Below are positions 1 to 54,845 of a DNA stretch of 54,845 nt, in pieces (position 1 is the first letter of the stretch; every line of letters starts with the position of its first letter). The DNA comes from Chromatiales bacterium (lineage in GTDB: Bacteria > Pseudomonadota > Gammaproteobacteria > SZUA-152): assembly GCA_026982555.1 (NCBI GenBank), contig JALSGT010000106.1:1-54845 (forward strand). Reading direction: 5' to 3'. Under the pieces are notes generated by a model, which searched no databases, had not been told where the DNA came from, and was given only the letters and a program-made list of their open reading frames with translations. Made by a program: the position numbers and the translations under genes.

Positions 1-1
1 G

Positions 2-118
2 AAGGAAGGTGAGTCGTTAATGAATCGGGCCATTGTAGATTTGGAGAGTATTAAGCGAAACAAGAAACTCATCAGATCATTTTTTGAAGAGAAGACGGTA
101 TCCTTTGCTGCTGCCTAG
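2..118 (+). CDS. C-terminal fragment of an unidentified protein
   Basis: An open frame enters from the left edge and stops with TAG at 116-118. It contains an internal ATG at 20, so it could be the tail of a longer gene or a 32-residue ORF. The visible end is rich in Lys and Arg and finishes with a FAAA tail. I recognise no domain. The next gene on this strand begins only at 1851, so this frame is not obviously part of the chemotaxis operon. Confidence 0.3.
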   Translation, partial: KEGESLMNRAIVDLESIKRNKKLIRSFFEEKTVSFAAA

Positions 119-331
119 GTAGTAAGTGGGAGGGTATCCAGTAACTTGAATTTTTAATGAGTTCATTAAATAAATACATTATCTCTCTGTTAACGCGATA
201 ATGTGGACTGGCATGAATACCTGGGACAGCTTAATGACTGGAAGTCGTGAGTAGAGTAGGTGACGGATGCTGGAAGGTGCTGAATAATCTGGAACGCTTG
301 GGAAGCCCTCTGGAAATTTAACCAGATATCG

Positions 332-1531
332 TTAAAATAAATCGATTCCGCCTTCCTGCATATTTTTAGCGCTGACCGTCGGGCGAGGGCTGGATGCCAA
401 ATGTGTTTGTAATTTTTTATCAATCTGCTGGAAGCATTGTACGATGTCATCACTGGCAAGGAGTTCCTGCGCAACTATATTGGTGGTTGTATCTATCGCG
501 TGTAGCTGTTCCTGGACGTATTGCATTATTTGTCTGGCGGAGTCCTCAAATTGCATGGCGGTTATCGCGGTGGAAACATCATTTTGGATTTCTTTGGCGG
601 TCTTCGACGTGCTGTCAATAGTGTCAGAAATACATTGATTCGCTTCCACCAGCTCTTTGAGCATGTTGTCCATATTGTCTTTGGTCGCCAGGGCATTATT
701 CATATCCAGTGATGCCATTTCTTCGACAATTTTCGAAATATCGATTAATAATGTTTTTGTGCCTGCTGTTTGTTCCCGAATACAATCATTCAGTTTTTGT
801 GATGATATTGAAAGGTTCCGCACTTCATCGGCGACCACCGCAAAACCACGTCCGGCATCACCGGCACGAGCGGCTTCAATAGCGGCATTCAGGGCGAGTA
901 AATTCGTCTGGTCTGCCAGTTTATGTACTTGACTTAATAATTCAAATACTGAATCCATTTCATGCACCATATCCTGGACTTTGTCCGCAGCAGCGACATT
1001 TTTAACACTGATTTTGATCATGAGTTCCACAAAGCTGCTGAGTGTACTGTCGATTTCGCGGGCAAAATTTTCCATGGTCAGGTTGTTATTGTCGAGATCA
1101 CCCCCTTTTAGCTGAGTGAGCATGGTATTTAATTGTTCCAGTTGTTGATCGGATTTGGAAACGAGGCCGGTAAAGCTCTCTTGTAACAAGTGGGTTCCGT
1201 CACTGATGATTCCTGTCACTTGCTCCAGGCTTGTGGTGGCTGGCTGCAAGTGTTGTTGCATATTTTCCTGTAGTTGCGTTCCTGCGGCAGTGCGTGCTGT
1301 CTGTTCGGGCACAGTATTTAGAGGTGTTTGTACAGAAAGGCTGGATGTGTTGCGTAAATTCAACCAGGCCCAGAATATCAGTGTGACAGTTGTCACAAGC
1401 AAGGTTACGGCTGTCGATATTCCTGCTGCTATGACGGCCAATGTTATAAGGCTGGCCAGACAGGCAACCCGCTGAGCCGGGGTGGCCGGAATCCATTTTT
1501 TCATTATCGTGTGGGACATTGTTGTTGGCAT
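332..1531 (-). CDS. Methyl-accepting chemotaxis protein with two N-terminal membrane helices
   Basis: The 399-residue protein starts with a hydrophobic stretch (about residues 22-57) that can form a helical hairpin with almost no periplasmic loop. A long coiled coil follows. The signalling tip lies at about residues 204-240 and contains [20 protein letters not shown] and [15 protein letters not shown], the conserved contact region for CheA and CheW. A later ALQFED-like segment ([10 protein letters not shown]) is common in small MCPs of this type. There is no ligand-binding domain, so it probably senses membrane or cytoplasmic state or works through partners. It is divergent from the che operon, 319 bp away. 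The C-terminus ends GGIDLF, resembling the end of CheD in this locus. ATG 1529-1531 has only a weak ribosome site. Confidence 0.9.
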
Positions 1532-1651
1532 ACTCTGTGAAACCGGTTTATTTTGGAGACATCGTCCTTGTTCAGATTCTTTTATAGCGCGCTACTGTGG
1601 GACTGGGATCGGCTGCTTTGTTTAATAACTTGAGACATTTTGTGATTCATT

Positions 1652-1690
1652 CTCAGGCAAGGTCCAACTCAGGCAAGGTCCAAGGCAAGG
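1652..1690. repeat. 16-bp perfect tandem repeat plus a partial third copy
   Basis: The unit CTCAGGCAAGGTCCAA occurs at 1652-1667 and again at 1668-1683 with no mismatch. It is followed by a seven-base partial copy (GGCAAGG, 1684-1690). The position between divergent chemotaxis promoters makes a regulator-binding site possible, but a simple slippage duplication explains it equally well. Confidence 0.85.
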
Positions 1691-1742
1691 GAAAAAGCAT
1701 CGTGCGACACACAATAGCAAATCATTAATTGATGAGTACATA

Positions 1743-1756
1743 TTTTGATATCAAAA
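1743..1756. repeat. 14-bp perfect palindrome
   Basis: TTTTGATATCAAAA reads identically on both strands. It lies about 95 bp upstream of the STAS gene in AT-rich DNA and could be an operator for a dimeric regulator. No protein can be assigned from sequence alone. Confidence 0.5.
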
Positions 1757-1850
1757 ATCTAATGCATGCAAAATTATTAGCTGCATCCTAAAGAATCCTG
1801 AAAAGATACCGCTGTTCAGGGGCGAGTCGTTATTTCTGAGGGAATGAAAG

Positions 1851-2171
1851 ATGGCAAATGAAACAGCAACGGATACGGCATTTTTTCATATCGAATGTGA
1901 CGAGGTGCTGGATATTTCCAGTGTGGCTGAGTTTCATGCGCGCTGTCTCGGAGCCTTGAAGAAAAAACAAAATATAATGTTGAATGCCAGTCAGGTGGAT
2001 CGTGCCGATACGGCTGCCTTGCAGGTTCTGAGTGCTTTTATTCAAGATGCCAACACCGGAAAACAGATTGTGCAGTGGGAGGCTCCTTCTGAGCCGTTAT
2101 GTCAATCTGCGGCTTTGTTGGGTTTATCTGACATGTTGTGTTTGCCGACAGTGATGGATTCATCACACTAA
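1851..2171 (+). CDS. STAS-domain protein, first gene of the che operon
   Basis: A 106-residue single-domain protein with the STAS fold pattern known from anti-sigma factor antagonists. The loop before the second helix reads VDRADTAALQ. Here D53-T54-A55-A56 sits where SpoIIAA-type proteins have a phosphorylatable Ser after Asp, so Thr54 is a candidate phosphosite. Stand-alone STAS proteins occur in several chemosensory operons, where their role is poorly defined. No cognate kinase of the SpoIIAB type is visible nearby. The gene lies 68 bp upstream of cheY in the same direction and is probably co-transcribed. The start ATG 1851 has AGGGA seven bases upstream. Confidence 0.82.
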   Translation: MANETATDTAFFHIECDEVLDISSVAEFHARCLGALKKKQNIMLNASQVDRADTAALQVLSAFIQDANTGKQIVQWEAPSEPLCQSAALLGLSDMLCLPTVMDSSH

Positions 2172-2239
2172 AAGACAGCAGTAAAGAAACAGTAACGAGC
2201 CCTGATCCGGTCAGGGGAAAAATATTTCAGGAGTGAATG

Positions 2240-2602
2240 ATGGCGAATATTTTGGCGGTAGACGATTCTGCATCCATGCGGCAAATGGTGGCTTTTACCC
2301 TCAAAGGTGCAGGGCATCAAGTGACTGAAGCGGTGGATGGCCAGGCAGCATTGGATGTTGCAAAGAATCAGAAGTTTGACCTGGTGCTGACCGACGTTAA
2401 TATGCCACGCATGGACGGTATCACGCTGGCAAAGGAATTGCGCAGTTTACCGAATTTTAAATTCACGCCGATTTTGATGTTGACCACGGAAGCAGGTCTT
2501 AATAAAAAACAGGAAGGTAAAGCGGCGGGTGCCACAGGCTGGATTGTAAAACCTTTCAATCCAGAGCAGTTGCTGGCCACTATTAAAAAAGTCACAGGTT
2601 AA
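2240..2602 (+). CDS. cheY: CheY-type response regulator
   Basis: A 120-residue single receiver domain. The acidic pocket D8-D9, phosphoacceptor D52 (in VLTDVNMPRMDG), T82-T83 and K104 (in VKPF) are all present, so it should accept phosphate from CheA. There is no output domain. It ends four bases before cheA. Two ATG codons are adjacent (2237 and 2240). AGGAG at 2229-2233 is better spaced for the second, so I chose 2240. By position it matches CheY2 of the P. aeruginosa Che2 cluster. Whether it binds the flagellar switch cannot be told from sequence. Confidence 0.93.
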   Translation: MANILAVDDSASMRQMVAFTLKGAGHQVTEAVDGQAALDVAKNQKFDLVLTDVNMPRMDGITLAKELRSLPNFKFTPILMLTTEAGLNKKQEGKAAGATGWIVKPFNPEQLLATIKKVTG

Positions 2603-2606
2603 TCTT

Positions 2607-4688
2607 ATGTCCATCGATATGGAGCAGTTCAAGGTTACCTTTGTGGAAGAAAGCCTTGAAGGTCTGGACATCATGGAATCTGTATTGCTGGATATGAATC
2701 CGGGTGCCACTGATGCTGAGGCTATTGATAATATATTTCGTGCGGCACATTCCATAAAAGGCGGCGCAGCCACTTTCGGCTTAGGTAATATTGCCAGTTT
2801 TACCCATGTGGTTGAAACGCTGCTGGATGAGATACGTAATGGTGAACGCGATATTACCCAGGATGCCATTGTTCTATTTCTGAGTTCGGTGGATTGTATT
2901 CGTGAAATGCTCAGTGCCGATCAAAATAGCGAGGTGGTTGATCAGGAGCATATTGAACAGGTCAAGGCCGGGTTGGATAAAATGCTGGGCTCGACACAAG
3001 AAAGTGAAACGGCCTCAACAGAGGATAACAATGCAGTGGCTTCAGCCGCCACTCAGGATGCCGGCTGGCAAATAATTTTTAAACCATTTCCTGGCATGCT
3101 ACGCACGGGTAACGATGTTGTACGTATGTTCCGGGAGTTGGCCGGGCTGGGTGATTTTACAGTAGTGGTGGATACAGAAAATTTACCGCCACTGGTTGAT
3201 ATGGACCCGGAAGAAGCTTATCTGAGCTGGGATATTACACTTCAGGGTGACATTGAAAAATCACAAATCAGTGAAATATTTGAGTGGGTTGAAGATGATT
3301 GTGAATTGGAAATTCTTCCCCTGGCCGATAGTCATATAGAAATTGTTGCCAATGGGAGCAACGAAACTGAGAAAGCCACAGACGAAAGCAAGCCAATGGA
3401 TCTTCAGGTGGCAAGTCCACCGCCTGAACGCCGTGTAGAAGAGGATCGCCGGCAACCCGCACGTAAAGCAGCGTCTCCCGAGTCATCATCCATCCGTGTT
3501 GGTATCGACAAAGTGGATGATTTAATCAACATGGTGGGTGAATTGGTGATTACACAATCCATGTTGAGCCAGTTGGGTGAAGATTTTGATATGAGCCGGG
3601 TGGAACGGCTTAATGATGGTCTTGCCGAGTTGGAGCGTAACACACGCGAGTTACAGGAAAGTGTGATGCGTATTCGCATGTTGCCTATCAGTTTTGCATT
3701 TAACCGTTTTCCCCGAATGGTACATGATCTTAGTGCCAAGCTGGATAAAAAAATTGAACTTACCATGTCGGGTGAACAAACTGAGCTGGATAAAACGGTG
3801 ATGGAGAAAATTGGTGATCCACTGGTTCATCTGGTGCGTAATTCTATTGATCACGGCATTGAAACTCCCGAAGCACGCAAGGCTGCCGGCAAGTCGGAGA
3901 CGGGAGTCGTTAACCTGAATGCGTACCATCAGGGCGGTAATATCATTATTGAAATAAGTGATGATGGTGCAGGGCTGAATTATGAAAAAATACTGGCCAA
4001 GGCCATTGAGCGTGGATTGGTCGGTGAAAACGAAGAATTGCCGGAAGAGAAGGTTTATGAGCTGTTGTTTGAACCGGGTTTTTCGACGGCTGATGTCGTC
4101 AGCGATGTTTCCGGTCGTGGTGTTGGTATGGATGTGGTGAAACGTAACATCATGGCATTGGGTGGTGGTGTTGATGTGAAATCTGTGAAGGGTGAAGGTT
4201 CAACATTCACGATTCGTTTACCGCTGACTCTGGCCATTCTGGATGGTCAACTGGTACGTGTAGGTGATAACACGTACATCATTCCGCTGGTATCCATTGT
4301 GGAGTCCCTGCTGGTGGACCAAAAAAATGTCAACGAAATTGCAGGTAAAGCCGAGGTTTACCAATTGCGTTCTGACTATCTGCCTATCATTCGTCTTTAT
4401 GACGTCTTTGGTATTGAGCCGGACCGGCGTTCTCTGGATGACGGTTTGCTGGTGGTGGTTGAAGGTGACAGTAAAAAAGGCGGTTTGCTGGTTGACGAAT
4501 TACTGGGACAACAGCAGGTTGTTATCAAAAGCCTGGAAACCAATTTCCGCCGGGTCGAAGGACTGTCTGGAGCCACTATTTTAGGTGATGGCACCGTGGC
4601 GCTGATTGTGGATGTGGCTGGCGTTGTGCGTCTTTCCAGAGAAAGAGAAGATGGGCATTGCCCTGCTGACCAGATTGTGGCGGCCTGA
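2607..4688 (+). CDS. cheA: Chemotaxis sensor kinase CheA
   Basis: A 693-residue histidine kinase with the full CheA layout. The P1 phosphotransfer domain has H48 in AAHSIKGGAATFG. A regulator-binding P2-like region follows at about 150-240, then an acidic and Arg-rich linker and the P3 dimerisation helices at about 295-370. The P4 ATPase has the N-box near 408-418 (VRNSIDHG) and G-boxes SDDGAG and GRGVGMDVVK. The P5 CheW-like domain runs from about 535 to the end. It phosphorylates the CheY and CheB receivers when clustered with receptors through CheW. It begins four bases after cheY, with only a weak ribosome site, which suggests translational coupling. No key residue is missing. Confidence 0.96.
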   Translation: MSIDMEQFKVTFVEESLEGLDIMESVLLDMNPGATDAEAIDNIFRAAHSIKGGAATFGLGNIASFTHVVETLLDEIRNGERDITQDAIVLFLSSVDCIREMLSADQNSEVVDQEHIEQVKAGLDKMLGSTQESETASTEDNNAVASAATQDAGWQIIFKPFPGMLRTGNDVVRMFRELAGLGDFTVVVDTENLPPLVDMDPEEAYLSWDITLQGDIEKSQISEIFEWVEDDCELEILPLADSHIEIVANGSNETEKATDESKPMDLQVASPPPERRVEEDRRQPARKAASPESSSIRVGIDKVDDLINMVGELVITQSMLSQLGEDFDMSRVERLNDGLAELERNTRELQESVMRIRMLPISFAFNRFPRMVHDLSAKLDKKIELTMSGEQTELDKTVMEKIGDPLVHLVRNSIDHGIETPEARKAAGKSETGVVNLNAYHQGGNIIIEISDDGAGLNYEKILAKAIERGLVGENEELPEEKVYELLFEPGFSTADVVSDVSGRGVGMDVVKRNIMALGGGVDVKSVKGEGSTFTIRLPLTLAILDGQLVRVGDNTYIIPLVSIVESLLVDQKNVNEIAGKAEVYQLRSDYLPIIRLYDVFGIEPDRRSLDDGLLVVVEGDSKKGGLLVDELLGQQQVVIKSLETNFRRVEGLSGATILGDGTVALIVDVAGVVRLSREREDGHCPADQIVAA

Positions 4689-4766
4689 TCTTCTTCATGA
4701 GAAAACAGAATTTAGTGGTGAAATGCAGGGATGGTTTTACCCTGATCAGTCAAGAGGAGTCGATTG

Positions 4767-5288
4767 ATGGATGCGGCACAAAATATAGCACATGAGATAC
4801 AGCATGATCTGGAATCAGATGGTGATCAGTTTCTCACTTTTATCCTTGCCGGTGAAGAATATGGCGTTGATATTCTGCGTGTGCAGGAGATCAAGGGCTG
4901 GGATTCTGTAACGCCGATTCCTAATACTCCGGAATACATTCGGGGTGTGATTAATTTGCGTGGCACCATTGTGCCGATTATTGATTTGCGTCGCCGTTTC
5001 CAGTTAGAGGCTGTGGAATATGGCCCCATGACGGTGGTGATTGTACTTCGGGTGGAAAATCCCGATGGTGGAAAAGACCGGGTTATGGGGCTGGTGGTGG
5101 ATGCCGTATCCGATGTTTACAACGTGCCGGAAGGTGCGATTAAAGCCGCGCCGGATTTTGGCAGTGTGGTGGATGTGAATTTTGTAAAAGGTCTGGCGAC
5201 GCTGGAAGATGTGATGGTGATCATGCTGGATATTGATCGTTTGCTGAATGCCGATGAATTGTCGGCCGTTGAACACATTGTGCAGTAA
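4767..5288 (+). CDS. cheW: Chemotaxis coupling protein CheW
   Basis: A 173-residue CheW-domain protein that links receptor tips to the P5 domain of CheA in the array core. It has the expected GEEYGVDILRVQEI opening, the PIPNTPEYIRGVINLRG core and a closing GLVVDAVSDVYNV segment. The start ATG 4767 follows GGAG at 4756-4759. A TTG three bases earlier is less likely because of its spacing. It lies 78 bp after cheA and 55 bp before the ParA-like gene. Length and motifs are normal for the family. Confidence 0.94.
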   Translation: MDAAQNIAHEIQHDLESDGDQFLTFILAGEEYGVDILRVQEIKGWDSVTPIPNTPEYIRGVINLRGTIVPIIDLRRRFQLEAVEYGPMTVVIVLRVENPDGGKDRVMGLVVDAVSDVYNVPEGAIKAAPDFGSVVDVNFVKGLATLEDVMVIMLDIDRLLNADELSAVEHIVQ

Positions 5289-5343
5289 TCATTGTGAACT
5301 GACCGGCATTGACGGATTACGGACTGGAAAATAAAAAAGGATC

Positions 5344-6117
5344 GTGACAAAAGTGATTGCAGTAATCAATCAAAAAGGTGGCGTGGGTAAAACCACTACA
5401 GCGATTAATCTTGCCCATGCGCTGGCTTTGTTGGGCCAGCGGGTGCTGGCACTGGACCTGGACCCGCAAGGTCACCTGGGCATCGGCTTGGGTGTCTCAG
5501 AAAGAGATCTGCCAGGTATGGATGAAGTTTTGCTTAATGGAAGCGATGTGAACCAGTTTGTGGTTTCGACTCGTGATGATACAGACGGTGGCCAATTGGA
5601 TGTGGTGCCTGCTGGTCCTGGCCTGGCGAATGTAGAACATCTGGTTGATGGTGGTACACAACGTGGTATGCGCCTGAAAAATGCCTTGCAAAATGTTGCA
5701 GCAGATTACGATACCGTGATTTTTGATTGTCCGCCATCTGCGGGTCTGTTGGGTATCAACGCCCTGTTTGCTGCCAGTGATCTGGTGATCCCTGTGTCCA
5801 GTGATTTTCTGGCGCTGCAAAGTCTGTCCAGTTTTATGACGACGTTGCAGTTTGTGGAAAAATCCTGTGGGCGCAGTATCGGCAAACATATTGTGATGAC
5901 CCGTTATCACCAGCAGCGCCGTTTGGCGCGTGAAGTGCGTGAGAGTTTACAGCAACATTTTCCTGGGCAACTGACCAAAACATCAATTCGGGAAAATGTC
6001 GCGCTGGCAGAAAGCCCCAGCTATGGTGAAAGTATTTTTGAATATCAGAATGTAAGTCATGGTGCAGATGATTATCGTCAACTGGCCACGGAACTCACCA
6101 CAGAAAGGTGGCATTAA
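5344..6117 (+). CDS. ParA/MinD-family ATPase in the chemotaxis operon
   Basis: A 257-residue P-loop ATPase with the deviant Walker A motif KGGVGKTT (signature Lys11, catalytic Lys16), a Walker A' region at VIFDCPPSAG, and DLDPQGHLG. ParA-family proteins position plasmids, chromosomes or protein complexes by ATP-driven cycling on the nucleoid or membrane. Relatives such as ParC of Vibrio and PpfA of Rhodobacter place chemotaxis clusters. Its place between cheW and the soluble receptor suggests the same job here, namely segregating a cytoplasmic or polar array. No ParB or ParP partner is visible. It starts with GTG at 5344, with AAAGG upstream. Confidence 0.88.
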   Translation: MTKVIAVINQKGGVGKTTTAINLAHALALLGQRVLALDLDPQGHLGIGLGVSERDLPGMDEVLLNGSDVNQFVVSTRDDTDGGQLDVVPAGPGLANVEHLVDGGTQRGMRLKNALQNVAADYDTVIFDCPPSAGLLGINALFAASDLVIPVSSDFLALQSLSSFMTTLQFVEKSCGRSIGKHIVMTRYHQQRRLAREVRESLQQHFPGQLTKTSIRENVALAESPSYGESIFEYQNVSHGADDYRQLATELTTERWH

Positions 6118-6119
6118 GC

Positions 6120-6305
6120 ATGAGCATACAAGCAGGTATTGATACGGCGCAGCGGCAATTAGTGACAAGCACTAACAGCAGTGAATTCCCGTTACGCGAT
6201 ATCGCCCGGCGTGTACCGGTTCGACATGTAAAAAAAAGTCTGTTCACTGTTTATATGACGGTGATGATGGATGTGTTTTCACATTCAAGCTGGAATGGCT
6301 GGTAA
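6120..6305 (+). CDS. Small protein of unknown function between parA and the receptor gene
   Basis: A 61-residue ORF starting two bases after the ParA stop, with AAAGGTGG at 6104-6111 as a usable though slightly distant ribosome site. The translation has a polar N-terminal half and a short hydrophobic segment near residues 40-50 (LFTVYMTVMMDVF), ending in SSWNGW. I recognise no family. It fills the only gap of more than 200 bp between the ParA-like and receptor genes. It could be a small partner of the ATPase or of the array, or a non-coding leader. Confidence 0.45.
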   Translation: MSIQAGIDTAQRQLVTSTNSSEFPLRDIARRVPVRHVKKSLFTVYMTVMMDVFSHSSWNGW

Positions 6306-6355
6306 GTCATGATACATCTGAATTCTGCAAGTGATAATTATTGGAGATAAACAGA

Positions 6356-9300
6356 ATGGCCTCGCGAAAAAAGGCAAAAATGGGCGCAGACCCGCTGGCA
6401 TGGATGCAGGATAGCGACACATCCCCCGTTAAAATAGTGACAAGCAAGCCCGTTGAGCGCCGAAAAAAACCGCGCAGCAAAAAAACCGCCTCAGGTTTGG
6501 ATGTTGCTCTTTTGGAAAAAACATTCACGGCTCTGGCACCACAGGGCGAGGCGTTGGTGAAACGTTTTTATGCGGAGTTGTTTGAGCGTTATCCCGATGT
6601 CAAACCCATGTTTGACAATACGACGGTGGCTGATCAGGAAAAGAAATTACTGGCAGCCCTGCAACTGGTGGTCAACAGTCTGCGCAAGCCCGAGGTATTA
6701 GCCAATGCGCTTGCTCATCTTGGTAGCAAACATCACGAGTATGGGGCGAGACCAGAGCATTACACTGCGGTGGCTGAAACCTTGTTGGATGTGATGGCTG
6801 AATTTGCAGGTGAATTATGGACAGATGATGTTCATGCCGCCTGGCACGAGGCATTGAAAACTGTCGCAACCACTATGTTGGCTGCGGGACAAACTGACAA
6901 TACTGGAGAAGAGGACAAGACAATGGCAGCGAGTAAAAAAGTAGTCAATGAACAGATACAGGAAGACATGGAAGCAAGCCGAATGAGTTCTGCCATTAAT
7001 AACACAATGACGCCGATTATGATGGTTGACCGGGAGTTTGTGGTGACTTTTGCCAATAAGGCAACAGTGGACTTGCTTAAGAAACATGAAAAAGTTTTGC
7101 AGGATGTATATGCCGGTTTCAGTGCAGATAATCTGATTGGTATCAATATTGATATTTTTCATAAAAGTCCGGCGCATCAACGAAAATTGCTGGATGACCC
7201 CAGGAATCTTCCTTACCAAACGGACATTGAAGTTGGGCCACTTAAGTTTGAACTCAATGTGACGGCACAAACCGACCCCGCAGGTAATTATATTGGCACA
7301 ACTCTGGAATGGAGTGATGTGACTGAACTACGCGCCAAAGAATCTACTGTTGCACGTCTGCAAGGTACCGTGGATGGTGCAATGACGGCCATGATGATGG
7401 TTGACCGGGATCTTGTGATTACCTATGCCAATGAATCGACGGTCAATTTATTGCAGAAACATGAAGCGGCATTGGCGGCGGTCTATCCGGGTTTCAGTGT
7501 CGATAAAATCGTTGGCACCTGTATCGATACGTTTCACAAAAACCCGGCGCATCAGCGAAAACTGCTTGCTGATTCCGCAAATTTGCCTTACCAGACGGAT
7601 ATCGCCATCGGAGACCTGAAGTTTGCACTGAACGTGACGGCTATTATGGATGCTGAGGGCCATTACGTTGGTAATGCATTGGAATGGAGTGACGTGACTG
7701 AACTTCGCGCCAAAGAATCCGCTGTTGCCCGCCTGCAAGGTACCGTGGATGGTGCAATGACGGCCATGATGATGGTTGACCGGGATCTTGTGATTACCTA
7801 TGCCAATGAATCGACGGTCAATTTATTGCAGAAACATGAAGCGGCATTGGCGGCGGTCTATCCGGGTTTCAGTGTCGATAAAATCGTTGGTACCTGTATC
7901 GATACGTTTCACAAAACCCCGGCGCATCAGCGAAAACTGCTTGCTGATCCCGCAAATTTGCCTTACCAGACGGATATCGCCATCGGTGACCTGAAGTTTG
8001 CACTGAACGTGACGGCTATTATGGATGCTGAAGGCCATTATGTTGGCAATGCACTGGAGTGGTCGGATGTTACAGATTTACGCCAAAAAGAGGCGGTGAA
8101 TGCAGATTTTGCCAGCCAAATCGAAGCCATCAGCCGTAGCCAGGCGGTGATTGAGTTCAACATGGATGGTACGGTTATTCAGGCCAATGATAACTTCCTG
8201 AATACTTTGGGGTATCGTTTGGAAGAGATCCAGGGCAAGCATCACAGCATATTTGTGGAGCCCGGGTACGTACAGTCACCGGAATACGCCAGGTTTTGGG
8301 AACAGTTGAATGCCGGTGAATTTCAGGCAGCACGTTATAAACGTCTGGGCAAGGGTGGTAAAGAGATCTGGATCGAGGCCTCCTATAATCCGATTTTCGG
8401 TCTCGATGGCAAGCCTTTCAAAGTGGTGAAGTATGCCACCGATGTGACGGAGTCCATGAACAGGGAGGCGGATTATTCTGCACAAATTGCGGCTATCAGC
8501 AAAAGCCAGGCGGTCATCGAGTTCAATATGGATGGCACGATTATTCAGGCCAATGATAATTTTCTGAACACGGTGGGCTATAGCCAGGAAGAGATTCAAG
8601 GCAAACATCACCGGATGTTTGTGGACCCCGAGTATGCGCAGTCGCCGGAATATGCCCGGTTTTGGGAAAAATTCAATGCGGGTGAGTACGAATCGGCACG
8701 CTACAAACGACTGGGCAAAGGTGGCAGGGAAATCTGGATACAGGCTTCCTACAATCCGATTTTTGATCTCAATGGCAAGCCCTTCAAAGTCGTTAAATAT
8801 GCTACGGATGTCACTGCTGAGGTCGAGCAAGAGCGGGAGGTGGCGCGCCTGAAATCGGCAGTCGATGGTGCCCAGAGCAATTTCATGATTTGCGATGCTG
8901 ACCTGAATATCACCTATTGCAACCCGGCAGTAGTGGGTGTGATGCGTGCACGCCAAAGTGAGTTGCGACAGATTTGGCCTGGTTTTGATGCGGACAAACT
9001 GGTGGGCAGTAATATTGATGCTTTCCACAAAAACCCTGCTCACCAACGTGCGCTGCTGAGTGATCCGGGTCGGTTGCCAGCCAAGGCCGAAATTAAAGTG
9101 GCCGGTCTGGAGTTCGAGGTGAACGCAACCATGATTATCGGACCGGGTGGAGAATACCTGGGTAACATGGTGGAATGGAAAGATGTTACTGAACAGAAAG
9201 ATGCTGTACGCCAGATTCAGAACCTGATTGACGATGCAGTGTCGGGCCAGTTGGATAAACGCATTGCTACCGAGCAGTTTGAAGGCTTTTTGCTAAATCT

Positions 9301-10357
9301 GGGCGAAGGTATTAATCGACTGATGGACGCGGTGGTAGAACCTGTACAGGAAACCCGCCGGGTGATTTCCGGTCTTGCGGATGGCGATCTCACCCAGAAC
9401 ATGAATGGCGAATTCGAGGGCGAGTTTGCCGAGTTACGTGATGCGGTGAATACCACCATGAATAAATTACTTAGCATGGTGAATGAGATTGGTACGGCCA
9501 GTGGCACCATTGCCTCGGCGGCCAATGAGATTTCACAGGGAACCGCGGATCTCAGTCAGCGTTCCGAGGAACAGGCTTCGTCACTGGAAGAAACAGCTTC
9601 CAGCATGGAAGAGCTGACGGGCACTGTGCGTCAAAATGCAGACAATGCGCGCGAAGCCAATCAACTGGCTAACAGCGCACGGGATGAAGCGACCAAGGGT
9701 GGAGAAGTGGTGGGTAAAGCGATTACCGCCATGGCTGAGATCAATCAATCGAGCAAAAAAATTGCCGATATTATTGGTGTTATTGACGAGATTGCTTTCC
9801 AGACCAATCTGCTGGCATTGAATGCCGCCGTAGAAGCCGCCCGTGCCGGTGAACAGGGGCGGGGCTTTGCAGTGGTGGCGGCCGAGGTGCGCAACCTCGC
9901 TCAACGCAGTGCTTCCGCAGCCAAGGAAATCAAATCACTGATTAACGACAGTGTGGAAAAAGTGACCGAAGGCAGCAAACTGGTGGATCAGTCTGGAGCC
10001 ACACTGGAAGAAATTGTGGGCTCAGTGAAAAAAGTCAGTGACATTATTGCCGAAATTGCTTCAGCGGGACAGGAGCAGGCCAGTGGTATTGATCAGATTA
10101 ACAAGGCAGTCACTCAGATGGATGAAATGACTCAGCAAAATGCGGCATTGGTGGAGGAGGCCGCTGCTTCCAGTGAGGCTATGAACGATCAGGCGGTTGC
10201 GCTGGATGACTTGATCGGCTTTTTCAAGACCGGTGAAAATACACGCCGCTCAGCGCCATCTGCACAACATGCGGCACGCCCTGCAGCCGCAAGTCCTGCC
10301 CCCGCTCGTCGCCCGGCTCCGAAAAACACCGGTGGCAGTGAATGGGAAGAATTTTAA
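6356..10357 (+). CDS. Giant soluble chemoreceptor: globin, six PAS, two HAMP-like units, MCP domain (Aer2-related)
   Basis: A 1333-residue protein without membrane helices. Residues 45-177 form a flavohaemoglobin-like globin with Tyr72 (B10), Gln94 (E7) and His126 (F8) in place, so haem and O2 binding are expected. PAS domains lie at about 210-325, 335-450, 460-575, 585-700, 707-823 and 832-948. Numbers 1, 2, 3 and 6 carry the FHKxPAHQ motif and a late EWxDVT Trp, as in the haem PAS of P. aeruginosa Aer2. Numbers 4 and 5 are of the BdlA-like EFNMDG type. Two HAMP-like units (954-1038) precede the MCP helices, whose tip contains [20 protein letters not shown]. The protein ends in EWEEF, like the CheR2-binding GWEEF of Aer2, and cheR follows directly. 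ATG 6356 has GGAG at 6343-6346. Confidence 0.95.
7357..8035 (+). repeat. Recent 375-bp in-frame tandem duplication of a PAS domain
   Basis: Bases 7357-7660 and 7732-8035 are the same sequence at an offset of 375 bp (125 codons), with about four mismatches over some 300 bp. Two of the changes alter residues (N to T in the FHKNPAHQ motif, S to P a little later). Synonymous positions are nearly all identical, so the copies are either young or homogenised by gene conversion. The first PAS (from 6983) is clearly older and more diverged. Confidence 0.95.
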
Positions 10358-10380
10358 CACCGGGTTTTGCATGGCGTGCA

Positions 10381-10410
10381 TGACAGTATATTGTCAGGGT
10401 TGATAACCTG
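10381..10410 (+). other. Two small adjacent inverted repeats between the receptor gene and cheR
   Basis: TGACA at 10381-10385 pairs with TGTCA at 10392-10396. An overlapping CAGG...CCTG pair spans 10395-10410. Both stems are short and neither has a T-run, so they are not a convincing terminator. They could trim or stabilise mRNA between the very long receptor gene and cheR, or be chance. Confidence 0.3.
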
Positions 10411-10434
10411 GCCACTATAAACGGGGCATTGGAA

Positions 10435-11334
10435 ATGGCAGCGAACAGTGTAATGGAGCGGGACGTTGATCAAGGGATTGAACAGGGGTCTGAAAAGGCG
10501 CGCGAGTTTACTTTTACCGGCGCAGATTTCCGGTTTATTCGTGACCTGGTGGCGGAGCGCACGGGTATTATGCTCTCGGAAAATAAACGTGACCTGGTGT
10601 ACGGTCGGCTTTCCCGTCGGTTGCGTGAGTTGGGTTTGTCATGTTTCCGGGATTATTGCAGCCTGTTGGAAAAAGGTGAATCAGAAGAAATGGTGCAGTT
10701 TGTTAATGCTATCACGACCAATCTGACCTCGTTTTTTCGCGAAGATCATCATTTTGAATTTCTGGGTAAAACGTTGTTACCGGCGTTATTGGAAAAAAAA
10801 CTCAAAAATAATTTGCCGCGGCGTTTGCGTATCTGGTCGGCAGGTTGCTCTACGGGTGAAGAACCTTATTCCATTGCCATGGTGTTAAAAGAAGTTTTGG
10901 GAAGTGATGACAAGTGGGATGCACGTATACTGGCCACTGACCTGGATACCAAGGTGCTGGAAAAAGCCAGTAACGGTGTTTATGAACAACAACGTGTGGA
11001 AGGTTTGACCAAAAACCGTTTGCAGCGATGGATAAAAAAAGGCAGTGGCAATAACGCGGGGAAAGTGCGTGTTTCACCGGAGTTGCAAGAAATTATTACT
11101 TTTAAGCAATTGAATCTGATGAATGACTGGCCCATGAGTGGACCCTTTGATCTGATTTTCTGTCGCAATGTTGTTATCTATTTTAACAAGCCAACACAAC
11201 AGGTGTTATTTGACCGTTATGCCGGGTTGCTTGATGAGGGCGGACATTTATTTTTAGGGCATTCGGAAACCATGTTTCAGAAAACTGATCGCTATCGATT
11301 GATCGGTAAAACCATCTACCAGAAAGAATGTTGA
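10435..11334 (+). CDS. cheR: Chemotaxis protein methyltransferase CheR
   Basis: A 299-residue S-adenosylmethionine-dependent enzyme that methylates receptor Glu residues for adaptation. It has the N-terminal helical domain, then the methyltransferase core with IWSAGCSTGEEPYSIAM (SAM loop) and FDLIFCRNVVIYFN. The beta-subdomain that docks receptor pentapeptides falls between these. A docking partner exists in the operon, because the preceding receptor ends in EWEEF. ATG 10435 is preferred over TTG 10429, with GGGG at 10423-10426. By order it corresponds to CheR2 of the P. aeruginosa Che2 cluster. Confidence 0.95.
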   Translation: MAANSVMERDVDQGIEQGSEKAREFTFTGADFRFIRDLVAERTGIMLSENKRDLVYGRLSRRLRELGLSCFRDYCSLLEKGESEEMVQFVNAITTNLTSFFREDHHFEFLGKTLLPALLEKKLKNNLPRRLRIWSAGCSTGEEPYSIAMVLKEVLGSDDKWDARILATDLDTKVLEKASNGVYEQQRVEGLTKNRLQRWIKKGSGNNAGKVRVSPELQEIITFKQLNLMNDWPMSGPFDLIFCRNVVIYFNKPTQQVLFDRYAGLLDEGGHLFLGHSETMFQKTDRYRLIGKTIYQKEC

Positions 11335-11358
11335 TAATATCATGACGTTATACATGGA

Positions 11359-12009
11359 ATGTTGGCGAGGCCTGTTGTGACTGCTATCTGTTCAAACCAA
11401 TCTCCGACTTTACCTCGCGCCTTGCGTGGTTTTGGACATGTTAAACGTTATTGGAATAAGAATAACAACCAAATCACTGCACAGATATTGCCTGGTGAAC
11501 TTTATGTCACCAAGATTGATGAAATGATTACCACCGTGCTGGGCTCATGTATTTCTGCCTGTGTACGTGACGCTTGTTCAGGCATTGGTGGTATGAATCA
11601 TTTTATGCTGCCTGCATCGAAAAATATGAATATTACCGATGGCAGTGCGGCGCGTTATGGCAACTTTGCCATGGAACAATTGATTAACGAGATATTAAAA
11701 AATGGTGGCCGGCGGAAAAACCTTGAAGTCAAACTTTTTGGTGGTGGACAGGTGCTGGCGCACATGACCGATGTGGGAAAACGGAATATTGATTTTGCAT
11801 TGGAATATTTACAACTTGAAGGCCTGAAGTTGATTGCTGAAGATCTGGGTGACCGCTATCCACGCAAGGTGCAGTATTGTCCATCCTCCGGCGCAGCACG
11901 CATGAAAAAATTACGTGCCGTACACAACCGTACAGTAACAGAGCGCGAAGAAGCCTATATGCATGAAATTGAAGAAACACCAGTAGCAGGTGATATTGAA
12001 TTATTTTAA
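11359..12009 (+). CDS. cheD: Receptor glutamine deamidase CheD
   Basis: CheD deamidates Gln side chains of chemoreceptors so that they become methylation sites. The catalytic Cys lies in VLGSCISACVRD and the catalytic His in GGMNHFMLP. The GGGQVL and SSGAARMKKLRA segments are also typical. The protein is 216 residues from ATG 11359. A GTG at 11377 with GCGAGG six bases upstream is an equally good start (210 residues), because conservation begins only near LPRALRGF. It lies between cheR and cheB. The C-terminus ends GDIELF, similar to the GGIDLF end of the divergent MCP. Confidence 0.93.
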   Translation: MLARPVVTAICSNQSPTLPRALRGFGHVKRYWNKNNNQITAQILPGELYVTKIDEMITTVLGSCISACVRDACSGIGGMNHFMLPASKNMNITDGSAARYGNFAMEQLINEILKNGGRRKNLEVKLFGGGQVLAHMTDVGKRNIDFALEYLQLEGLKLIAEDLGDRYPRKVQYCPSSGAARMKKLRAVHNRTVTEREEAYMHEIEETPVAGDIELF

Positions 12010-12054
12010 TGCGGGCATTTAAAAAGTTGAACGTAAAAACGGGACTCAATATCA

Positions 12055-13128
12055 ATGGATAAAATAAAAGTCTTGATCGTGGATGACTCGGCACTGGTGC
12101 GCCAGATGTTATCAGAAATGTTGAACAGCGCACCTGATATCGAAGTGATTGGTGTTGCCCATGACCCGATTATGGCGCGAGATAAAATCAAGGCATTGAA
12201 TCCTGATGTATTAACACTGGATGTGGAAATGCCACGTATGGATGGTGTTACCTTTCTCAGAAACCTGATGCGTTTGCGTCCTATGCCTGTTGTGATGGTT
12301 TCATCACTCACAGAAAAAGGGGCTGATATTACACTGGAGGCGCTGGAGCTGGGCGCTATTGATTTTGTTTCCAAACCTAAAACAGATTTAGCGCATACCC
12401 TGGAAGATTACACGGAAGAAATTATTGAAAAAGTGCGTGTTGCATCCAAAGCCAGGGTGAAAACGCTCGACCTGAATGTTGCCAAATTAACGCCCAGTGA
12501 GCGTCACAGTGCTGATGCGGTTCTGGAAAAACAGGCGTTCAGCAAACATTTTAAAACCACGGATCGTATTTTGGCGATTGGTGCTTCTACAGGAGGCACA
12601 GAAGCGATCAAGGATGTTTTAATGCAATTGCCACCGGATACACCGGGTACGGTTATTTCCCAGCATATTCCGGCGGCTTTTAGTGGACCGTTTGCCCGAC
12701 GGATGAATGGCATATCAGCAATGACCGTTTGTGAAGCGGTCGATGGACAGCAGATTGTTACCGGCCATGTGTATATTGCACCGGGTAACCGTCATTTGCT
12801 GGTCGAAAGGGATGGTGCAAGATTTATATGCCGTCTGAATGATGGTCCTGAAGTGAACCGGCATAAACCATCTGTGGATGTCATGTTTCGGTCCGTCGCA
12901 CACAATGTGGGCCCCAATGCGATTTCCGTCATTTTGACAGGCATGGGAAATGATGGTGCGCAAGGCATGCAGGAAATGCACGAGGCTGGTGCGCCAACAA
13001 TCGCACAGGATGAAAAAAGCAGCGTGGTTTGGGGTATGCCGGGTGAGGCGGTGAAGCTGGGCTGTGTGGATACGATAACGGGACTAAACAGAATACCGCA
13101 GGCGATTATCGCACTGATAAAGAAATAG
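12055..13128 (+). CDS. cheB: Receptor methylesterase and response regulator CheB
   Basis: A 357-residue protein with an N-terminal receiver domain (phosphoacceptor D56 in [10 protein letters not shown]) and a C-terminal methylesterase. The catalytic triad is S178 (IGASTGGT), H204 (SQHIPAAF) and D300 ([10 protein letters not shown]). Its spacing of 26 and 96 residues is the same as in E. coli CheB. It removes methyl groups added by CheR and is activated by CheA. It is the last gene of the che operon; the next gene on this strand (tpiA) starts 337 bp later. Confidence 0.95.
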
Positions 13129-13465
13129 GTGACGCGCCTCACTGTTATTACGTTAAGCAATGAATGCTTATTGAGTCCAGGTTTTTGAGGCGTATCTTCA
13201 TTTATCGTAAGGGTTTCCACCCTGTCGTTTTACTCTGTACTAAAGAAAGTCGAACAAAAAACCGGTAATACTCCAGTCTCACCCTCTTTCCGGGTAGCGC
13301 TTAGCCTGACGGTTATGCCTTTAACCCCTTGATATTAATGTCCTATCGGTTGCCATTGTCTTTTGCCCGTCGTGCGGTTAACATTTGCGCCCTGATTTTC
13401 GGCTGTAGCGGCCTGTCCGTCGCTGCGGTGTAGTGGCAAAAGTGATATAAAAAGGAAATAAACGT
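13129..13465. other. Spacer between cheB and tpiA with weak hairpins
   Basis: The 337-bp spacer separates the che operon from tpiA. A six-base stem TAAGCA/TGCTTA at 13154-13170 and a four-base AGGG/CCCT stem at 13210-13223 followed by GTCGTTTT are possible termination sites, both weak. No ORF with a ribosome site is apparent. The tpiA promoter must lie here, but I could not place its boxes with confidence. The ribosome site AAGGAAA sits just before the tpiA ATG. Confidence 0.4.
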
Positions 13466-14215
13466 ATGCGTCAGACACTGGTAGCGGGTAACTGGAAAAT
13501 GAATGGTTCGTTGGAAGCTAACCAGCAGTTGCTGAACGGTATCAAGGCCGGTGTTGCAGAGGGTATGAGTGCCAAAGTGGTGGTGTGTCCACCGGCCATT
13601 TATATTCCACAGGCCGCGAGTTTGCTGAGCGACAGTCATGTTTCCTGGGGCGGCCAAAATCTAAGCCAGGAAAAATCCGGGGCGTTTACCGGTGAGATTT
13701 CTGCTGATATGTTGCTGGACCAGCAATGTGAATACGTGATCGTCGGGCATTCTGAGCGACGCGCACTGTATGGCGAGAGCGATGAGCTGGTCGCACGAAA
13801 GTATGGCGCAGCGCAGGCCGCAGGCCTGATTCCCCTTTTATGTGTTGGTGAGCTGCTGGAAGAGCGCGAAGCAGGCAATACAGAGTCCGTGGTTGCACGC
13901 CAGCTGGATGCTGTTATTGATAAAGTGGGTATCGCTGCCATTGCTGCGGGTATTATTGCTTACGAACCGGTTTGGGCCATTGGTACTGGTAAGACTGCCT
14001 CACCACAACAGGCGCAGGATGTGCATGCCTTTATTCGTCGGCGCGTGGCAGAAAAAGATGCCGGTGTCGCAGAAAAGCTGCAAATTCTTTATGGTGGCAG
14101 TGTGAAGCCTGATAATGCCGCTGAATTATTTGCCATGGCAGACATTGATGGTGGATTGATCGGTGGGGCATCATTGGATGCCGAAGGTTTTCTGGCAATT
14201 TGTCGGGCAGGTTAA
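13466..14215 (+). CDS. tpiA: Triosephosphate isomerase
   Basis: A 249-residue TIM-barrel enzyme that interconverts dihydroxyacetone phosphate and glyceraldehyde 3-phosphate in the cytoplasm. The active-site residues are present: K11 (GNWKMNG), H95 (IVGHSERR) and E167 (AYEPVWAIGTG). The phosphate-binding ends LYGGSV and GGLIGGASL are also there. Length is normal. A good ribosome site (AAGGAAA) precedes ATG 13466. The tpiA-secG-tRNA-Leu order is a common gammaproteobacterial arrangement. Confidence 0.97.
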   Translation: MRQTLVAGNWKMNGSLEANQQLLNGIKAGVAEGMSAKVVVCPPAIYIPQAASLLSDSHVSWGGQNLSQEKSGAFTGEISADMLLDQQCEYVIVGHSERRALYGESDELVARKYGAAQAAGLIPLLCVGELLEEREAGNTESVVARQLDAVIDKVGIAAIAAGIIAYEPVWAIGTGKTASPQQAQDVHAFIRRRVAEKDAGVAEKLQILYGGSVKPDNAAELFAMADIDGGLIGGASLDAEGFLAICRAG

Positions 14216-14301
14216 TGCTCCAGGCCGCCGCCTCGCAGGATAGCGCATGATATCTTTTATTTTAAGGTTTTTATTTTAAGAACATAGAGCAGAAAAAAAT
14301 T

Positions 14302-14700
14302 ATGCAAACAGCATTATTGGCAGTACATATTCTAGTGGCTATCGCCGTTGTTGTCCTGGTGTTAATCCAGCACGGAAAGGGGGCAGATGCAGGTGCAGCT
14401 TTCGGTGCGGGTGCGGCGGGTGGTGCATCAGGTTCGGTATTTGGCGCACAAGGTGCGAGCAACTTTCTTTCACGTACCACGGCGGTTTTAGCCACCGTTT
14501 TTTTTCTGACCAGTCTGTCCATGGCGTATATGTTTCGGACAGTGGACGCGCCAACCAGCCTGATGGAGCAGGGCTCTGCGGTGCCGATGACACAGGATGG
14601 GCCACCTGCTGTTGATAACAATACCGATGCACCGGTTATCCCTGTTGCACCCGAATCAGCCTCACCTGGTGAGGTTGGCGACGTTCCTGAAAGCCCATAA
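14302..14700 (+). CDS. secG: Preprotein translocase subunit SecG
   Basis: A 132-residue inner-membrane protein with two membrane helices (about 3-24 and 53-75). The conserved loop between them contains QHGKGADAGAAFGAGA and the GASNFLSR segment. SecG assists SecYE in protein export. The C-terminal tail after the second helix is Pro- and Asp-rich and longer than strictly needed, as often seen in this family. It lies 86 bp after tpiA. Two near-identical AT-rich stretches (TTTTATTTTAAG) occur in that gap. Confidence 0.92.
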   Translation: MQTALLAVHILVAIAVVVLVLIQHGKGADAGAAFGAGAAGGASGSVFGAQGASNFLSRTTAVLATVFFLTSLSMAYMFRTVDAPTSLMEQGSAVPMTQDGPPAVDNNTDAPVIPVAPESASPGEVGDVPESP

Positions 14701-14795
14701 TTGTTGTTTTTTAGCTCATATTCAAACCAGGTGCGATGCACAGTAAGCGGCACCCATAAGACTGGCGCGCGTGAAAGATGCGTGCCGAAGACATT

Positions 14796-14880
14796 GCCGA
14801 TGTGGTGGAATTGGTAGACACGCTATCTTGAGGGGGTAGTGGCGTAAGCCGTGCCGGTTCGACTCCGGCCATCGGCACCA
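14796..14880 (+). tRNA. tRNA-Leu, anticodon GAG
   Basis: An 85-base tRNA with encoded CCA. The acceptor GCCGATG pairs with CATCGGC. The anticodon stem CTATC/GGTAG (14823-14827 and 14835-14839) encloses loop TTGAGGG, giving anticodon GAG at 14830-14832. A long variable arm, typical of leucine tRNAs, is followed by a T-arm with GGTTCGACTCC. A leucine tRNA at this place after secG is shared with many gammaproteobacteria. Confidence 0.97.
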
Positions 14881-14989
14881 TTTTATGGCAGGTAACCCCC
14901 TGCCTGTGTTCGGGTTTGCCCGACTTTGGTGCAATATCAGTTGCAAATAACACATTGATTCCTATGGGTTATTGCCAAAACATCCAGCC

Positions 14990-15019
14990 TTGACAAGCTC
15001 TTTTGAACTAGCCTAGACT
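14990..15019 (+). promoter_or_regulatory. Probable sigma-70 promoter of the nuo operon
   Basis: A perfect -35 box TTGACA at 14990-14995 is separated by 18 bp from TAGACT at 15014-15019 (four of six matches to the -10 consensus). It is the best candidate in the region between the tRNA and nuoA, 165 bp upstream of the nuoA start. Confidence 0.55.
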
Positions 15020-15032
15020 CGGTGGTTCGCGT

Positions 15033-15055
15033 AAACGATTTGTGCCGGATCGTTT
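15033..15055 (+). promoter_or_regulatory. Hairpin in the nuo leader
   Basis: AAACGAT at 15033-15039 pairs perfectly with ATCGTTT at 15049-15055 around a nine-base loop. A six-T run follows some seven bases later. It lies between the presumed promoter and nuoA, so it could be an mRNA stabiliser or a weak attenuator. The gap between stem and T-run argues against an efficient terminator. Confidence 0.4.
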
Positions 15056-15184
15056 GAGGTATCTTTTTTATCGTTAGAAGGTATGTCTTTTTACAGAAAC
15101 GGGCGAGGGTTTGCGTGGTGGTTAACGACAACATAAACATAACTACAAAAATAATAATATTCTGCGGGCGGGATTCGAATCTTC

Positions 15185-15541
15185 ATGCTTGAAAATTATG
15201 TACCAATATTGGTGTTCTTGTTGCTGGGGTTGATTTTTGGCATTGCGCCGATTGCCATGGCGTATATGCTGGGGCCACAGCGACCTGATGATGCCAAGTT
15301 ATCACCTTATGAATGTGGTTTCGAAGCTTTCGAGGATTCGCGCATGAAGTTTGATGTGCGTTTTTATCTCGTGGCGATTCTGTTCATTATCTTCGATCTG
15401 GAAATTGCCTTCATGTTCCCCTGGGCCGTGGTGCTGGAAGAGCTGGGTGTGTACGGTTTCTGGGTGATGTTTGTCTTCCTGGCGATTCTGGTCGTGGGTT
15501 TTGCCTACGAATGGAAAAGAGGGGCTATGGAATGGGATTAG
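15185..15541 (+). CDS. nuoA: NADH:quinone oxidoreductase subunit A
   Basis: A 118-residue membrane subunit of complex I with three membrane helices (about 8-30, 60-80 and 87-110). The conserved loop [21 protein letters not shown] lies between the first two and joins the quinone-site region at the junction of membrane and peripheral arms. It is the first gene of the nuo operon, and its last 10 bases overlap the start of nuoB. Length is normal. Confidence 0.95.
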
Positions 15542-16008
15542 AAGGCGTACTTGAAAAAGGGGTTGTTACGACCTCTGCCGACAAACTCATCAACTGGGCG
15601 CGCACAGGCTCGTTATGGCCGATGACTTTTGGTCTGGCATGTTGTGCGGTGGAGATGATGCACGCGGGTGCTGCGCGGTATGACCTTGACCGTTTTGGTA
15701 TTATTTTCCGCCCCAGTCCCCGGCAATCCGATGTGATGATTGTCGCCGGTACGCTGGTGAATAAAATGGCACCGGCGCTACGCAAAGTGTACGACCAGAT
15801 GTCGGAGCCGCGCTGGGTTATTTCCATGGGCTCCTGTGCCAATGGTGGAGGTTATTATCATTATTCCTATTCGGTGGTGCGGGGTTGTGATCGCATTGTA
15901 CCGGTGGATATTTATGTGCCGGGTTGTCCGCCCACAGCGGAAGCATTGTTGTACGGCATCATACAATTACAAAATAAAATAAAACGCACAAACACCATTG
16001 CCCGTTGA
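15532..16008 (+). CDS. nuoB: NADH:quinone oxidoreductase subunit B
   Basis: A 158-residue peripheral subunit carrying terminal Fe-S cluster N2, which reduces quinone. Ligand cysteines are seen in [19 protein letters not shown] and [13 protein letters not shown] 15532 gives the family-typical start [10 protein letters not shown] and overlaps nuoA by 10 bases. An upstream ATG at 15511 in the same frame would add seven residues inside nuoA and is unlikely. Confidence 0.96.
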
Positions 16009-16109
16009 TGCTTCTGGCCGGATGGCCGGAGCGGGACGGGATGTGCGCAGTAAGAAATGCGTGTTTGTGAAAGTCAGAGAAGTGGAGAGGGTGAGGGATA
16101 TTTTTGCTG

Positions 16110-16805
16110 ATGAGTGATGCTGTGGACAAACTTGTTGCGTGCCTGCAAGACCGTTTTGGTCGAGCGATTTCTGTGGGTGTTGCTTTTTCTGAAGCGACCG
16201 CTGAAATTGCCGCCAAAGATGTTCTGGCGACATGCACGGCCTTGCGCGATGAAACGGATTTTGCCTTTACGCAGCTTTCGGATCTTTGTGCTGTGGATTA
16301 TCTGACCTTTGGCCAGGCTGAGTGGGAGACCACGGGTGCAACGGGTAGTGGTTTTAGCCGTGGTGTTGATGATCGTGAGCTTGTCCCTGGCATTGGTGGC
16401 AATGAGCGTCGCTTTGCTGTGGTGTATCACTTGCTGTCCATTACACATAATGTCCGTTTGCGCCTCAAGGTTTATTTGAATGAAGATGAACCCATCGTAG
16501 ACTCCGTTGTGCCCATCTGGACAGGCGCTGATTGGTTTGAGCGTGAAGCGTTTGATCTTTACGGTGTTATGTTTACAGGCCATCCGGATTTGCGGCGTCT
16601 GTTGACAGATTATGGTTTTATTGGTCACCCTTTCCGTAAAGATTTCCCGTTGATCGGTAATGTTGAAATGCGTTATGACGCAGAAAAACGCCGTGTTGTT
16701 TATGAGCCCGTCAGTATCACACCGCGCACCCTGGTGCCCAAAGTGATCCGCGAAGATCAGGCAGACCACCTGACAGGTAATCAAGGTGGCAGCCACAATG
16801 CCTGA
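16110..16805 (+). CDS. nuoC: NADH:quinone oxidoreductase subunit C
   Basis: A 231-residue peripheral subunit (30 kDa family) that contacts NuoD. The signature [20 protein letters not shown] and the following [19 protein letters not shown] are intact. It is separate from nuoD, unlike the NuoCD fusion of enterobacteria. ATG 16110 gives the usual MSDA start. A TTG at 16104 is closer to the GAGGGA ribosome site (16093-16098) and cannot be excluded. It overlaps nuoD by eight bases. A 101-bp spacer rich in GGCCGG separates it from nuoB. Confidence 0.95.
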
Positions 16806-18051
16806 AATTAAAAATTACACCCTGAATTTTGGACCGCAACATCCATCGGCGCATGGCGTGTTACGTCTGGTGCTGGAAATGGATGGTGAAACCATTGAAC
16901 GTGCTGATCCGCATATCGGTCTGTTACATCGCGCCACCGAAAAGCTGGCGGAGTCCAAGCCTTATAATCAAAGCATTCCCTACATGGATCGGCTCGATTA
17001 CGTTTCTATGATGTGCAACGAGCATGGTTATGTGCTGGCGCTGGAAAAAATGCTGGGTGTTGAAGCACCGGAACGTGCGCAATACATTCGTGTCATGTTT
17101 GATGAAATCACACGTATTCTGAATCACTTGATGTGGTTGGGCGCGCATGCGCTGGATATTGGCGCGATGACTATTTTCCTCTATGCCTTCCGTGAACGTG
17201 AAGACTTGATGGATATGTATGAGGCAGTATCCGGAGCGCGCATGCATGCTGCGTATTATCGTCCCGGCGGCGTGTACCGTGATCTGCCGGGCAGCATGCC
17301 GCAATACGAGGCATCCAAATGGCACAGTCAAAAAGAAGTTGATGTCAAGAACAGCAATCGTCAGGGCAGTCTGCTGGATTTTGTCGAAGACTTTGTTCAG
17401 CGGTTTCCCAAGTGTGTCGATGAATATGAAACCCTGTTAACCGATAACCGTATCTGGAAACAGCGTACAGTGGATATTGGTGTGGTGAGTCCTGAACGTG
17501 CTCTGCAACTTGGGTTTACCGGGCCCATGTTACGCGGCTCCGGTATCGAGTGGGATCTGCGTAAAAAACAACCCTATGCCGTTTACGATAAACTGGATTT
17601 TGATATTCCGGTGGGTCTTACAGGTGACAGTTATGACCGCTATCTGGTGCGTGTTGAAGAAATGCGCCAGTCAAATAATATTATTAAACAATGCATCAAA
17701 TGGCTGCGAGAAAACCCTGGCCCGGTCATGCTGGATAATCATAAATTAACACCGCCTGATCGGGAACACATGAAAGGCGATATGGAATCATTAATTCACC
17801 ATTTCAAGTTATTTACCGAAGGCTATGCCTTGCCTGAAGGTGAAGTGTACAGCGCAGTGGAGCATCCCAAAGGTGAGTTTGGTGTGTATCTGGTTTCAGA
17901 CGGTTCAAACAAACCGTATCGTCTGAAAATTCGTGCGCCGGGTTTTGCGCATATTTCCTCACTGAATGAAATGACCCAGGGCCATATGCTGGCAGATGTG
18001 GTGGCGATTATCGGTACACAGGATATTGTATTTGGTGAGGTGGATCGCTAA
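16798..18051 (+). CDS. nuoD: NADH:quinone oxidoreductase subunit D
   Basis: A 417-residue peripheral subunit (49 kDa family, related to NiFe hydrogenase large subunits) that forms the quinone pocket with NuoB. The N-terminal [13 protein letters not shown] loop holds the conserved quinone-site His. The pattern [12 protein letters not shown] and the C-terminal end DIVFGEVDR are typical. ATG 16798 overlaps nuoC by eight bases, and the stop overlaps nuoE by one base (TAATG), so translation is coupled on both sides. Confidence 0.97.
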
Positions 18052-18554
18052 TGGCAGCTGTAATGAATCAAGGTGACAATGTGCTTTCTACAGAGTCTCT
18101 CGCTGAAATTGATAAATGGGTGGCAAAATACCCAGGGGAACAAAAACAGTCTGCGGTGATGGCTGCATTGCGCATTGCCCAGGAAGCCAATGGTGGCTAT
18201 CTCACTACGGAACTAATGGATGCCGTGGCAGACTATCTCGACATGCCGCGCGTCTCGGCTTATGAAGTCGCGACGTTTTATTCCATGTATGAGCTGACGC
18301 CGGTTGGCAAACACAAAATCTGCGTCTGTACGAATATTTCCTGCATGCTGTGCGGCTCAGATGATGTTGTTGCCCACTTCAAAAAACGATTGGGTATTGG
18401 CCTGGGTGAGACCACGGCGGATGGTCGTATTACTTTAAAAGAAGTTGAATGTCTGGGAGCCTGTGTCGGCGCCCCCATGTTGCAGATTGACAGGCAATAT
18501 TTTGAAAACCTGACACCTGAAACGATTGATAAAATTCTGGATGGCTTGGATTAG
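18051..18554 (+). CDS. nuoE: NADH:quinone oxidoreductase subunit E
   Basis: A 167-residue thioredoxin-fold subunit with the 2Fe-2S cluster N1a. The ligands appear as [10 protein letters not shown] (a C-x4-C pattern within it) and [10 protein letters not shown]. An N-terminal helical part ([19 protein letters not shown]) is typical. The start overlaps the nuoD stop by one base. A second ATG at 18063 would shorten it by four residues. It works with NuoF and NuoG in the NADH dehydrogenase module. Confidence 0.95.
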
Positions 18555-18571
18555 CCGGGAAACTGAATGTA

Positions 18572-19852
18572 ATGGCCAATGAAGTCTGTTTTAAAAACCT
18601 CCACCTGGACAAACCCTGGACTCTAGGGGTCTATCAGAGTGAGGGCGGTTATGACGTGTGGAAAAAAATTCTGGCAGAGAAAACCTCGCCGGAAGATATT
18701 ATTGCGGAATTAAAAACGTCCGCTTTGCGCGGTCGTGGTGGCGCGGGTTTTCCCACCGGCCTGAAATGGAGTTTCATGCCACGCAATACGCCGGGTCAAA
18801 AATATATCGTCTGTAATTCTGACGAAGGTGAACCGGGAACCTGTAAAGACCGGGATATCCTGCGCTTTAATCCTCATGCGTTAGTGGAAGGCATGGCTAT
18901 TGCGGCTTACAGCATTGGCGCAACAGCCGGTTATAATTATATTCGTGGTGAATTCTGGGAGCCGTATGAACGCTTCCAGCAGGCCGTTGATGATGCCTAT
19001 GCAATGGGCTTGCTGGGCAAAAACATCATGGGTTCCGGTGTGGATTTTGATTTGCATACACATCTGGGTGGTGGCGCATATATCTGCGGTGAAGAGACTG
19101 CTCTGCTGGAATCCATTGAAGGCAAAAAAGGGCAGCCCCGGTTCAAACCACCATTTCCGGCAAGTTTTGGCCTGTATGGCAGACCAACCACAATCAATAA
19201 CACCGAAACACTGGCTTCCGTGCCATTGATTCTGAAAAATGGCGGGCAATGGTTTCTCGATATTGGCAAACCCAATAATGGTGGCTCAAAGCTCTTTAGT
19301 GTCAGCGGACATGTGAATAAACCCGGAAATTTTGAAGTCCCCATGGGGACACCTTTTCCAGAATTGCTGGAAATGGCCGGTGGCGTACGTGGTGGCAATA
19401 CACTCAAGGCAGTGATTCCCGGTGGTTCATCAACACCGGTATTAACGGCTGAAGAAATGATGGATGTCACCATGGATTATGATTCCATTGCCAAAGCAGG
19501 TTCAATGCTGGGTGCAGGCTCAGTCATTATTATGGATGAGACCACCTGCATGGTGCGCGCACTGAGCCGCATCTCGCATTTTTACTACGAGGAGTCCTGT
19601 GGCCAGTGTACACCTTGTCGCGAGGGAACCGGCTGGTTGTCACGGGTGGTACACCGTATTGAACATGGTCAGGGAAAACAGGAAGATCTGGACTTGTTGC
19701 TGGATGTGGCAGACAAAATTCAAGGTCGTACTATTTGTGCATTGGGCGATGCTGCGGCAATGCCGGTGAGCAGTTTTGTGAAAAAATTCAGAGATGAGTT
19801 TCAATACCATATTGATCACAAAGCCTGCATGGTGGGTGCAGACAGTGCGTAA
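18572..19852 (+). CDS. nuoF: NADH:quinone oxidoreductase subunit F
   Basis: A 426-residue flavoprotein subunit that oxidises NADH. The glycine-rich FMN and NADH site [13 protein letters not shown] is at about 53-65. A second glycine-rich stretch is [19 protein letters not shown]-like, near 170. The 4Fe-4S cluster N3 ligands are in [15 protein letters not shown], with a further Cys in GRTICALGD. Length and motifs are normal. It lies 17 bp after nuoE. Confidence 0.97.
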
Positions 19853-19930
19853 ATAACGACGAATGACTCTCGGTGTCACAATAAAGAGCAGGTACACATG
19901 AATATGATATTTAAACGGTGCAAATAAACG

Positions 19931-22288
19931 ATGGTTAACATCGAAATAGACGGCAAACAACTGGAAGTCACAGAAGGCGCGATGGTGATCGAGGCGGCTG
20001 ATGATGCGGGTATTTATATTCCGCGATTCTGCTATCACAAAAAACTGTCCATTGCCGCCAATTGCCGTATGTGCCTGATCGATGTGGAAAAGGTGGGCAA
20101 GGCATTGCCAGCCTGTGCAACACCAGTAACGGATGGCATGAAAATCAGCACCCGTTCCGAAAAGGCTATCGAAGCGCAAAAAAGCGTCATGGAGTTTTTG
20201 TTAATCAATCATCCGCTGGATTGTCCCATTTGTGATCAAGGTGGTGAGTGTGAGTTGCAGGATATTGCCATGGGTTATGGCAGTGATGTTTCGATTTATT
20301 CCGAGCAAAAACGGGTTGTTGAAAATAAAAACTTTGGTCCGTTGATTTCGGGTGATATGACACGCTGCATTCATTGCACACGTTGCGTACGTTTTGGTGA
20401 AGAAGTTGCAGGCATAAAAGAATTGGGTGCCACCGGGCGTGGCGAGCACATGGAAATTGGCACTTATGTGCAGTTGAGCCTGAGTTCAGAAATGTCCGGC
20501 AATGTGATTGATCTTTGTCCTGTAGGCGCACTAACGGCAAAGCCTTCCCGCTTTACGGCGCGCGCCTGGGAAATGGTGCAGCATAAAAGCATTGCGCCGC
20601 ATGATTGTATGGGCTCGAATATTCTACTGCATACTTTCCGCGATCAGGTTGTACGGGTTGTACCCAAAGAAAACGAAGAAATTAATGAAACCTGGCTGGC
20701 AGATCGTGATCGTTTCAGTTATGAGGGTCTGAATAGCGATGAACGTCTCACTGTGCCGATGGTGAAAACTGATGGGCAATGGCAGGAAGTTGACTGGGAT
20801 ACGGCATTGCAAAAAGCAGTGGGTGGTATTAGTAAACTCCTTAGCGAGCAGGGTGGGGAACAGCTGGGTGCCATAGCATCGCCAAACATGACCGTCGAAG
20901 AATTATTTCTGCTGCAAAAAATGATGCGCAGTGTGGGCTCAGGTAACGTTGATCACCGCATTGGGCAGATTGACTTTACCGATCAAAATGACGAACCGGT
21001 TTTCCCCTGGCTGGGACAATCAATAGTGGATCTGGAAAACAATGATGCTGTTTTGCTGGTGGGTTGTAACGCCCGCCATGATCAGCCCATTGCCGGACAC
21101 AGAATTCGTAAAGCGGCACTTGCCGGTGCGCGCATCATGGCCGTCAATCCGATGGATTATGATTTTAATTTTTCTCTGGCGGCAAAAAAGATTGTCAGTC
21201 CGGCAAAATTATTGCAGGAACTGGGGGGGATTCTTAAAGCCCTGGCGGCCGCATCAAACATCACATTGCCCACAGGTCTTGTTGCGCTGGTCATTAATAT
21301 TACTGTTGATAATACGCACGAAAAAATCGCCCGCGAATTAAATGAAGCCAATAATGCTTCGGTGATTTTAGGGTTGGATGCCTTCGCGCACCCGCGTTTT
21401 GCAAGCCTCCGCGCAATTGCCAACCAAATTGCCGTGTTGTCATCCAGTAAGTTATGTTATTTATCGAACGGCAGTAACAGCGCTGGTGCTGCTTTGTCTG
21501 GTGCGGTGCCACACCGGGGTCCGGCGGGTGATGCCTCAGCACTGAAAGGAAAATCAGTCACCGATATGTTTGCCGACAAACTGGCAGGCTATATTTTGTT
21601 AGGCGTGGAAGCCGAGCTGGATTGTGCAGCATCGGCAGCCGCCACCGAAGCATTGAAACAGGCACAATTTGTTGTGTCGATGAGCGCGTTTTGCAATGCG
21701 CAGGTCAAAGAATATGCCGATGTGTTATTACCTGTTGCACCGTTTTCTGAAACCTCCGGTACCTTTGTGAATGCTGAAGGGCGTTGGCAGAGTTTTGAAG
21801 GTGCCGTTGCACCCTTGGGTGAAACACGCCCCGGCTGGAAGGTGTTGCGTGTTCTGGGTAACTTGTTTGAATGTGCCGGTTTTGATTATGTGACCAGCCG
21901 GGAAATACTGGACGAAGTGCAGGCGCTAACGGCCAATACGCCGTTAAATAATGATATGCCCTGGAACTGTCCGGCATCGCTGGTGATTGATGCGCAAGGC
22001 TTTGAAAGCATCGTTGACCGGCCAATATATGCGGGCGATTGTCTGGTGCGCCGGGCGAGCAGCTTGCAGGATGTTGCGCAAAAACATCAGTTCGCCATTC
22101 GTGTTAACCAGAACGTTGCGGCACATGCCGGGCTTGCTGAAGGTGAGCAGGCAATGGCAAAGAAAAATGATATAGAACTGACATTGCCCGTGGTGATTGA
22201 CGAGCGTGTACCTGATGATGGCGTCCTGGTACCGTCGTATTTATCGCACGGTTCCACGACAGGCGAGGTGACGTTGTCCCGGGTCTGA
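19931..22288 (+). CDS. nuoG: NADH:quinone oxidoreductase subunit G
   Basis: A 785-residue subunit carrying several Fe-S clusters. The N-terminal ferredoxin domain has CRMCLIDVE (N1b), then CPICDQGGECELQ and CIHCTRCVRFGEE (N4 and N5 region, including the His-ligand type HPLDC). From about residue 220 a molybdopterin-oxidoreductase-like domain follows that lacks obvious cofactor function, as is usual in NuoG. The extra N7 cluster cysteines of enteric NuoG are not apparent. It lies 78 bp after nuoF with a weak ribosome site. Confidence 0.95.
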   Translation: MVNIEIDGKQLEVTEGAMVIEAADDAGIYIPRFCYHKKLSIAANCRMCLIDVEKVGKALPACATPVTDGMKISTRSEKAIEAQKSVMEFLLINHPLDCPICDQGGECELQDIAMGYGSDVSIYSEQKRVVENKNFGPLISGDMTRCIHCTRCVRFGEEVAGIKELGATGRGEHMEIGTYVQLSLSSEMSGNVIDLCPVGALTAKPSRFTARAWEMVQHKSIAPHDCMGSNILLHTFRDQVVRVVPKENEEINETWLADRDRFSYEGLNSDERLTVPMVKTDGQWQEVDWDTALQKAVGGISKLLSEQGGEQLGAIASPNMTVEELFLLQKMMRSVGSGNVDHRIGQIDFTDQNDEPVFPWLGQSIVDLENNDAVLLVGCNARHDQPIAGHRIRKAALAGARIMAVNPMDYDFNFSLAAKKIVSPAKLLQELGGILKALAAASNITLPTGLVALVINITVDNTHEKIARELNEANNASVILGLDAFAHPRFASLRAIANQIAVLSSSKLCYLSNGSNSAGAALSGAVPHRGPAGDASALKGKSVTDMFADKLAGYILLGVEAELDCAASAAATEALKQAQFVVSMSAFCNAQVKEYADVLLPVAPFSETSGTFVNAEGRWQSFEGAVAPLGETRPGWKVLRVLGNLFECAGFDYVTSREILDEVQALTANTPLNNDMPWNCPASLVIDAQGFESIVDRPIYAGDCLVRRASSLQDVAQKHQFAIRVNQNVAAHAGLAEGEQAMAKKNDIELTLPVVIDERVPDDGVLVPSYLSHGSTTGEVTLSRV

Positions 22289-22348
22289 TTGACAGGCTCC
22301 GACAACACAGATTAAAAATAATGAAAATATCAAGTATGAGAAAAGTGA

Positions 22349-23434
22349 ATGATTGAAGCCATTGAATCAGCGCTGGATTTTTTACCCGCCGGTCTTGTGA
22401 CGCTGATTATCATCGTCGGAAAAATTCTGGTACTGGTGCTGCCGTTGATGGGGGCTGTTGCCTATTTGACACTGGCTGAACGTAAAGTCATTGGTTACAT
22501 GCAGGTGCGTATCGGCCCTAACCGGGTTGGTCCCAGAGGCTTGTTGCAGCCCATTGCCGATGCTGTGAAACTGATGTTCAAAGAGACGATTTTCCCGGCA
22601 AAGGCCAATCGTTTTCTGTTTATTTCCGGCCCTATTTTGACTTTGGCACCGGCACTGGCTGCATGGGCTGTTGTTCCGTTTGACGATGGTCTGGTGATCT
22701 CCAATGTTGACGCCAGCCTGCTGTATATTCTGGCGATGACGTCACTGGGCGTTTACGGCGTGATCATTGCGGGCTGGGCATCAAACTCGAAATACGCATT
22801 TTTGGGTGCCTTGCGTTCCGCAGCACAAATCGTGTCCTATGAAATTGCCATGGGTTTTGCGCTGGTGGGTGTATTGGTTGCCGCAGGCAGTCTTAATCTG
22901 GGTGAGATTGTGGAAGCCCAGCGCGGCAGTCTGGGTATTATCAATTGGTACATGATTCCGTTGTTACCGTTATTCATTGTTTATTTTATTGCGGGTGTAG
23001 CGGAAACAAACCGGGCACCGTTTGACGTGGCCGAAGGTGAGTCAGAAATTGTTGCTGGTTTCCATGTTGAATATTCCAGCATGACGTTCTCCATCTTCTT
23101 CCTCGCGGAATACGCGAACATGATCCTGATTGCGCTGCTGACCGCTCTCATGTTTCTGGGTGGCTGGTTATCACCTTTGCACGGTGTATTGCCCGCCAGT
23201 CTGCTGGAAGGTGAGGGTGTATTGGCTTTGTTGCTGGGTGATGGCATACATTGGTTGTTGGCAAAGACATCGTTTTTCCTGTTTTTGTTTTTATGGTTTC
23301 GCGCGACGTTTCCGCGTTATCGTTATGACCAGATCATGCGCCTGGGGTGGAAAATATTCATTCCGATTACCATTGTCTGGTTGCTTGTTGCCGCTGCAAT
23401 GGTCGTCTGGAAGATTGGACCCTGGTTTAACTAA
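22349..23434 (+). CDS. nuoH: NADH:quinone oxidoreductase subunit H
   Basis: A 361-residue membrane subunit (ND1 family) with about eight to nine helices, linking the peripheral arm to the proton-pumping arm. Conserved segments are [20 protein letters not shown] in the first loop and [19 protein letters not shown] near the quinone channel. It is slightly longer than the roughly 325-345 residues I expect. The extra residues appear in the loop near 270-305 ([19 protein letters not shown]). Confidence 0.95.
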
Positions 23435-23533
23435 CAATGATTTTGTTAAAGCGGGTTAAGTTGATCAGGTGCTTTGGTTAAATAATTGAATGAATAAACT
23501 ATTTTTTATGTTTGCTGACGGGACACATCGTTA

Positions 23534-24022
23534 ATGACTGCGATAACAAATTATTTTAAAAGCCTCATCCTTGTCGAGCTTTTCCGGGGGCTGGTGCTGA
23601 CGGGAAAATATTTTTTCCGTAAAAAAATTACAGTGCAGTACCCGGAAGAAAAAACGCCCATGTCACCACGTTTCCGCGGGCTGCATGCACAGCGCCGCTA
23701 TCCAAATGGTGAAGAACGTTGCATTGCCTGCAAACTGTGTGAAGCTGTATGTCCGGCACTGGCCATCACCATTGATCTGGAAGAGCGGGACGATGGTACC
23801 CGCCGTACTACGCGCTATGACATTGATCTGACAAAATGCATATTTTGTGGTTTTTGCGAAGAATCCTGTCCGGTAGATGCCATCGTTGAAACGCGACACT
23901 TTGAATACCATGGCGAAAACAGAGATGACCTGTACATGACCAAGGAAAAGCTGCTGGCCGTTGGCGACAAAATGGAAAAACAAATAGCAGCAGACCGGGC
24001 GGCTGATGCCCCGTTTCGCTAA
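23534..24022 (+). CDS. nuoI: NADH:quinone oxidoreductase subunit I
   Basis: A 162-residue 8Fe ferredoxin-type subunit with two 4Fe-4S motifs, [16 protein letters not shown] and [16 protein letters not shown], which bind clusters N6a and N6b in the electron path to N2. An N-terminal amphipathic helix associates with the membrane arm. It is separated from nuoH by 99 bp, one of the longer gaps in the operon, with no separate promoter recognised. Confidence 0.96.
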
Positions 24023-24073
24023 TGAATTCTGTTGAACGAATTCTTTTAAATAAATTAAAAGCAAGAAAATAAT

Positions 24074-24682
24074 ATGGGCTTAGAGTCGATTACTTTTTAT
24101 ATTTTTTCCGCGATACTGGTGGGCTCCGCCGTGCTGGTGGTCTCGCTACGCAACCCGGTGTTTTGCGCATTGGCCTTGGTGCTGGCCTTTTTTACCAGCG
24201 CCGGTCTCTGGATATTGCTGGAAGCAGAGTTTCTCGCACTGACCCTGATCCTTGTCTATGTCGGCGCGGTTATGGTGCTGTTCCTGTTTGTGGTGATGAT
24301 GCTGGACATTAATCTCGCGGTATTGCGGGAAGGCTTTACCCGTTACCTGCCTTTTGGCCTGGGTGTTGCCATTGTACTGGTGGCCCAGTTGGCGCTGATC
24401 GTCGGGCCCGAGCACTTTGGCCTGGAGGCCATGCCAAAGCCGGAACCTCACGCGGCGGATTACAGTAATACAAAAGAGATCGGTCGGGTTTTATATACGG
24501 TTTACCTGTATCCGTTTGAACTTGCTGCGGTCATTCTGGTAGTTGCCATTATTGCCGCAATATCTTTGACCCTGCGTCGTCGTCGCAAAAAGCAGACCAT
24601 GACACCGGAAGATCAGGTCAATGTGCGCAGCAAAGACCGGGTACGGTTAGTGAAAATGGCTTCCGGCAACAAAGATGAATAA
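24074..24682 (+). CDS. nuoJ: NADH:quinone oxidoreductase subunit J
   Basis: A 202-residue membrane subunit (ND6 family) with five helices. The family segment LTLILVYVGAVMVLFLFVVM is present at about 57-76. The C-terminal tail is basic (LRRRRKKQ) and cytoplasmic. Normally nuoK follows directly; here an unrelated lipoprotein gene separates them. Confidence 0.95.
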   Translation: MGLESITFYIFSAILVGSAVLVVSLRNPVFCALALVLAFFTSAGLWILLEAEFLALTLILVYVGAVMVLFLFVVMMLDINLAVLREGFTRYLPFGLGVAIVLVAQLALIVGPEHFGLEAMPKPEPHAADYSNTKEIGRVLYTVYLYPFELAAVILVVAIIAAISLTLRRRRKKQTMTPEDQVNVRSKDRVRLVKMASGNKDE

Positions 24683-24772
24683 CTGAATGCTTTAGCTCTT
24701 TTATTAATATAAGGAAAAAGGAACAAAAGTAACGTAGATAAATTACCTGTATATATCCTCCCAGAGGTAAGC

Positions 24773-25228
24773 GTGAGAATATTGCTTGTACTGTTTTTTG
24801 CACTTTTATTAGCATCGTGTGCAAATAAAGATGTCTCTCATGATAGTGAATTAGTGTTTTTTGCTAATAACTTTCAATTGATGTCAGAAACAAAAAATAT
24901 AAAACCGACACTTTTTGCTCGTTTGCTAAAATTGAAGGAGTTGGGTGAATGTGATGCTGGTAAATGTCCAGGCGAAGTGGTTTACATCGCAGTTTCAGAG
25001 TTTGGCGAATACCCGGAGCAACGATTATATGTAACAAAGCAAGCCGATGAATGGCATTTTTCAGGTTGGGAGTATGTGCCCGCTTCCGGAAGAGAAAGAC
25101 AGGTTATCGTTTTTAAAATGAAAAGCATTACAAATGGCATTGAAACTGAACATACGATAAAAGTCAGTCTGGATAATATAGAATATACAGACCGGAAAGA
25201 GATACCGAAAAATTCAGGCGAACGCTGA
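24773..25228 (+). CDS. Putative lipoprotein inserted between nuoJ and nuoK
   Basis: A 151-residue protein with a signal peptide and lipobox LLASC (Cys16), so it is likely lipid-anchored to the outer face of the inner membrane or to the outer membrane. The mature part has no domain I recognise. It contains a CDAGKCPG pair of cysteines and looks rich in beta strands. It starts with GTG 24773 after AGAGGT. The gene is visibly more AT-rich than the flanking nuo genes, and a complex I operon has no place for it, which suggests later insertion. It is in the same direction, so nuoK to nuoN are probably still co-transcribed through it. Confidence 0.75.
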   Translation: MRILLVLFFALLLASCANKDVSHDSELVFFANNFQLMSETKNIKPTLFARLLKLKELGECDAGKCPGEVVYIAVSEFGEYPEQRLYVTKQADEWHFSGWEYVPASGRERQVIVFKMKSITNGIETEHTIKVSLDNIEYTDRKEIPKNSGER

Positions 25229-25287
25229 AAATGTGGCGTTTAGTCTGATATTGACAAATTAGTTAACCAACAGTCTCCGGAGAGAGC

Positions 25288-25593
25288 ATGATTTCAATTT
25301 CACATTTTTTGATTCTGGGTGCGATTCTGTTTTGCATCAGTATCGCCGGTATATTTTTGAATCGGAAAAATGTCATCATTATATTGATGGCAATCGAACT
25401 CATGTTATTGGCGGTCAATATGAACTTTGTCGCCTTTTCGCATTATCTCGGTGACATTGCCGGGCAAGTTTTTGTTTTCTTTATCTTGACGGTGGCAGCA
25501 GCAGAAGCCGCCATTGGTCTGGCGATTCTGGTTGTGCTGTTCAGAAACCGTCGTACCATCAATGTTGAAGAACTGGATTCCCTGAAGGGTTAA
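25288..25593 (+). CDS. nuoK: NADH:quinone oxidoreductase subunit K
   Basis: A 101-residue membrane subunit (ND4L family) with three helices. The conserved Glu residues of the proton path sit in [11 protein letters not shown] and [11 protein letters not shown]. The ribosome site GGAGAGA precedes ATG 25288. It lies 59 bp after the inserted lipoprotein gene and 17 bp before nuoL. Confidence 0.96.
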
Positions 25594-25610
25594 CGCGGAG
25601 TTTATCGAGA

Positions 25611-27563
25611 ATGGAAAACCTGTATTTAACCCTGGCTCTGGCACCACTGGTGGGTGCCATCATCGCCGGGCTTTTCGGGAAAAAAATTGGTCGCGCAGGT
25701 GCGCATTGGGTCACGACGATTGGCGTTGCTATTTCTTTTGCACTGTCAGTATTTGTGTTCAACGATGTTATCGTTGAAGGCGCGGCAGTATTTAATGGCA
25801 CGGTTTACACCTGGGCAGTCAGTGACGGCATACAGTTTGAAGTGGGCTTCCTGATTGATTCACTGACCGCCGTAATGCTGGTGGTTGTTACGTTTGTCTC
25901 ATTAATGGTGCATATTTATACCATTGGTTATATGCGTGACGACGAGGGTTATCAGCGTTTCTTCAGTTATATTTCTCTCTTTACGTTCTCCATGTTGATG
26001 CTGGTCATGGCGAACAACTTCATGCAATTGTTTTTCGGCTGGGAAGCCGTGGGGCTGGTGTCTTACCTGCTCATTGGTTTCTGGTTCAAACGCGAGACGG
26101 CAATTTATGCAAACCTGAAAGCCTTTCTGGTAAACCGGGTAGGGGACTTTGGTTTCCTGCTGGGTATCGCCGCCATTTTGATGTATTTCAACAGCCTGGA
26201 TTATGCCGATGTCTTTGCGGCAGCACCCTCAATGGCTGGATTAACGGTTGAAATAATACCGGGTGTTGAATGGTCGGTTTTGACGATGATCTGCATTCTG
26301 CTGTTCATTGGTGCCATGGGTAAATCCGCCCAGGTACCCCTGCATGTGTGGTTGCCGGATTCCATGGAAGGCCCGACCCCGATTTCGGCATTGATTCATG
26401 CTGCCACAATGGTCACCGCCGGTATCTTCATGGTGGCGCGCATGTCACCGATGTTTGAACTGTCTGAAACGGCATTGAGCTTTGTGCTGGTGATCGGCGC
26501 AATCACTGCTTTGTTTATGGGCCTGTTAGGTATTATTCAAAATGACATCAAGCGGGTCATCGCTTATTCAACCCTGTCGCAACTGGGTTACATGACGGTG
26601 GCACTGGGTGTCTCTGCCTATGCGGCAGGCGTATTCCACCTGATGACACATGCCGCCTTCAAGGCCTTGTTATTCCTGGGTGCAGGTTCGGTTATTATGG
26701 CCATGCACCATAAGCAGGATATCCGGGAAATGGGCGGCCTCCGAAAATACATGCCGATCACCTACATCTGTATGTTAATTGGTTCGCTGGCATTGATCGG
26801 CTTTCCGGGTTTTGCGGGTTTCTTTTCAAAAGATGCGATTATCGAGGCCGTACGTGCTTCTGATATTCCGGGCGCAGGTTTTGCTTATTTTGCCGTCGTC
26901 GCGGGTGTGTTTATTACTGCTTTTTACAGTTTCCGCATGTTCTTTCTGGTCTTCCATGGCGAAGAGCGCATGGATCAGCATACAAAAGAACACTTGCATG
27001 AAAGTCCCAAAGTGGTCACCGTGCCATTAATACTGCTGGCCATCCCGTCGGTACTGATCGGTGCGTTTTATATCGAGCCTATGCTGTTTGGTGATCTGTT
27101 TGCAGATGCCATCCATGTGAAACCTGAACACGATGTGCTGGCCAAAGTGGGTGAAATATACACCGGAGTGGGTGGCTTCATGTTACATGGCATGATGACC
27201 TTGCCCTTCTGGCTGGCACTGGCGGGTGTGGGCACCGCCGCTTTCTTCTATTTGAAGCGCCCGGATATTCCCGCGATGATCAAGGAAAAATGTTCACTGA
27301 TCTACACCATACTCGATAAAAAATATGGTTGTGATGACTTTAATGACACCTTCTTTGCAGGTGGCTCGCGTGGTCTGGGCCGGTTCCTGTGGAATATCGG
27401 CGATGTCAAACTGATTGATGGTTTAATGGTTAATGGCACCGCGAAAAGTGTGGGCTGGTTGTCGAGCAAAGTCCGTTTTTCACAAACCGGTTATTTGTAC
27501 CACTATGCTTTTGTAATGATTATCGGACTGGTTGTGATGGTGAGCTGGGTTTCATTCGGCTAG
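25611..27563 (+). CDS. nuoL: NADH:quinone oxidoreductase subunit L
   Basis: A 650-residue antiporter-like proton-pumping subunit (ND5 family) with many helices. Key segments are GWEAVGLVSYLLIGFW, SAQVPLHVWLPDSMEGPTP and the HAATMVTAGIF helix with proton-path Lys and His residues. The long C-terminal lateral helix region follows residue 500. Length is normal. Confidence 0.97.
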   Translation: MENLYLTLALAPLVGAIIAGLFGKKIGRAGAHWVTTIGVAISFALSVFVFNDVIVEGAAVFNGTVYTWAVSDGIQFEVGFLIDSLTAVMLVVVTFVSLMVHIYTIGYMRDDEGYQRFFSYISLFTFSMLMLVMANNFMQLFFGWEAVGLVSYLLIGFWFKRETAIYANLKAFLVNRVGDFGFLLGIAAILMYFNSLDYADVFAAAPSMAGLTVEIIPGVEWSVLTMICILLFIGAMGKSAQVPLHVWLPDSMEGPTPISALIHAATMVTAGIFMVARMSPMFELSETALSFVLVIGAITALFMGLLGIIQNDIKRVIAYSTLSQLGYMTVALGVSAYAAGVFHLMTHAAFKALLFLGAGSVIMAMHHKQDIREMGGLRKYMPITYICMLIGSLALIGFPGFAGFFSKDAIIEAVRASDIPGAGFAYFAVVAGVFITAFYSFRMFFLVFHGEERMDQHTKEHLHESPKVVTVPLILLAIPSVLIGAFYIEPMLFGDLFADAIHVKPEHDVLAKVGEIYTGVGGFMLHGMMTLPFWLALAGVGTAAFFYLKRPDIPAMIKEKCSLIYTILDKKYGCDDFNDTFFAGGSRGLGRFLWNIGDVKLIDGLMVNGTAKSVGWLSSKVRFSQTGYLYHYAFVMIIGLVVMVSWVSFG

Positions 27564-27629
27564 CTGTTAACGCGAAAAATACGCAACACATTTATAAAAA
27601 ATACGTAAGTAGAATAAAGGTTATTTTGC

Positions 27630-29156
27630 ATGTTGGCTGATCTGCCCCTTTTGAGTTTAGTGATTTGGACGCCCATTCTAGGGGGCGTGTTAGTGCTGTT
27701 TGCCAGCAAGGAAGAGCAGGCAGGAATGGCAAAAATCATTGCGCTTGCCGCAGCAGTGATAACCTTTTTGTTAACGATTCCGTTGTACACCAGCTTTGAT
27801 CTGGCGACACACCAGATGCAGTTCGTTGAAAATACGCCCTGGATTTCCGCCTTTAATATCAACTACCACCTCGGTGTTGACGGCATCTCCATGCCGCTGA
27901 TCCTGCTGACAGCCTTTACCAGCATACTGGTTGTGATTGCGGGCTGGGACAACATCAAGCATAAAACGGCGCAATATATGGCTGCTTTCCTGATCATGGA
28001 TGGTTTGATGATCGGGGTCTTTGCCGCACTGGACTCGATTTTGTTTTATGTGTTCTGGGAAGCCATGCTGATACCGATGTTTCTGATTATCGGCATCTGG
28101 GGTGGCGAGCGGCGTGTTTACGCCACCATCAAGTTCTTCTTGTATACCTTCCTCGGCTCGGTATTCATGCTGGTGGCACTGATTTACATGTACACACAAT
28201 CAGGCACTTTCGGTATTCTTGATTTCCATGGCATCAAACTGGGAATGACCGAGCAAATACTCATCTTTCTCGCCTTCCTGCTGGCTTTTGCCGTCAAGGT
28301 TCCCATGTGGCCAGTACACACATGGTTACCGGATGCCCACGTTGAAGCGCCTACCGGTGGCTCGGTGATCCTTGCCGCGATTATGTTGAAAATGGGTACC
28401 TACGGTTTTGTCCGTTTCAGCATGCCCATTACTCCGGATGCGGCGCAAAACCTGGACTGGTTGATGATTACCTTGTCACTCATTGCCATTGTCTATATTG
28501 CCTTTGTCGCACTGGTGCAAAAAGATATGAAAAAGCTCATTGCCTATTCATCGATTTCGCATATGGGTTTTGTCACTCTGGGCTTCTTTGTCGTTTATAT
28601 GATCGCCGAAAACACAGGCAGTGTGCAGGGTGCCGCCATGGGTATCGAAGGTGCTCTCGTACAAATGATCTCGCACGGCTTTATTTCGGGAGCCATGTTC
28701 CTGTGTATCGGTGTGATGTATGACCGCATGCACAGTCGTTTAATCAGCGATTACGGCGGTGTGGCCAATACCATGCCCGTTTTTGCCGGATTCATGGTGT
28801 TCTTCGCCATGGCCAATGCAGGCCTGCCAGGCACATCCGGTTTCGTGGGTGAGTTCCTGGTTATTCTGAGCGCCTTCAAAGCGAATTTCTGGATTGCATT
28901 CCTGGCTGCCACCACACTGATATTTGGTGCTGCCTACACACTGTGGATGGTCAAGCGAGTCATCTTTGGTGAAGTGGCCAACGAAAAAGTTGCTGCCCTT
29001 AAAGATTTGAACAACCGGGAATTTTTCATCCTCGGCACGCTTGCCGTGGCGGTCCTGATACTGGGTCTCTGGCCCGCACCTCTACTGGATGTTATGCACG
29101 CTACTGTTGATCATCTTGTACAGCAAATTACAACGTCGAAGTTACCGAACTTATAA
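27630..29156 (+). CDS. nuoM: NADH:quinone oxidoreductase subunit M
   Basis: A 508-residue antiporter-like proton-pumping subunit (ND4 family). Conserved pieces are [53 protein letters not shown] and [13 protein letters not shown]. It lies 66 bp after nuoL and five bases before nuoN. Length is normal and no key residue is missing. Confidence 0.97.
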
Positions 29157-29161
29157 TAACC

Positions 29162-30607
29162 ATGCCAAATAATTTTCAAATGCCTGATTTAATGCCCGCT
29201 TTGCCGGAGATGTTCCTGCTGACCATGGCGTGCATTATTTTGCTTGCAGACTTGTTTATCAGCGATAAAAACCGCGTATTCACCTATCTGCTGTCACTGG
29301 CAACACTGGGTGTCACTGCTGCGCTCACCGTGGCCATGCATACACCTGAACCGGTCTACACCTTTGACGGCTCATTCGTCAGTGACACCATGGGCGATGT
29401 CTTAAAAGTCTTTGTCTATCTGGTGACAGCGGTTGCTTTTATTTATTCCCGTGACTACCTGCTGGCCCGAAACATTTTCAAAGGCGAATATTTCGTTCTC
29501 GGACTGTTTGCCGTGTTGGGCATGATGGTACTGATTTCCGCACACAGCATGCTGACCATCTACCTGGGTCTCGAACTATTGTCATTGTCACTGTACGCCA
29601 TGGTGGCATTCCAGCGGGACTCCTCGAAGGCCACCGAAGCAGCAATGAAATACTTTGTTCTGGGTGCGCTGGCGTCCGGCATGTTGTTATACGGTATGTC
29701 ATTGATTTACGGCATTACCGGCACGCTGGATATTGGTGGCGTACATACCGCCATTATTGGGCTGGAAGATTCAAAACAGATGGTGCTGGGACTTGGGCTG
29801 GTGCTGGTGATTGTCGGCATGGCTTTCAAACTTGGTGCAGTGCCGTTTCATATGTGGATGCCTGACGTTTATCACGGCGCACCCACCGCCGTCACTCTGT
29901 TTATCAGCACGGCACCCAAAATTGCCGCCTTCGCCATGATCATGCGCCTGCTGGTTGAAGGGTTGGGTGATCTGCATGCACAGTGGCGGGATATTTTGAT
30001 TATCATGGCGGTATTGTCCATGCTTGTGGGCAATGTCATTGCCATTGCTCAGACAAACATCAAACGTATGCTGGCCTACTCGACAATCTCTCATGTTGGC
30101 TTTTTGCTGTTAGGCATACTGGCAGGTACCCAGGCCGGTTATTCGGCTTCGATGTTCTACGTCATTGTTTATGCATTAATGGGTATGGGTGGCTTTGGCG
30201 TTATTATTCTGTTAAGCCGTTCCGGCTTTGAAGCTGACAAACTGGATGACTTCAAAGGCCTGAATGATCGCAGTCCGTGGTTTGCCTTTATTATGATGAT
30301 CCTGATGTTTTCCATGGCCGGTGTGCCACCCGCATTGGGTTTTTACGCAAAACTTGCCGTACTGCAAGCCGTCATCGGTGCCGGGTTGGCATGGCTCGCC
30401 GTGGTCGCGGTAATATTTTCAATCATTGGTGCCTTTTATTACCTGCGCATCATCAAGCTCATGTACTTTGACAAGGCGGAAGACACGAACCCTATTGAAA
30501 CCAGTACCGATATGAAAGTGGTGTTGTCCGCCAATGGTCTGGGCATTCTGTTTCTGGGTTTGGCTCCGGGTAGTTTGCTGGCCCTGTGTACGGCGGCTAT
30601 TGGATAG
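29162..30607 (+). CDS. nuoN: NADH:quinone oxidoreductase subunit N
   Basis: A 481-residue antiporter-like subunit (ND2 family), the last gene of the nuo set. Seen are [37 protein letters not shown] and [16 protein letters not shown]. It starts five bases after the nuoM stop. No strong terminator follows; the next 134 bp contain only weak hairpins before a lipoprotein gene. Confidence 0.97.
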
Positions 30608-30741
30608 AGTTTGGTGAGTGGCAGGCATTCCAGCTCGCTACGCTGAGCGATAGGGCTACCGACTTTTAGTTGGGGGCCATTCAATATAGGTCTAATAATT
30701 ATTTCATTCGGTATTTTCAAAAAATCCAGTGAAGTGAAAAA

Positions 30742-31281
30742 ATGAAATTTTTATTATCAGGGCTTTGTCTGCTTATTATAACCGGGTGTTCAGTATCAGG
30801 ATTGCAGGAAGCAGAGCCACCGAAAAAATATACTAAAATTCATTATAGTGGCTATTTTATATTAACAATTCCGACCCCGATGCTGGCGAATGCCAAAATT
30901 CTCGACTCTGATGGAACGGTAATAGTATTCGATAAAAAAAGACAGTTATCCGGGTTTGTTATTACTAATGAAAAAGATAATTTGCCTGAAAAATTTAATC
31001 TAAGGGATTATCCAAAATATCTTTTAGGACTTAAAGAAACAGATGGTTTGCCTGCTGATATAAAGCGAAAGTTTGAGTTGTCTTCAAAAGAACTTAAACA
31101 AAGTCTAGGTGGCCTCGCAGTTTCGATTTATGATGAAAGTAGTAAGGTGTATTATGTTGTTTGCAAAGAAAAGTCATGTGTTACTTTTGTGATTATGAAA
31201 AACCAGGGCGAGCAGATTTTTATGCTGACCTCGGAGGGGTTTGATTGGGGTTTTCTGAAAAAAATCATAAAAGGAACTTAA
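30742..31281 (+). CDS. Putative lipoprotein downstream of nuoN
   Basis: A 179-residue protein with a signal peptide and lipobox IITGC (Cys16). The mature part begins SVSGLQEAEPPKKYTK and then looks like a mixed alpha-beta domain with two late cysteines (VVCKEKSC). I recognise no family. It is markedly AT-rich compared with nuoN and yceH. It lies 134 bp after nuoN in the same direction. It shares size, lipobox and composition with the lipoprotein gene inside nuo, but I see no convincing sequence similarity between the two. Confidence 0.72.
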   Translation: MKFLLSGLCLLIITGCSVSGLQEAEPPKKYTKIHYSGYFILTIPTPMLANAKILDSDGTVIVFDKKRQLSGFVITNEKDNLPEKFNLRDYPKYLLGLKETDGLPADIKRKFELSSKELKQSLGGLAVSIYDESSKVYYVVCKEKSCVTFVIMKNQGEQIFMLTSEGFDWGFLKKIIKGT

Positions 31282-31415
31282 TGTAATGTTGACTGAAAAA
31301 GAAAAAACAATCTTTACATTTTAATATCTTCTGTTTCGTGTGAGGGTGTTGATATAAAGTCATATAAAATGGCTTTTAATGACAGAACGATAGAAGTTGT
31401 CGAGGAGAGGGTTCA

Positions 31416-32072
31416 ATGGCGCTATTGAATTTATCGGCTAACGAAGCCCGCGTACTTGGTTGCCTGATGGAGAAATCTGTCGTTACACCGGAACACTATC
31501 CACTCACGCTTAATGCGTTGACCAGTGCGTGCAATCAGAAATCCAGCCGTAACCCTGTCATGTCCCTGGAACCGGGCATGGTGCAGCGTACCGCTCGCGA
31601 CTTGCAGGCTAAACACCTCCTGCGTATTGAGGAGAATTTCAAGAGTGGAGTTGAAAAATATACACAGCTTTTGTGCAATACGCAATTTGGTGAATATCAA
31701 TTTGATTCTTCTCAGTTTGCTATTGTTTGCTTACTGTTGCTGCGTGGCCCTCAAACGCCTGGAGAACTGAGGGCGCGTAGTCGCCGTTTGCATGACTATG
31801 CTGATAACGCGGCTGTTATAAGTTCCCTTGCCAGGTTGATCGAACGGGATGGCAACCCCGTGGTGGTGAAATTGCCGCGCACACCGGGGAGAAAGGATGC
31901 AGAGTACATGCATTTATTCTCCGGCCCTGTTGATATCGAAACACATGTTAGCCAGACACACACTGCGATTGATGCTGGGGCTTCAGAGTCCGGGAATGTA
32001 TCTGAATTGGCACAGCGGGTCAGCAGGCTGGAAGCTGAAGTTGCCATGCTCAAGGAACAGTTAAAGACGTGA
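31416..32072 (+). CDS. YceH-family protein (DUF480)
   Basis: A 218-residue protein of the YceH/UPF0502 family, predicted tandem winged-helix. The family signature is clear: an N-terminal EARVLGCLMEKSVVTPEHYP, then LNALTSACNQKSSRNPV, a central LRGPQTPGELRARSRR, and a C-terminal coiled coil (VSRLEAEVAMLKEQL). Its cellular role is not well defined. The ribosome site GGAGAGG precedes ATG 31416. It appears to be a single transcription unit. Confidence 0.9.
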   Translation: MALLNLSANEARVLGCLMEKSVVTPEHYPLTLNALTSACNQKSSRNPVMSLEPGMVQRTARDLQAKHLLRIEENFKSGVEKYTQLLCNTQFGEYQFDSSQFAIVCLLLLRGPQTPGELRARSRRLHDYADNAAVISSLARLIERDGNPVVVKLPRTPGRKDAEYMHLFSGPVDIETHVSQTHTAIDAGASESGNVSELAQRVSRLEAEVAMLKEQLKT

Positions 32073-32309
32073 TCCTGCCGAGCCTACCCATGGGCGAGCC
32101 TCGTCACTGGCTTGCAGAACAACCGCAGGCGGCACCACGCCTGATCAATAATTTCCCCACGAGATATCTGTGTAACTCTGGTAGCAGAATTCTCCCGCCT
32201 TTCGGGTGAGAATCAGACATCATCCTGATTTCTGATGAGGTGGTATTCATAAAGCCCAGCTGCGTTGGCAACGATGCTGCGGAGCTGCATTCAAGTCAGG
32301 TGTTGTAAA

Positions 32310-32370
32310 CGCAAAGGGCGCAGAGACGCAAAGAAAAAAGCACATACTTTGCGTTCTTTGCGCCTTCGCG
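32310..32370. repeat. Near-palindromic CGCAAAG repeat
   Basis: A left arm at 32310-32333 (CGCAAAGGGCGCAGAGACGC, then AAAG) is nearly the reverse complement of the right arm at 32347-32370 (CTTTGCGTTCTTTGCGCCTT, then CGCG), with a 13-base A-rich centre. A related half copy lies at 54644-54658 (CGCGTCCTTTGCGGC). Intergenic sequences of this kind recur in many environmental bacterial genomes; the function is unknown. Confidence 0.75.
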
Positions 32371-32399
32371 AACGTTGCGTTAAATACCCCGGGATGTTT

Positions 32400-32639
32400 A
32401 ACCTAAATTTCGCAGTTGACCGCTTCGAGGATGTATTAATACTTTGATCAATAGCCTGTTGAGTGGTTTTGGTGCATTCACGGGTTGAGTAAGTCGCTAC
32501 GAACTGTGTACATCACGTTGCTTTTTGCGTCTGGCGCGTGTGCGCATCGTCGCAATAGCGGGCGGTGACTCCTCGTCGCGCCTTGCCAGCCACAAAATTC
32601 AATGCACTCTACAGGCCGTCCGACCGCAGAATTTAGGTT
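32400..32639. mobile_element. Possible MITE-like element bounded by 24-25 bp imperfect inverted repeats
   Basis: The left end AACCTAAATTTCGCAGTTGA (32400-32419, continuing CCGC to 32423) matches the reverse complement of the right end (GCCGTCCGACCGCAGAATTT, continuing AGGTT, 32615-32639). The outer 10 bases are identical and the inner part matches with a few changes and one-base shifts. The 240-bp interior has no ORF. I saw no target-site duplication, so mobility is an inference from the inverted ends only. Confidence 0.5.
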
Positions 32640-32701
32640 TGACGAATTCATTCAGGATTATGGACTCCGGATAATTCGCGTGTTTGTGGAGGTGCGGAAA
32701 T

Positions 32702-33064
32702 ATGACCTGGGAGAACAGTTGTGTTGCGATTTGTAACAATCAACTTCAGGCAGAGGCAGCGATGCATTTGTTGCAAAAAAAAGGGTTTGATGCCAATACG
32801 CTTTCTATTGTTGGTCATGATTCTCCTTATGAAGAATATCTCCTTGCGGCGCTTGACGATGTGGTTGCGGTAGCAGGGTTCAGCACTTTAGGGGCAGCGC
32901 TTTACCGTATCGCCATTCCCAAAGACAGCATCATTCGTTATGAAACGCTCATCAGGTCGGGCTGTTATCTGCTGATTACGTATGGCAATCAGGATGATGT
33001 TGAGCGAGCCTGTGATGTGTTGGCGGGGGAGGGTGTTTGCGAGATTACAATCCATCTGTGCTGA
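32702..33064 (+). CDS. GSP17M/DUF1269-like stress-domain protein
   Basis: A 120-residue protein starting MTWENSCVAICNN, with two halves of the kind found in general-stress 17M-like and DUF1269 proteins. The first half has a ferredoxin-like strand-helix unit (QAEAAMHLLQKKGFDANTLS). The second ends in IPKDSIIRYETLIRSGCYLL followed by a DDVERACDVL helix. The Gly-rich membrane hairpin that usually separates them is reduced to a short AVAGFSTLGAALY stretch. Function is unknown. ATG 32702 is preceded by GGAGG. It ends 16 bp before the permease gene and is probably co-transcribed with it. Confidence 0.65.
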   Translation: MTWENSCVAICNNQLQAEAAMHLLQKKGFDANTLSIVGHDSPYEEYLLAALDDVVAVAGFSTLGAALYRIAIPKDSIIRYETLIRSGCYLLITYGNQDDVERACDVLAGEGVCEITIHLC

Positions 33065-33080
33065 GACTTTCTGAAACAAT

Positions 33081-34385
33081 ATGAATAATACACCGGAAAA
33101 AAAGACTTCCGCCAAACTGAACCTTAAACAAGTCATTGCCATGGGTGTGGGTGGCATGGTGGGTGGCGGTATTTTTTCGGTATTGGGTCTGGCTATCGCC
33201 CAGGCGGGACATGCTGCCCCTATCGCTTTTATGCTGGGAGGTGTGATTGCCCTGTTGACAGGCTGGTGCTATTCCCGGTTAGGGCTGACCTTTCGTTCTG
33301 ATGGCGGCAGTTTCACTTATTTGGAACAGGCGTTTGGTCAGGGCAATATTGCAGGTATTGGCGGCTGGCTGCTGTTGGTGGGCTATATCGGTACTATGGG
33401 GCTCTACGCTTTTACTTTTGGTGTTTATGGTGCGGCTCTGTTAGGCGGTGGTGTCGATGCGCATTCTGCCATGCAGCATTTGCTTTCATCGCTGATACTG
33501 CTGGTTTTTCTTGGCATTAATCTTTACGGCGTAAAAGAGGCAGGTAATGCCGAGCTGGTGATTGTCACCATCAAGGTGTTAATCCTGCTTCTGTTTGCGG
33601 TTATCGGCTTGTTTTTTATCAAAAATGACTACGTGTCACCGGTGTTCAATAATGGCCACCTGGGTGTACTCATGGCGGCGGCATTGATCTTTGTGGCTTA
33701 CGAAGGTTTTGAGCTGATTTCCAACTCTGTGAACGAAATGGAGAATCCCGAGCGCAATCTGCCGCGTGGCATTCTCTGGTCCATCGGTATCACTATTGTT
33801 ATCTATGTGATGGTTTCTTTGGTCGCAGTGGGTAATCTGTTGCCGGAAGAAATCGACCGTTATCAGGAGTATGCTCTGGCGGTGGCAGCGAAGCCGTTTT
33901 TGGGGGAGGCAGGGTTTATGCTTATTGGTCTGGCGGCACTTTTTTCCACAGCCTCTGCGATTAATGCGACGCTGTTTGGTACCGCCCGCCTGGGGGCAGA
34001 GATGGCCAGAGAAAAACAGTTGCCAACGGCTTTTGGTTTCCGTCGATGCCAGAACGGTATTCCCTGGGTCAGTCTGGTTGTTATCACGGTTATCACCTTG
34101 CTGTTTGTGAATAGCGCCAATCTTACAATCATTTCATCCTTTGCCAGCGCCACTTTTCTGATGATTTTTGCAGCCATTAATCTTTCCGCCTGGCGTCTAC
34201 GTAAACAGATTGTCATACAGCCCTGGGTACCACTGGCGGGGTTGTTTATGACGGTGGCGAGCTGGGTAACGCTGGGTGTCTATCTATGGAATAACGAGGC
34301 GGGTACGTTGATCTCGCTGGGGTTGTTTTATGCCGGGATTATTATTTTTGAATTGCTGTTCAGCCAGCGGCGACGGGTACATTAA
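33081..34385 (+). CDS. APC-family amino-acid permease
   Basis: A 434-residue inner-membrane transporter with about 12 helices. The first helix carries the APC signature GVGGMVGGGIFSVLGLA, and the next segments include SDGGSFTYLEQAFG. The later helix reads ALFSTASAINATLFGTARL. APC members move amino acids or polyamines by proton symport or exchange; the substrate cannot be told here. It lies 16 bp after the stress-domain gene and 18 bp before the glucan phosphorylase, so the three form a compact unit. Confidence 0.88.
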   Translation: MNNTPEKKTSAKLNLKQVIAMGVGGMVGGGIFSVLGLAIAQAGHAAPIAFMLGGVIALLTGWCYSRLGLTFRSDGGSFTYLEQAFGQGNIAGIGGWLLLVGYIGTMGLYAFTFGVYGAALLGGGVDAHSAMQHLLSSLILLVFLGINLYGVKEAGNAELVIVTIKVLILLLFAVIGLFFIKNDYVSPVFNNGHLGVLMAAALIFVAYEGFELISNSVNEMENPERNLPRGILWSIGITIVIYVMVSLVAVGNLLPEEIDRYQEYALAVAAKPFLGEAGFMLIGLAALFSTASAINATLFGTARLGAEMAREKQLPTAFGFRRCQNGIPWVSLVVITVITLLFVNSANLTIISSFASATFLMIFAAINLSAWRLRKQIVIQPWVPLAGLFMTVASWVTLGVYLWNNEAGTLISLGLFYAGIIIFELLFSQRRRVH

Positions 34386-34403
34386 TTTTGGGGAGATAAT
34401 ACA

Positions 34404-36923
34404 ATGCAGACCAATCATTACCTGCCTCGTGCCTTGCCTGATTCCCTGAAGGGATTGGCAACGCTGGCACTGGATTTACGCTGGAGCTGGAATCATGGTG
34501 CGGATGCCTTGTGGCAGCAGGTGGATTCCGGTTTATGGGAAGCAACAGCCAATCCCTGGCTGATTCTGGAGACGGTCTCCGACCGGCGATTGCAGGCACT
34601 GGCCAGTGACAACGTGTTTCTCGAAAAACTGCAAAAACAACTGGATGCGCGGGAGGCTCATTTTGGTGAGCATTCCTGGTTCTCGGAAGTCATCGGTGGC
34701 GCTCTTGGTGGTTATATTGCCTATTTCAGCATGGAGTTTGGTATTTGCGAATCGCTGCCTATTTATTCCGGTGGGCTGGGTGTGTTGGCGGGAGATTATC
34801 TCAAAACTGCCTGTGATCTGGACGTGCCACTGATCGGGGTCGGTCTGCTTTACCAACAGGGTTACTTCCGTCAGGCATTAAGTGCTGAGGGTGAACAGAT
34901 TGAATTTTATCCTTATAACGACCCAACCATGCTGCCGGTGGTCCCACTGCGTGATGATCAGGGGGAGTGGGTTCGTATCAGTATCGATCTGCCCGGCCGT
35001 TCCCTGCATTTGCGCAGCTGGCGTGCGCAGGTTGGGCGCCGCTCGCTGTTATTGCTTGACAGTAACGACCCACTTAATGATCCCGGTGACCGGGGTATTA
35101 CCAGTGAACTTTACGGCGGCGGCAAGGAGATGCGTTTGCAACAGGAAATGGTGCTGGGCATTGGTGGCTGGCGACTGCTGGAAACTCTGGGTATTCACTG
35201 TCCCGTCTGTCACCTCAACGAAGGCCATGCCGCTTTTGCCATATTGGAGCGGGCGCGTTATCACATGCAGCGTGTGGGTGGCAACTTTGGCGAGGCGCTG
35301 CGGGCTACCCGTGCCGGTAATCTGTTTACCACTCACACGCCGGTAGAAGCAGGTTTTGATCGTTTCTCACTGCCATTAGTCAGACAGTATTTTCAACCGA
35401 TGGCCAATGAACTGGGTATCGATATTAATGATCTGTTGCACCTGGGGCAAAGCCATGCTGATGCGGTGAACACGTCTTTTAATATGGCTTATCTGGCTTT
35501 GCACGGCGCTGGTGCGAGCAATGCGGTGAGTCGGCTGCACGGCGAGGTGAGTCGGCGTATCTTTTCACCGTTATTTCCCCGCTGGCCAGAGGCTGAGGTG
35601 CCCGTTGGCTATATTACCAATGGTATTCATGTGCCGAGCTGGGATTCTCCAGCATCGGATACTTTGTGGACCGAGGCCTGTGGCAAATCACGCTGGCGCG
35701 GTGCGTTGGAAACGGTGGAAGCGGATTTGCGCGTACAGTCGGATGCAACATTGTGGCGTTTTCGTTCCCGTGGCCGTCAGCGGCTGGTGCGCTGGTTGCG
35801 TCATCGGCTGGTGCATCAATACCGTGGCCGGGGATCGGAAGAGTCGCGCAGCCGGGAATATGCCGATGCGCTTGAACCCGATGCACTGACGCTGGGTTTT
35901 GCCCGTCGCTTTGCTGAATATAAACGTCCCAACCTGTTGCTGCATGACCCGCAGCGGCTGGTGCGCTTGCTCACCAATCGTGACCGGCCGGTGCAACTGG
36001 TTATTGCCGGCAAAGCACACCCCAAAGACACGATTGGTAAACAAATGCTGCAACAATGGCAGCAGTTTCTGGCACAAAACAATCTTTGGCAACAAGTGGT
36101 ATTTGTTGAAGATTATGACTTGCACGTCGCCGCTCAGCTGACTCAGGGTGTCGATGTGTGGATCAATACCCCACGTCGGCCCTGGGAGGCCAGCGGCACC
36201 AGCGGTATGAAGGTGCTGGTGAATGGCGGACTCAATTTATCGGAACTGGATGGCTGGTGGGCCGAAGCCTATGCGCCGGAGCTGGGCTGGGCTCTGGGTG
36301 ATGGCCGTGAGCATACCGATACCGCAGCCCGGGATATCGCCGAAACAGAACAGCTTTACCGCTTGCTGGAAGAAGAGGTGGTGCCCTGTTTCTATCAGCG
36401 TGACACAAATGGCATTCCCCAGGCCTGGGTCAGTCGCATGCGTGAAAGCATGGCTCAGCTGACCACACGCTATTCCACCAATCGAATGCTGCGTGAATAC
36501 ACCGAACATTATTACCTGCCACTGGCCAAAGCCTGGCAACAGCGCAGTAATGAACCCGGTGTTGCTGAAGAACTGGAAGCGTGGCATCAATGTTTGCAAC
36601 AGCACTGGTCGCGTATTCACTTCGGCAATGTGACTACGCAGAAAAACAATGGCTGCTGGCAGGTGGAAGTGCAGGTTTATCTTGATGATCTTCCTGTACA
36701 GGCAGTGAATGTGGAATTGTATGCCGATGCCATTAATGGGGGTGAACCGCTGCGGCAGATACTGGCGCGGGGTGCGGCACTGGCGGGCACTGCCAATGCC
36801 TGGCTGTATTCCGGTACTGTTGCAGCTGACCGGCCTTTTACCGATTTTACACCCCGCATTATTCCGCGGCATCCACAGGCAAACATACCGTTGGAAGCAA
36901 AGATGATTCTCTGGTATCGATGA
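34404..36923 (+). CDS. glgP: Alpha-glucan phosphorylase (GT35, DUF3417 N-terminal domain)
   Basis: An 839-residue phosphorylase of the bacterial and archaeal alpha-glucan type that releases glucose 1-phosphate from glycogen or maltodextrin using pyridoxal phosphate. The N-terminal DUF3417 part begins LPDSLKGLATLALDLRWSWNH. The body shows SGGLGVLAGDYLKTACDLDV, HTPVEAGFDRF and the cofactor Lys site EASGTSGMKVLVNGGLNLS. ATG 34404 follows GGGGAGA. No other glycogen gene is in the window, and its position behind a permease is unusual. No terminator is seen after it. Confidence 0.93.
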   Translation: MQTNHYLPRALPDSLKGLATLALDLRWSWNHGADALWQQVDSGLWEATANPWLILETVSDRRLQALASDNVFLEKLQKQLDAREAHFGEHSWFSEVIGGALGGYIAYFSMEFGICESLPIYSGGLGVLAGDYLKTACDLDVPLIGVGLLYQQGYFRQALSAEGEQIEFYPYNDPTMLPVVPLRDDQGEWVRISIDLPGRSLHLRSWRAQVGRRSLLLLDSNDPLNDPGDRGITSELYGGGKEMRLQQEMVLGIGGWRLLETLGIHCPVCHLNEGHAAFAILERARYHMQRVGGNFGEALRATRAGNLFTTHTPVEAGFDRFSLPLVRQYFQPMANELGIDINDLLHLGQSHADAVNTSFNMAYLALHGAGASNAVSRLHGEVSRRIFSPLFPRWPEAEVPVGYITNGIHVPSWDSPASDTLWTEACGKSRWRGALETVEADLRVQSDATLWRFRSRGRQRLVRWLRHRLVHQYRGRGSEESRSREYADALEPDALTLGFARRFAEYKRPNLLLHDPQRLVRLLTNRDRPVQLVIAGKAHPKDTIGKQMLQQWQQFLAQNNLWQQVVFVEDYDLHVAAQLTQGVDVWINTPRRPWEASGTSGMKVLVNGGLNLSELDGWWAEAYAPELGWALGDGREHTDTAARDIAETEQLYRLLEEEVVPCFYQRDTNGIPQAWVSRMRESMAQLTTRYSTNRMLREYTEHYYLPLAKAWQQRSNEPGVAEELEAWHQCLQQHWSRIHFGNVTTQKNNGCWQVEVQVYLDDLPVQAVNVELYADAINGGEPLRQILARGAALAGTANAWLYSGTVAADRPFTDFTPRIIPRHPQANIPLEAKMILWYR

Positions 36924-36989
36924 GGCGATTACGAGGGAAACCTACTTGAAGTTGGCTGTTAATGTAATGCATGCACCAGCATTCATTGA

Positions 36990-37262
36990 TTAACGAAACT
37001 GGTTAACCCCTGTCCAGCGCATATTTCCCTGATGGTTTTTTTTGGCATGCTCTTCCGCATCACGTTGGGCTAATGCCCGGTCTGCATAACAGCTTCGACT
37101 AAACCAGCCCTCCAGGTTGTGCAGGCTGTGGGTGCAAATCGCAAAATAGGGTTTGCTTAATGAGCATATTCCCGCCTCGGGGTAATTGCCCAATGCAAGC
37201 ACAGTGTTTGATGGAATACTGGCAAGCAGCAATCCATAAAAAAGTATTTTTTTCATAGTCAT
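36990..37262 (-). CDS. Small secreted cysteine-containing protein
   Basis: A 90-residue protein with a signal peptide (MTMKKILFYGLLLASIPSNT, cleavage probably after VLA). The mature part of about 65 residues has three cysteines, several His (ICTHSLHNLEGWF) and a C-terminal RWTGVNQFR. I recognise no named family. A start at the second Met (MKK) is also possible. It is convergent with glgP and lies 97 bp downstream of the GNAT gene on the same strand. Confidence 0.6.
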   Translation of the reverse strand: MTMKKILFYGLLLASIPSNTVLALGNYPEAGICSLSKPYFAICTHSLHNLEGWFSRSCYADRALAQRDAEEHAKKNHQGNMRWTGVNQFR

Positions 37263-37359
37263 CTCTGAGGGCTTAACGTCTTGCAGCTTGCTGTGAATGT
37301 CATCTCAATCTGGTTTGAAGACATAATTTCGCAGGGTAACAGTCCAGGTTTATTTATAT

Positions 37360-38346
37360 TTATAAATGCAGGCGGCGTAACTCAGGCTCCGGTTGACTGC
37401 GTTCCCAGGCTTCATTGAAGGTTTTAAGAAGTAATCGCGCCTCAGCCGGGTTATTGAATTCTGCCAGGCCTTCCAGGCGGTCATTGTGTGCCCGGCGGAT
37501 AATACCCACGTCATCCACAATCATGAAAGTATTGACGTGATTCCGGTCTTCATCGTCGGCACGGTGAATAAAAATGCGACTACTGATACGTCGTGCCAAT
37601 TCGACGATGCGGTGCCCATGCGTCACAACGTCAGAAGGGTCTAATATCAAAATATTGACCCTGGATCGTGAGCTGCTGATGGCCAGCTGTTTGACCGCTT
37701 CGATAAAATCTTCGTTGTCGAAGATCCTCGGGTCAAGATTGGGGGTGAACAAATTCAGTGAACGTCGGCCTTGCGCAACCATGTGTATGGCGGCCTGTTT
37801 GTTGTCCTCCCGTCCCTTGAGGTCAATATAGCCGCGGGTCTCACCCAAAACCTGCCTGGGTAACTCGTTGATATTGACATGTACATCCAGCGGCGGCAGG
37901 TTGCGTGTCATGTGTTGATGGGGAATATTGGCATCCATGAAAATTTCACCCTGCGGTGCAAAATCGTGGCGCAGGTAAAAGTCGATAGCCTGTGTTTGTG
38001 CATCGAGTTTCACGCGGGGCAGCTGTCGTGCGCGGGCAATGGTGATCAGTGCGGTGAGCATTTCGCTGCCGACACCGCGCCGTCGCCAGGCGCGTAATAC
38101 CGCCATGCGTCCGATGTGCCCGTCGGCGGTCATGCGGGCAGTACCGATGCCGCGTCCCTTTTCGTCGCGAGCCAGCACATGTACGGCCGTCTCGTCCTTG
38201 CCATCCCATTCCAGCTCAGGTGGCACGTTTTGCTCTTTGATGAAGACAAATTCACGCAGGATGCGCAAATCAGTCCCGGCATTTTGCCAAGTGACGCGCT
38301 GGACTTTAAACGGTTTGCTGAGTGTCGGATCAGGTGAAGTAGACAT
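37360..38346 (-). CDS. GNAT acetyltransferase fused to a degenerate PLD-like domain
   Basis: A 328-residue two-domain protein. Residues 15-145 are a GNAT N-acetyltransferase with the acetyl-CoA loop RRRGVGSEML and the LDAQTQAIDFYLRHDF end. Residues 175-325 resemble one half of a phospholipase D-like fold (LNLFTPNLDPRIF, VNILILDPSD, LLLKTFNEAWERS), but the catalytic HxKx4D motif is not intact. The substrate is unknown. ATG 38344-38346 lies inside the end of roxA, giving a 17-bp overlap and probable coupling. An upstream TTG at 38382 is unlikely. Confidence 0.8.
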   Translation of the reverse strand: MSTSPDPTLSKPFKVQRVTWQNAGTDLRILREFVFIKEQNVPPELEWDGKDETAVHVLARDEKGRGIGTARMTADGHIGRMAVLRAWRRRGVGSEMLTALITIARARQLPRVKLDAQTQAIDFYLRHDFAPQGEIFMDANIPHQHMTRNLPPLDVHVNINELPRQVLGETRGYIDLKGREDNKQAAIHMVAQGRRSLNLFTPNLDPRIFDNEDFIEAVKQLAISSSRSRVNILILDPSDVVTHGHRIVELARRISSRIFIHRADDEDRNHVNTFMIVDDVGIIRRAHNDRLEGLAEFNNPAEARLLLKTFNEAWERSQPEPELRRLHL

Positions 38347-39496
38347 AGGCGTGGTTGTACAGCGTTGTGAGTAATTTTGCAAAACCGGGTTGTGTTAATT
38401 CACTTTGCAGCTGCATATACGACCACTGGTGCTGGTCACAAAGCAGGGGCGCGGCGAAGGCCAGCTCTGCGGGCAGAGGATAGTGTTGGCCATTAATGAA
38501 CAATGTGTTGTTGTTTGTCATTTTGTTTGCAATAAAAGCAAATCGTGTTTGTTCATTACGGTATAGCCTGTCTTTTGTTGAAAAGGCCTGTAAAAACCGG
38601 TGTTCATCGAGTGTTTCGATGTTTTCCGCCGGGTATTCATTTTTTGCTTCGGTGATGAATTCACCAAACCAGCGGTTAATGCTGGCATCGTCAGTCAGCA
38701 TTTTTTGCAGAATACGCCGTACCTGGGTGAGGGCATCGCAGGATATTTCGCCGGGGTGTTGTTGCAGCCGGAGCATGGGGTCGGAAAACCGTTGTGCAGC
38801 GGTGAGTTGTGCAGCCACATGGTCTGCAAAACTGTTGAGCAGTTCGGCATGGCTGGGGGCGCGAAAACCCACGGAGAGGGTGATACAGTCTTCCAGTGCA
38901 ATACCATGATGGGCAACTCCCGGAGGCAGGTAGAGCATGTCGCCGGGGTGCAGTGTCCACTCTTGTGTGGCAACGAATTCACGCATGATGCACAAATCAG
39001 TATCCGGCAGAAAATTATCATCAGGCACGGGGTCTGTGCTGATCTGCCAGCGGCGTGTGCCATGGGCCTGAATCAAAAAAACATCATATTGGTCCGTGTG
39101 TGGGCCCACGGAGCCCTGTGCCGGCGCGTAGCTGGCCATGACATCATCAACACGCCAGTTGGGGATAAAGTTAAACTGTTCGCGCAACTCTGCCAGTTCG
39201 GGCACATAACGATTGCACTCCTGCACCAGCAATGTCCAATGGGTTTCCGGCAGTTCAGCAAAGCGCTTTTCAGGAATAGGGCCGTATTCCACCGTCCAGG
39301 GTGCCGTGCCTGCCTGTTCCAGTACCAGTCGGGATTCCACTTCGGACTCGCAGCAAAGACCGGCCAGTTCTTCCGGTGAAACAGGGGACGTAAAACCCGG
39401 CAATGCATCACGAATCAACAAGGGTTGTTTTTGCCAGTATTCAGCCAGAAAAGTCTCGGGGCAGCGGTTGCCCAAGAGTGTCAACGGTTCATTCAT
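38330..39496 (-). CDS. roxA: JmjC/cupin ribosomal oxygenase, RoxA (YcfD) family
   Basis: A 388-residue 2-oxoglutarate and Fe(II)-dependent oxygenase. E. coli RoxA hydroxylates an Arg of ribosomal protein L16, and the same role is likely here. The metal motif HTDQYDVFLIQAHGTRRWQI is visible, with the second His in PPGVAHHGIAL. The N-terminal WQKQPLLIRDALPGF is typical. ATG 39494-39496 is chosen because the protein family starts near this NEPLTLLG. The 3' end overlaps the GNAT gene by 17 bp. Confidence 0.9.
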   Translation of the reverse strand: MNEPLTLLGNRCPETFLAEYWQKQPLLIRDALPGFTSPVSPEELAGLCCESEVESRLVLEQAGTAPWTVEYGPIPEKRFAELPETHWTLLVQECNRYVPELAELREQFNFIPNWRVDDVMASYAPAQGSVGPHTDQYDVFLIQAHGTRRWQISTDPVPDDNFLPDTDLCIMREFVATQEWTLHPGDMLYLPPGVAHHGIALEDCITLSVGFRAPSHAELLNSFADHVAAQLTAAQRFSDPMLRLQQHPGEISCDALTQVRRILQKMLTDDASINRWFGEFITEAKNEYPAENIETLDEHRFLQAFSTKDRLYRNEQTRFAFIANKMTNNNTLFINGQHYPLPAELAFAAPLLCDQHQWSYMQLQSELTQPGFAKLLTTLYNHAYVYFT

Positions 39497-39708
39497 GGCA
39501 GTAGTGTACGCGAAGCTGTCGCATGGGTGGAGAGGGGCGGTTTTAGCGGCAGGGCAAATACAACGTAAACACAAAAAAGCAGGCAAAAAAACAGGCCGCG
39601 CCAAAGGAGTGCGCGACCCAAAAAGAGGAGAATGCGACGGTTACTGCGTGAGAGGGAGGAACTACCGTCGCGCCCTTCGATATTAAGTATGTAAACATCG
39701 GGTGACAT
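39493..39708 (-). CDS. Possible small membrane protein upstream of roxA
   Basis: A 71-residue frame starting at ATG 39706-39708 has one strongly hydrophobic helix (FLGRALLWRGLFFCLLFCVY) after a Ser- and Arg-rich N-terminus. Its stop overlaps the roxA start as ATGA, a pattern typical of coupled genes. The ribosome site is weak, and the overlap may be coincidence. It would otherwise be the 5' leader of roxA. Confidence 0.25.
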   Translation of the reverse strand: MSPDVYILNIEGRDGSSSLSRSNRRILLFLGRALLWRGLFFCLLFCVYVVFALPLKPPLSTHATASRTLLP

Positions 39709-40036
39709 TTCTGTGAGCTGCGTCACAGAATGGCCCAGAGTCACGCCCAAAGGTGTTATCCCGGGAAATGCAGGATAAAAAAAAGGGCGCTTGCGCGCCC
39801 TTTAAAAGGGAGAGTAATCATGCAATAAAACCCAGGGGAGGGAGAGGGTTGTATCGCACATGTGTTTATTAGCAATGTGTGTGCCAGCTTTAACCTGGGT
39901 TTACCGATTGGCACAGAATGGGGGGTTGATACGGCACAGACAAAAAAACGTGGCATTGTTGTACCGTTTTTCACCAGCCCAGGATAGAAGAGTGACGGTT
40001 TTTTGTTATTCCGGTGTCCGGATTTTGTCGGAAGCA
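39497..40036. other. Spacer between roxA and purB
   Basis: This 540-bp spacer holds the small uncertain frame at 39493-39708, a minus-strand terminator for purB at 39774-39803, and 230 bp downstream of purB with no supported gene. A short repeated ATGTGT motif occurs near 39858-39882. The roxA promoter must lie in the left part, but no clear boxes were found. Confidence 0.5.
39774..39803 (-). terminator. Rho-independent terminator of purB
   Basis: AAAGGGCGC at 39782-39790 pairs perfectly with GCGCCCTTT at 39795-39803 around a four-base loop. Read on the minus strand the stem is followed by an uninterrupted T-run (39774-39782). It lies 234 bp beyond the purB stop. On the plus strand there is no T-run. 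Confidence 0.85.
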
Positions 40037-41449
<1,413 letters not shown>

Positions 41450-41613
41450 CTATATTCGGCGGTCGCGGGGATCAGGGAACATGGCTGTTCGCTATTCACC
41501 GGTAAAAGATGATGTTTATAGGGGCGACGGCTTGCGTAAAAAGCTGCCTGCTTTATATTCACGGCTTTTTGCCGACATCCCGGCTTTATCAACTATCAAG
41601 GAAGAATAATTTT

Positions 41614-42903
41614 GTGTCACAGCTTATTTTGCGTCTGGTTTTTGTCTTTTTGTTCAGTTTTTATCCGTTGGCGGTTTCAGCCGTGCCTTTCGGTACTTAC
41701 GATCCGCGTTCCATTGCCATGGGCGGGGCGGGTGTCGCTTCGGGCAACAGCGCCAATGCGGTGTTTTTTAATCCCTCCCTGTTAGCGCAATATACGTCAC
41801 GTAAACACCGTGCGCGTAATTCCAGTTATGTGTTTCCGGTGGCCAGCCTGAGTGTGTCGAAAGTGGCTGAAGATATTGCCGATCTGGCGGACAGTAACCC
41901 GGAGCAGATGTTGTCCGACTCGATAGCCGCTTACAACGCCGATCCCACTCAAGTCAGCGCAGCAGAGGGCGTGCTTACAGCCTCCCGCAACCTGCAAAAT
42001 GATTTGGACCCCATTGCCAATGAATCGGTTTTTTTCGATGGCATGGTGGGCATGGTGATTGGTATTGGTGACCGTCGAGAGGGGGGTGCGTTTGTTATCA
42101 GTCGGCGTTTTGTTGGCGATGGCATTGCTGAGCAGAGCGCTGCCGACAAACAGTTGCTGGCTGATTATATTGAAGGTCTGGATTTTATCGTCAGCGCGGG
42201 TGTCAGTGGTGCGCCGCATCCTGAACTGTTTGATGGTAACGGTAATCTGCTGGATCAGACCAACAGTCTGACCAGTAGCGCCACTGGTCGAGGATTGTTA
42301 TTGACAGAGCTGGGTATCGCCATGTCCTGGGGCATTGAACTGTTCCGCAATAAAATCGATGTGGGTTTTACACCAAAGTTTGTGCAAGGCACCACCTATG
42401 AATACAACGGTACTCTGGGTAGTTCTCAACTGGGTACCACTGAACGCAAGGAAGACAAGGACTGGCAATTCACATTGGATGTCGGCGTAAGCAAAGCTGT
42501 GAACGACAAACTTAAGCTTGGTCTGGTGATGAAAAATCTTGTTCCGCTGGACTTCGACACCCAGTCCGGTGGAAGCATCAGGATTCAACCCCAGCTACGT
42601 GCCGGGGCCGCTTACCGTACAGCGAAATGGGGGTACTGGGCGCTGGATGTGGATGTGCTGGAAAACAAATCCATCGGTGGTGGTGACAGTACACAGTATT
42701 TATCGCTGGGCGGGGAATATTTTGTAAATACCTGGGCATTGCGTGCGGGCTATAAACAAAATATCGTGGGTCGTGGTGACTTTGCAAAGGGCGTTTTTAC
42801 GATGGGAACAGGCTATCACTTCATGACTGTGAATCTCGATGTTGCCTATATCAACTCCGGGCCGGAGAGAGCCGTTTCACTGCAAGTGAGTCGTCGTTTT
42901 TAG
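41614..42903 (+). CDS. TraF_2/FadL-like outer-membrane beta-barrel protein
   Basis: A 429-residue secreted protein. The signal peptide (LILRLVFVFLFSFYPLAVSA) is followed by VPFGTYDPRSIAMGGAGVAS and a NAVFFNPSLL segment, the hallmark of the family annotated as conjugal transfer TraF (plasmid) and related to FadL/OmpP1 barrels. The C-terminus ends in an aromatic residue (VSRRF), as outer-membrane proteins do. No conjugation gene is nearby. GTG 41614 with AAGGAAG nine bases upstream gives a proper signal peptide; an ATG 105 bases earlier does not. Confidence 0.8.
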   Translation: MSQLILRLVFVFLFSFYPLAVSAVPFGTYDPRSIAMGGAGVASGNSANAVFFNPSLLAQYTSRKHRARNSSYVFPVASLSVSKVAEDIADLADSNPEQMLSDSIAAYNADPTQVSAAEGVLTASRNLQNDLDPIANESVFFDGMVGMVIGIGDRREGGAFVISRRFVGDGIAEQSAADKQLLADYIEGLDFIVSAGVSGAPHPELFDGNGNLLDQTNSLTSSATGRGLLLTELGIAMSWGIELFRNKIDVGFTPKFVQGTTYEYNGTLGSSQLGTTERKEDKDWQFTLDVGVSKAVNDKLKLGLVMKNLVPLDFDTQSGGSIRIQPQLRAGAAYRTAKWGYWALDVDVLENKSIGGGDSTQYLSLGGEYFVNTWALRAGYKQNIVGRGDFAKGVFTMGTGYHFMTVNLDVAYINSGPERAVSLQVSRRF

Positions 42904-43072
42904 ATGTTATGGATATTGGTTGTCAGTGAAGACAGTGACGTGAAAATAAGGAATACACTGTCGCTGGATTTTTGGAATGGGGGGTGTTTATTCCGAAAAT
43001 TCCGGATAGTGCCCACTCTACGAACAGCGCAGGCTTTTTGTTCGAGCGCCTAAGCGTTTTAACTGGCCCCGT

Positions 43073-43087
43073 TTTCGCGTAGCGAAA
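43073..43087 (+). other. Short perfect hairpin upstream of the porin-like gene
   Basis: TTTCGC and GCGAAA form a six-base-pair stem around GTA. The surrounding 254-bp spacer also contains a GGAAT/ATTCC pair near 42974 and a CGAACA/TGTTCG pair near 43021-43053. None has a clear T-run. They may be remnants of small palindromic repeats or an mRNA leader structure. Confidence 0.35.
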
Positions 43088-43158
43088 TAGCTCGCTGCGG
43101 AGTAGTTTTATTATCATTTCAGCTACCACAAAAATTAAATTATTGGAGAGAGAAAAAA

Positions 43159-43776
43159 ATGAAAACCCATGGTGTTTTTTTTCAAATCGTAGTATGTGTC
43201 GGTTTTATGTATTCCGTTAGTGCTACTGCTGGTGAGTGGCGATTTGCACTGGCTGTTTCCTATATCAGTGGTATGAATGATGTTGCTGATTTGTATAGTG
43301 ATAATATCGAGAATGAGGTGGCGGGAGCTGATGTTTCCTCGCTGACTATTCCGATTGGCACAAGCTTTCATCCTTACTATGAATTTGACACCGGGTTTGG
43401 GCTTGGTGCGGGTATTGGGCCTGCTATCCTTCTTTACACCAAATCAAGTTCAGGTTCCCGTAATTATGACTATTTAAATATTCCAGTAAATGTTGATATT
43501 CGCTACTCATTTTCGAAGACAGGGGTTGCGCCCTATTTGCGAGCAGGTGTACGAAAAAATAATACCTCCGGTGACTATGAAATTGGTGATAATGCAGGCA
43601 TGTTTTATGGTGTTGGTGTTGAGTTCCGAACGTCCAGTCGCGTACATCTGGGTGTCGAGGTTGCAAAGGATAATTCAGAAATAGAATTCATCGTAGTCGA
43701 TCAGTTTGGTTATAGAAGTGGCAGCAAAAAGATAAAACCGACAGGTTTAATGGTATCACTTTACGCTATATTTTAG
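43159..43776 (+). CDS. Porin-like outer-membrane beta-barrel protein
   Basis: A 205-residue protein with a signal peptide ending near SVSATAG. The mature part alternates polar and hydrophobic residues as in an eight-strand OmpA/OmpX-like barrel, with segments such as SFHPYYEFDTGFGLGAGIGP and VAPYLRAGVRKN. The C-terminal strand ends LMVSLYAIF, with the terminal Phe typical for barrel insertion. No specific role can be given. The gene is somewhat AT-rich and stands alone, with GGAGAGAG before the ATG. Confidence 0.7.
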   Translation: MKTHGVFFQIVVCVGFMYSVSATAGEWRFALAVSYISGMNDVADLYSDNIENEVAGADVSSLTIPIGTSFHPYYEFDTGFGLGAGIGPAILLYTKSSSGSRNYDYLNIPVNVDIRYSFSKTGVAPYLRAGVRKNNTSGDYEIGDNAGMFYGVGVEFRTSSRVHLGVEVAKDNSEIEFIVVDQFGYRSGSKKIKPTGLMVSLYAIF

Positions 43777-44281
43777 AGAGTGGGTTTGGGGGATTGATGT
43801 GTGGGTGAAGATTTCGATGATACTGGTTGAAAAAACAGATTTCAGGAAGGTATGTTTATAAGTGGTTTCTTCCTGTAGTAGTCAATTTATTTTCTATTGT
43901 TTCAGATCTTCAGCGTAAGTGGGAATAGCCGGGCTACACTAATACACGCTAGCCTGGGCTGTCGTCGGGCCTGTTGACTCGTTGAAAGCTAATAAAGTTT
44001 GTGGTTTTGATTGCTTAAAAAAATCAAGAAAGGTAATAACGCTGAGGATTATCGGTCATTTTCCCGGCCTTTTTATCCATAACGATAAAAAGTGGGAAAA
44101 TGGTTGTCGCACTTCATCGTTTTTGTAGGGCTGGTGTTGAAATATTTGTTTTAAGCCGATACCATCGGGGTCAGTTGGCACCGGAGTTGGTGCAGGTTCA
44201 TCCACTTTTCTCGTGCGCATTGTTGGATAAATGCAGTGAAAGGAAACGGATATTCTCACTCGTGATTTGAGGACGTATTTT
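43777..44281. other. Spacer before the multicopper oxidase gene
   Basis: The 505-bp spacer has no supported ORF. It contains a CAGGAAG/CTTCCTG pair near 43843-43880 that may terminate the porin-like gene, a GGGCT-rich imperfect repeat near 43930-43960, and an 18-bp imperfect inverted repeat at 44057-44102. The ribosome site GAGG at 44269-44272 serves the oxidase gene. Confidence 0.5.
44057..44102. repeat. 46-bp strong imperfect hairpin
   Basis: CATTTTCCC and CTTTTTATC (44057-44065, 44069-44077) pair with GATAAAAAG and GGGAAAATG (44084-44092, 44094-44102). The structure is nine plus nine base pairs with a three-to-one internal loop and a six-base apex. It is the strongest secondary structure I noticed in this spacer. 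It lies 180 bp upstream of the oxidase gene and could be a terminator, an mRNA element or a small repeat. Confidence 0.8.
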
Positions 44282-46384
44282 ATGCGCCGTAGTATTGTAA
44301 TAAGGACTGTTACGCTGGCAGTTTGTTTTGTTGTTTTGATTGTTTTATCCGGTTGTGGCGGCGGTGGCGGCTCCAACAATGATACTTCCAACGAGAAACC
44401 GATAGCAAAGATTTCACCCGAAGCTGAACAGTTTGTTCAGGTTGGGGGCAGCCTTAATTTTAGCGGAGATAACAGTAGTGATCCTGATGGGGATCAACCG
44501 CTGAGCTACCAATGGACATTTTCCGGTACTGCGACTTCGATTCAGCAATCAACTGACAGTAACACCGGAATGGTATCGTTTTCCGAGGTTGGCACGGTTA
44601 CCGTAAGACTGGTGGTAACGGATAGCCTGGGGCTGGCATCGGATGCCGCCATCATCACGGTCAACGTTGCCGCAGCCAACGAGAATCAGTCACCTGCGGG
44701 ATCATTCAGTCATGATAACGGTAATGGCAGTGTTGGCGGTACCGGCAATTTCACGATTACCGCAGGCAGCACGGTTGTATTTACCAGTGCGGTAACTGAT
44801 CCGGAAGGTGACCCCTTAAGTTATGCCTGGGATTTCCAGGGCGGGAGCCCGGCGACATCAGACAGCAGTGACACCGTCACTGTCAGTTATCCAAATGCGG
44901 GCACTTTTTCCGTATCGCTGGTTGTCAGTGATGACAATGCCAACAGTGTGACTCTTCCGGAAACACCACTGCTGGTTACAGTGATTGCAGCGCTTCCGGC
45001 TTTTCAGCATCTGCCGGTATTAGTGCCAACGATGGAAGGTGATGTCGCAACCTATACTTTAAATGCCGAGGAAAACGTTGACGTTGTGGTTAAAACGCCG
45101 GAGGGAAGCTGGACAACGCCGATGATGCGTTACAATGACTTATCGCTTCCGCCAGTTATTGTTGCCAAACGTGGCGATACTATCGCGGTGAAGGTTAACA
45201 ATAATCTTATTGCCAGCGGTGAAGATACAACGGTACATTGGCACGGGTTCAAGATTCCAGGCGCTCAGGACGGTGGACCCGATATCCCGATTCCTGCGGA
45301 CACTTCAAAAACTTACAGTTTTACTCTTGTGCAGCCCGCAGCTTCACTCTGGTTTCATCCTCATGCCCATGGCACGACCGCTACGCAGGTCTATAAAGGT
45401 CTGGCAGGCGCATTCATTCTGACCGACGATATTACTGATGCCCTGGAAACCGGCAATGAACTACCTTCGGGCGAATATGATATTGCTCTGTTGGTTCAGG
45501 ATCGCCAGTTTGCTGAGGAAACCAATGCTTCTGGTGTGCGGGATCTCGTCTATCAGGTGGGTATGAATGGGGTATTGAGTGATCGGATATTGGTTAATGG
45601 CGTTGAAATGCCTGCCCTGGATGTAGCGGCAAGCCAGTACCGGTTCCGCTTATATAATGCTTCCAACGCACGTACTTATGACTTTGCTCTGGACAATGGT
45701 GCTGATTTTTATGTGGTTGGCAGTGATGGCGGGCTTTTGAATACACCCGTACTTGTTGATCATGTTCTGCTGGGTGCGGGTGAGCGTGCTGAAATTGTGG
45801 TGGATTTTCGTAACCGCCTTAATCAACAGGTCACATTAATCAGTCGGGCAGTTAACAACACGAGTGCCGATTCTGATGTGATGCGCTTTGACGTGAACAG
45901 AGAAGTGACAGACCCGGTGGTTTTATATACCAGCTTACCTGCCAGTGCAGAAATCAACACTCGATTAACAGAAGCGGAAGCAAGTGTTACCCGGGATTTT
46001 GTGATGAGTATGGGGATGGGGGCTGATGGCGTGGAGTTTTTTATCAATGGAAAGAGTTTCGATATGAGTCGTGTTGATGAGACTGTTGCTTCAGGTGCGG
46101 TTGAAATCTGGAATATTCAAAATACCTCGATGGTGGAACATCCATTCCACGCCCATGCAATACAATGGCAGGTACTTGATCGTGGGCCGACGGGTGGAAT
46201 ACTGACACCCGCCAGTGGTGTTGAGCTTGGCTGGAAAGATACCGTGCTGGTGCAGCCCGGAGAAACGGTCCGCTTTATTGGGAAATTTGATCCGGTTGTG
46301 AACAGTGGATTGTATATGTACCACTGCCATATTCTGGAGCATGAAGATGCCGGTATGATGGGGACCTTTGAAGTGCTGCCATAA
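44282..46384 (+). CDS. PKD-containing multicopper oxidase lipoprotein
   Basis: A 700-residue protein. A lipoprotein signal (VLIVLSGC) is followed by a Gly-rich linker, two PKD-like domains (about 30-125, with SYQWTFSG, and 130-235, with SYAWDFQG) and a multicopper oxidase. All four copper motifs are present: TVHWHGFK near 318, LWFHPHAHG near 358, HPFHAHAIQW near 622 and MYHCHILEHEDAGMM near 682. It should oxidise a metal ion or organic donor and reduce O2 outside the cytoplasm. The likely substrate is Cu(I) or Fe/Mn, given the metal-efflux genes downstream. ATG 44282 follows GAGG; a TTG 15 bases upstream is less likely. Confidence 0.9.
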   Translation: MRRSIVIRTVTLAVCFVVLIVLSGCGGGGGSNNDTSNEKPIAKISPEAEQFVQVGGSLNFSGDNSSDPDGDQPLSYQWTFSGTATSIQQSTDSNTGMVSFSEVGTVTVRLVVTDSLGLASDAAIITVNVAAANENQSPAGSFSHDNGNGSVGGTGNFTITAGSTVVFTSAVTDPEGDPLSYAWDFQGGSPATSDSSDTVTVSYPNAGTFSVSLVVSDDNANSVTLPETPLLVTVIAALPAFQHLPVLVPTMEGDVATYTLNAEENVDVVVKTPEGSWTTPMMRYNDLSLPPVIVAKRGDTIAVKVNNNLIASGEDTTVHWHGFKIPGAQDGGPDIPIPADTSKTYSFTLVQPAASLWFHPHAHGTTATQVYKGLAGAFILTDDITDALETGNELPSGEYDIALLVQDRQFAEETNASGVRDLVYQVGMNGVLSDRILVNGVEMPALDVAASQYRFRLYNASNARTYDFALDNGADFYVVGSDGGLLNTPVLVDHVLLGAGERAEIVVDFRNRLNQQVTLISRAVNNTSADSDVMRFDVNREVTDPVVLYTSLPASAEINTRLTEAEASVTRDFVMSMGMGADGVEFFINGKSFDMSRVDETVASGAVEIWNIQNTSMVEHPFHAHAIQWQVLDRGPTGGILTPASGVELGWKDTVLVQPGETVRFIGKFDPVVNSGLYMYHCHILEHEDAGMMGTFEVLP

Positions 46385-46569
46385 TGGCAGAAGGATGTAA
46401 AAAAGAATTGTATAACGGGTTATCTTTTAATATTGCCAAAAAAGAAGGCAGTGATGTGGCTGGATTATTTCGGACATGCCTGAAGGGTTTTTTCCGGGGT
46501 GGAATCTGTCCGCAAGCGCACAAATTAAGAAATTCTTTTCTTGAAGAAAAATATCGGGGTCGCCGATAG
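46384..46569 (+). CDS. Possible small protein after the multicopper oxidase
   Basis: A 61-residue frame whose ATG overlaps the oxidase stop by one base (TAATG). It is basic, with two cysteines in its C-terminal half (RTCLKG and GGICPQAH) and an N-terminal GCKKELYN. There is no signal peptide and no family I recognise. The overlap suggests coupling, but the codon pattern is not persuasive and it may be untranslated sequence between the oxidase and the czc genes. Confidence 0.3.
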   Translation: MAEGCKKELYNGLSFNIAKKEGSDVAGLFRTCLKGFFRGGICPQAHKLRNSFLEEKYRGRR

Positions 46570-46612
46570 AGACGGTTGACTACCGGGCGTGCTTACAGCA
46601 GAATCGTTATCG

Positions 46613-46939
46613 ATGCGAAAATTTCTGATCTCCATATTAGTGCTGATGAGCCTGTGCTCCGGGTCGGCTTTTGCCTGGGATAAACACGCTGCGTCGATGT
46701 CAAATCATGGGGTGGCCGTTGCTATGGATATAGCTGCAGGTCATGATCATTCCGGTGATTTCTCCCAAAACGGATCGTATCCTGATGACCATTGCGGCCA
46801 TGGCGCAGCACATCTAGTGGGCATTTTTTATGATGCTTCGCTGAAAACACTGAATATCGATCATAGCTACCGTGCTGTTGCGGTGGTTTCCTTGGCTTCG
46901 CTGTACATCTCTCCGCTACTCCGACCTCCTATCGTTTAA
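46613..46939 (+). CDS. Small secreted His-rich protein preceding czcC
   Basis: A 108-residue protein with a signal peptide (MRKFLISILVLMSLCSGSAF, cleavage near AFA). A metal-ligand-rich centre follows, with HDHSGDFSQNGSYPDDHCGHG carried over residues 44-64. A hydrophobic C-terminus reads VVSLASLYISPLLRPP. Short proteins of this build often open czcCBA-type operons, and a periplasmic metal-buffering role is plausible. It lies 87 bp before czcC. ATG 46613 is chosen because it begins a proper signal sequence. Confidence 0.65.
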   Translation: MRKFLISILVLMSLCSGSAFAWDKHAASMSNHGVAVAMDIAAGHDHSGDFSQNGSYPDDHCGHGAAHLVGIFYDASLKTLNIDHSYRAVAVVSLASLYISPLLRPPIV

Positions 46940-47025
46940 TCCTTTATTGTCTTTTTTCGTGCGCAGCTGTGCTTGTTGCGGCAGTGCGTGCTTTTTTTGT
47001 ACAAGATTTTTGAAGGATTATTCTT

Positions 47026-48384
47026 ATGTTGTTAACACGTATTTTTTATATGGGTGTTTGCATTTGCTGGCTGTTGCCCATGGCAGCAGTGGCCGATGTC
47101 GGCACTTCTCCCGGCATTAGTCACACCACTGACACCACTGACACCACTGATAGTAGCGTTACCAGCACTATTGTTAGCGCTACAGGGGTGGATAAAGTCG
47201 ATCCGGCATTGCCAGCATTTATCCAGCAGGTTTGGACAGAAAGCCCCGCTGTGCAAGGAGCTCAGGCGGCAATAGAGGCTGCGCGGGCCCGTCGCGACGG
47301 GGCAGACAGGCCGTTGCACAATCCGTCACTGGGGCTGGATGCTGAACGTACTGATATCAATACCAGCACCGTTGGTTTAACCCAGACGCTGGACTGGAGT
47401 GACAAGCGAGGTGCATTGGTCAATATTGCCACACAGGAGGAGCAGGCCGTTCAGGCTGCTTTTCAGGAAGTCCGGCGCAGCACAGCGCTGGAGGCACTGA
47501 ATGCGTTAGTGGGTTTTTCCACGGCGCGTGAAATGCAGAAACTGGCGAAACATCGCACGCAATTGATGCAGACCCTGGTGGACACGGCGACACAACGCCA
47601 GGCCGCAGGCGATATGCAGGCACTGGATGTGATATTGGCTCAGGTGGCGTACAGCGAAGCATTGATGACGCAGGCGGAGGTTGAAAGCACATTGAGCGAA
47701 GCCGAGGCCGCTTTACAGGCCGTCAGTGGTTTGATGCAATCGCCGTCACAATGGCCGTCGTTACCCAGTGCGCTCGCGTTGCCTTCTGCACAAGAAACTG
47801 AAAGCACGGCATTTGAAAGCTTGCCAAGGCTGGCTATGTTGCGCAGCCGTGTGGAGGCAGCCAGGGCACGGATCAGTCTGGCAGAGAAGAGAGGGCGCAC
47901 TGATCCGACGCTTGGTATCCGGGCTGGTAAGGAAGACAGTGAAACGTTGTTGGGACTGAGTCTGGAAATCCCGCTTTTTGTGCGCAACAGCTTCAAGGCA
48001 GAGGCGCGTGCTGCTTCTCATGACGCCATCGCTGAAGAGCAGGCGTACCGTGACGCTTATCGACGCGCCAGGGCTTATTTTACCGGTGCGCTTGCGCGTT
48101 ATCAAAATACCAGTCATGCCTGGCGTGTCTGGTTGGCGGCCGGCCAGCATGCGCAGCGTGAGCAAATGAGTTTACTGGATCAACTGTGGCAGGTGGGTGA
48201 ATTAAGTGTCACGGATTATCTCATTCAGGCCAAACAAAATATCGATACACAAGAGGCTGCAACCCGTTTGCTGGGCGAGACCCGGCAGGCGCATTTTGCC
48301 TGGCTGGCGGCGTCCAATCAGGTTGAACGCTGGTTGGGTCTGGCACAGCACGATATCGAAACGAATTCCGGAGAATCAAAATGA
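47026..48384 (+). CDS. czcC: Outer-membrane efflux protein, CzcC/TolC family
   Basis: A 452-residue outer-membrane channel with a signal peptide ending near AAVADVG. A short Thr-Asp repeat (TTDTTDTTD, encoded by nine-base repeats near 47121-47150) follows. The outer membrane factor domain has two TolC-type halves with long coiled coils, including NPSLGLDAERTDI and LGLSLEIPLFVRN. It would form the exit duct for the RND pump. GAAGGA precedes ATG 47026, and the stop overlaps czcB by four bases. Confidence 0.88.
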   Translation: MLLTRIFYMGVCICWLLPMAAVADVGTSPGISHTTDTTDTTDSSVTSTIVSATGVDKVDPALPAFIQQVWTESPAVQGAQAAIEAARARRDGADRPLHNPSLGLDAERTDINTSTVGLTQTLDWSDKRGALVNIATQEEQAVQAAFQEVRRSTALEALNALVGFSTAREMQKLAKHRTQLMQTLVDTATQRQAAGDMQALDVILAQVAYSEALMTQAEVESTLSEAEAALQAVSGLMQSPSQWPSLPSALALPSAQETESTAFESLPRLAMLRSRVEAARARISLAEKRGRTDPTLGIRAGKEDSETLLGLSLEIPLFVRNSFKAEARAASHDAIAEEQAYRDAYRRARAYFTGALARYQNTSHAWRVWLAAGQHAQREQMSLLDQLWQVGELSVTDYLIQAKQNIDTQEAATRLLGETRQAHFAWLAASNQVERWLGLAQHDIETNSGESK

Positions 48385-49697
48385 AGCGCACATTATTTTT
48401 GCACTATGCCGTTTATTGTTTGTTGTTATCCAGTCTGGCGATGTCCAGCGTTGTTTTGGCTGAAGGGGATCATGATGATCTTGACGATTTTTCGGGCATT
48501 GAAATGGAAGATGGCCACGGAAGCCATGGGGATGAAGGTCATCAGCATCAAAAAGAAGGCCATGGACATGAAGATGATGGCCATGAAGAAAAAGGGCATG
48601 ACCATGGTGGTCATGATGAGGGCGGTCATGGTGAAAATGGTCATGACGAAGGTGATGATGGTCACGGTCATGGTGAAGCCGCAAGCGATGCCGAATTAAA
48701 TGATGTTCAACGCCGGTTAGCGGGTGTTGAGACCATGGTTGTAAAACATCAGTCACTGGGTGATGCAATCACCGCACCGGGTGAGGCAATGTTGAATGCC
48801 TACCGTACCACCAGAGTAACACCCCGCACGCCTGCTCAGGTGACAGAGCGCCATGTGCGACTGGGTGATCATGTTAAAAAAGGTCAGCGGCTGGTAACGC
48901 TTTCCAGTGTGGAAATGGCCGAGGCGCAGGGTGCGTTGATGGAAGCCAATGTAGAGCTGCGTCGCGTCACAAAGCTGGGACGAAAAGTGGTTTCTGAAAA
49001 ACGCTTTGTGGCGGCACAAATTGCTTATCAGCTCGCGTATGCCAGAGTCAGTGCTTACGGTATGGCGAAAAAGCAAATCCAGTCTTTGCTGAAAACGGGG
49101 GATGCCACCCATGCCACAGGTGAGTTTCATCTGGTTTCGTTACAAGAGGGCACGGTCATCAGTGATGATTTTGTGGTGGGTGAATTGATTGATCCGGGGT
49201 ATGTGTTAATGACCATCAGCGATGAATCAGTACTTTGGATCGAGGCTCGATTAACCCCTGAAGATGCAGCGCGCACGGTGTTGGGGGCAGCTGCGCGCAT
49301 TCAGGTGGGTAAACGCTGGATTGCCGGCAAGGTTGCGCAGGCTAACCATACACTTGACGAGACGACACGTACGCTGGCAGTGCATGTTGAAATTGGCAAT
49401 CGCAATGAAGCGGTTCACCCCGGTCAGTTTGTTAACGTTTTTATTGAAGGCAATAAAAAACAGCAAGGTCTTGCTGTGCCGGTAGAAGCCGTATTACGCG
49501 GCCCTGATGGTGACTGGCAAGTGTTTGTGGAAACCGCGCCGGGACGTTTTGAGCCGAAAGAGGTGACGGTGTTGAGCACCCTGGGCGACCAGATGTTGAT
49601 TGAAGGTATTGCTGAAGGCACTACCGTCGTGAGCAAAGGTGCATTCTTCGTGCAGTCTGAAATGGCCAAGGGCGGATTTGATCCGCATAACCATTAA
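48381..49697 (+). CDS. czcB: RND periplasmic adaptor, CzcB-like, with His-rich N-terminal segment
   Basis: A 438-residue membrane fusion protein linking CzcA and CzcC. After the signal peptide (ending near VVLAEG), residues 27-100 are made of Gly, Asp and Glu with about 15 His, a probable metal-binding lure. The adaptor part follows: a lipoyl-like half RHVRLGDHVKKGQRLVTLSS, a short coiled coil, a beta-barrel and a final membrane-proximal domain (LSTLGDQMLIEGIAEGTTVV). The gene overlaps czcC by four bases (ATGA). Specificity (Co, Zn, Cd, Ni or Cu) cannot be fixed from sequence. Confidence 0.9.
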   Translation: MKRTLFLHYAVYCLLLSSLAMSSVVLAEGDHDDLDDFSGIEMEDGHGSHGDEGHQHQKEGHGHEDDGHEEKGHDHGGHDEGGHGENGHDEGDDGHGHGEAASDAELNDVQRRLAGVETMVVKHQSLGDAITAPGEAMLNAYRTTRVTPRTPAQVTERHVRLGDHVKKGQRLVTLSSVEMAEAQGALMEANVELRRVTKLGRKVVSEKRFVAAQIAYQLAYARVSAYGMAKKQIQSLLKTGDATHATGEFHLVSLQEGTVISDDFVVGELIDPGYVLMTISDESVLWIEARLTPEDAARTVLGAAARIQVGKRWIAGKVAQANHTLDETTRTLAVHVEIGNRNEAVHPGQFVNVFIEGNKKQQGLAVPVEAVLRGPDGDWQVFVETAPGRFEPKEVTVLSTLGDQMLIEGIAEGTTVVSKGAFFVQSEMAKGGFDPHNH

Positions 49698-49724
49698 TTT
49701 ACTGACTCAAGGAGAGTAAACACC

Positions 49725-52700
49725 ATGTTAAATCGTTTGATCGACTGGTCAGTTGCCAACCGTTTACTGGTTGTGATTGGCCTGCTGGCGCTAATGGCGT
49801 CGGCGACACTTATTATACCGAAACTGAATCTGGATGCATTTCCGGACGTGACCAATGTGCAGGTATCCATTAACACCGAAGCCCCGGGGCTGGGCGCAGA
49901 AGAAGTTGAGCAATTAATCACATTTCCCATCGAGGCGGTAATGTATGCGTTACCCGATGTGGAACAGGTGCGCTCCATATCAAAAACGGGTTTATCGGGG
50001 ATCACCGTGGTCTTCAAAGAAGGGAAAGATATTTATTTTGCCCGACAGTTGGTTTTTGAACGTTTGCAGTCGGCCAAAGAGCTGATACCCGAAGGCGTCG
50101 GTACGCCGGAGATCGGCCCGAATACGTCGGGACTGGGACAGGTCTACCAATATCTTATGGTGGCCGATGCGGAATCCGGCCTTGATGCCATGGCATTGCG
50201 CAGCCTTAACGACTGGGTGGTTAAATTGTTACTGATGCCGGTAGACGGAGTGACCGATGTTTTATCCTTCGGTGGTGATGTTCGGCAGTACCAGGTGAAT
50301 TTGAATCCTTCCCGATTGCTTGCTTATGGTTTGCGTCAGCAGGATGTGATTGATGCTCTGGAAAACAATAATTCCAACGCGGGTGGCTGGTATATGGACC
50401 GCGGTCAGGAGCAGCTGGTTATTCGTGGCACAGGCTGGTTGAGTCATGATGAAAAAGGGCTGGAAGAGTTACGCCAGATTCCATTGAAGACCGTGGATGG
50501 TACCGTTGTTACCATCGCGCAGGTTGCCACAGTGGAGCTGGGCAGTGAAATACGTCAGGGTGCGGTTACGATGACACGTCGTGATGCCCAGGGACAGCCG
50601 GAAGCACTGGGTGAGGTGGTTGCCGGTATTGTTTTGAAACGTATGGGCTCAAATACCAAAAGCACTATTGATGGTATCAACAGTCGCATTGCATTGATTC
50701 AGCAGGCTTTGCCGGAGGGTGTCCGGTTTGAAGCATTTTATGATCAGGCTGATTTAATTACGCAAGCGGTTAAAACGGTGGTCAATGCTTTATTGCTGGC
50801 GTTTGTATTCATCGTTGTGGTGTTGGCGCTGTTTTTGATGAACCTGAGCGCGACGTTTTTGGTATTAATATCAATCCCGATTTCCATTGGTATTGCGCTG
50901 ATGATTATGGCCTGGTTGGGATTGTCCGCAAACCTCATGTCATTGGGAGGCATCGCCGTTGCCATTGGCATGTTGGTGGATGGTTCTGTGGTGATGGTGG
51001 ATAACATGTTCAAACATCTGGCTCATCCCGATGCTGAGCATGACAAAGAACGCAGGGTATTGCTGAGTGTGGATGATGTTGATCCTCATGATGTCGTGCA
51101 TGATCAAACCGGTATTGCTTTGCGATTGCAAATCGCGGGTAAAGAGGTTGTTCGCCCGATATTTTTTGCGACCTCGATCATCCTTGTGGTGTTTTTGCCC
51201 CTGTTCAGTTTTGAAGGTGTAGAGGCAAAATTATTTCAACCCATGGCTATCAGCATTATGCTGGCCATCGTGTCAGCGGTATTCGTTGCGCTTATTATTG
51301 TTCCCGCATTGGCGACTTACCTGTTTCGACATGGCATACGTGAAAAAGAAAGCCCTTTTTTAAAACCGCTTGATACACTTTATCGCCGTGGTTTGCGTTG
51401 GGCTTTGCGAAAAACCAAAGTGGTTGTGGGTTTTGCTTTGGTTTTATTGATTGGCGCACTGGCAGTGGTACCCCTGCTGGGTACAGAGTTTGTTCCAGAG
51501 CTGGAAGAAGGCACCATTAACCTGCGAGTCACTCTGGCGCCGACGGCCAGTCTGGACACAACGTTGGCCGTTGCGCCCAAACTGGAAGCCATGCTGTTGG
51601 AATTTCCCGAAGTGATTTATGCATTAAGTCGCATCGGCAGACCCGAAATTGGTGGTGACCCGGAGCCGGTCAATAATATTGAAATTTACATTGGCCTGAA
51701 ACCTGTCAGCGAATGGACGAGTGCTGATAACCGGCAAGCCCTGCAAGGGTTGATGGAGCAAAAACTGGAACAGCATCCCGGTTTGTTGTTGAATTTTTCT
51801 CAGCCCATTGCCACACGGGTTGATGAATTATTATCAGGCGTCAAGGCACAGCTTGCCATTAAATTGTTTGGCCCGGATCTGGCGGTGCTTGCAGAAAAAG
51901 GGCAGGCTATCGAAAAAGTGATACAAGGCATTGATGGCGCAAAAGATGTCGCTATGGAACAGATTGTGGGTGAAGCACAATTGGTGGTGCGTCCGGATAG
52001 AAATCAACTGTCTCGTTACGGCTTGGCTGTGGGTGATGTAATGACCGTCGTGAGCGATGGTCTGGGTGGGCGTGCAGCCGGACAAATCATCAATGGTAAT
52101 GAACGTTATGATATCTACGTTCGTCTGGCCGAGGTCTATCGTGCCGACGCCAATGCCATTGCCAATTTGCGTTTGCAATCACCCACCGGGCAGTGGGTTC
52201 GTCTGGGTGATGTTGCGAAAATCAGTATTGAGTCAGGGCCGCCCCAGGTACGGCGGGATGATGTGCAACGGCGTGTTGTCATTCAGGCCAATGTACAGGG
52301 ACGCGATATGGGCAGCGTCGTTGCTGACATTCGATCTGCTATTGATACGCAAGTGTCCCTGCCAGCAGGGTATTCCGTGGACATTGGCGGGCAGTTTGAA
52401 AATCAGCAGCGCGCGCAAAAACGCCTGAGCATGGTGGTTCCTCTGTCTCTCGCTTTGATTGCCTTGTTGTTATATTTTGCCTTCAAGTCAGTCGGGCAGG
52501 CAATGCTGATTCTGGTCAACGTACCGCTTGCTGTTATTGGCGGGGTATTCTCACTGTACCTTTCCGGACAGTATCTTTCGGTCCCCAGCTCCATCGGTTT
52601 TATCACCCTGTTTGGCGTTGCCGTACTCAACGGTGTTGTGATGGTGGAAAGTATTAACCAGCGTATTGCTGATGGACTTTCCATGGATGATGCTATTTTC

Positions 52701-52928
52701 AATGGGGCAACGTCACGTCTGCGCCCGGTGTTGATGACAGCGATTACCTCTGCACTGGGTTTAATACCCATGCTGATGTCAACCGGTGTCGGAGCGGAAA
52801 TCCAGAAACCGCTGGCGACCGTTATTGTCGGGGGGTTACTGACCGCAACATTTTTAACCCTGTTTGTGTTGCCGACACTTTTTTCATGGTTTTCCAAAGG
52901 TAAATTCAGTGATATGAGGAAAGTGTAA
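49725..52928 (+). CDS. czcA: Heavy-metal RND efflux pump, CzcA family
   Basis: A 1067-residue inner-membrane proton antiporter of the HME-RND group, with 12 helices and two large periplasmic loops. Features include the N-terminal DWSVANRLLVVIGLLALM, the KTGLSGITVVFKEGKDIYFA segment, and the helix-4 proton site GMLVDGSVVMVDN. A His- and Asp-rich insert lies near residues 430-465 (HPDAEHDKE, DPHDVVHDQ). It exports divalent cations from the periplasm or cytoplasm through CzcB and CzcC. AAGGAGAG precedes ATG 49725. Length is normal for the family with this insert. Confidence 0.94.
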   Translation: MLNRLIDWSVANRLLVVIGLLALMASATLIIPKLNLDAFPDVTNVQVSINTEAPGLGAEEVEQLITFPIEAVMYALPDVEQVRSISKTGLSGITVVFKEGKDIYFARQLVFERLQSAKELIPEGVGTPEIGPNTSGLGQVYQYLMVADAESGLDAMALRSLNDWVVKLLLMPVDGVTDVLSFGGDVRQYQVNLNPSRLLAYGLRQQDVIDALENNNSNAGGWYMDRGQEQLVIRGTGWLSHDEKGLEELRQIPLKTVDGTVVTIAQVATVELGSEIRQGAVTMTRRDAQGQPEALGEVVAGIVLKRMGSNTKSTIDGINSRIALIQQALPEGVRFEAFYDQADLITQAVKTVVNALLLAFVFIVVVLALFLMNLSATFLVLISIPISIGIALMIMAWLGLSANLMSLGGIAVAIGMLVDGSVVMVDNMFKHLAHPDAEHDKERRVLLSVDDVDPHDVVHDQTGIALRLQIAGKEVVRPIFFATSIILVVFLPLFSFEGVEAKLFQPMAISIMLAIVSAVFVALIIVPALATYLFRHGIREKESPFLKPLDTLYRRGLRWALRKTKVVVGFALVLLIGALAVVPLLGTEFVPELEEGTINLRVTLAPTASLDTTLAVAPKLEAMLLEFPEVIYALSRIGRPEIGGDPEPVNNIEIYIGLKPVSEWTSADNRQALQGLMEQKLEQHPGLLLNFSQPIATRVDELLSGVKAQLAIKLFGPDLAVLAEKGQAIEKVIQGIDGAKDVAMEQIVGEAQLVVRPDRNQLSRYGLAVGDVMTVVSDGLGGRAAGQIINGNERYDIYVRLAEVYRADANAIANLRLQSPTGQWVRLGDVAKISIESGPPQVRRDDVQRRVVIQANVQGRDMGSVVADIRSAIDTQVSLPAGYSVDIGGQFENQQRAQKRLSMVVPLSLALIALLLYFAFKSVGQAMLILVNVPLAVIGGVFSLYLSGQYLSVPSSIGFITLFGVAVLNGVVMVESINQRIADGLSMDDAIFNGATSRLRPVLMTAITSALGLIPMLMSTGVGAEIQKPLATVIVGGLLTATFLTLFVLPTLFSWFSKGKFSDMRKV

Positions 52929-52931
52929 ATT

Positions 52932-53810
52932 ATGGGGCATGAGCATCATCATGATGTTGAAACCATGGGCGATCAGCGTTTGCTGATCGCCATTATTATT
53001 AACATGCTCCTGACGCTGGCCCAGGTGGTCGGTGGTATTGTTTCCGGCAGTCTGTCACTTATCGCCGATGCGTTACACAACTTCAGTGATGCCAGCTCAT
53101 TATTGATTGCTGTGGTTGCGCGTAAAATTGGCCGACAACCACCTGATGCGTTTAAGACTTTTGGGTACAAACGGGCCGAAGTGATTGCGGCACTGATTAA
53201 CCTGGTGACCCTTGTGTTGATCGGGCTTTATCTCATTTATGAAGCACTATGGCGTTTTTATTCCCCACAGGAAATTGAAGGCTGGATCGTGGTTGTTGTG
53301 GCAGGTGTTGCGCTGGTTATTGATGTTGCTACGGCGATGTTGACGTACAGTATGTCAAAAAACAGCCTGAATATTCGCGCAGCCTTTTTACACAATGTGT
53401 CGGATGCACTGGCCTCTGTGGGCGTGATTGTGGCTGGCAGCCTTATTCTGCTCTATGGCTGGTACTGGACGGATACCGTAATGACACTGGCCATTGCAGG
53501 CTACGTTCTCTATCAGGCGGCCACCATGCTGCCCCTGACCATACATATTTTAATGCAAGGTACACCTGAAAATCTCACTATTGACGAAGTCATCGGCACC
53601 ATGGAAAAAATGGCGGGTGTCTGTAATGTGCATCATGTGCATGTCTGGCAGATTGATGAACATCAGATTGCTCTGGAGGCGCATGTTGTTATTACTGATT
53701 TTTCGCAAACGGAGCAGGTTAAAACAGCCTTGAAAGCTGAGCTTGAACAGCGTTTTTCCATTGCCCATTCGACGCTGGAATTTGAAGTTGTTCATTGCGA
53801 AGAATGCTGA
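52932..53810 (+). CDS. czcD: Cation diffusion facilitator, CzcD-like
   Basis: A 292-residue inner-membrane Zn/Co/Cd-proton antiporter with six helices. The transport site is HNFSD in helix 2 and HNVSD in helix 5. A short His cluster opens the protein (MGHEHHHD), and the cytoplasmic domain has HHVHVWQIDEHQIALEAHV. The C-terminus ends VVHCEEC, offering further metal ligands. It begins three bases after czcA and would move cytoplasmic metal to the periplasm for CzcCBA to remove. A 10-bp tandem repeat spans its stop codon (53799-53818). Confidence 0.93.
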   Translation: MGHEHHHDVETMGDQRLLIAIIINMLLTLAQVVGGIVSGSLSLIADALHNFSDASSLLIAVVARKIGRQPPDAFKTFGYKRAEVIAALINLVTLVLIGLYLIYEALWRFYSPQEIEGWIVVVVAGVALVIDVATAMLTYSMSKNSLNIRAAFLHNVSDALASVGVIVAGSLILLYGWYWTDTVMTLAIAGYVLYQAATMLPLTIHILMQGTPENLTIDEVIGTMEKMAGVCNVHHVHVWQIDEHQIALEAHVVITDFSQTEQVKTALKAELEQRFSIAHSTLEFEVVHCEEC

Positions 53811-53902
53811 AGAATGCTGCGGTGCGAGAAGATCTGATATAAGCCTGGTTAGGTTTTTTTGTCTATCTCTTCACTCTATCGTAATGCATCAAAACTTATC
53901 GA

Positions 53903-53928
53903 CTCCTTCTCTCTTAAGGAGAATTTTT
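53903..53928 (+). terminator. Weak terminator candidate after czcD
   Basis: CTCCTT at 53903-53908 pairs with AAGGAG at 53916-53921 around a seven-base loop and is followed by AATTTTT. The stem is short and not GC-rich, so efficiency is doubtful. It could serve czcD and, read in reverse, the minus-strand gene beyond. Confidence 0.35.
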
Positions 53929-53950
53929 CCCACACTCTATATGTCCTGTT

Positions 53951-54322
53951 TCATTTTGTTTTCTGATTCCATGCCCGCCTTAAGAAAATGGTTATGTAGC
54001 CTATTATGCAAAACACTATCAGTCCTATATATTGATAAACCGGAATAACGATGAATATAAGACTAATTTGACCATCTGTACCATCATAGGTGTACGCCGC
54101 CAGGTAAAATGGCAATGCAAATAGGCTGGTGATTGCTCCAGAAAGGGGTATTACTTGTGACTTTAAAGCACCTTTCAAATACAAAGTTGCAAAGATGAGA
54201 GCTATAACAAATGGCATTAATACCCATAACTGAAACCAGTCGAAGTTACCTAGCGTCCCATAGTTCATATAAATGACGACTACTAAAGATAGAGAAATGA
54301 GTGTTATTGGTGTGTATCTCAT
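53951..54322 (-). CDS. Small membrane protein with four predicted helices
   Basis: A 123-residue protein made almost wholly of hydrophobic segments (about 5-22, 30-50, 58-77 and 93-116) and ending RRAWNQKTK. I recognise no family. It is AT-rich compared with czcD. It has no ribosome site, and its ATG (54320-54322) follows closely after a GCGTTATATG sequence that resembles the end of an integron attC site. Small orphan membrane proteins are common integron cassette products. Confidence 0.6.
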   Translation of the reverse strand: MRYTPITLISLSLVVVIYMNYGTLGNFDWFQLWVLMPFVIALIFATLYLKGALKSQVIPLSGAITSLFALPFYLAAYTYDGTDGQISLIFIVIPVYQYIGLIVFCIIGYITIFLRRAWNQKTK

Positions 54323-54324
54323 TT

Positions 54325-54430
54325 GGTCATATAACGCTCTTATTAGCGGCTGACGAAAATGGCATTACTTTCGTTAATATTTATCAGTTTGGTTTCATGT
54401 TTATTTTTTAACACAAACTTATTCGGTGTT
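54325..54430 (-). other. Possible integron attC-like site
   Basis: Read on the minus strand, GTCAGCCGCTAATAAGAGCG followed by TTAT (54328-54351) resembles the right half of Vibrio-type attC repeats, which end in a similar GTCAGCC...GCGTTA. A matching left half is poor: AGCGGAC at about 54434-54440 can pair with the CCGCT part but lacks a clean RYYYAAC box. No integrase is in the window. I report it as a candidate only. Confidence 0.3.
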
Positions 54431-54744
54431 ACGTCCGCTCGTTTTGGTATTCAACAGTAGTGAGCAAAGAATCAGGCATATCCGCCATTTTTTGCTCAAA
54501 CCCTAGTCTTCAGAAGTTACCCTGTCAATTCAAAACCCCGAGAACCTTTGTTAGCAGCCTGTAGAGATGGAGGAGTTAATCATGTAACCGTGACAGAAAA
54601 CTATGGGAATCAAAATTTAAACATTTCTACCATTATGCTTCTTCGCGTCCTTTGCGGCAAAAATGTTGCTGCTTTCCAGAGTCCGTCATAGGCGGAGGGA
54701 CTTTCTTTCGACTTCCATGCAGAACAAATTAGCCGTGCGAATTC

Positions 54745-54774
54745 TTGACAGATTCACTGTCAAGCAAGTACAGT
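54745..54774 (+). promoter_or_regulatory. Sigma-70 promoter of the riboswitch transcript, with inverted repeat over the -35 box
   Basis: A perfect TTGACA (54745-54750) is separated by 18 bp from TACAGT (54769-54774). TTGACAG at 54745-54751 pairs with CTGTCAA at 54757-54763 around ATTCA, so the -35 box is one arm of a perfect seven-base inverted repeat that could bind a repressor. The riboswitch begins about 14 bases after the -10 box. Confidence 0.55.
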
Positions 54775-54787
54775 TCCGCTACTTTCT

Positions 54788-54845
54788 TTAGGTGTCCCAA
54801 CGGTTTTCGCCCGAGGGATGAAACGGGAAGCCGGTGCGTTCCTGC
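54788..54845 (+). ncRNA. Cobalamin riboswitch, 5' part, cut by the window edge
   Basis: The sequence from TTAGGTGTCCC through GAGGGATGAAACGGGAAGCC to GGTGCG follows the 5' half of the adenosylcobalamin riboswitch consensus (AGGTGCC, then GGGAA and a GGTG segment). The 3' half with the B12 box is outside the window. Such elements control cobalamin transport (btuB), synthesis, or B12-independent enzyme genes. The controlled gene should lie to the right on the plus strand. Confidence 0.8.

Follow-up and report, generated by a model that had tools for sequence, protein, structure and literature searches.

Orphan immunity genes in described systems

In the type VI secretion systems (T6SS) of V. 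cholerae, immunity genes are kept after displacement of their effectors, with the 3' end of the effector gene left behind and with illegitimate recombination involved (Kirchberger et al. 2017, PMC5361080). An islet of T6SS and CDI immunity genes without cognate toxins is known from S. Typhi, for which protection against competitors has been proposed (PMC7400221). Outer-membrane lipoproteins such as Tli3 act as immunity proteins of T6SS phospholipases and guard the periplasm (PMC9860674), and M15-type peptidase domains in T6SS WHIX effectors make M15-like peptidoglycan enzymes known T6SS warheads (PMC12135965). The locus analyzed here lies on a contig of 54,845 nucleotides from a Chromatiales bacterium, which is referred to in full as the window, and it is like the orphan genes of V. 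cholerae in that immunity appears to have been kept after effector loss, while the 3' end of the putative effector gene is left in relatives (PMC5361080). However, the V. cholerae genes are grouped in arrays where T6SS clusters end on the 3' side (PMC5361080), whereas the genes found here occur singly, within operons of core energy metabolism (nuo, atp, cco). Similarly, the S. Typhi islet comprises 14 genes in Salmonella (PMC7400221), whereas we found isolated single genes of a different protein family. The cognate effector of Tli3 is a phospholipase (PMC9860674), whereas the family described below has no sequence match in PDB or Pfam. Finally, the WHIX effectors carry M15 domains (PMC12135965), whereas the 138-aa partner protein described below is a stand-alone protein that matches no M15 HMM and agrees with these enzymes in motifs alone. 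We consider that the gene between nuoJ and nuoK is probably an orphan immunity lipoprotein gene of an undescribed family, which would be expressed by nuo read-through and act in the periplasm, most likely against T6SS effectors.

The insertion between nuoJ and nuoK

The original prediction had placed here an AT-rich lipoprotein gene, in the same direction as nuo, whose product carries a lipobox and a pair of cysteines, and the open reading frame was found exactly as stated (cf. Table 1). It comprises 151 codons, begins with GTG, ends with TGA, and is intact throughout. Its GC content is 0.375, and its GC3 is 0.30, as compared with 0.61 for nuoJ and 0.49 for nuoK. The lipobox reads LASC (residues 13-16), with Cys16 as the lipid-bearing residue and Ala at position +2. 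Since the match of the protein to the Pfam lipoprotein model LPAM_1 is weak (E 0.76, under the cut-off), the lipobox call is based on reading of the sequence and on conservation in relatives. The protein was without a match in Pfam, NCBIfam, PHROGs, and PADLOC, and its AlphaFold model (pLDDT 54) was too poor for a fold search.

Table 1. Coordinates of the features discussed (plain numbers refer to the window; other loci are given by genome and locus)
Feature	Position	Strand	Basis
nuoJ, left flank, intact	24074..24682	+	Pfam PF00499, E 3e-39
Whole inserted segment	24683..25258 (right edge +/- ~10 bp)	+	alignment with empty sites in G002, G004, G006, G009, G010
Shine-Dalgarno-like AGAGG	24763..24767	+	sequence; 5 nt ahead of the GTG of the inserted gene
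Inserted lipoprotein gene, putative orphan immunity lipoprotein	24773..25228	+	ORF, distant family membership
nuoK, right flank, intact	25288..25593	+	Pfam PF00420, E 4.8e-30
Second lipoprotein gene, directly after nuoN	30742..31281	+	AT-rich, lipobox ITGC
Second NuoK homologue, own genome	G000:C22:3090-3377 (L026)		39% identity
CdiA-CT protein and next ORF, after nuoN	G009 L045:576-1885		PF18431, E 2.3e-6
atpC-glmU interval	G003 L038:8396-9236		
Teredinibacter waterburyi three-gene array	L051:3821-4874		
Additional lipoprotein gene	G019 L034:479-1102		

The window contig (C106 of genome G000) belongs to a bin that is 73% complete and consists of 162 contigs. NuoK was sought in 24 genomes of the same bacterial family, and the canonical gene was recovered from 15 of them besides the window genome (86-100% identity). 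The site between nuoJ and nuoK was empty in all 15. The gap between the two genes, 605 bp in the window, measured 36-158 bp by script in 13 relatives, while at L010 and L022 nuoJ was seen directly in the sequences to abut nuoK, which bears out the expectation that complex I operons are usually uninterrupted here. In the sister species G006 and G009, NuoK is 100% identical, NuoJ is 99.5% identical over 195 aa, and the gap is 37 bp with no insert. The left edge of the inserted segment lies directly past the stop codon of nuoJ and the right edge at about 25255 +/- 10, which gives a length of about 575 bp, and the ribosome-binding site of nuoK downstream of it is intact. Scans of the segment revealed no transposase, terminator-like site, Rfam match, or clear terminal repeats. 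An RNA element was rejected on the Rfam result, and a transposon or integron cassette origin was rejected as neither a transposase nor convincing terminal repeats or site duplication were present, integron recombination sites having been judged by eye.

Two origins had been proposed for the gene, namely arrival by transfer without disruption of the operon and an accessory role in the membrane arm of complex I. The former is supported by the empty sites in 15 family-mates, the low GC3, the shared direction, and the lack of a terminator-like site. Because the empty sites include those of sisters with identical NuoK, the gene is, as judged from these alignments, a recent single-gene acquisition and not a conserved complex I subunit. 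For the latter origin, an accessory or assembly role in the membrane arm, the position and direction within the nuo operon would speak, but conservation of the gene with nuo, as might be looked for in such a factor, was found in 0 of the 15 relatives with canonical nuo. None of the other members of its family (see below) is located in a nuo operon; their neighbors are a putative peptidase gene, T6SS genes, or genes of the atp, cco, and radC regions. We regard this explanation as very improbable, and the comparison refutes a general complex I subunit. Even less credit is due to a chimeric join made during assembly of the metagenome bin: although the bin is incomplete and fragmented, both flanks of the insert continue one nuo operon that is near-identical to that of the sisters, and the nuoK ribosome-binding site is preserved.

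Several other features of the nuo region were recorded. The window holds a second AT-rich lipoprotein gene, which encodes 179 aa (GC3 0.30) and has no Pfam or PADLOC match. Among the family genomes, a copy of it (83% identical) was present in the sister G006 alone, where it is cut by the contig end; possibly, this is another immunity-type gene. Behind nuoN of the sister G009, there is a gene for a protein of 334 aa whose C-terminal part matches a CdiA-CT RNase A toxin domain, with a score over the cut-off, followed by a 96-aa ORF that presumably encodes its immunity protein. Hence, the 3' flank of nuo also collects toxin genes. The window genome also encodes a second, distant NuoK homologue, found in other family members too, which belongs to a paralogous complex I or a related complex.

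A rare lipoprotein family and its partner gene

A search of 57 relatives with the inserted protein gave one marginal match (E 0.036), a 148-aa lipoprotein from a bacterium of the same genus (G003; public name Gammaproteobacteria bacterium isolate D96SM.bin.23), and pairwise BLASTP of the two proteins gave an E value of 2e-5. A profile built from these two rows retrieved clear relatives in G017, G019, G020, and G021, a further scan revealed members in MC-02, Teredinibacter waterburyi, Denitromonas iodatirespirans, and a Methylomonas bin, and a class-wide search added those of G099, G201, G209, and G366. Since G099 and MC-02 are identical in sequence at the locus (L055, L047), they were counted as one case. 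Weak matches in G022, G027, G052, and G669 were judged to be noise, as was a 34-residue local match to beta-xylosidases, the only one that the family profile gave against PDB sequences, to be chance. No relatives were found in phages, plasmids, or viral contigs, the scans of phage records and IMG/VR included, and a phage origin was rejected on this result, as was a lipoprotein for phage lysis or superinfection exclusion.

As a control, an HMM was constructed from the mature parts of eight other members, with the signal peptides removed and the inserted protein left out. This HMM scored the inserted protein at 14.3 bits (E 0.0037 among 2353 sequences), which is significant but weak; the best of 2000 shuffles reached E 0.17, and no other ORF of the window was better than E 1. 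Residues C16, C60, C65, V74, S75, F77, E79, and P81, the last five forming a VSxFxExP motif, are invariant in the aligned family, the Cys60/Cys65 pair being present in 7 of 7 aligned members. We infer that the inserted protein, which shares 21-30% identity with the others, is a divergent member of a rare lipoprotein family, the membership being distant but significant. The family is uncatalogued, i.e., absent from Pfam, NCBIfam, and PADLOC. The low identity, the single-sequence search value of E 0.036 per genome, and the low-confidence structure would also fit a small lipoprotein from outside this family, for instance, an envelope-stress lipoprotein, with a convergent likeness in short motifs. 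We consider this improbable, because the independent HMM left the shuffled sequences far behind, the lipobox and the Cys pair do not vary, and the search that started from the inserted protein reached the family by itself.

Members of the lipoprotein family in G019, G366, G099, and G209 have a putative effector gene directly upstream. In G019 (L034/L050) and G366 (L058/L066), this partner encodes an intact 138-aa protein and ends about 8 bp ahead of the lipoprotein gene. In all five genomes with a detectable partner, the lipoprotein gene directly follows it. A search of 369 genomes of the class found the partner in three, each time adjoining a lipoprotein of the family, and among the 24 family genomes it was intact in G019 and reduced to a 21-codon tail in G003, in both cases beside the lipoprotein gene. 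The partner has two conserved motifs, H...GxAxD (H...GKAVD) and DHIH (DxxH), which are similar to the residues that form the metal site in peptidoglycan peptidases of the M15 type, with H63, D72, and H134 as the putative zinc ligands, and a partial homologue in G209 has the canonical spacing of seven between His and Asp. Profile searches with the partner yielded no match in Pfam, NCBIfam, or PDB, hhalign against Peptidase_M15_4 domains gave a value that is not significant (E 0.17), and the AlphaFold model (pLDDT 38) was too poor for a fold search. As the HMM, PDB, and hhalign comparisons do not confirm an M15 assignment, we refer to the protein only as a putative zinc peptidase, M15-like at the level of motifs.

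In Teredinibacter waterburyi, a protein of 190 aa, in which the SxHxxGxAxD and DxxH motifs are canonical, is followed by an unrelated 163-aa lipoprotein and then by the family lipoprotein, an arrangement that is likely an immunity array. Just downstream of the peptidase-lipoprotein pair of G019, there is a gene for a 207-aa lipoprotein of no known family.

Proposed toxin loss, antidote retention, and dispersal

The loci of the family show stages of toxin loss and antidote survival: an intact pair, a lost start codon, a toxin tail only, and no toxin. The reading frame of the partner is open in MC-02/G099, and its start codon has changed from ATG to ATA. In G003, the last 21 codons alone remain, ending in '...HIHFSVN*', and the remnants in the other two loci read '...IHFSVN*' (G017) and 'DDHIHFSVN' (G019:C112). 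These 3' remnants, which comprise the final 7-21 codons, each lie closely upstream of a lipoprotein gene or its remnant. Loss of the partner with retention of the lipoprotein is the pattern that marks effector-immunity pairs in which the gene for immunity persists after that for the toxin has gone. Lipoprotein genes have decayed as well, by a nonsense codon in G021 (L049), an internal deletion in G019:C112, reduction to a remnant in G020, and a frameshift in Methylomonas. This decay, together with an insertion at nuoJ/nuoK in one species only, would suit a neutral passenger, i.e., a horizontally acquired gene that is in frame by chance, has no current function, and is bound to decay; yet, no damage is seen in the inserted ORF, its lipobox, its Cys pair, or its ribosome-binding site, and we hold this to be a rather unlikely explanation, though the strongest of the alternatives.

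The window copy has no effector gene directly upstream, being the sole gene between nuoJ and nuoK, and no partner tail was found in its 90-bp leader. The partner gene was not detected in its own genome either, a provisional result as this genome is 73% complete; provisionally, the window holds a homologue of putative immunity genes in a genome where no cognate effector was detected. The family is linked with T6SS indirectly, through one known locus in a T6SS cluster: the frameshifted Methylomonas copy, a pseudogene, lies between tssA (ImpA_N, E 5e-31) and tssB (VipA, E 6e-57). TssC is present in 9 of the 24 family genomes and was not found in the window's own, 73% complete genome, but orphan immunity requires no T6SS in its host.

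Under the orphan-immunity reading, the ancestral unit would have been a two-gene module, with the gene of the small putative zinc peptidase first and that of the lipoprotein antidote second, of which the toxin half was repeatedly broken or deleted and the antidote retained. A copy or divergent paralogue of the antidote gene may then have landed between nuoJ and nuoK via illegitimate recombination, where it would be translated from its own ribosome-binding site and, as we infer, transcribed together with nuo. The product would leave the cytoplasm via Sec and be tethered through Cys16; as the +2 residue is not Asp, the inner leaflet of the outer membrane is the probable site. Its periplasmic domain of about 100 residues, with a probable C60-C65 disulphide, would bind and block an effector that cuts peptidoglycan and that a competitor introduces into the periplasm, most likely via T6SS. 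Peptidase activity of the partner, T6SS delivery, and inhibition by the lipoprotein are presumed parts of this scheme.

In this bacterial family, the lipoprotein genes occupy four sites: nuoJ/nuoK (the window), atpC/glmU (G003), ccoH/ccoI (G017, G019, G020), and downstream of radC (G019, G021). At each site, the lipoprotein gene has the direction of the gene upstream of it, and three of the four lie in energy operons, a pattern that, with four sites, is no more than suggestive. Besides the lipoprotein gene, the atpC-glmU interval of G003 holds two ORFs of 107 and 90 aa, which may be pieces of a single broken gene and end in a hydrophobic toxin-like tail, as well as a DUF1493-like acyl-carrier-type ORF (E 0.011). 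We tentatively raise the possibility, which we rate below even chance, that, in this lineage, the nuo, atp, and cco operons repeatedly take in single antidote genes, whose co-directional insertion would give constitutive, high-level immunity without the weapon, a dispersed form of acquired interbacterial defence; if true, such defence would be missed by gene-cluster searches. In place of a new complex I factor, which was a tempting but false lead, these findings put a putative effector-immunity family that is uncatalogued. They also suggest that orphan immunity genes are worth seeking inside housekeeping operons, a place that searches based on T6SS or CDI clusters would pass over.
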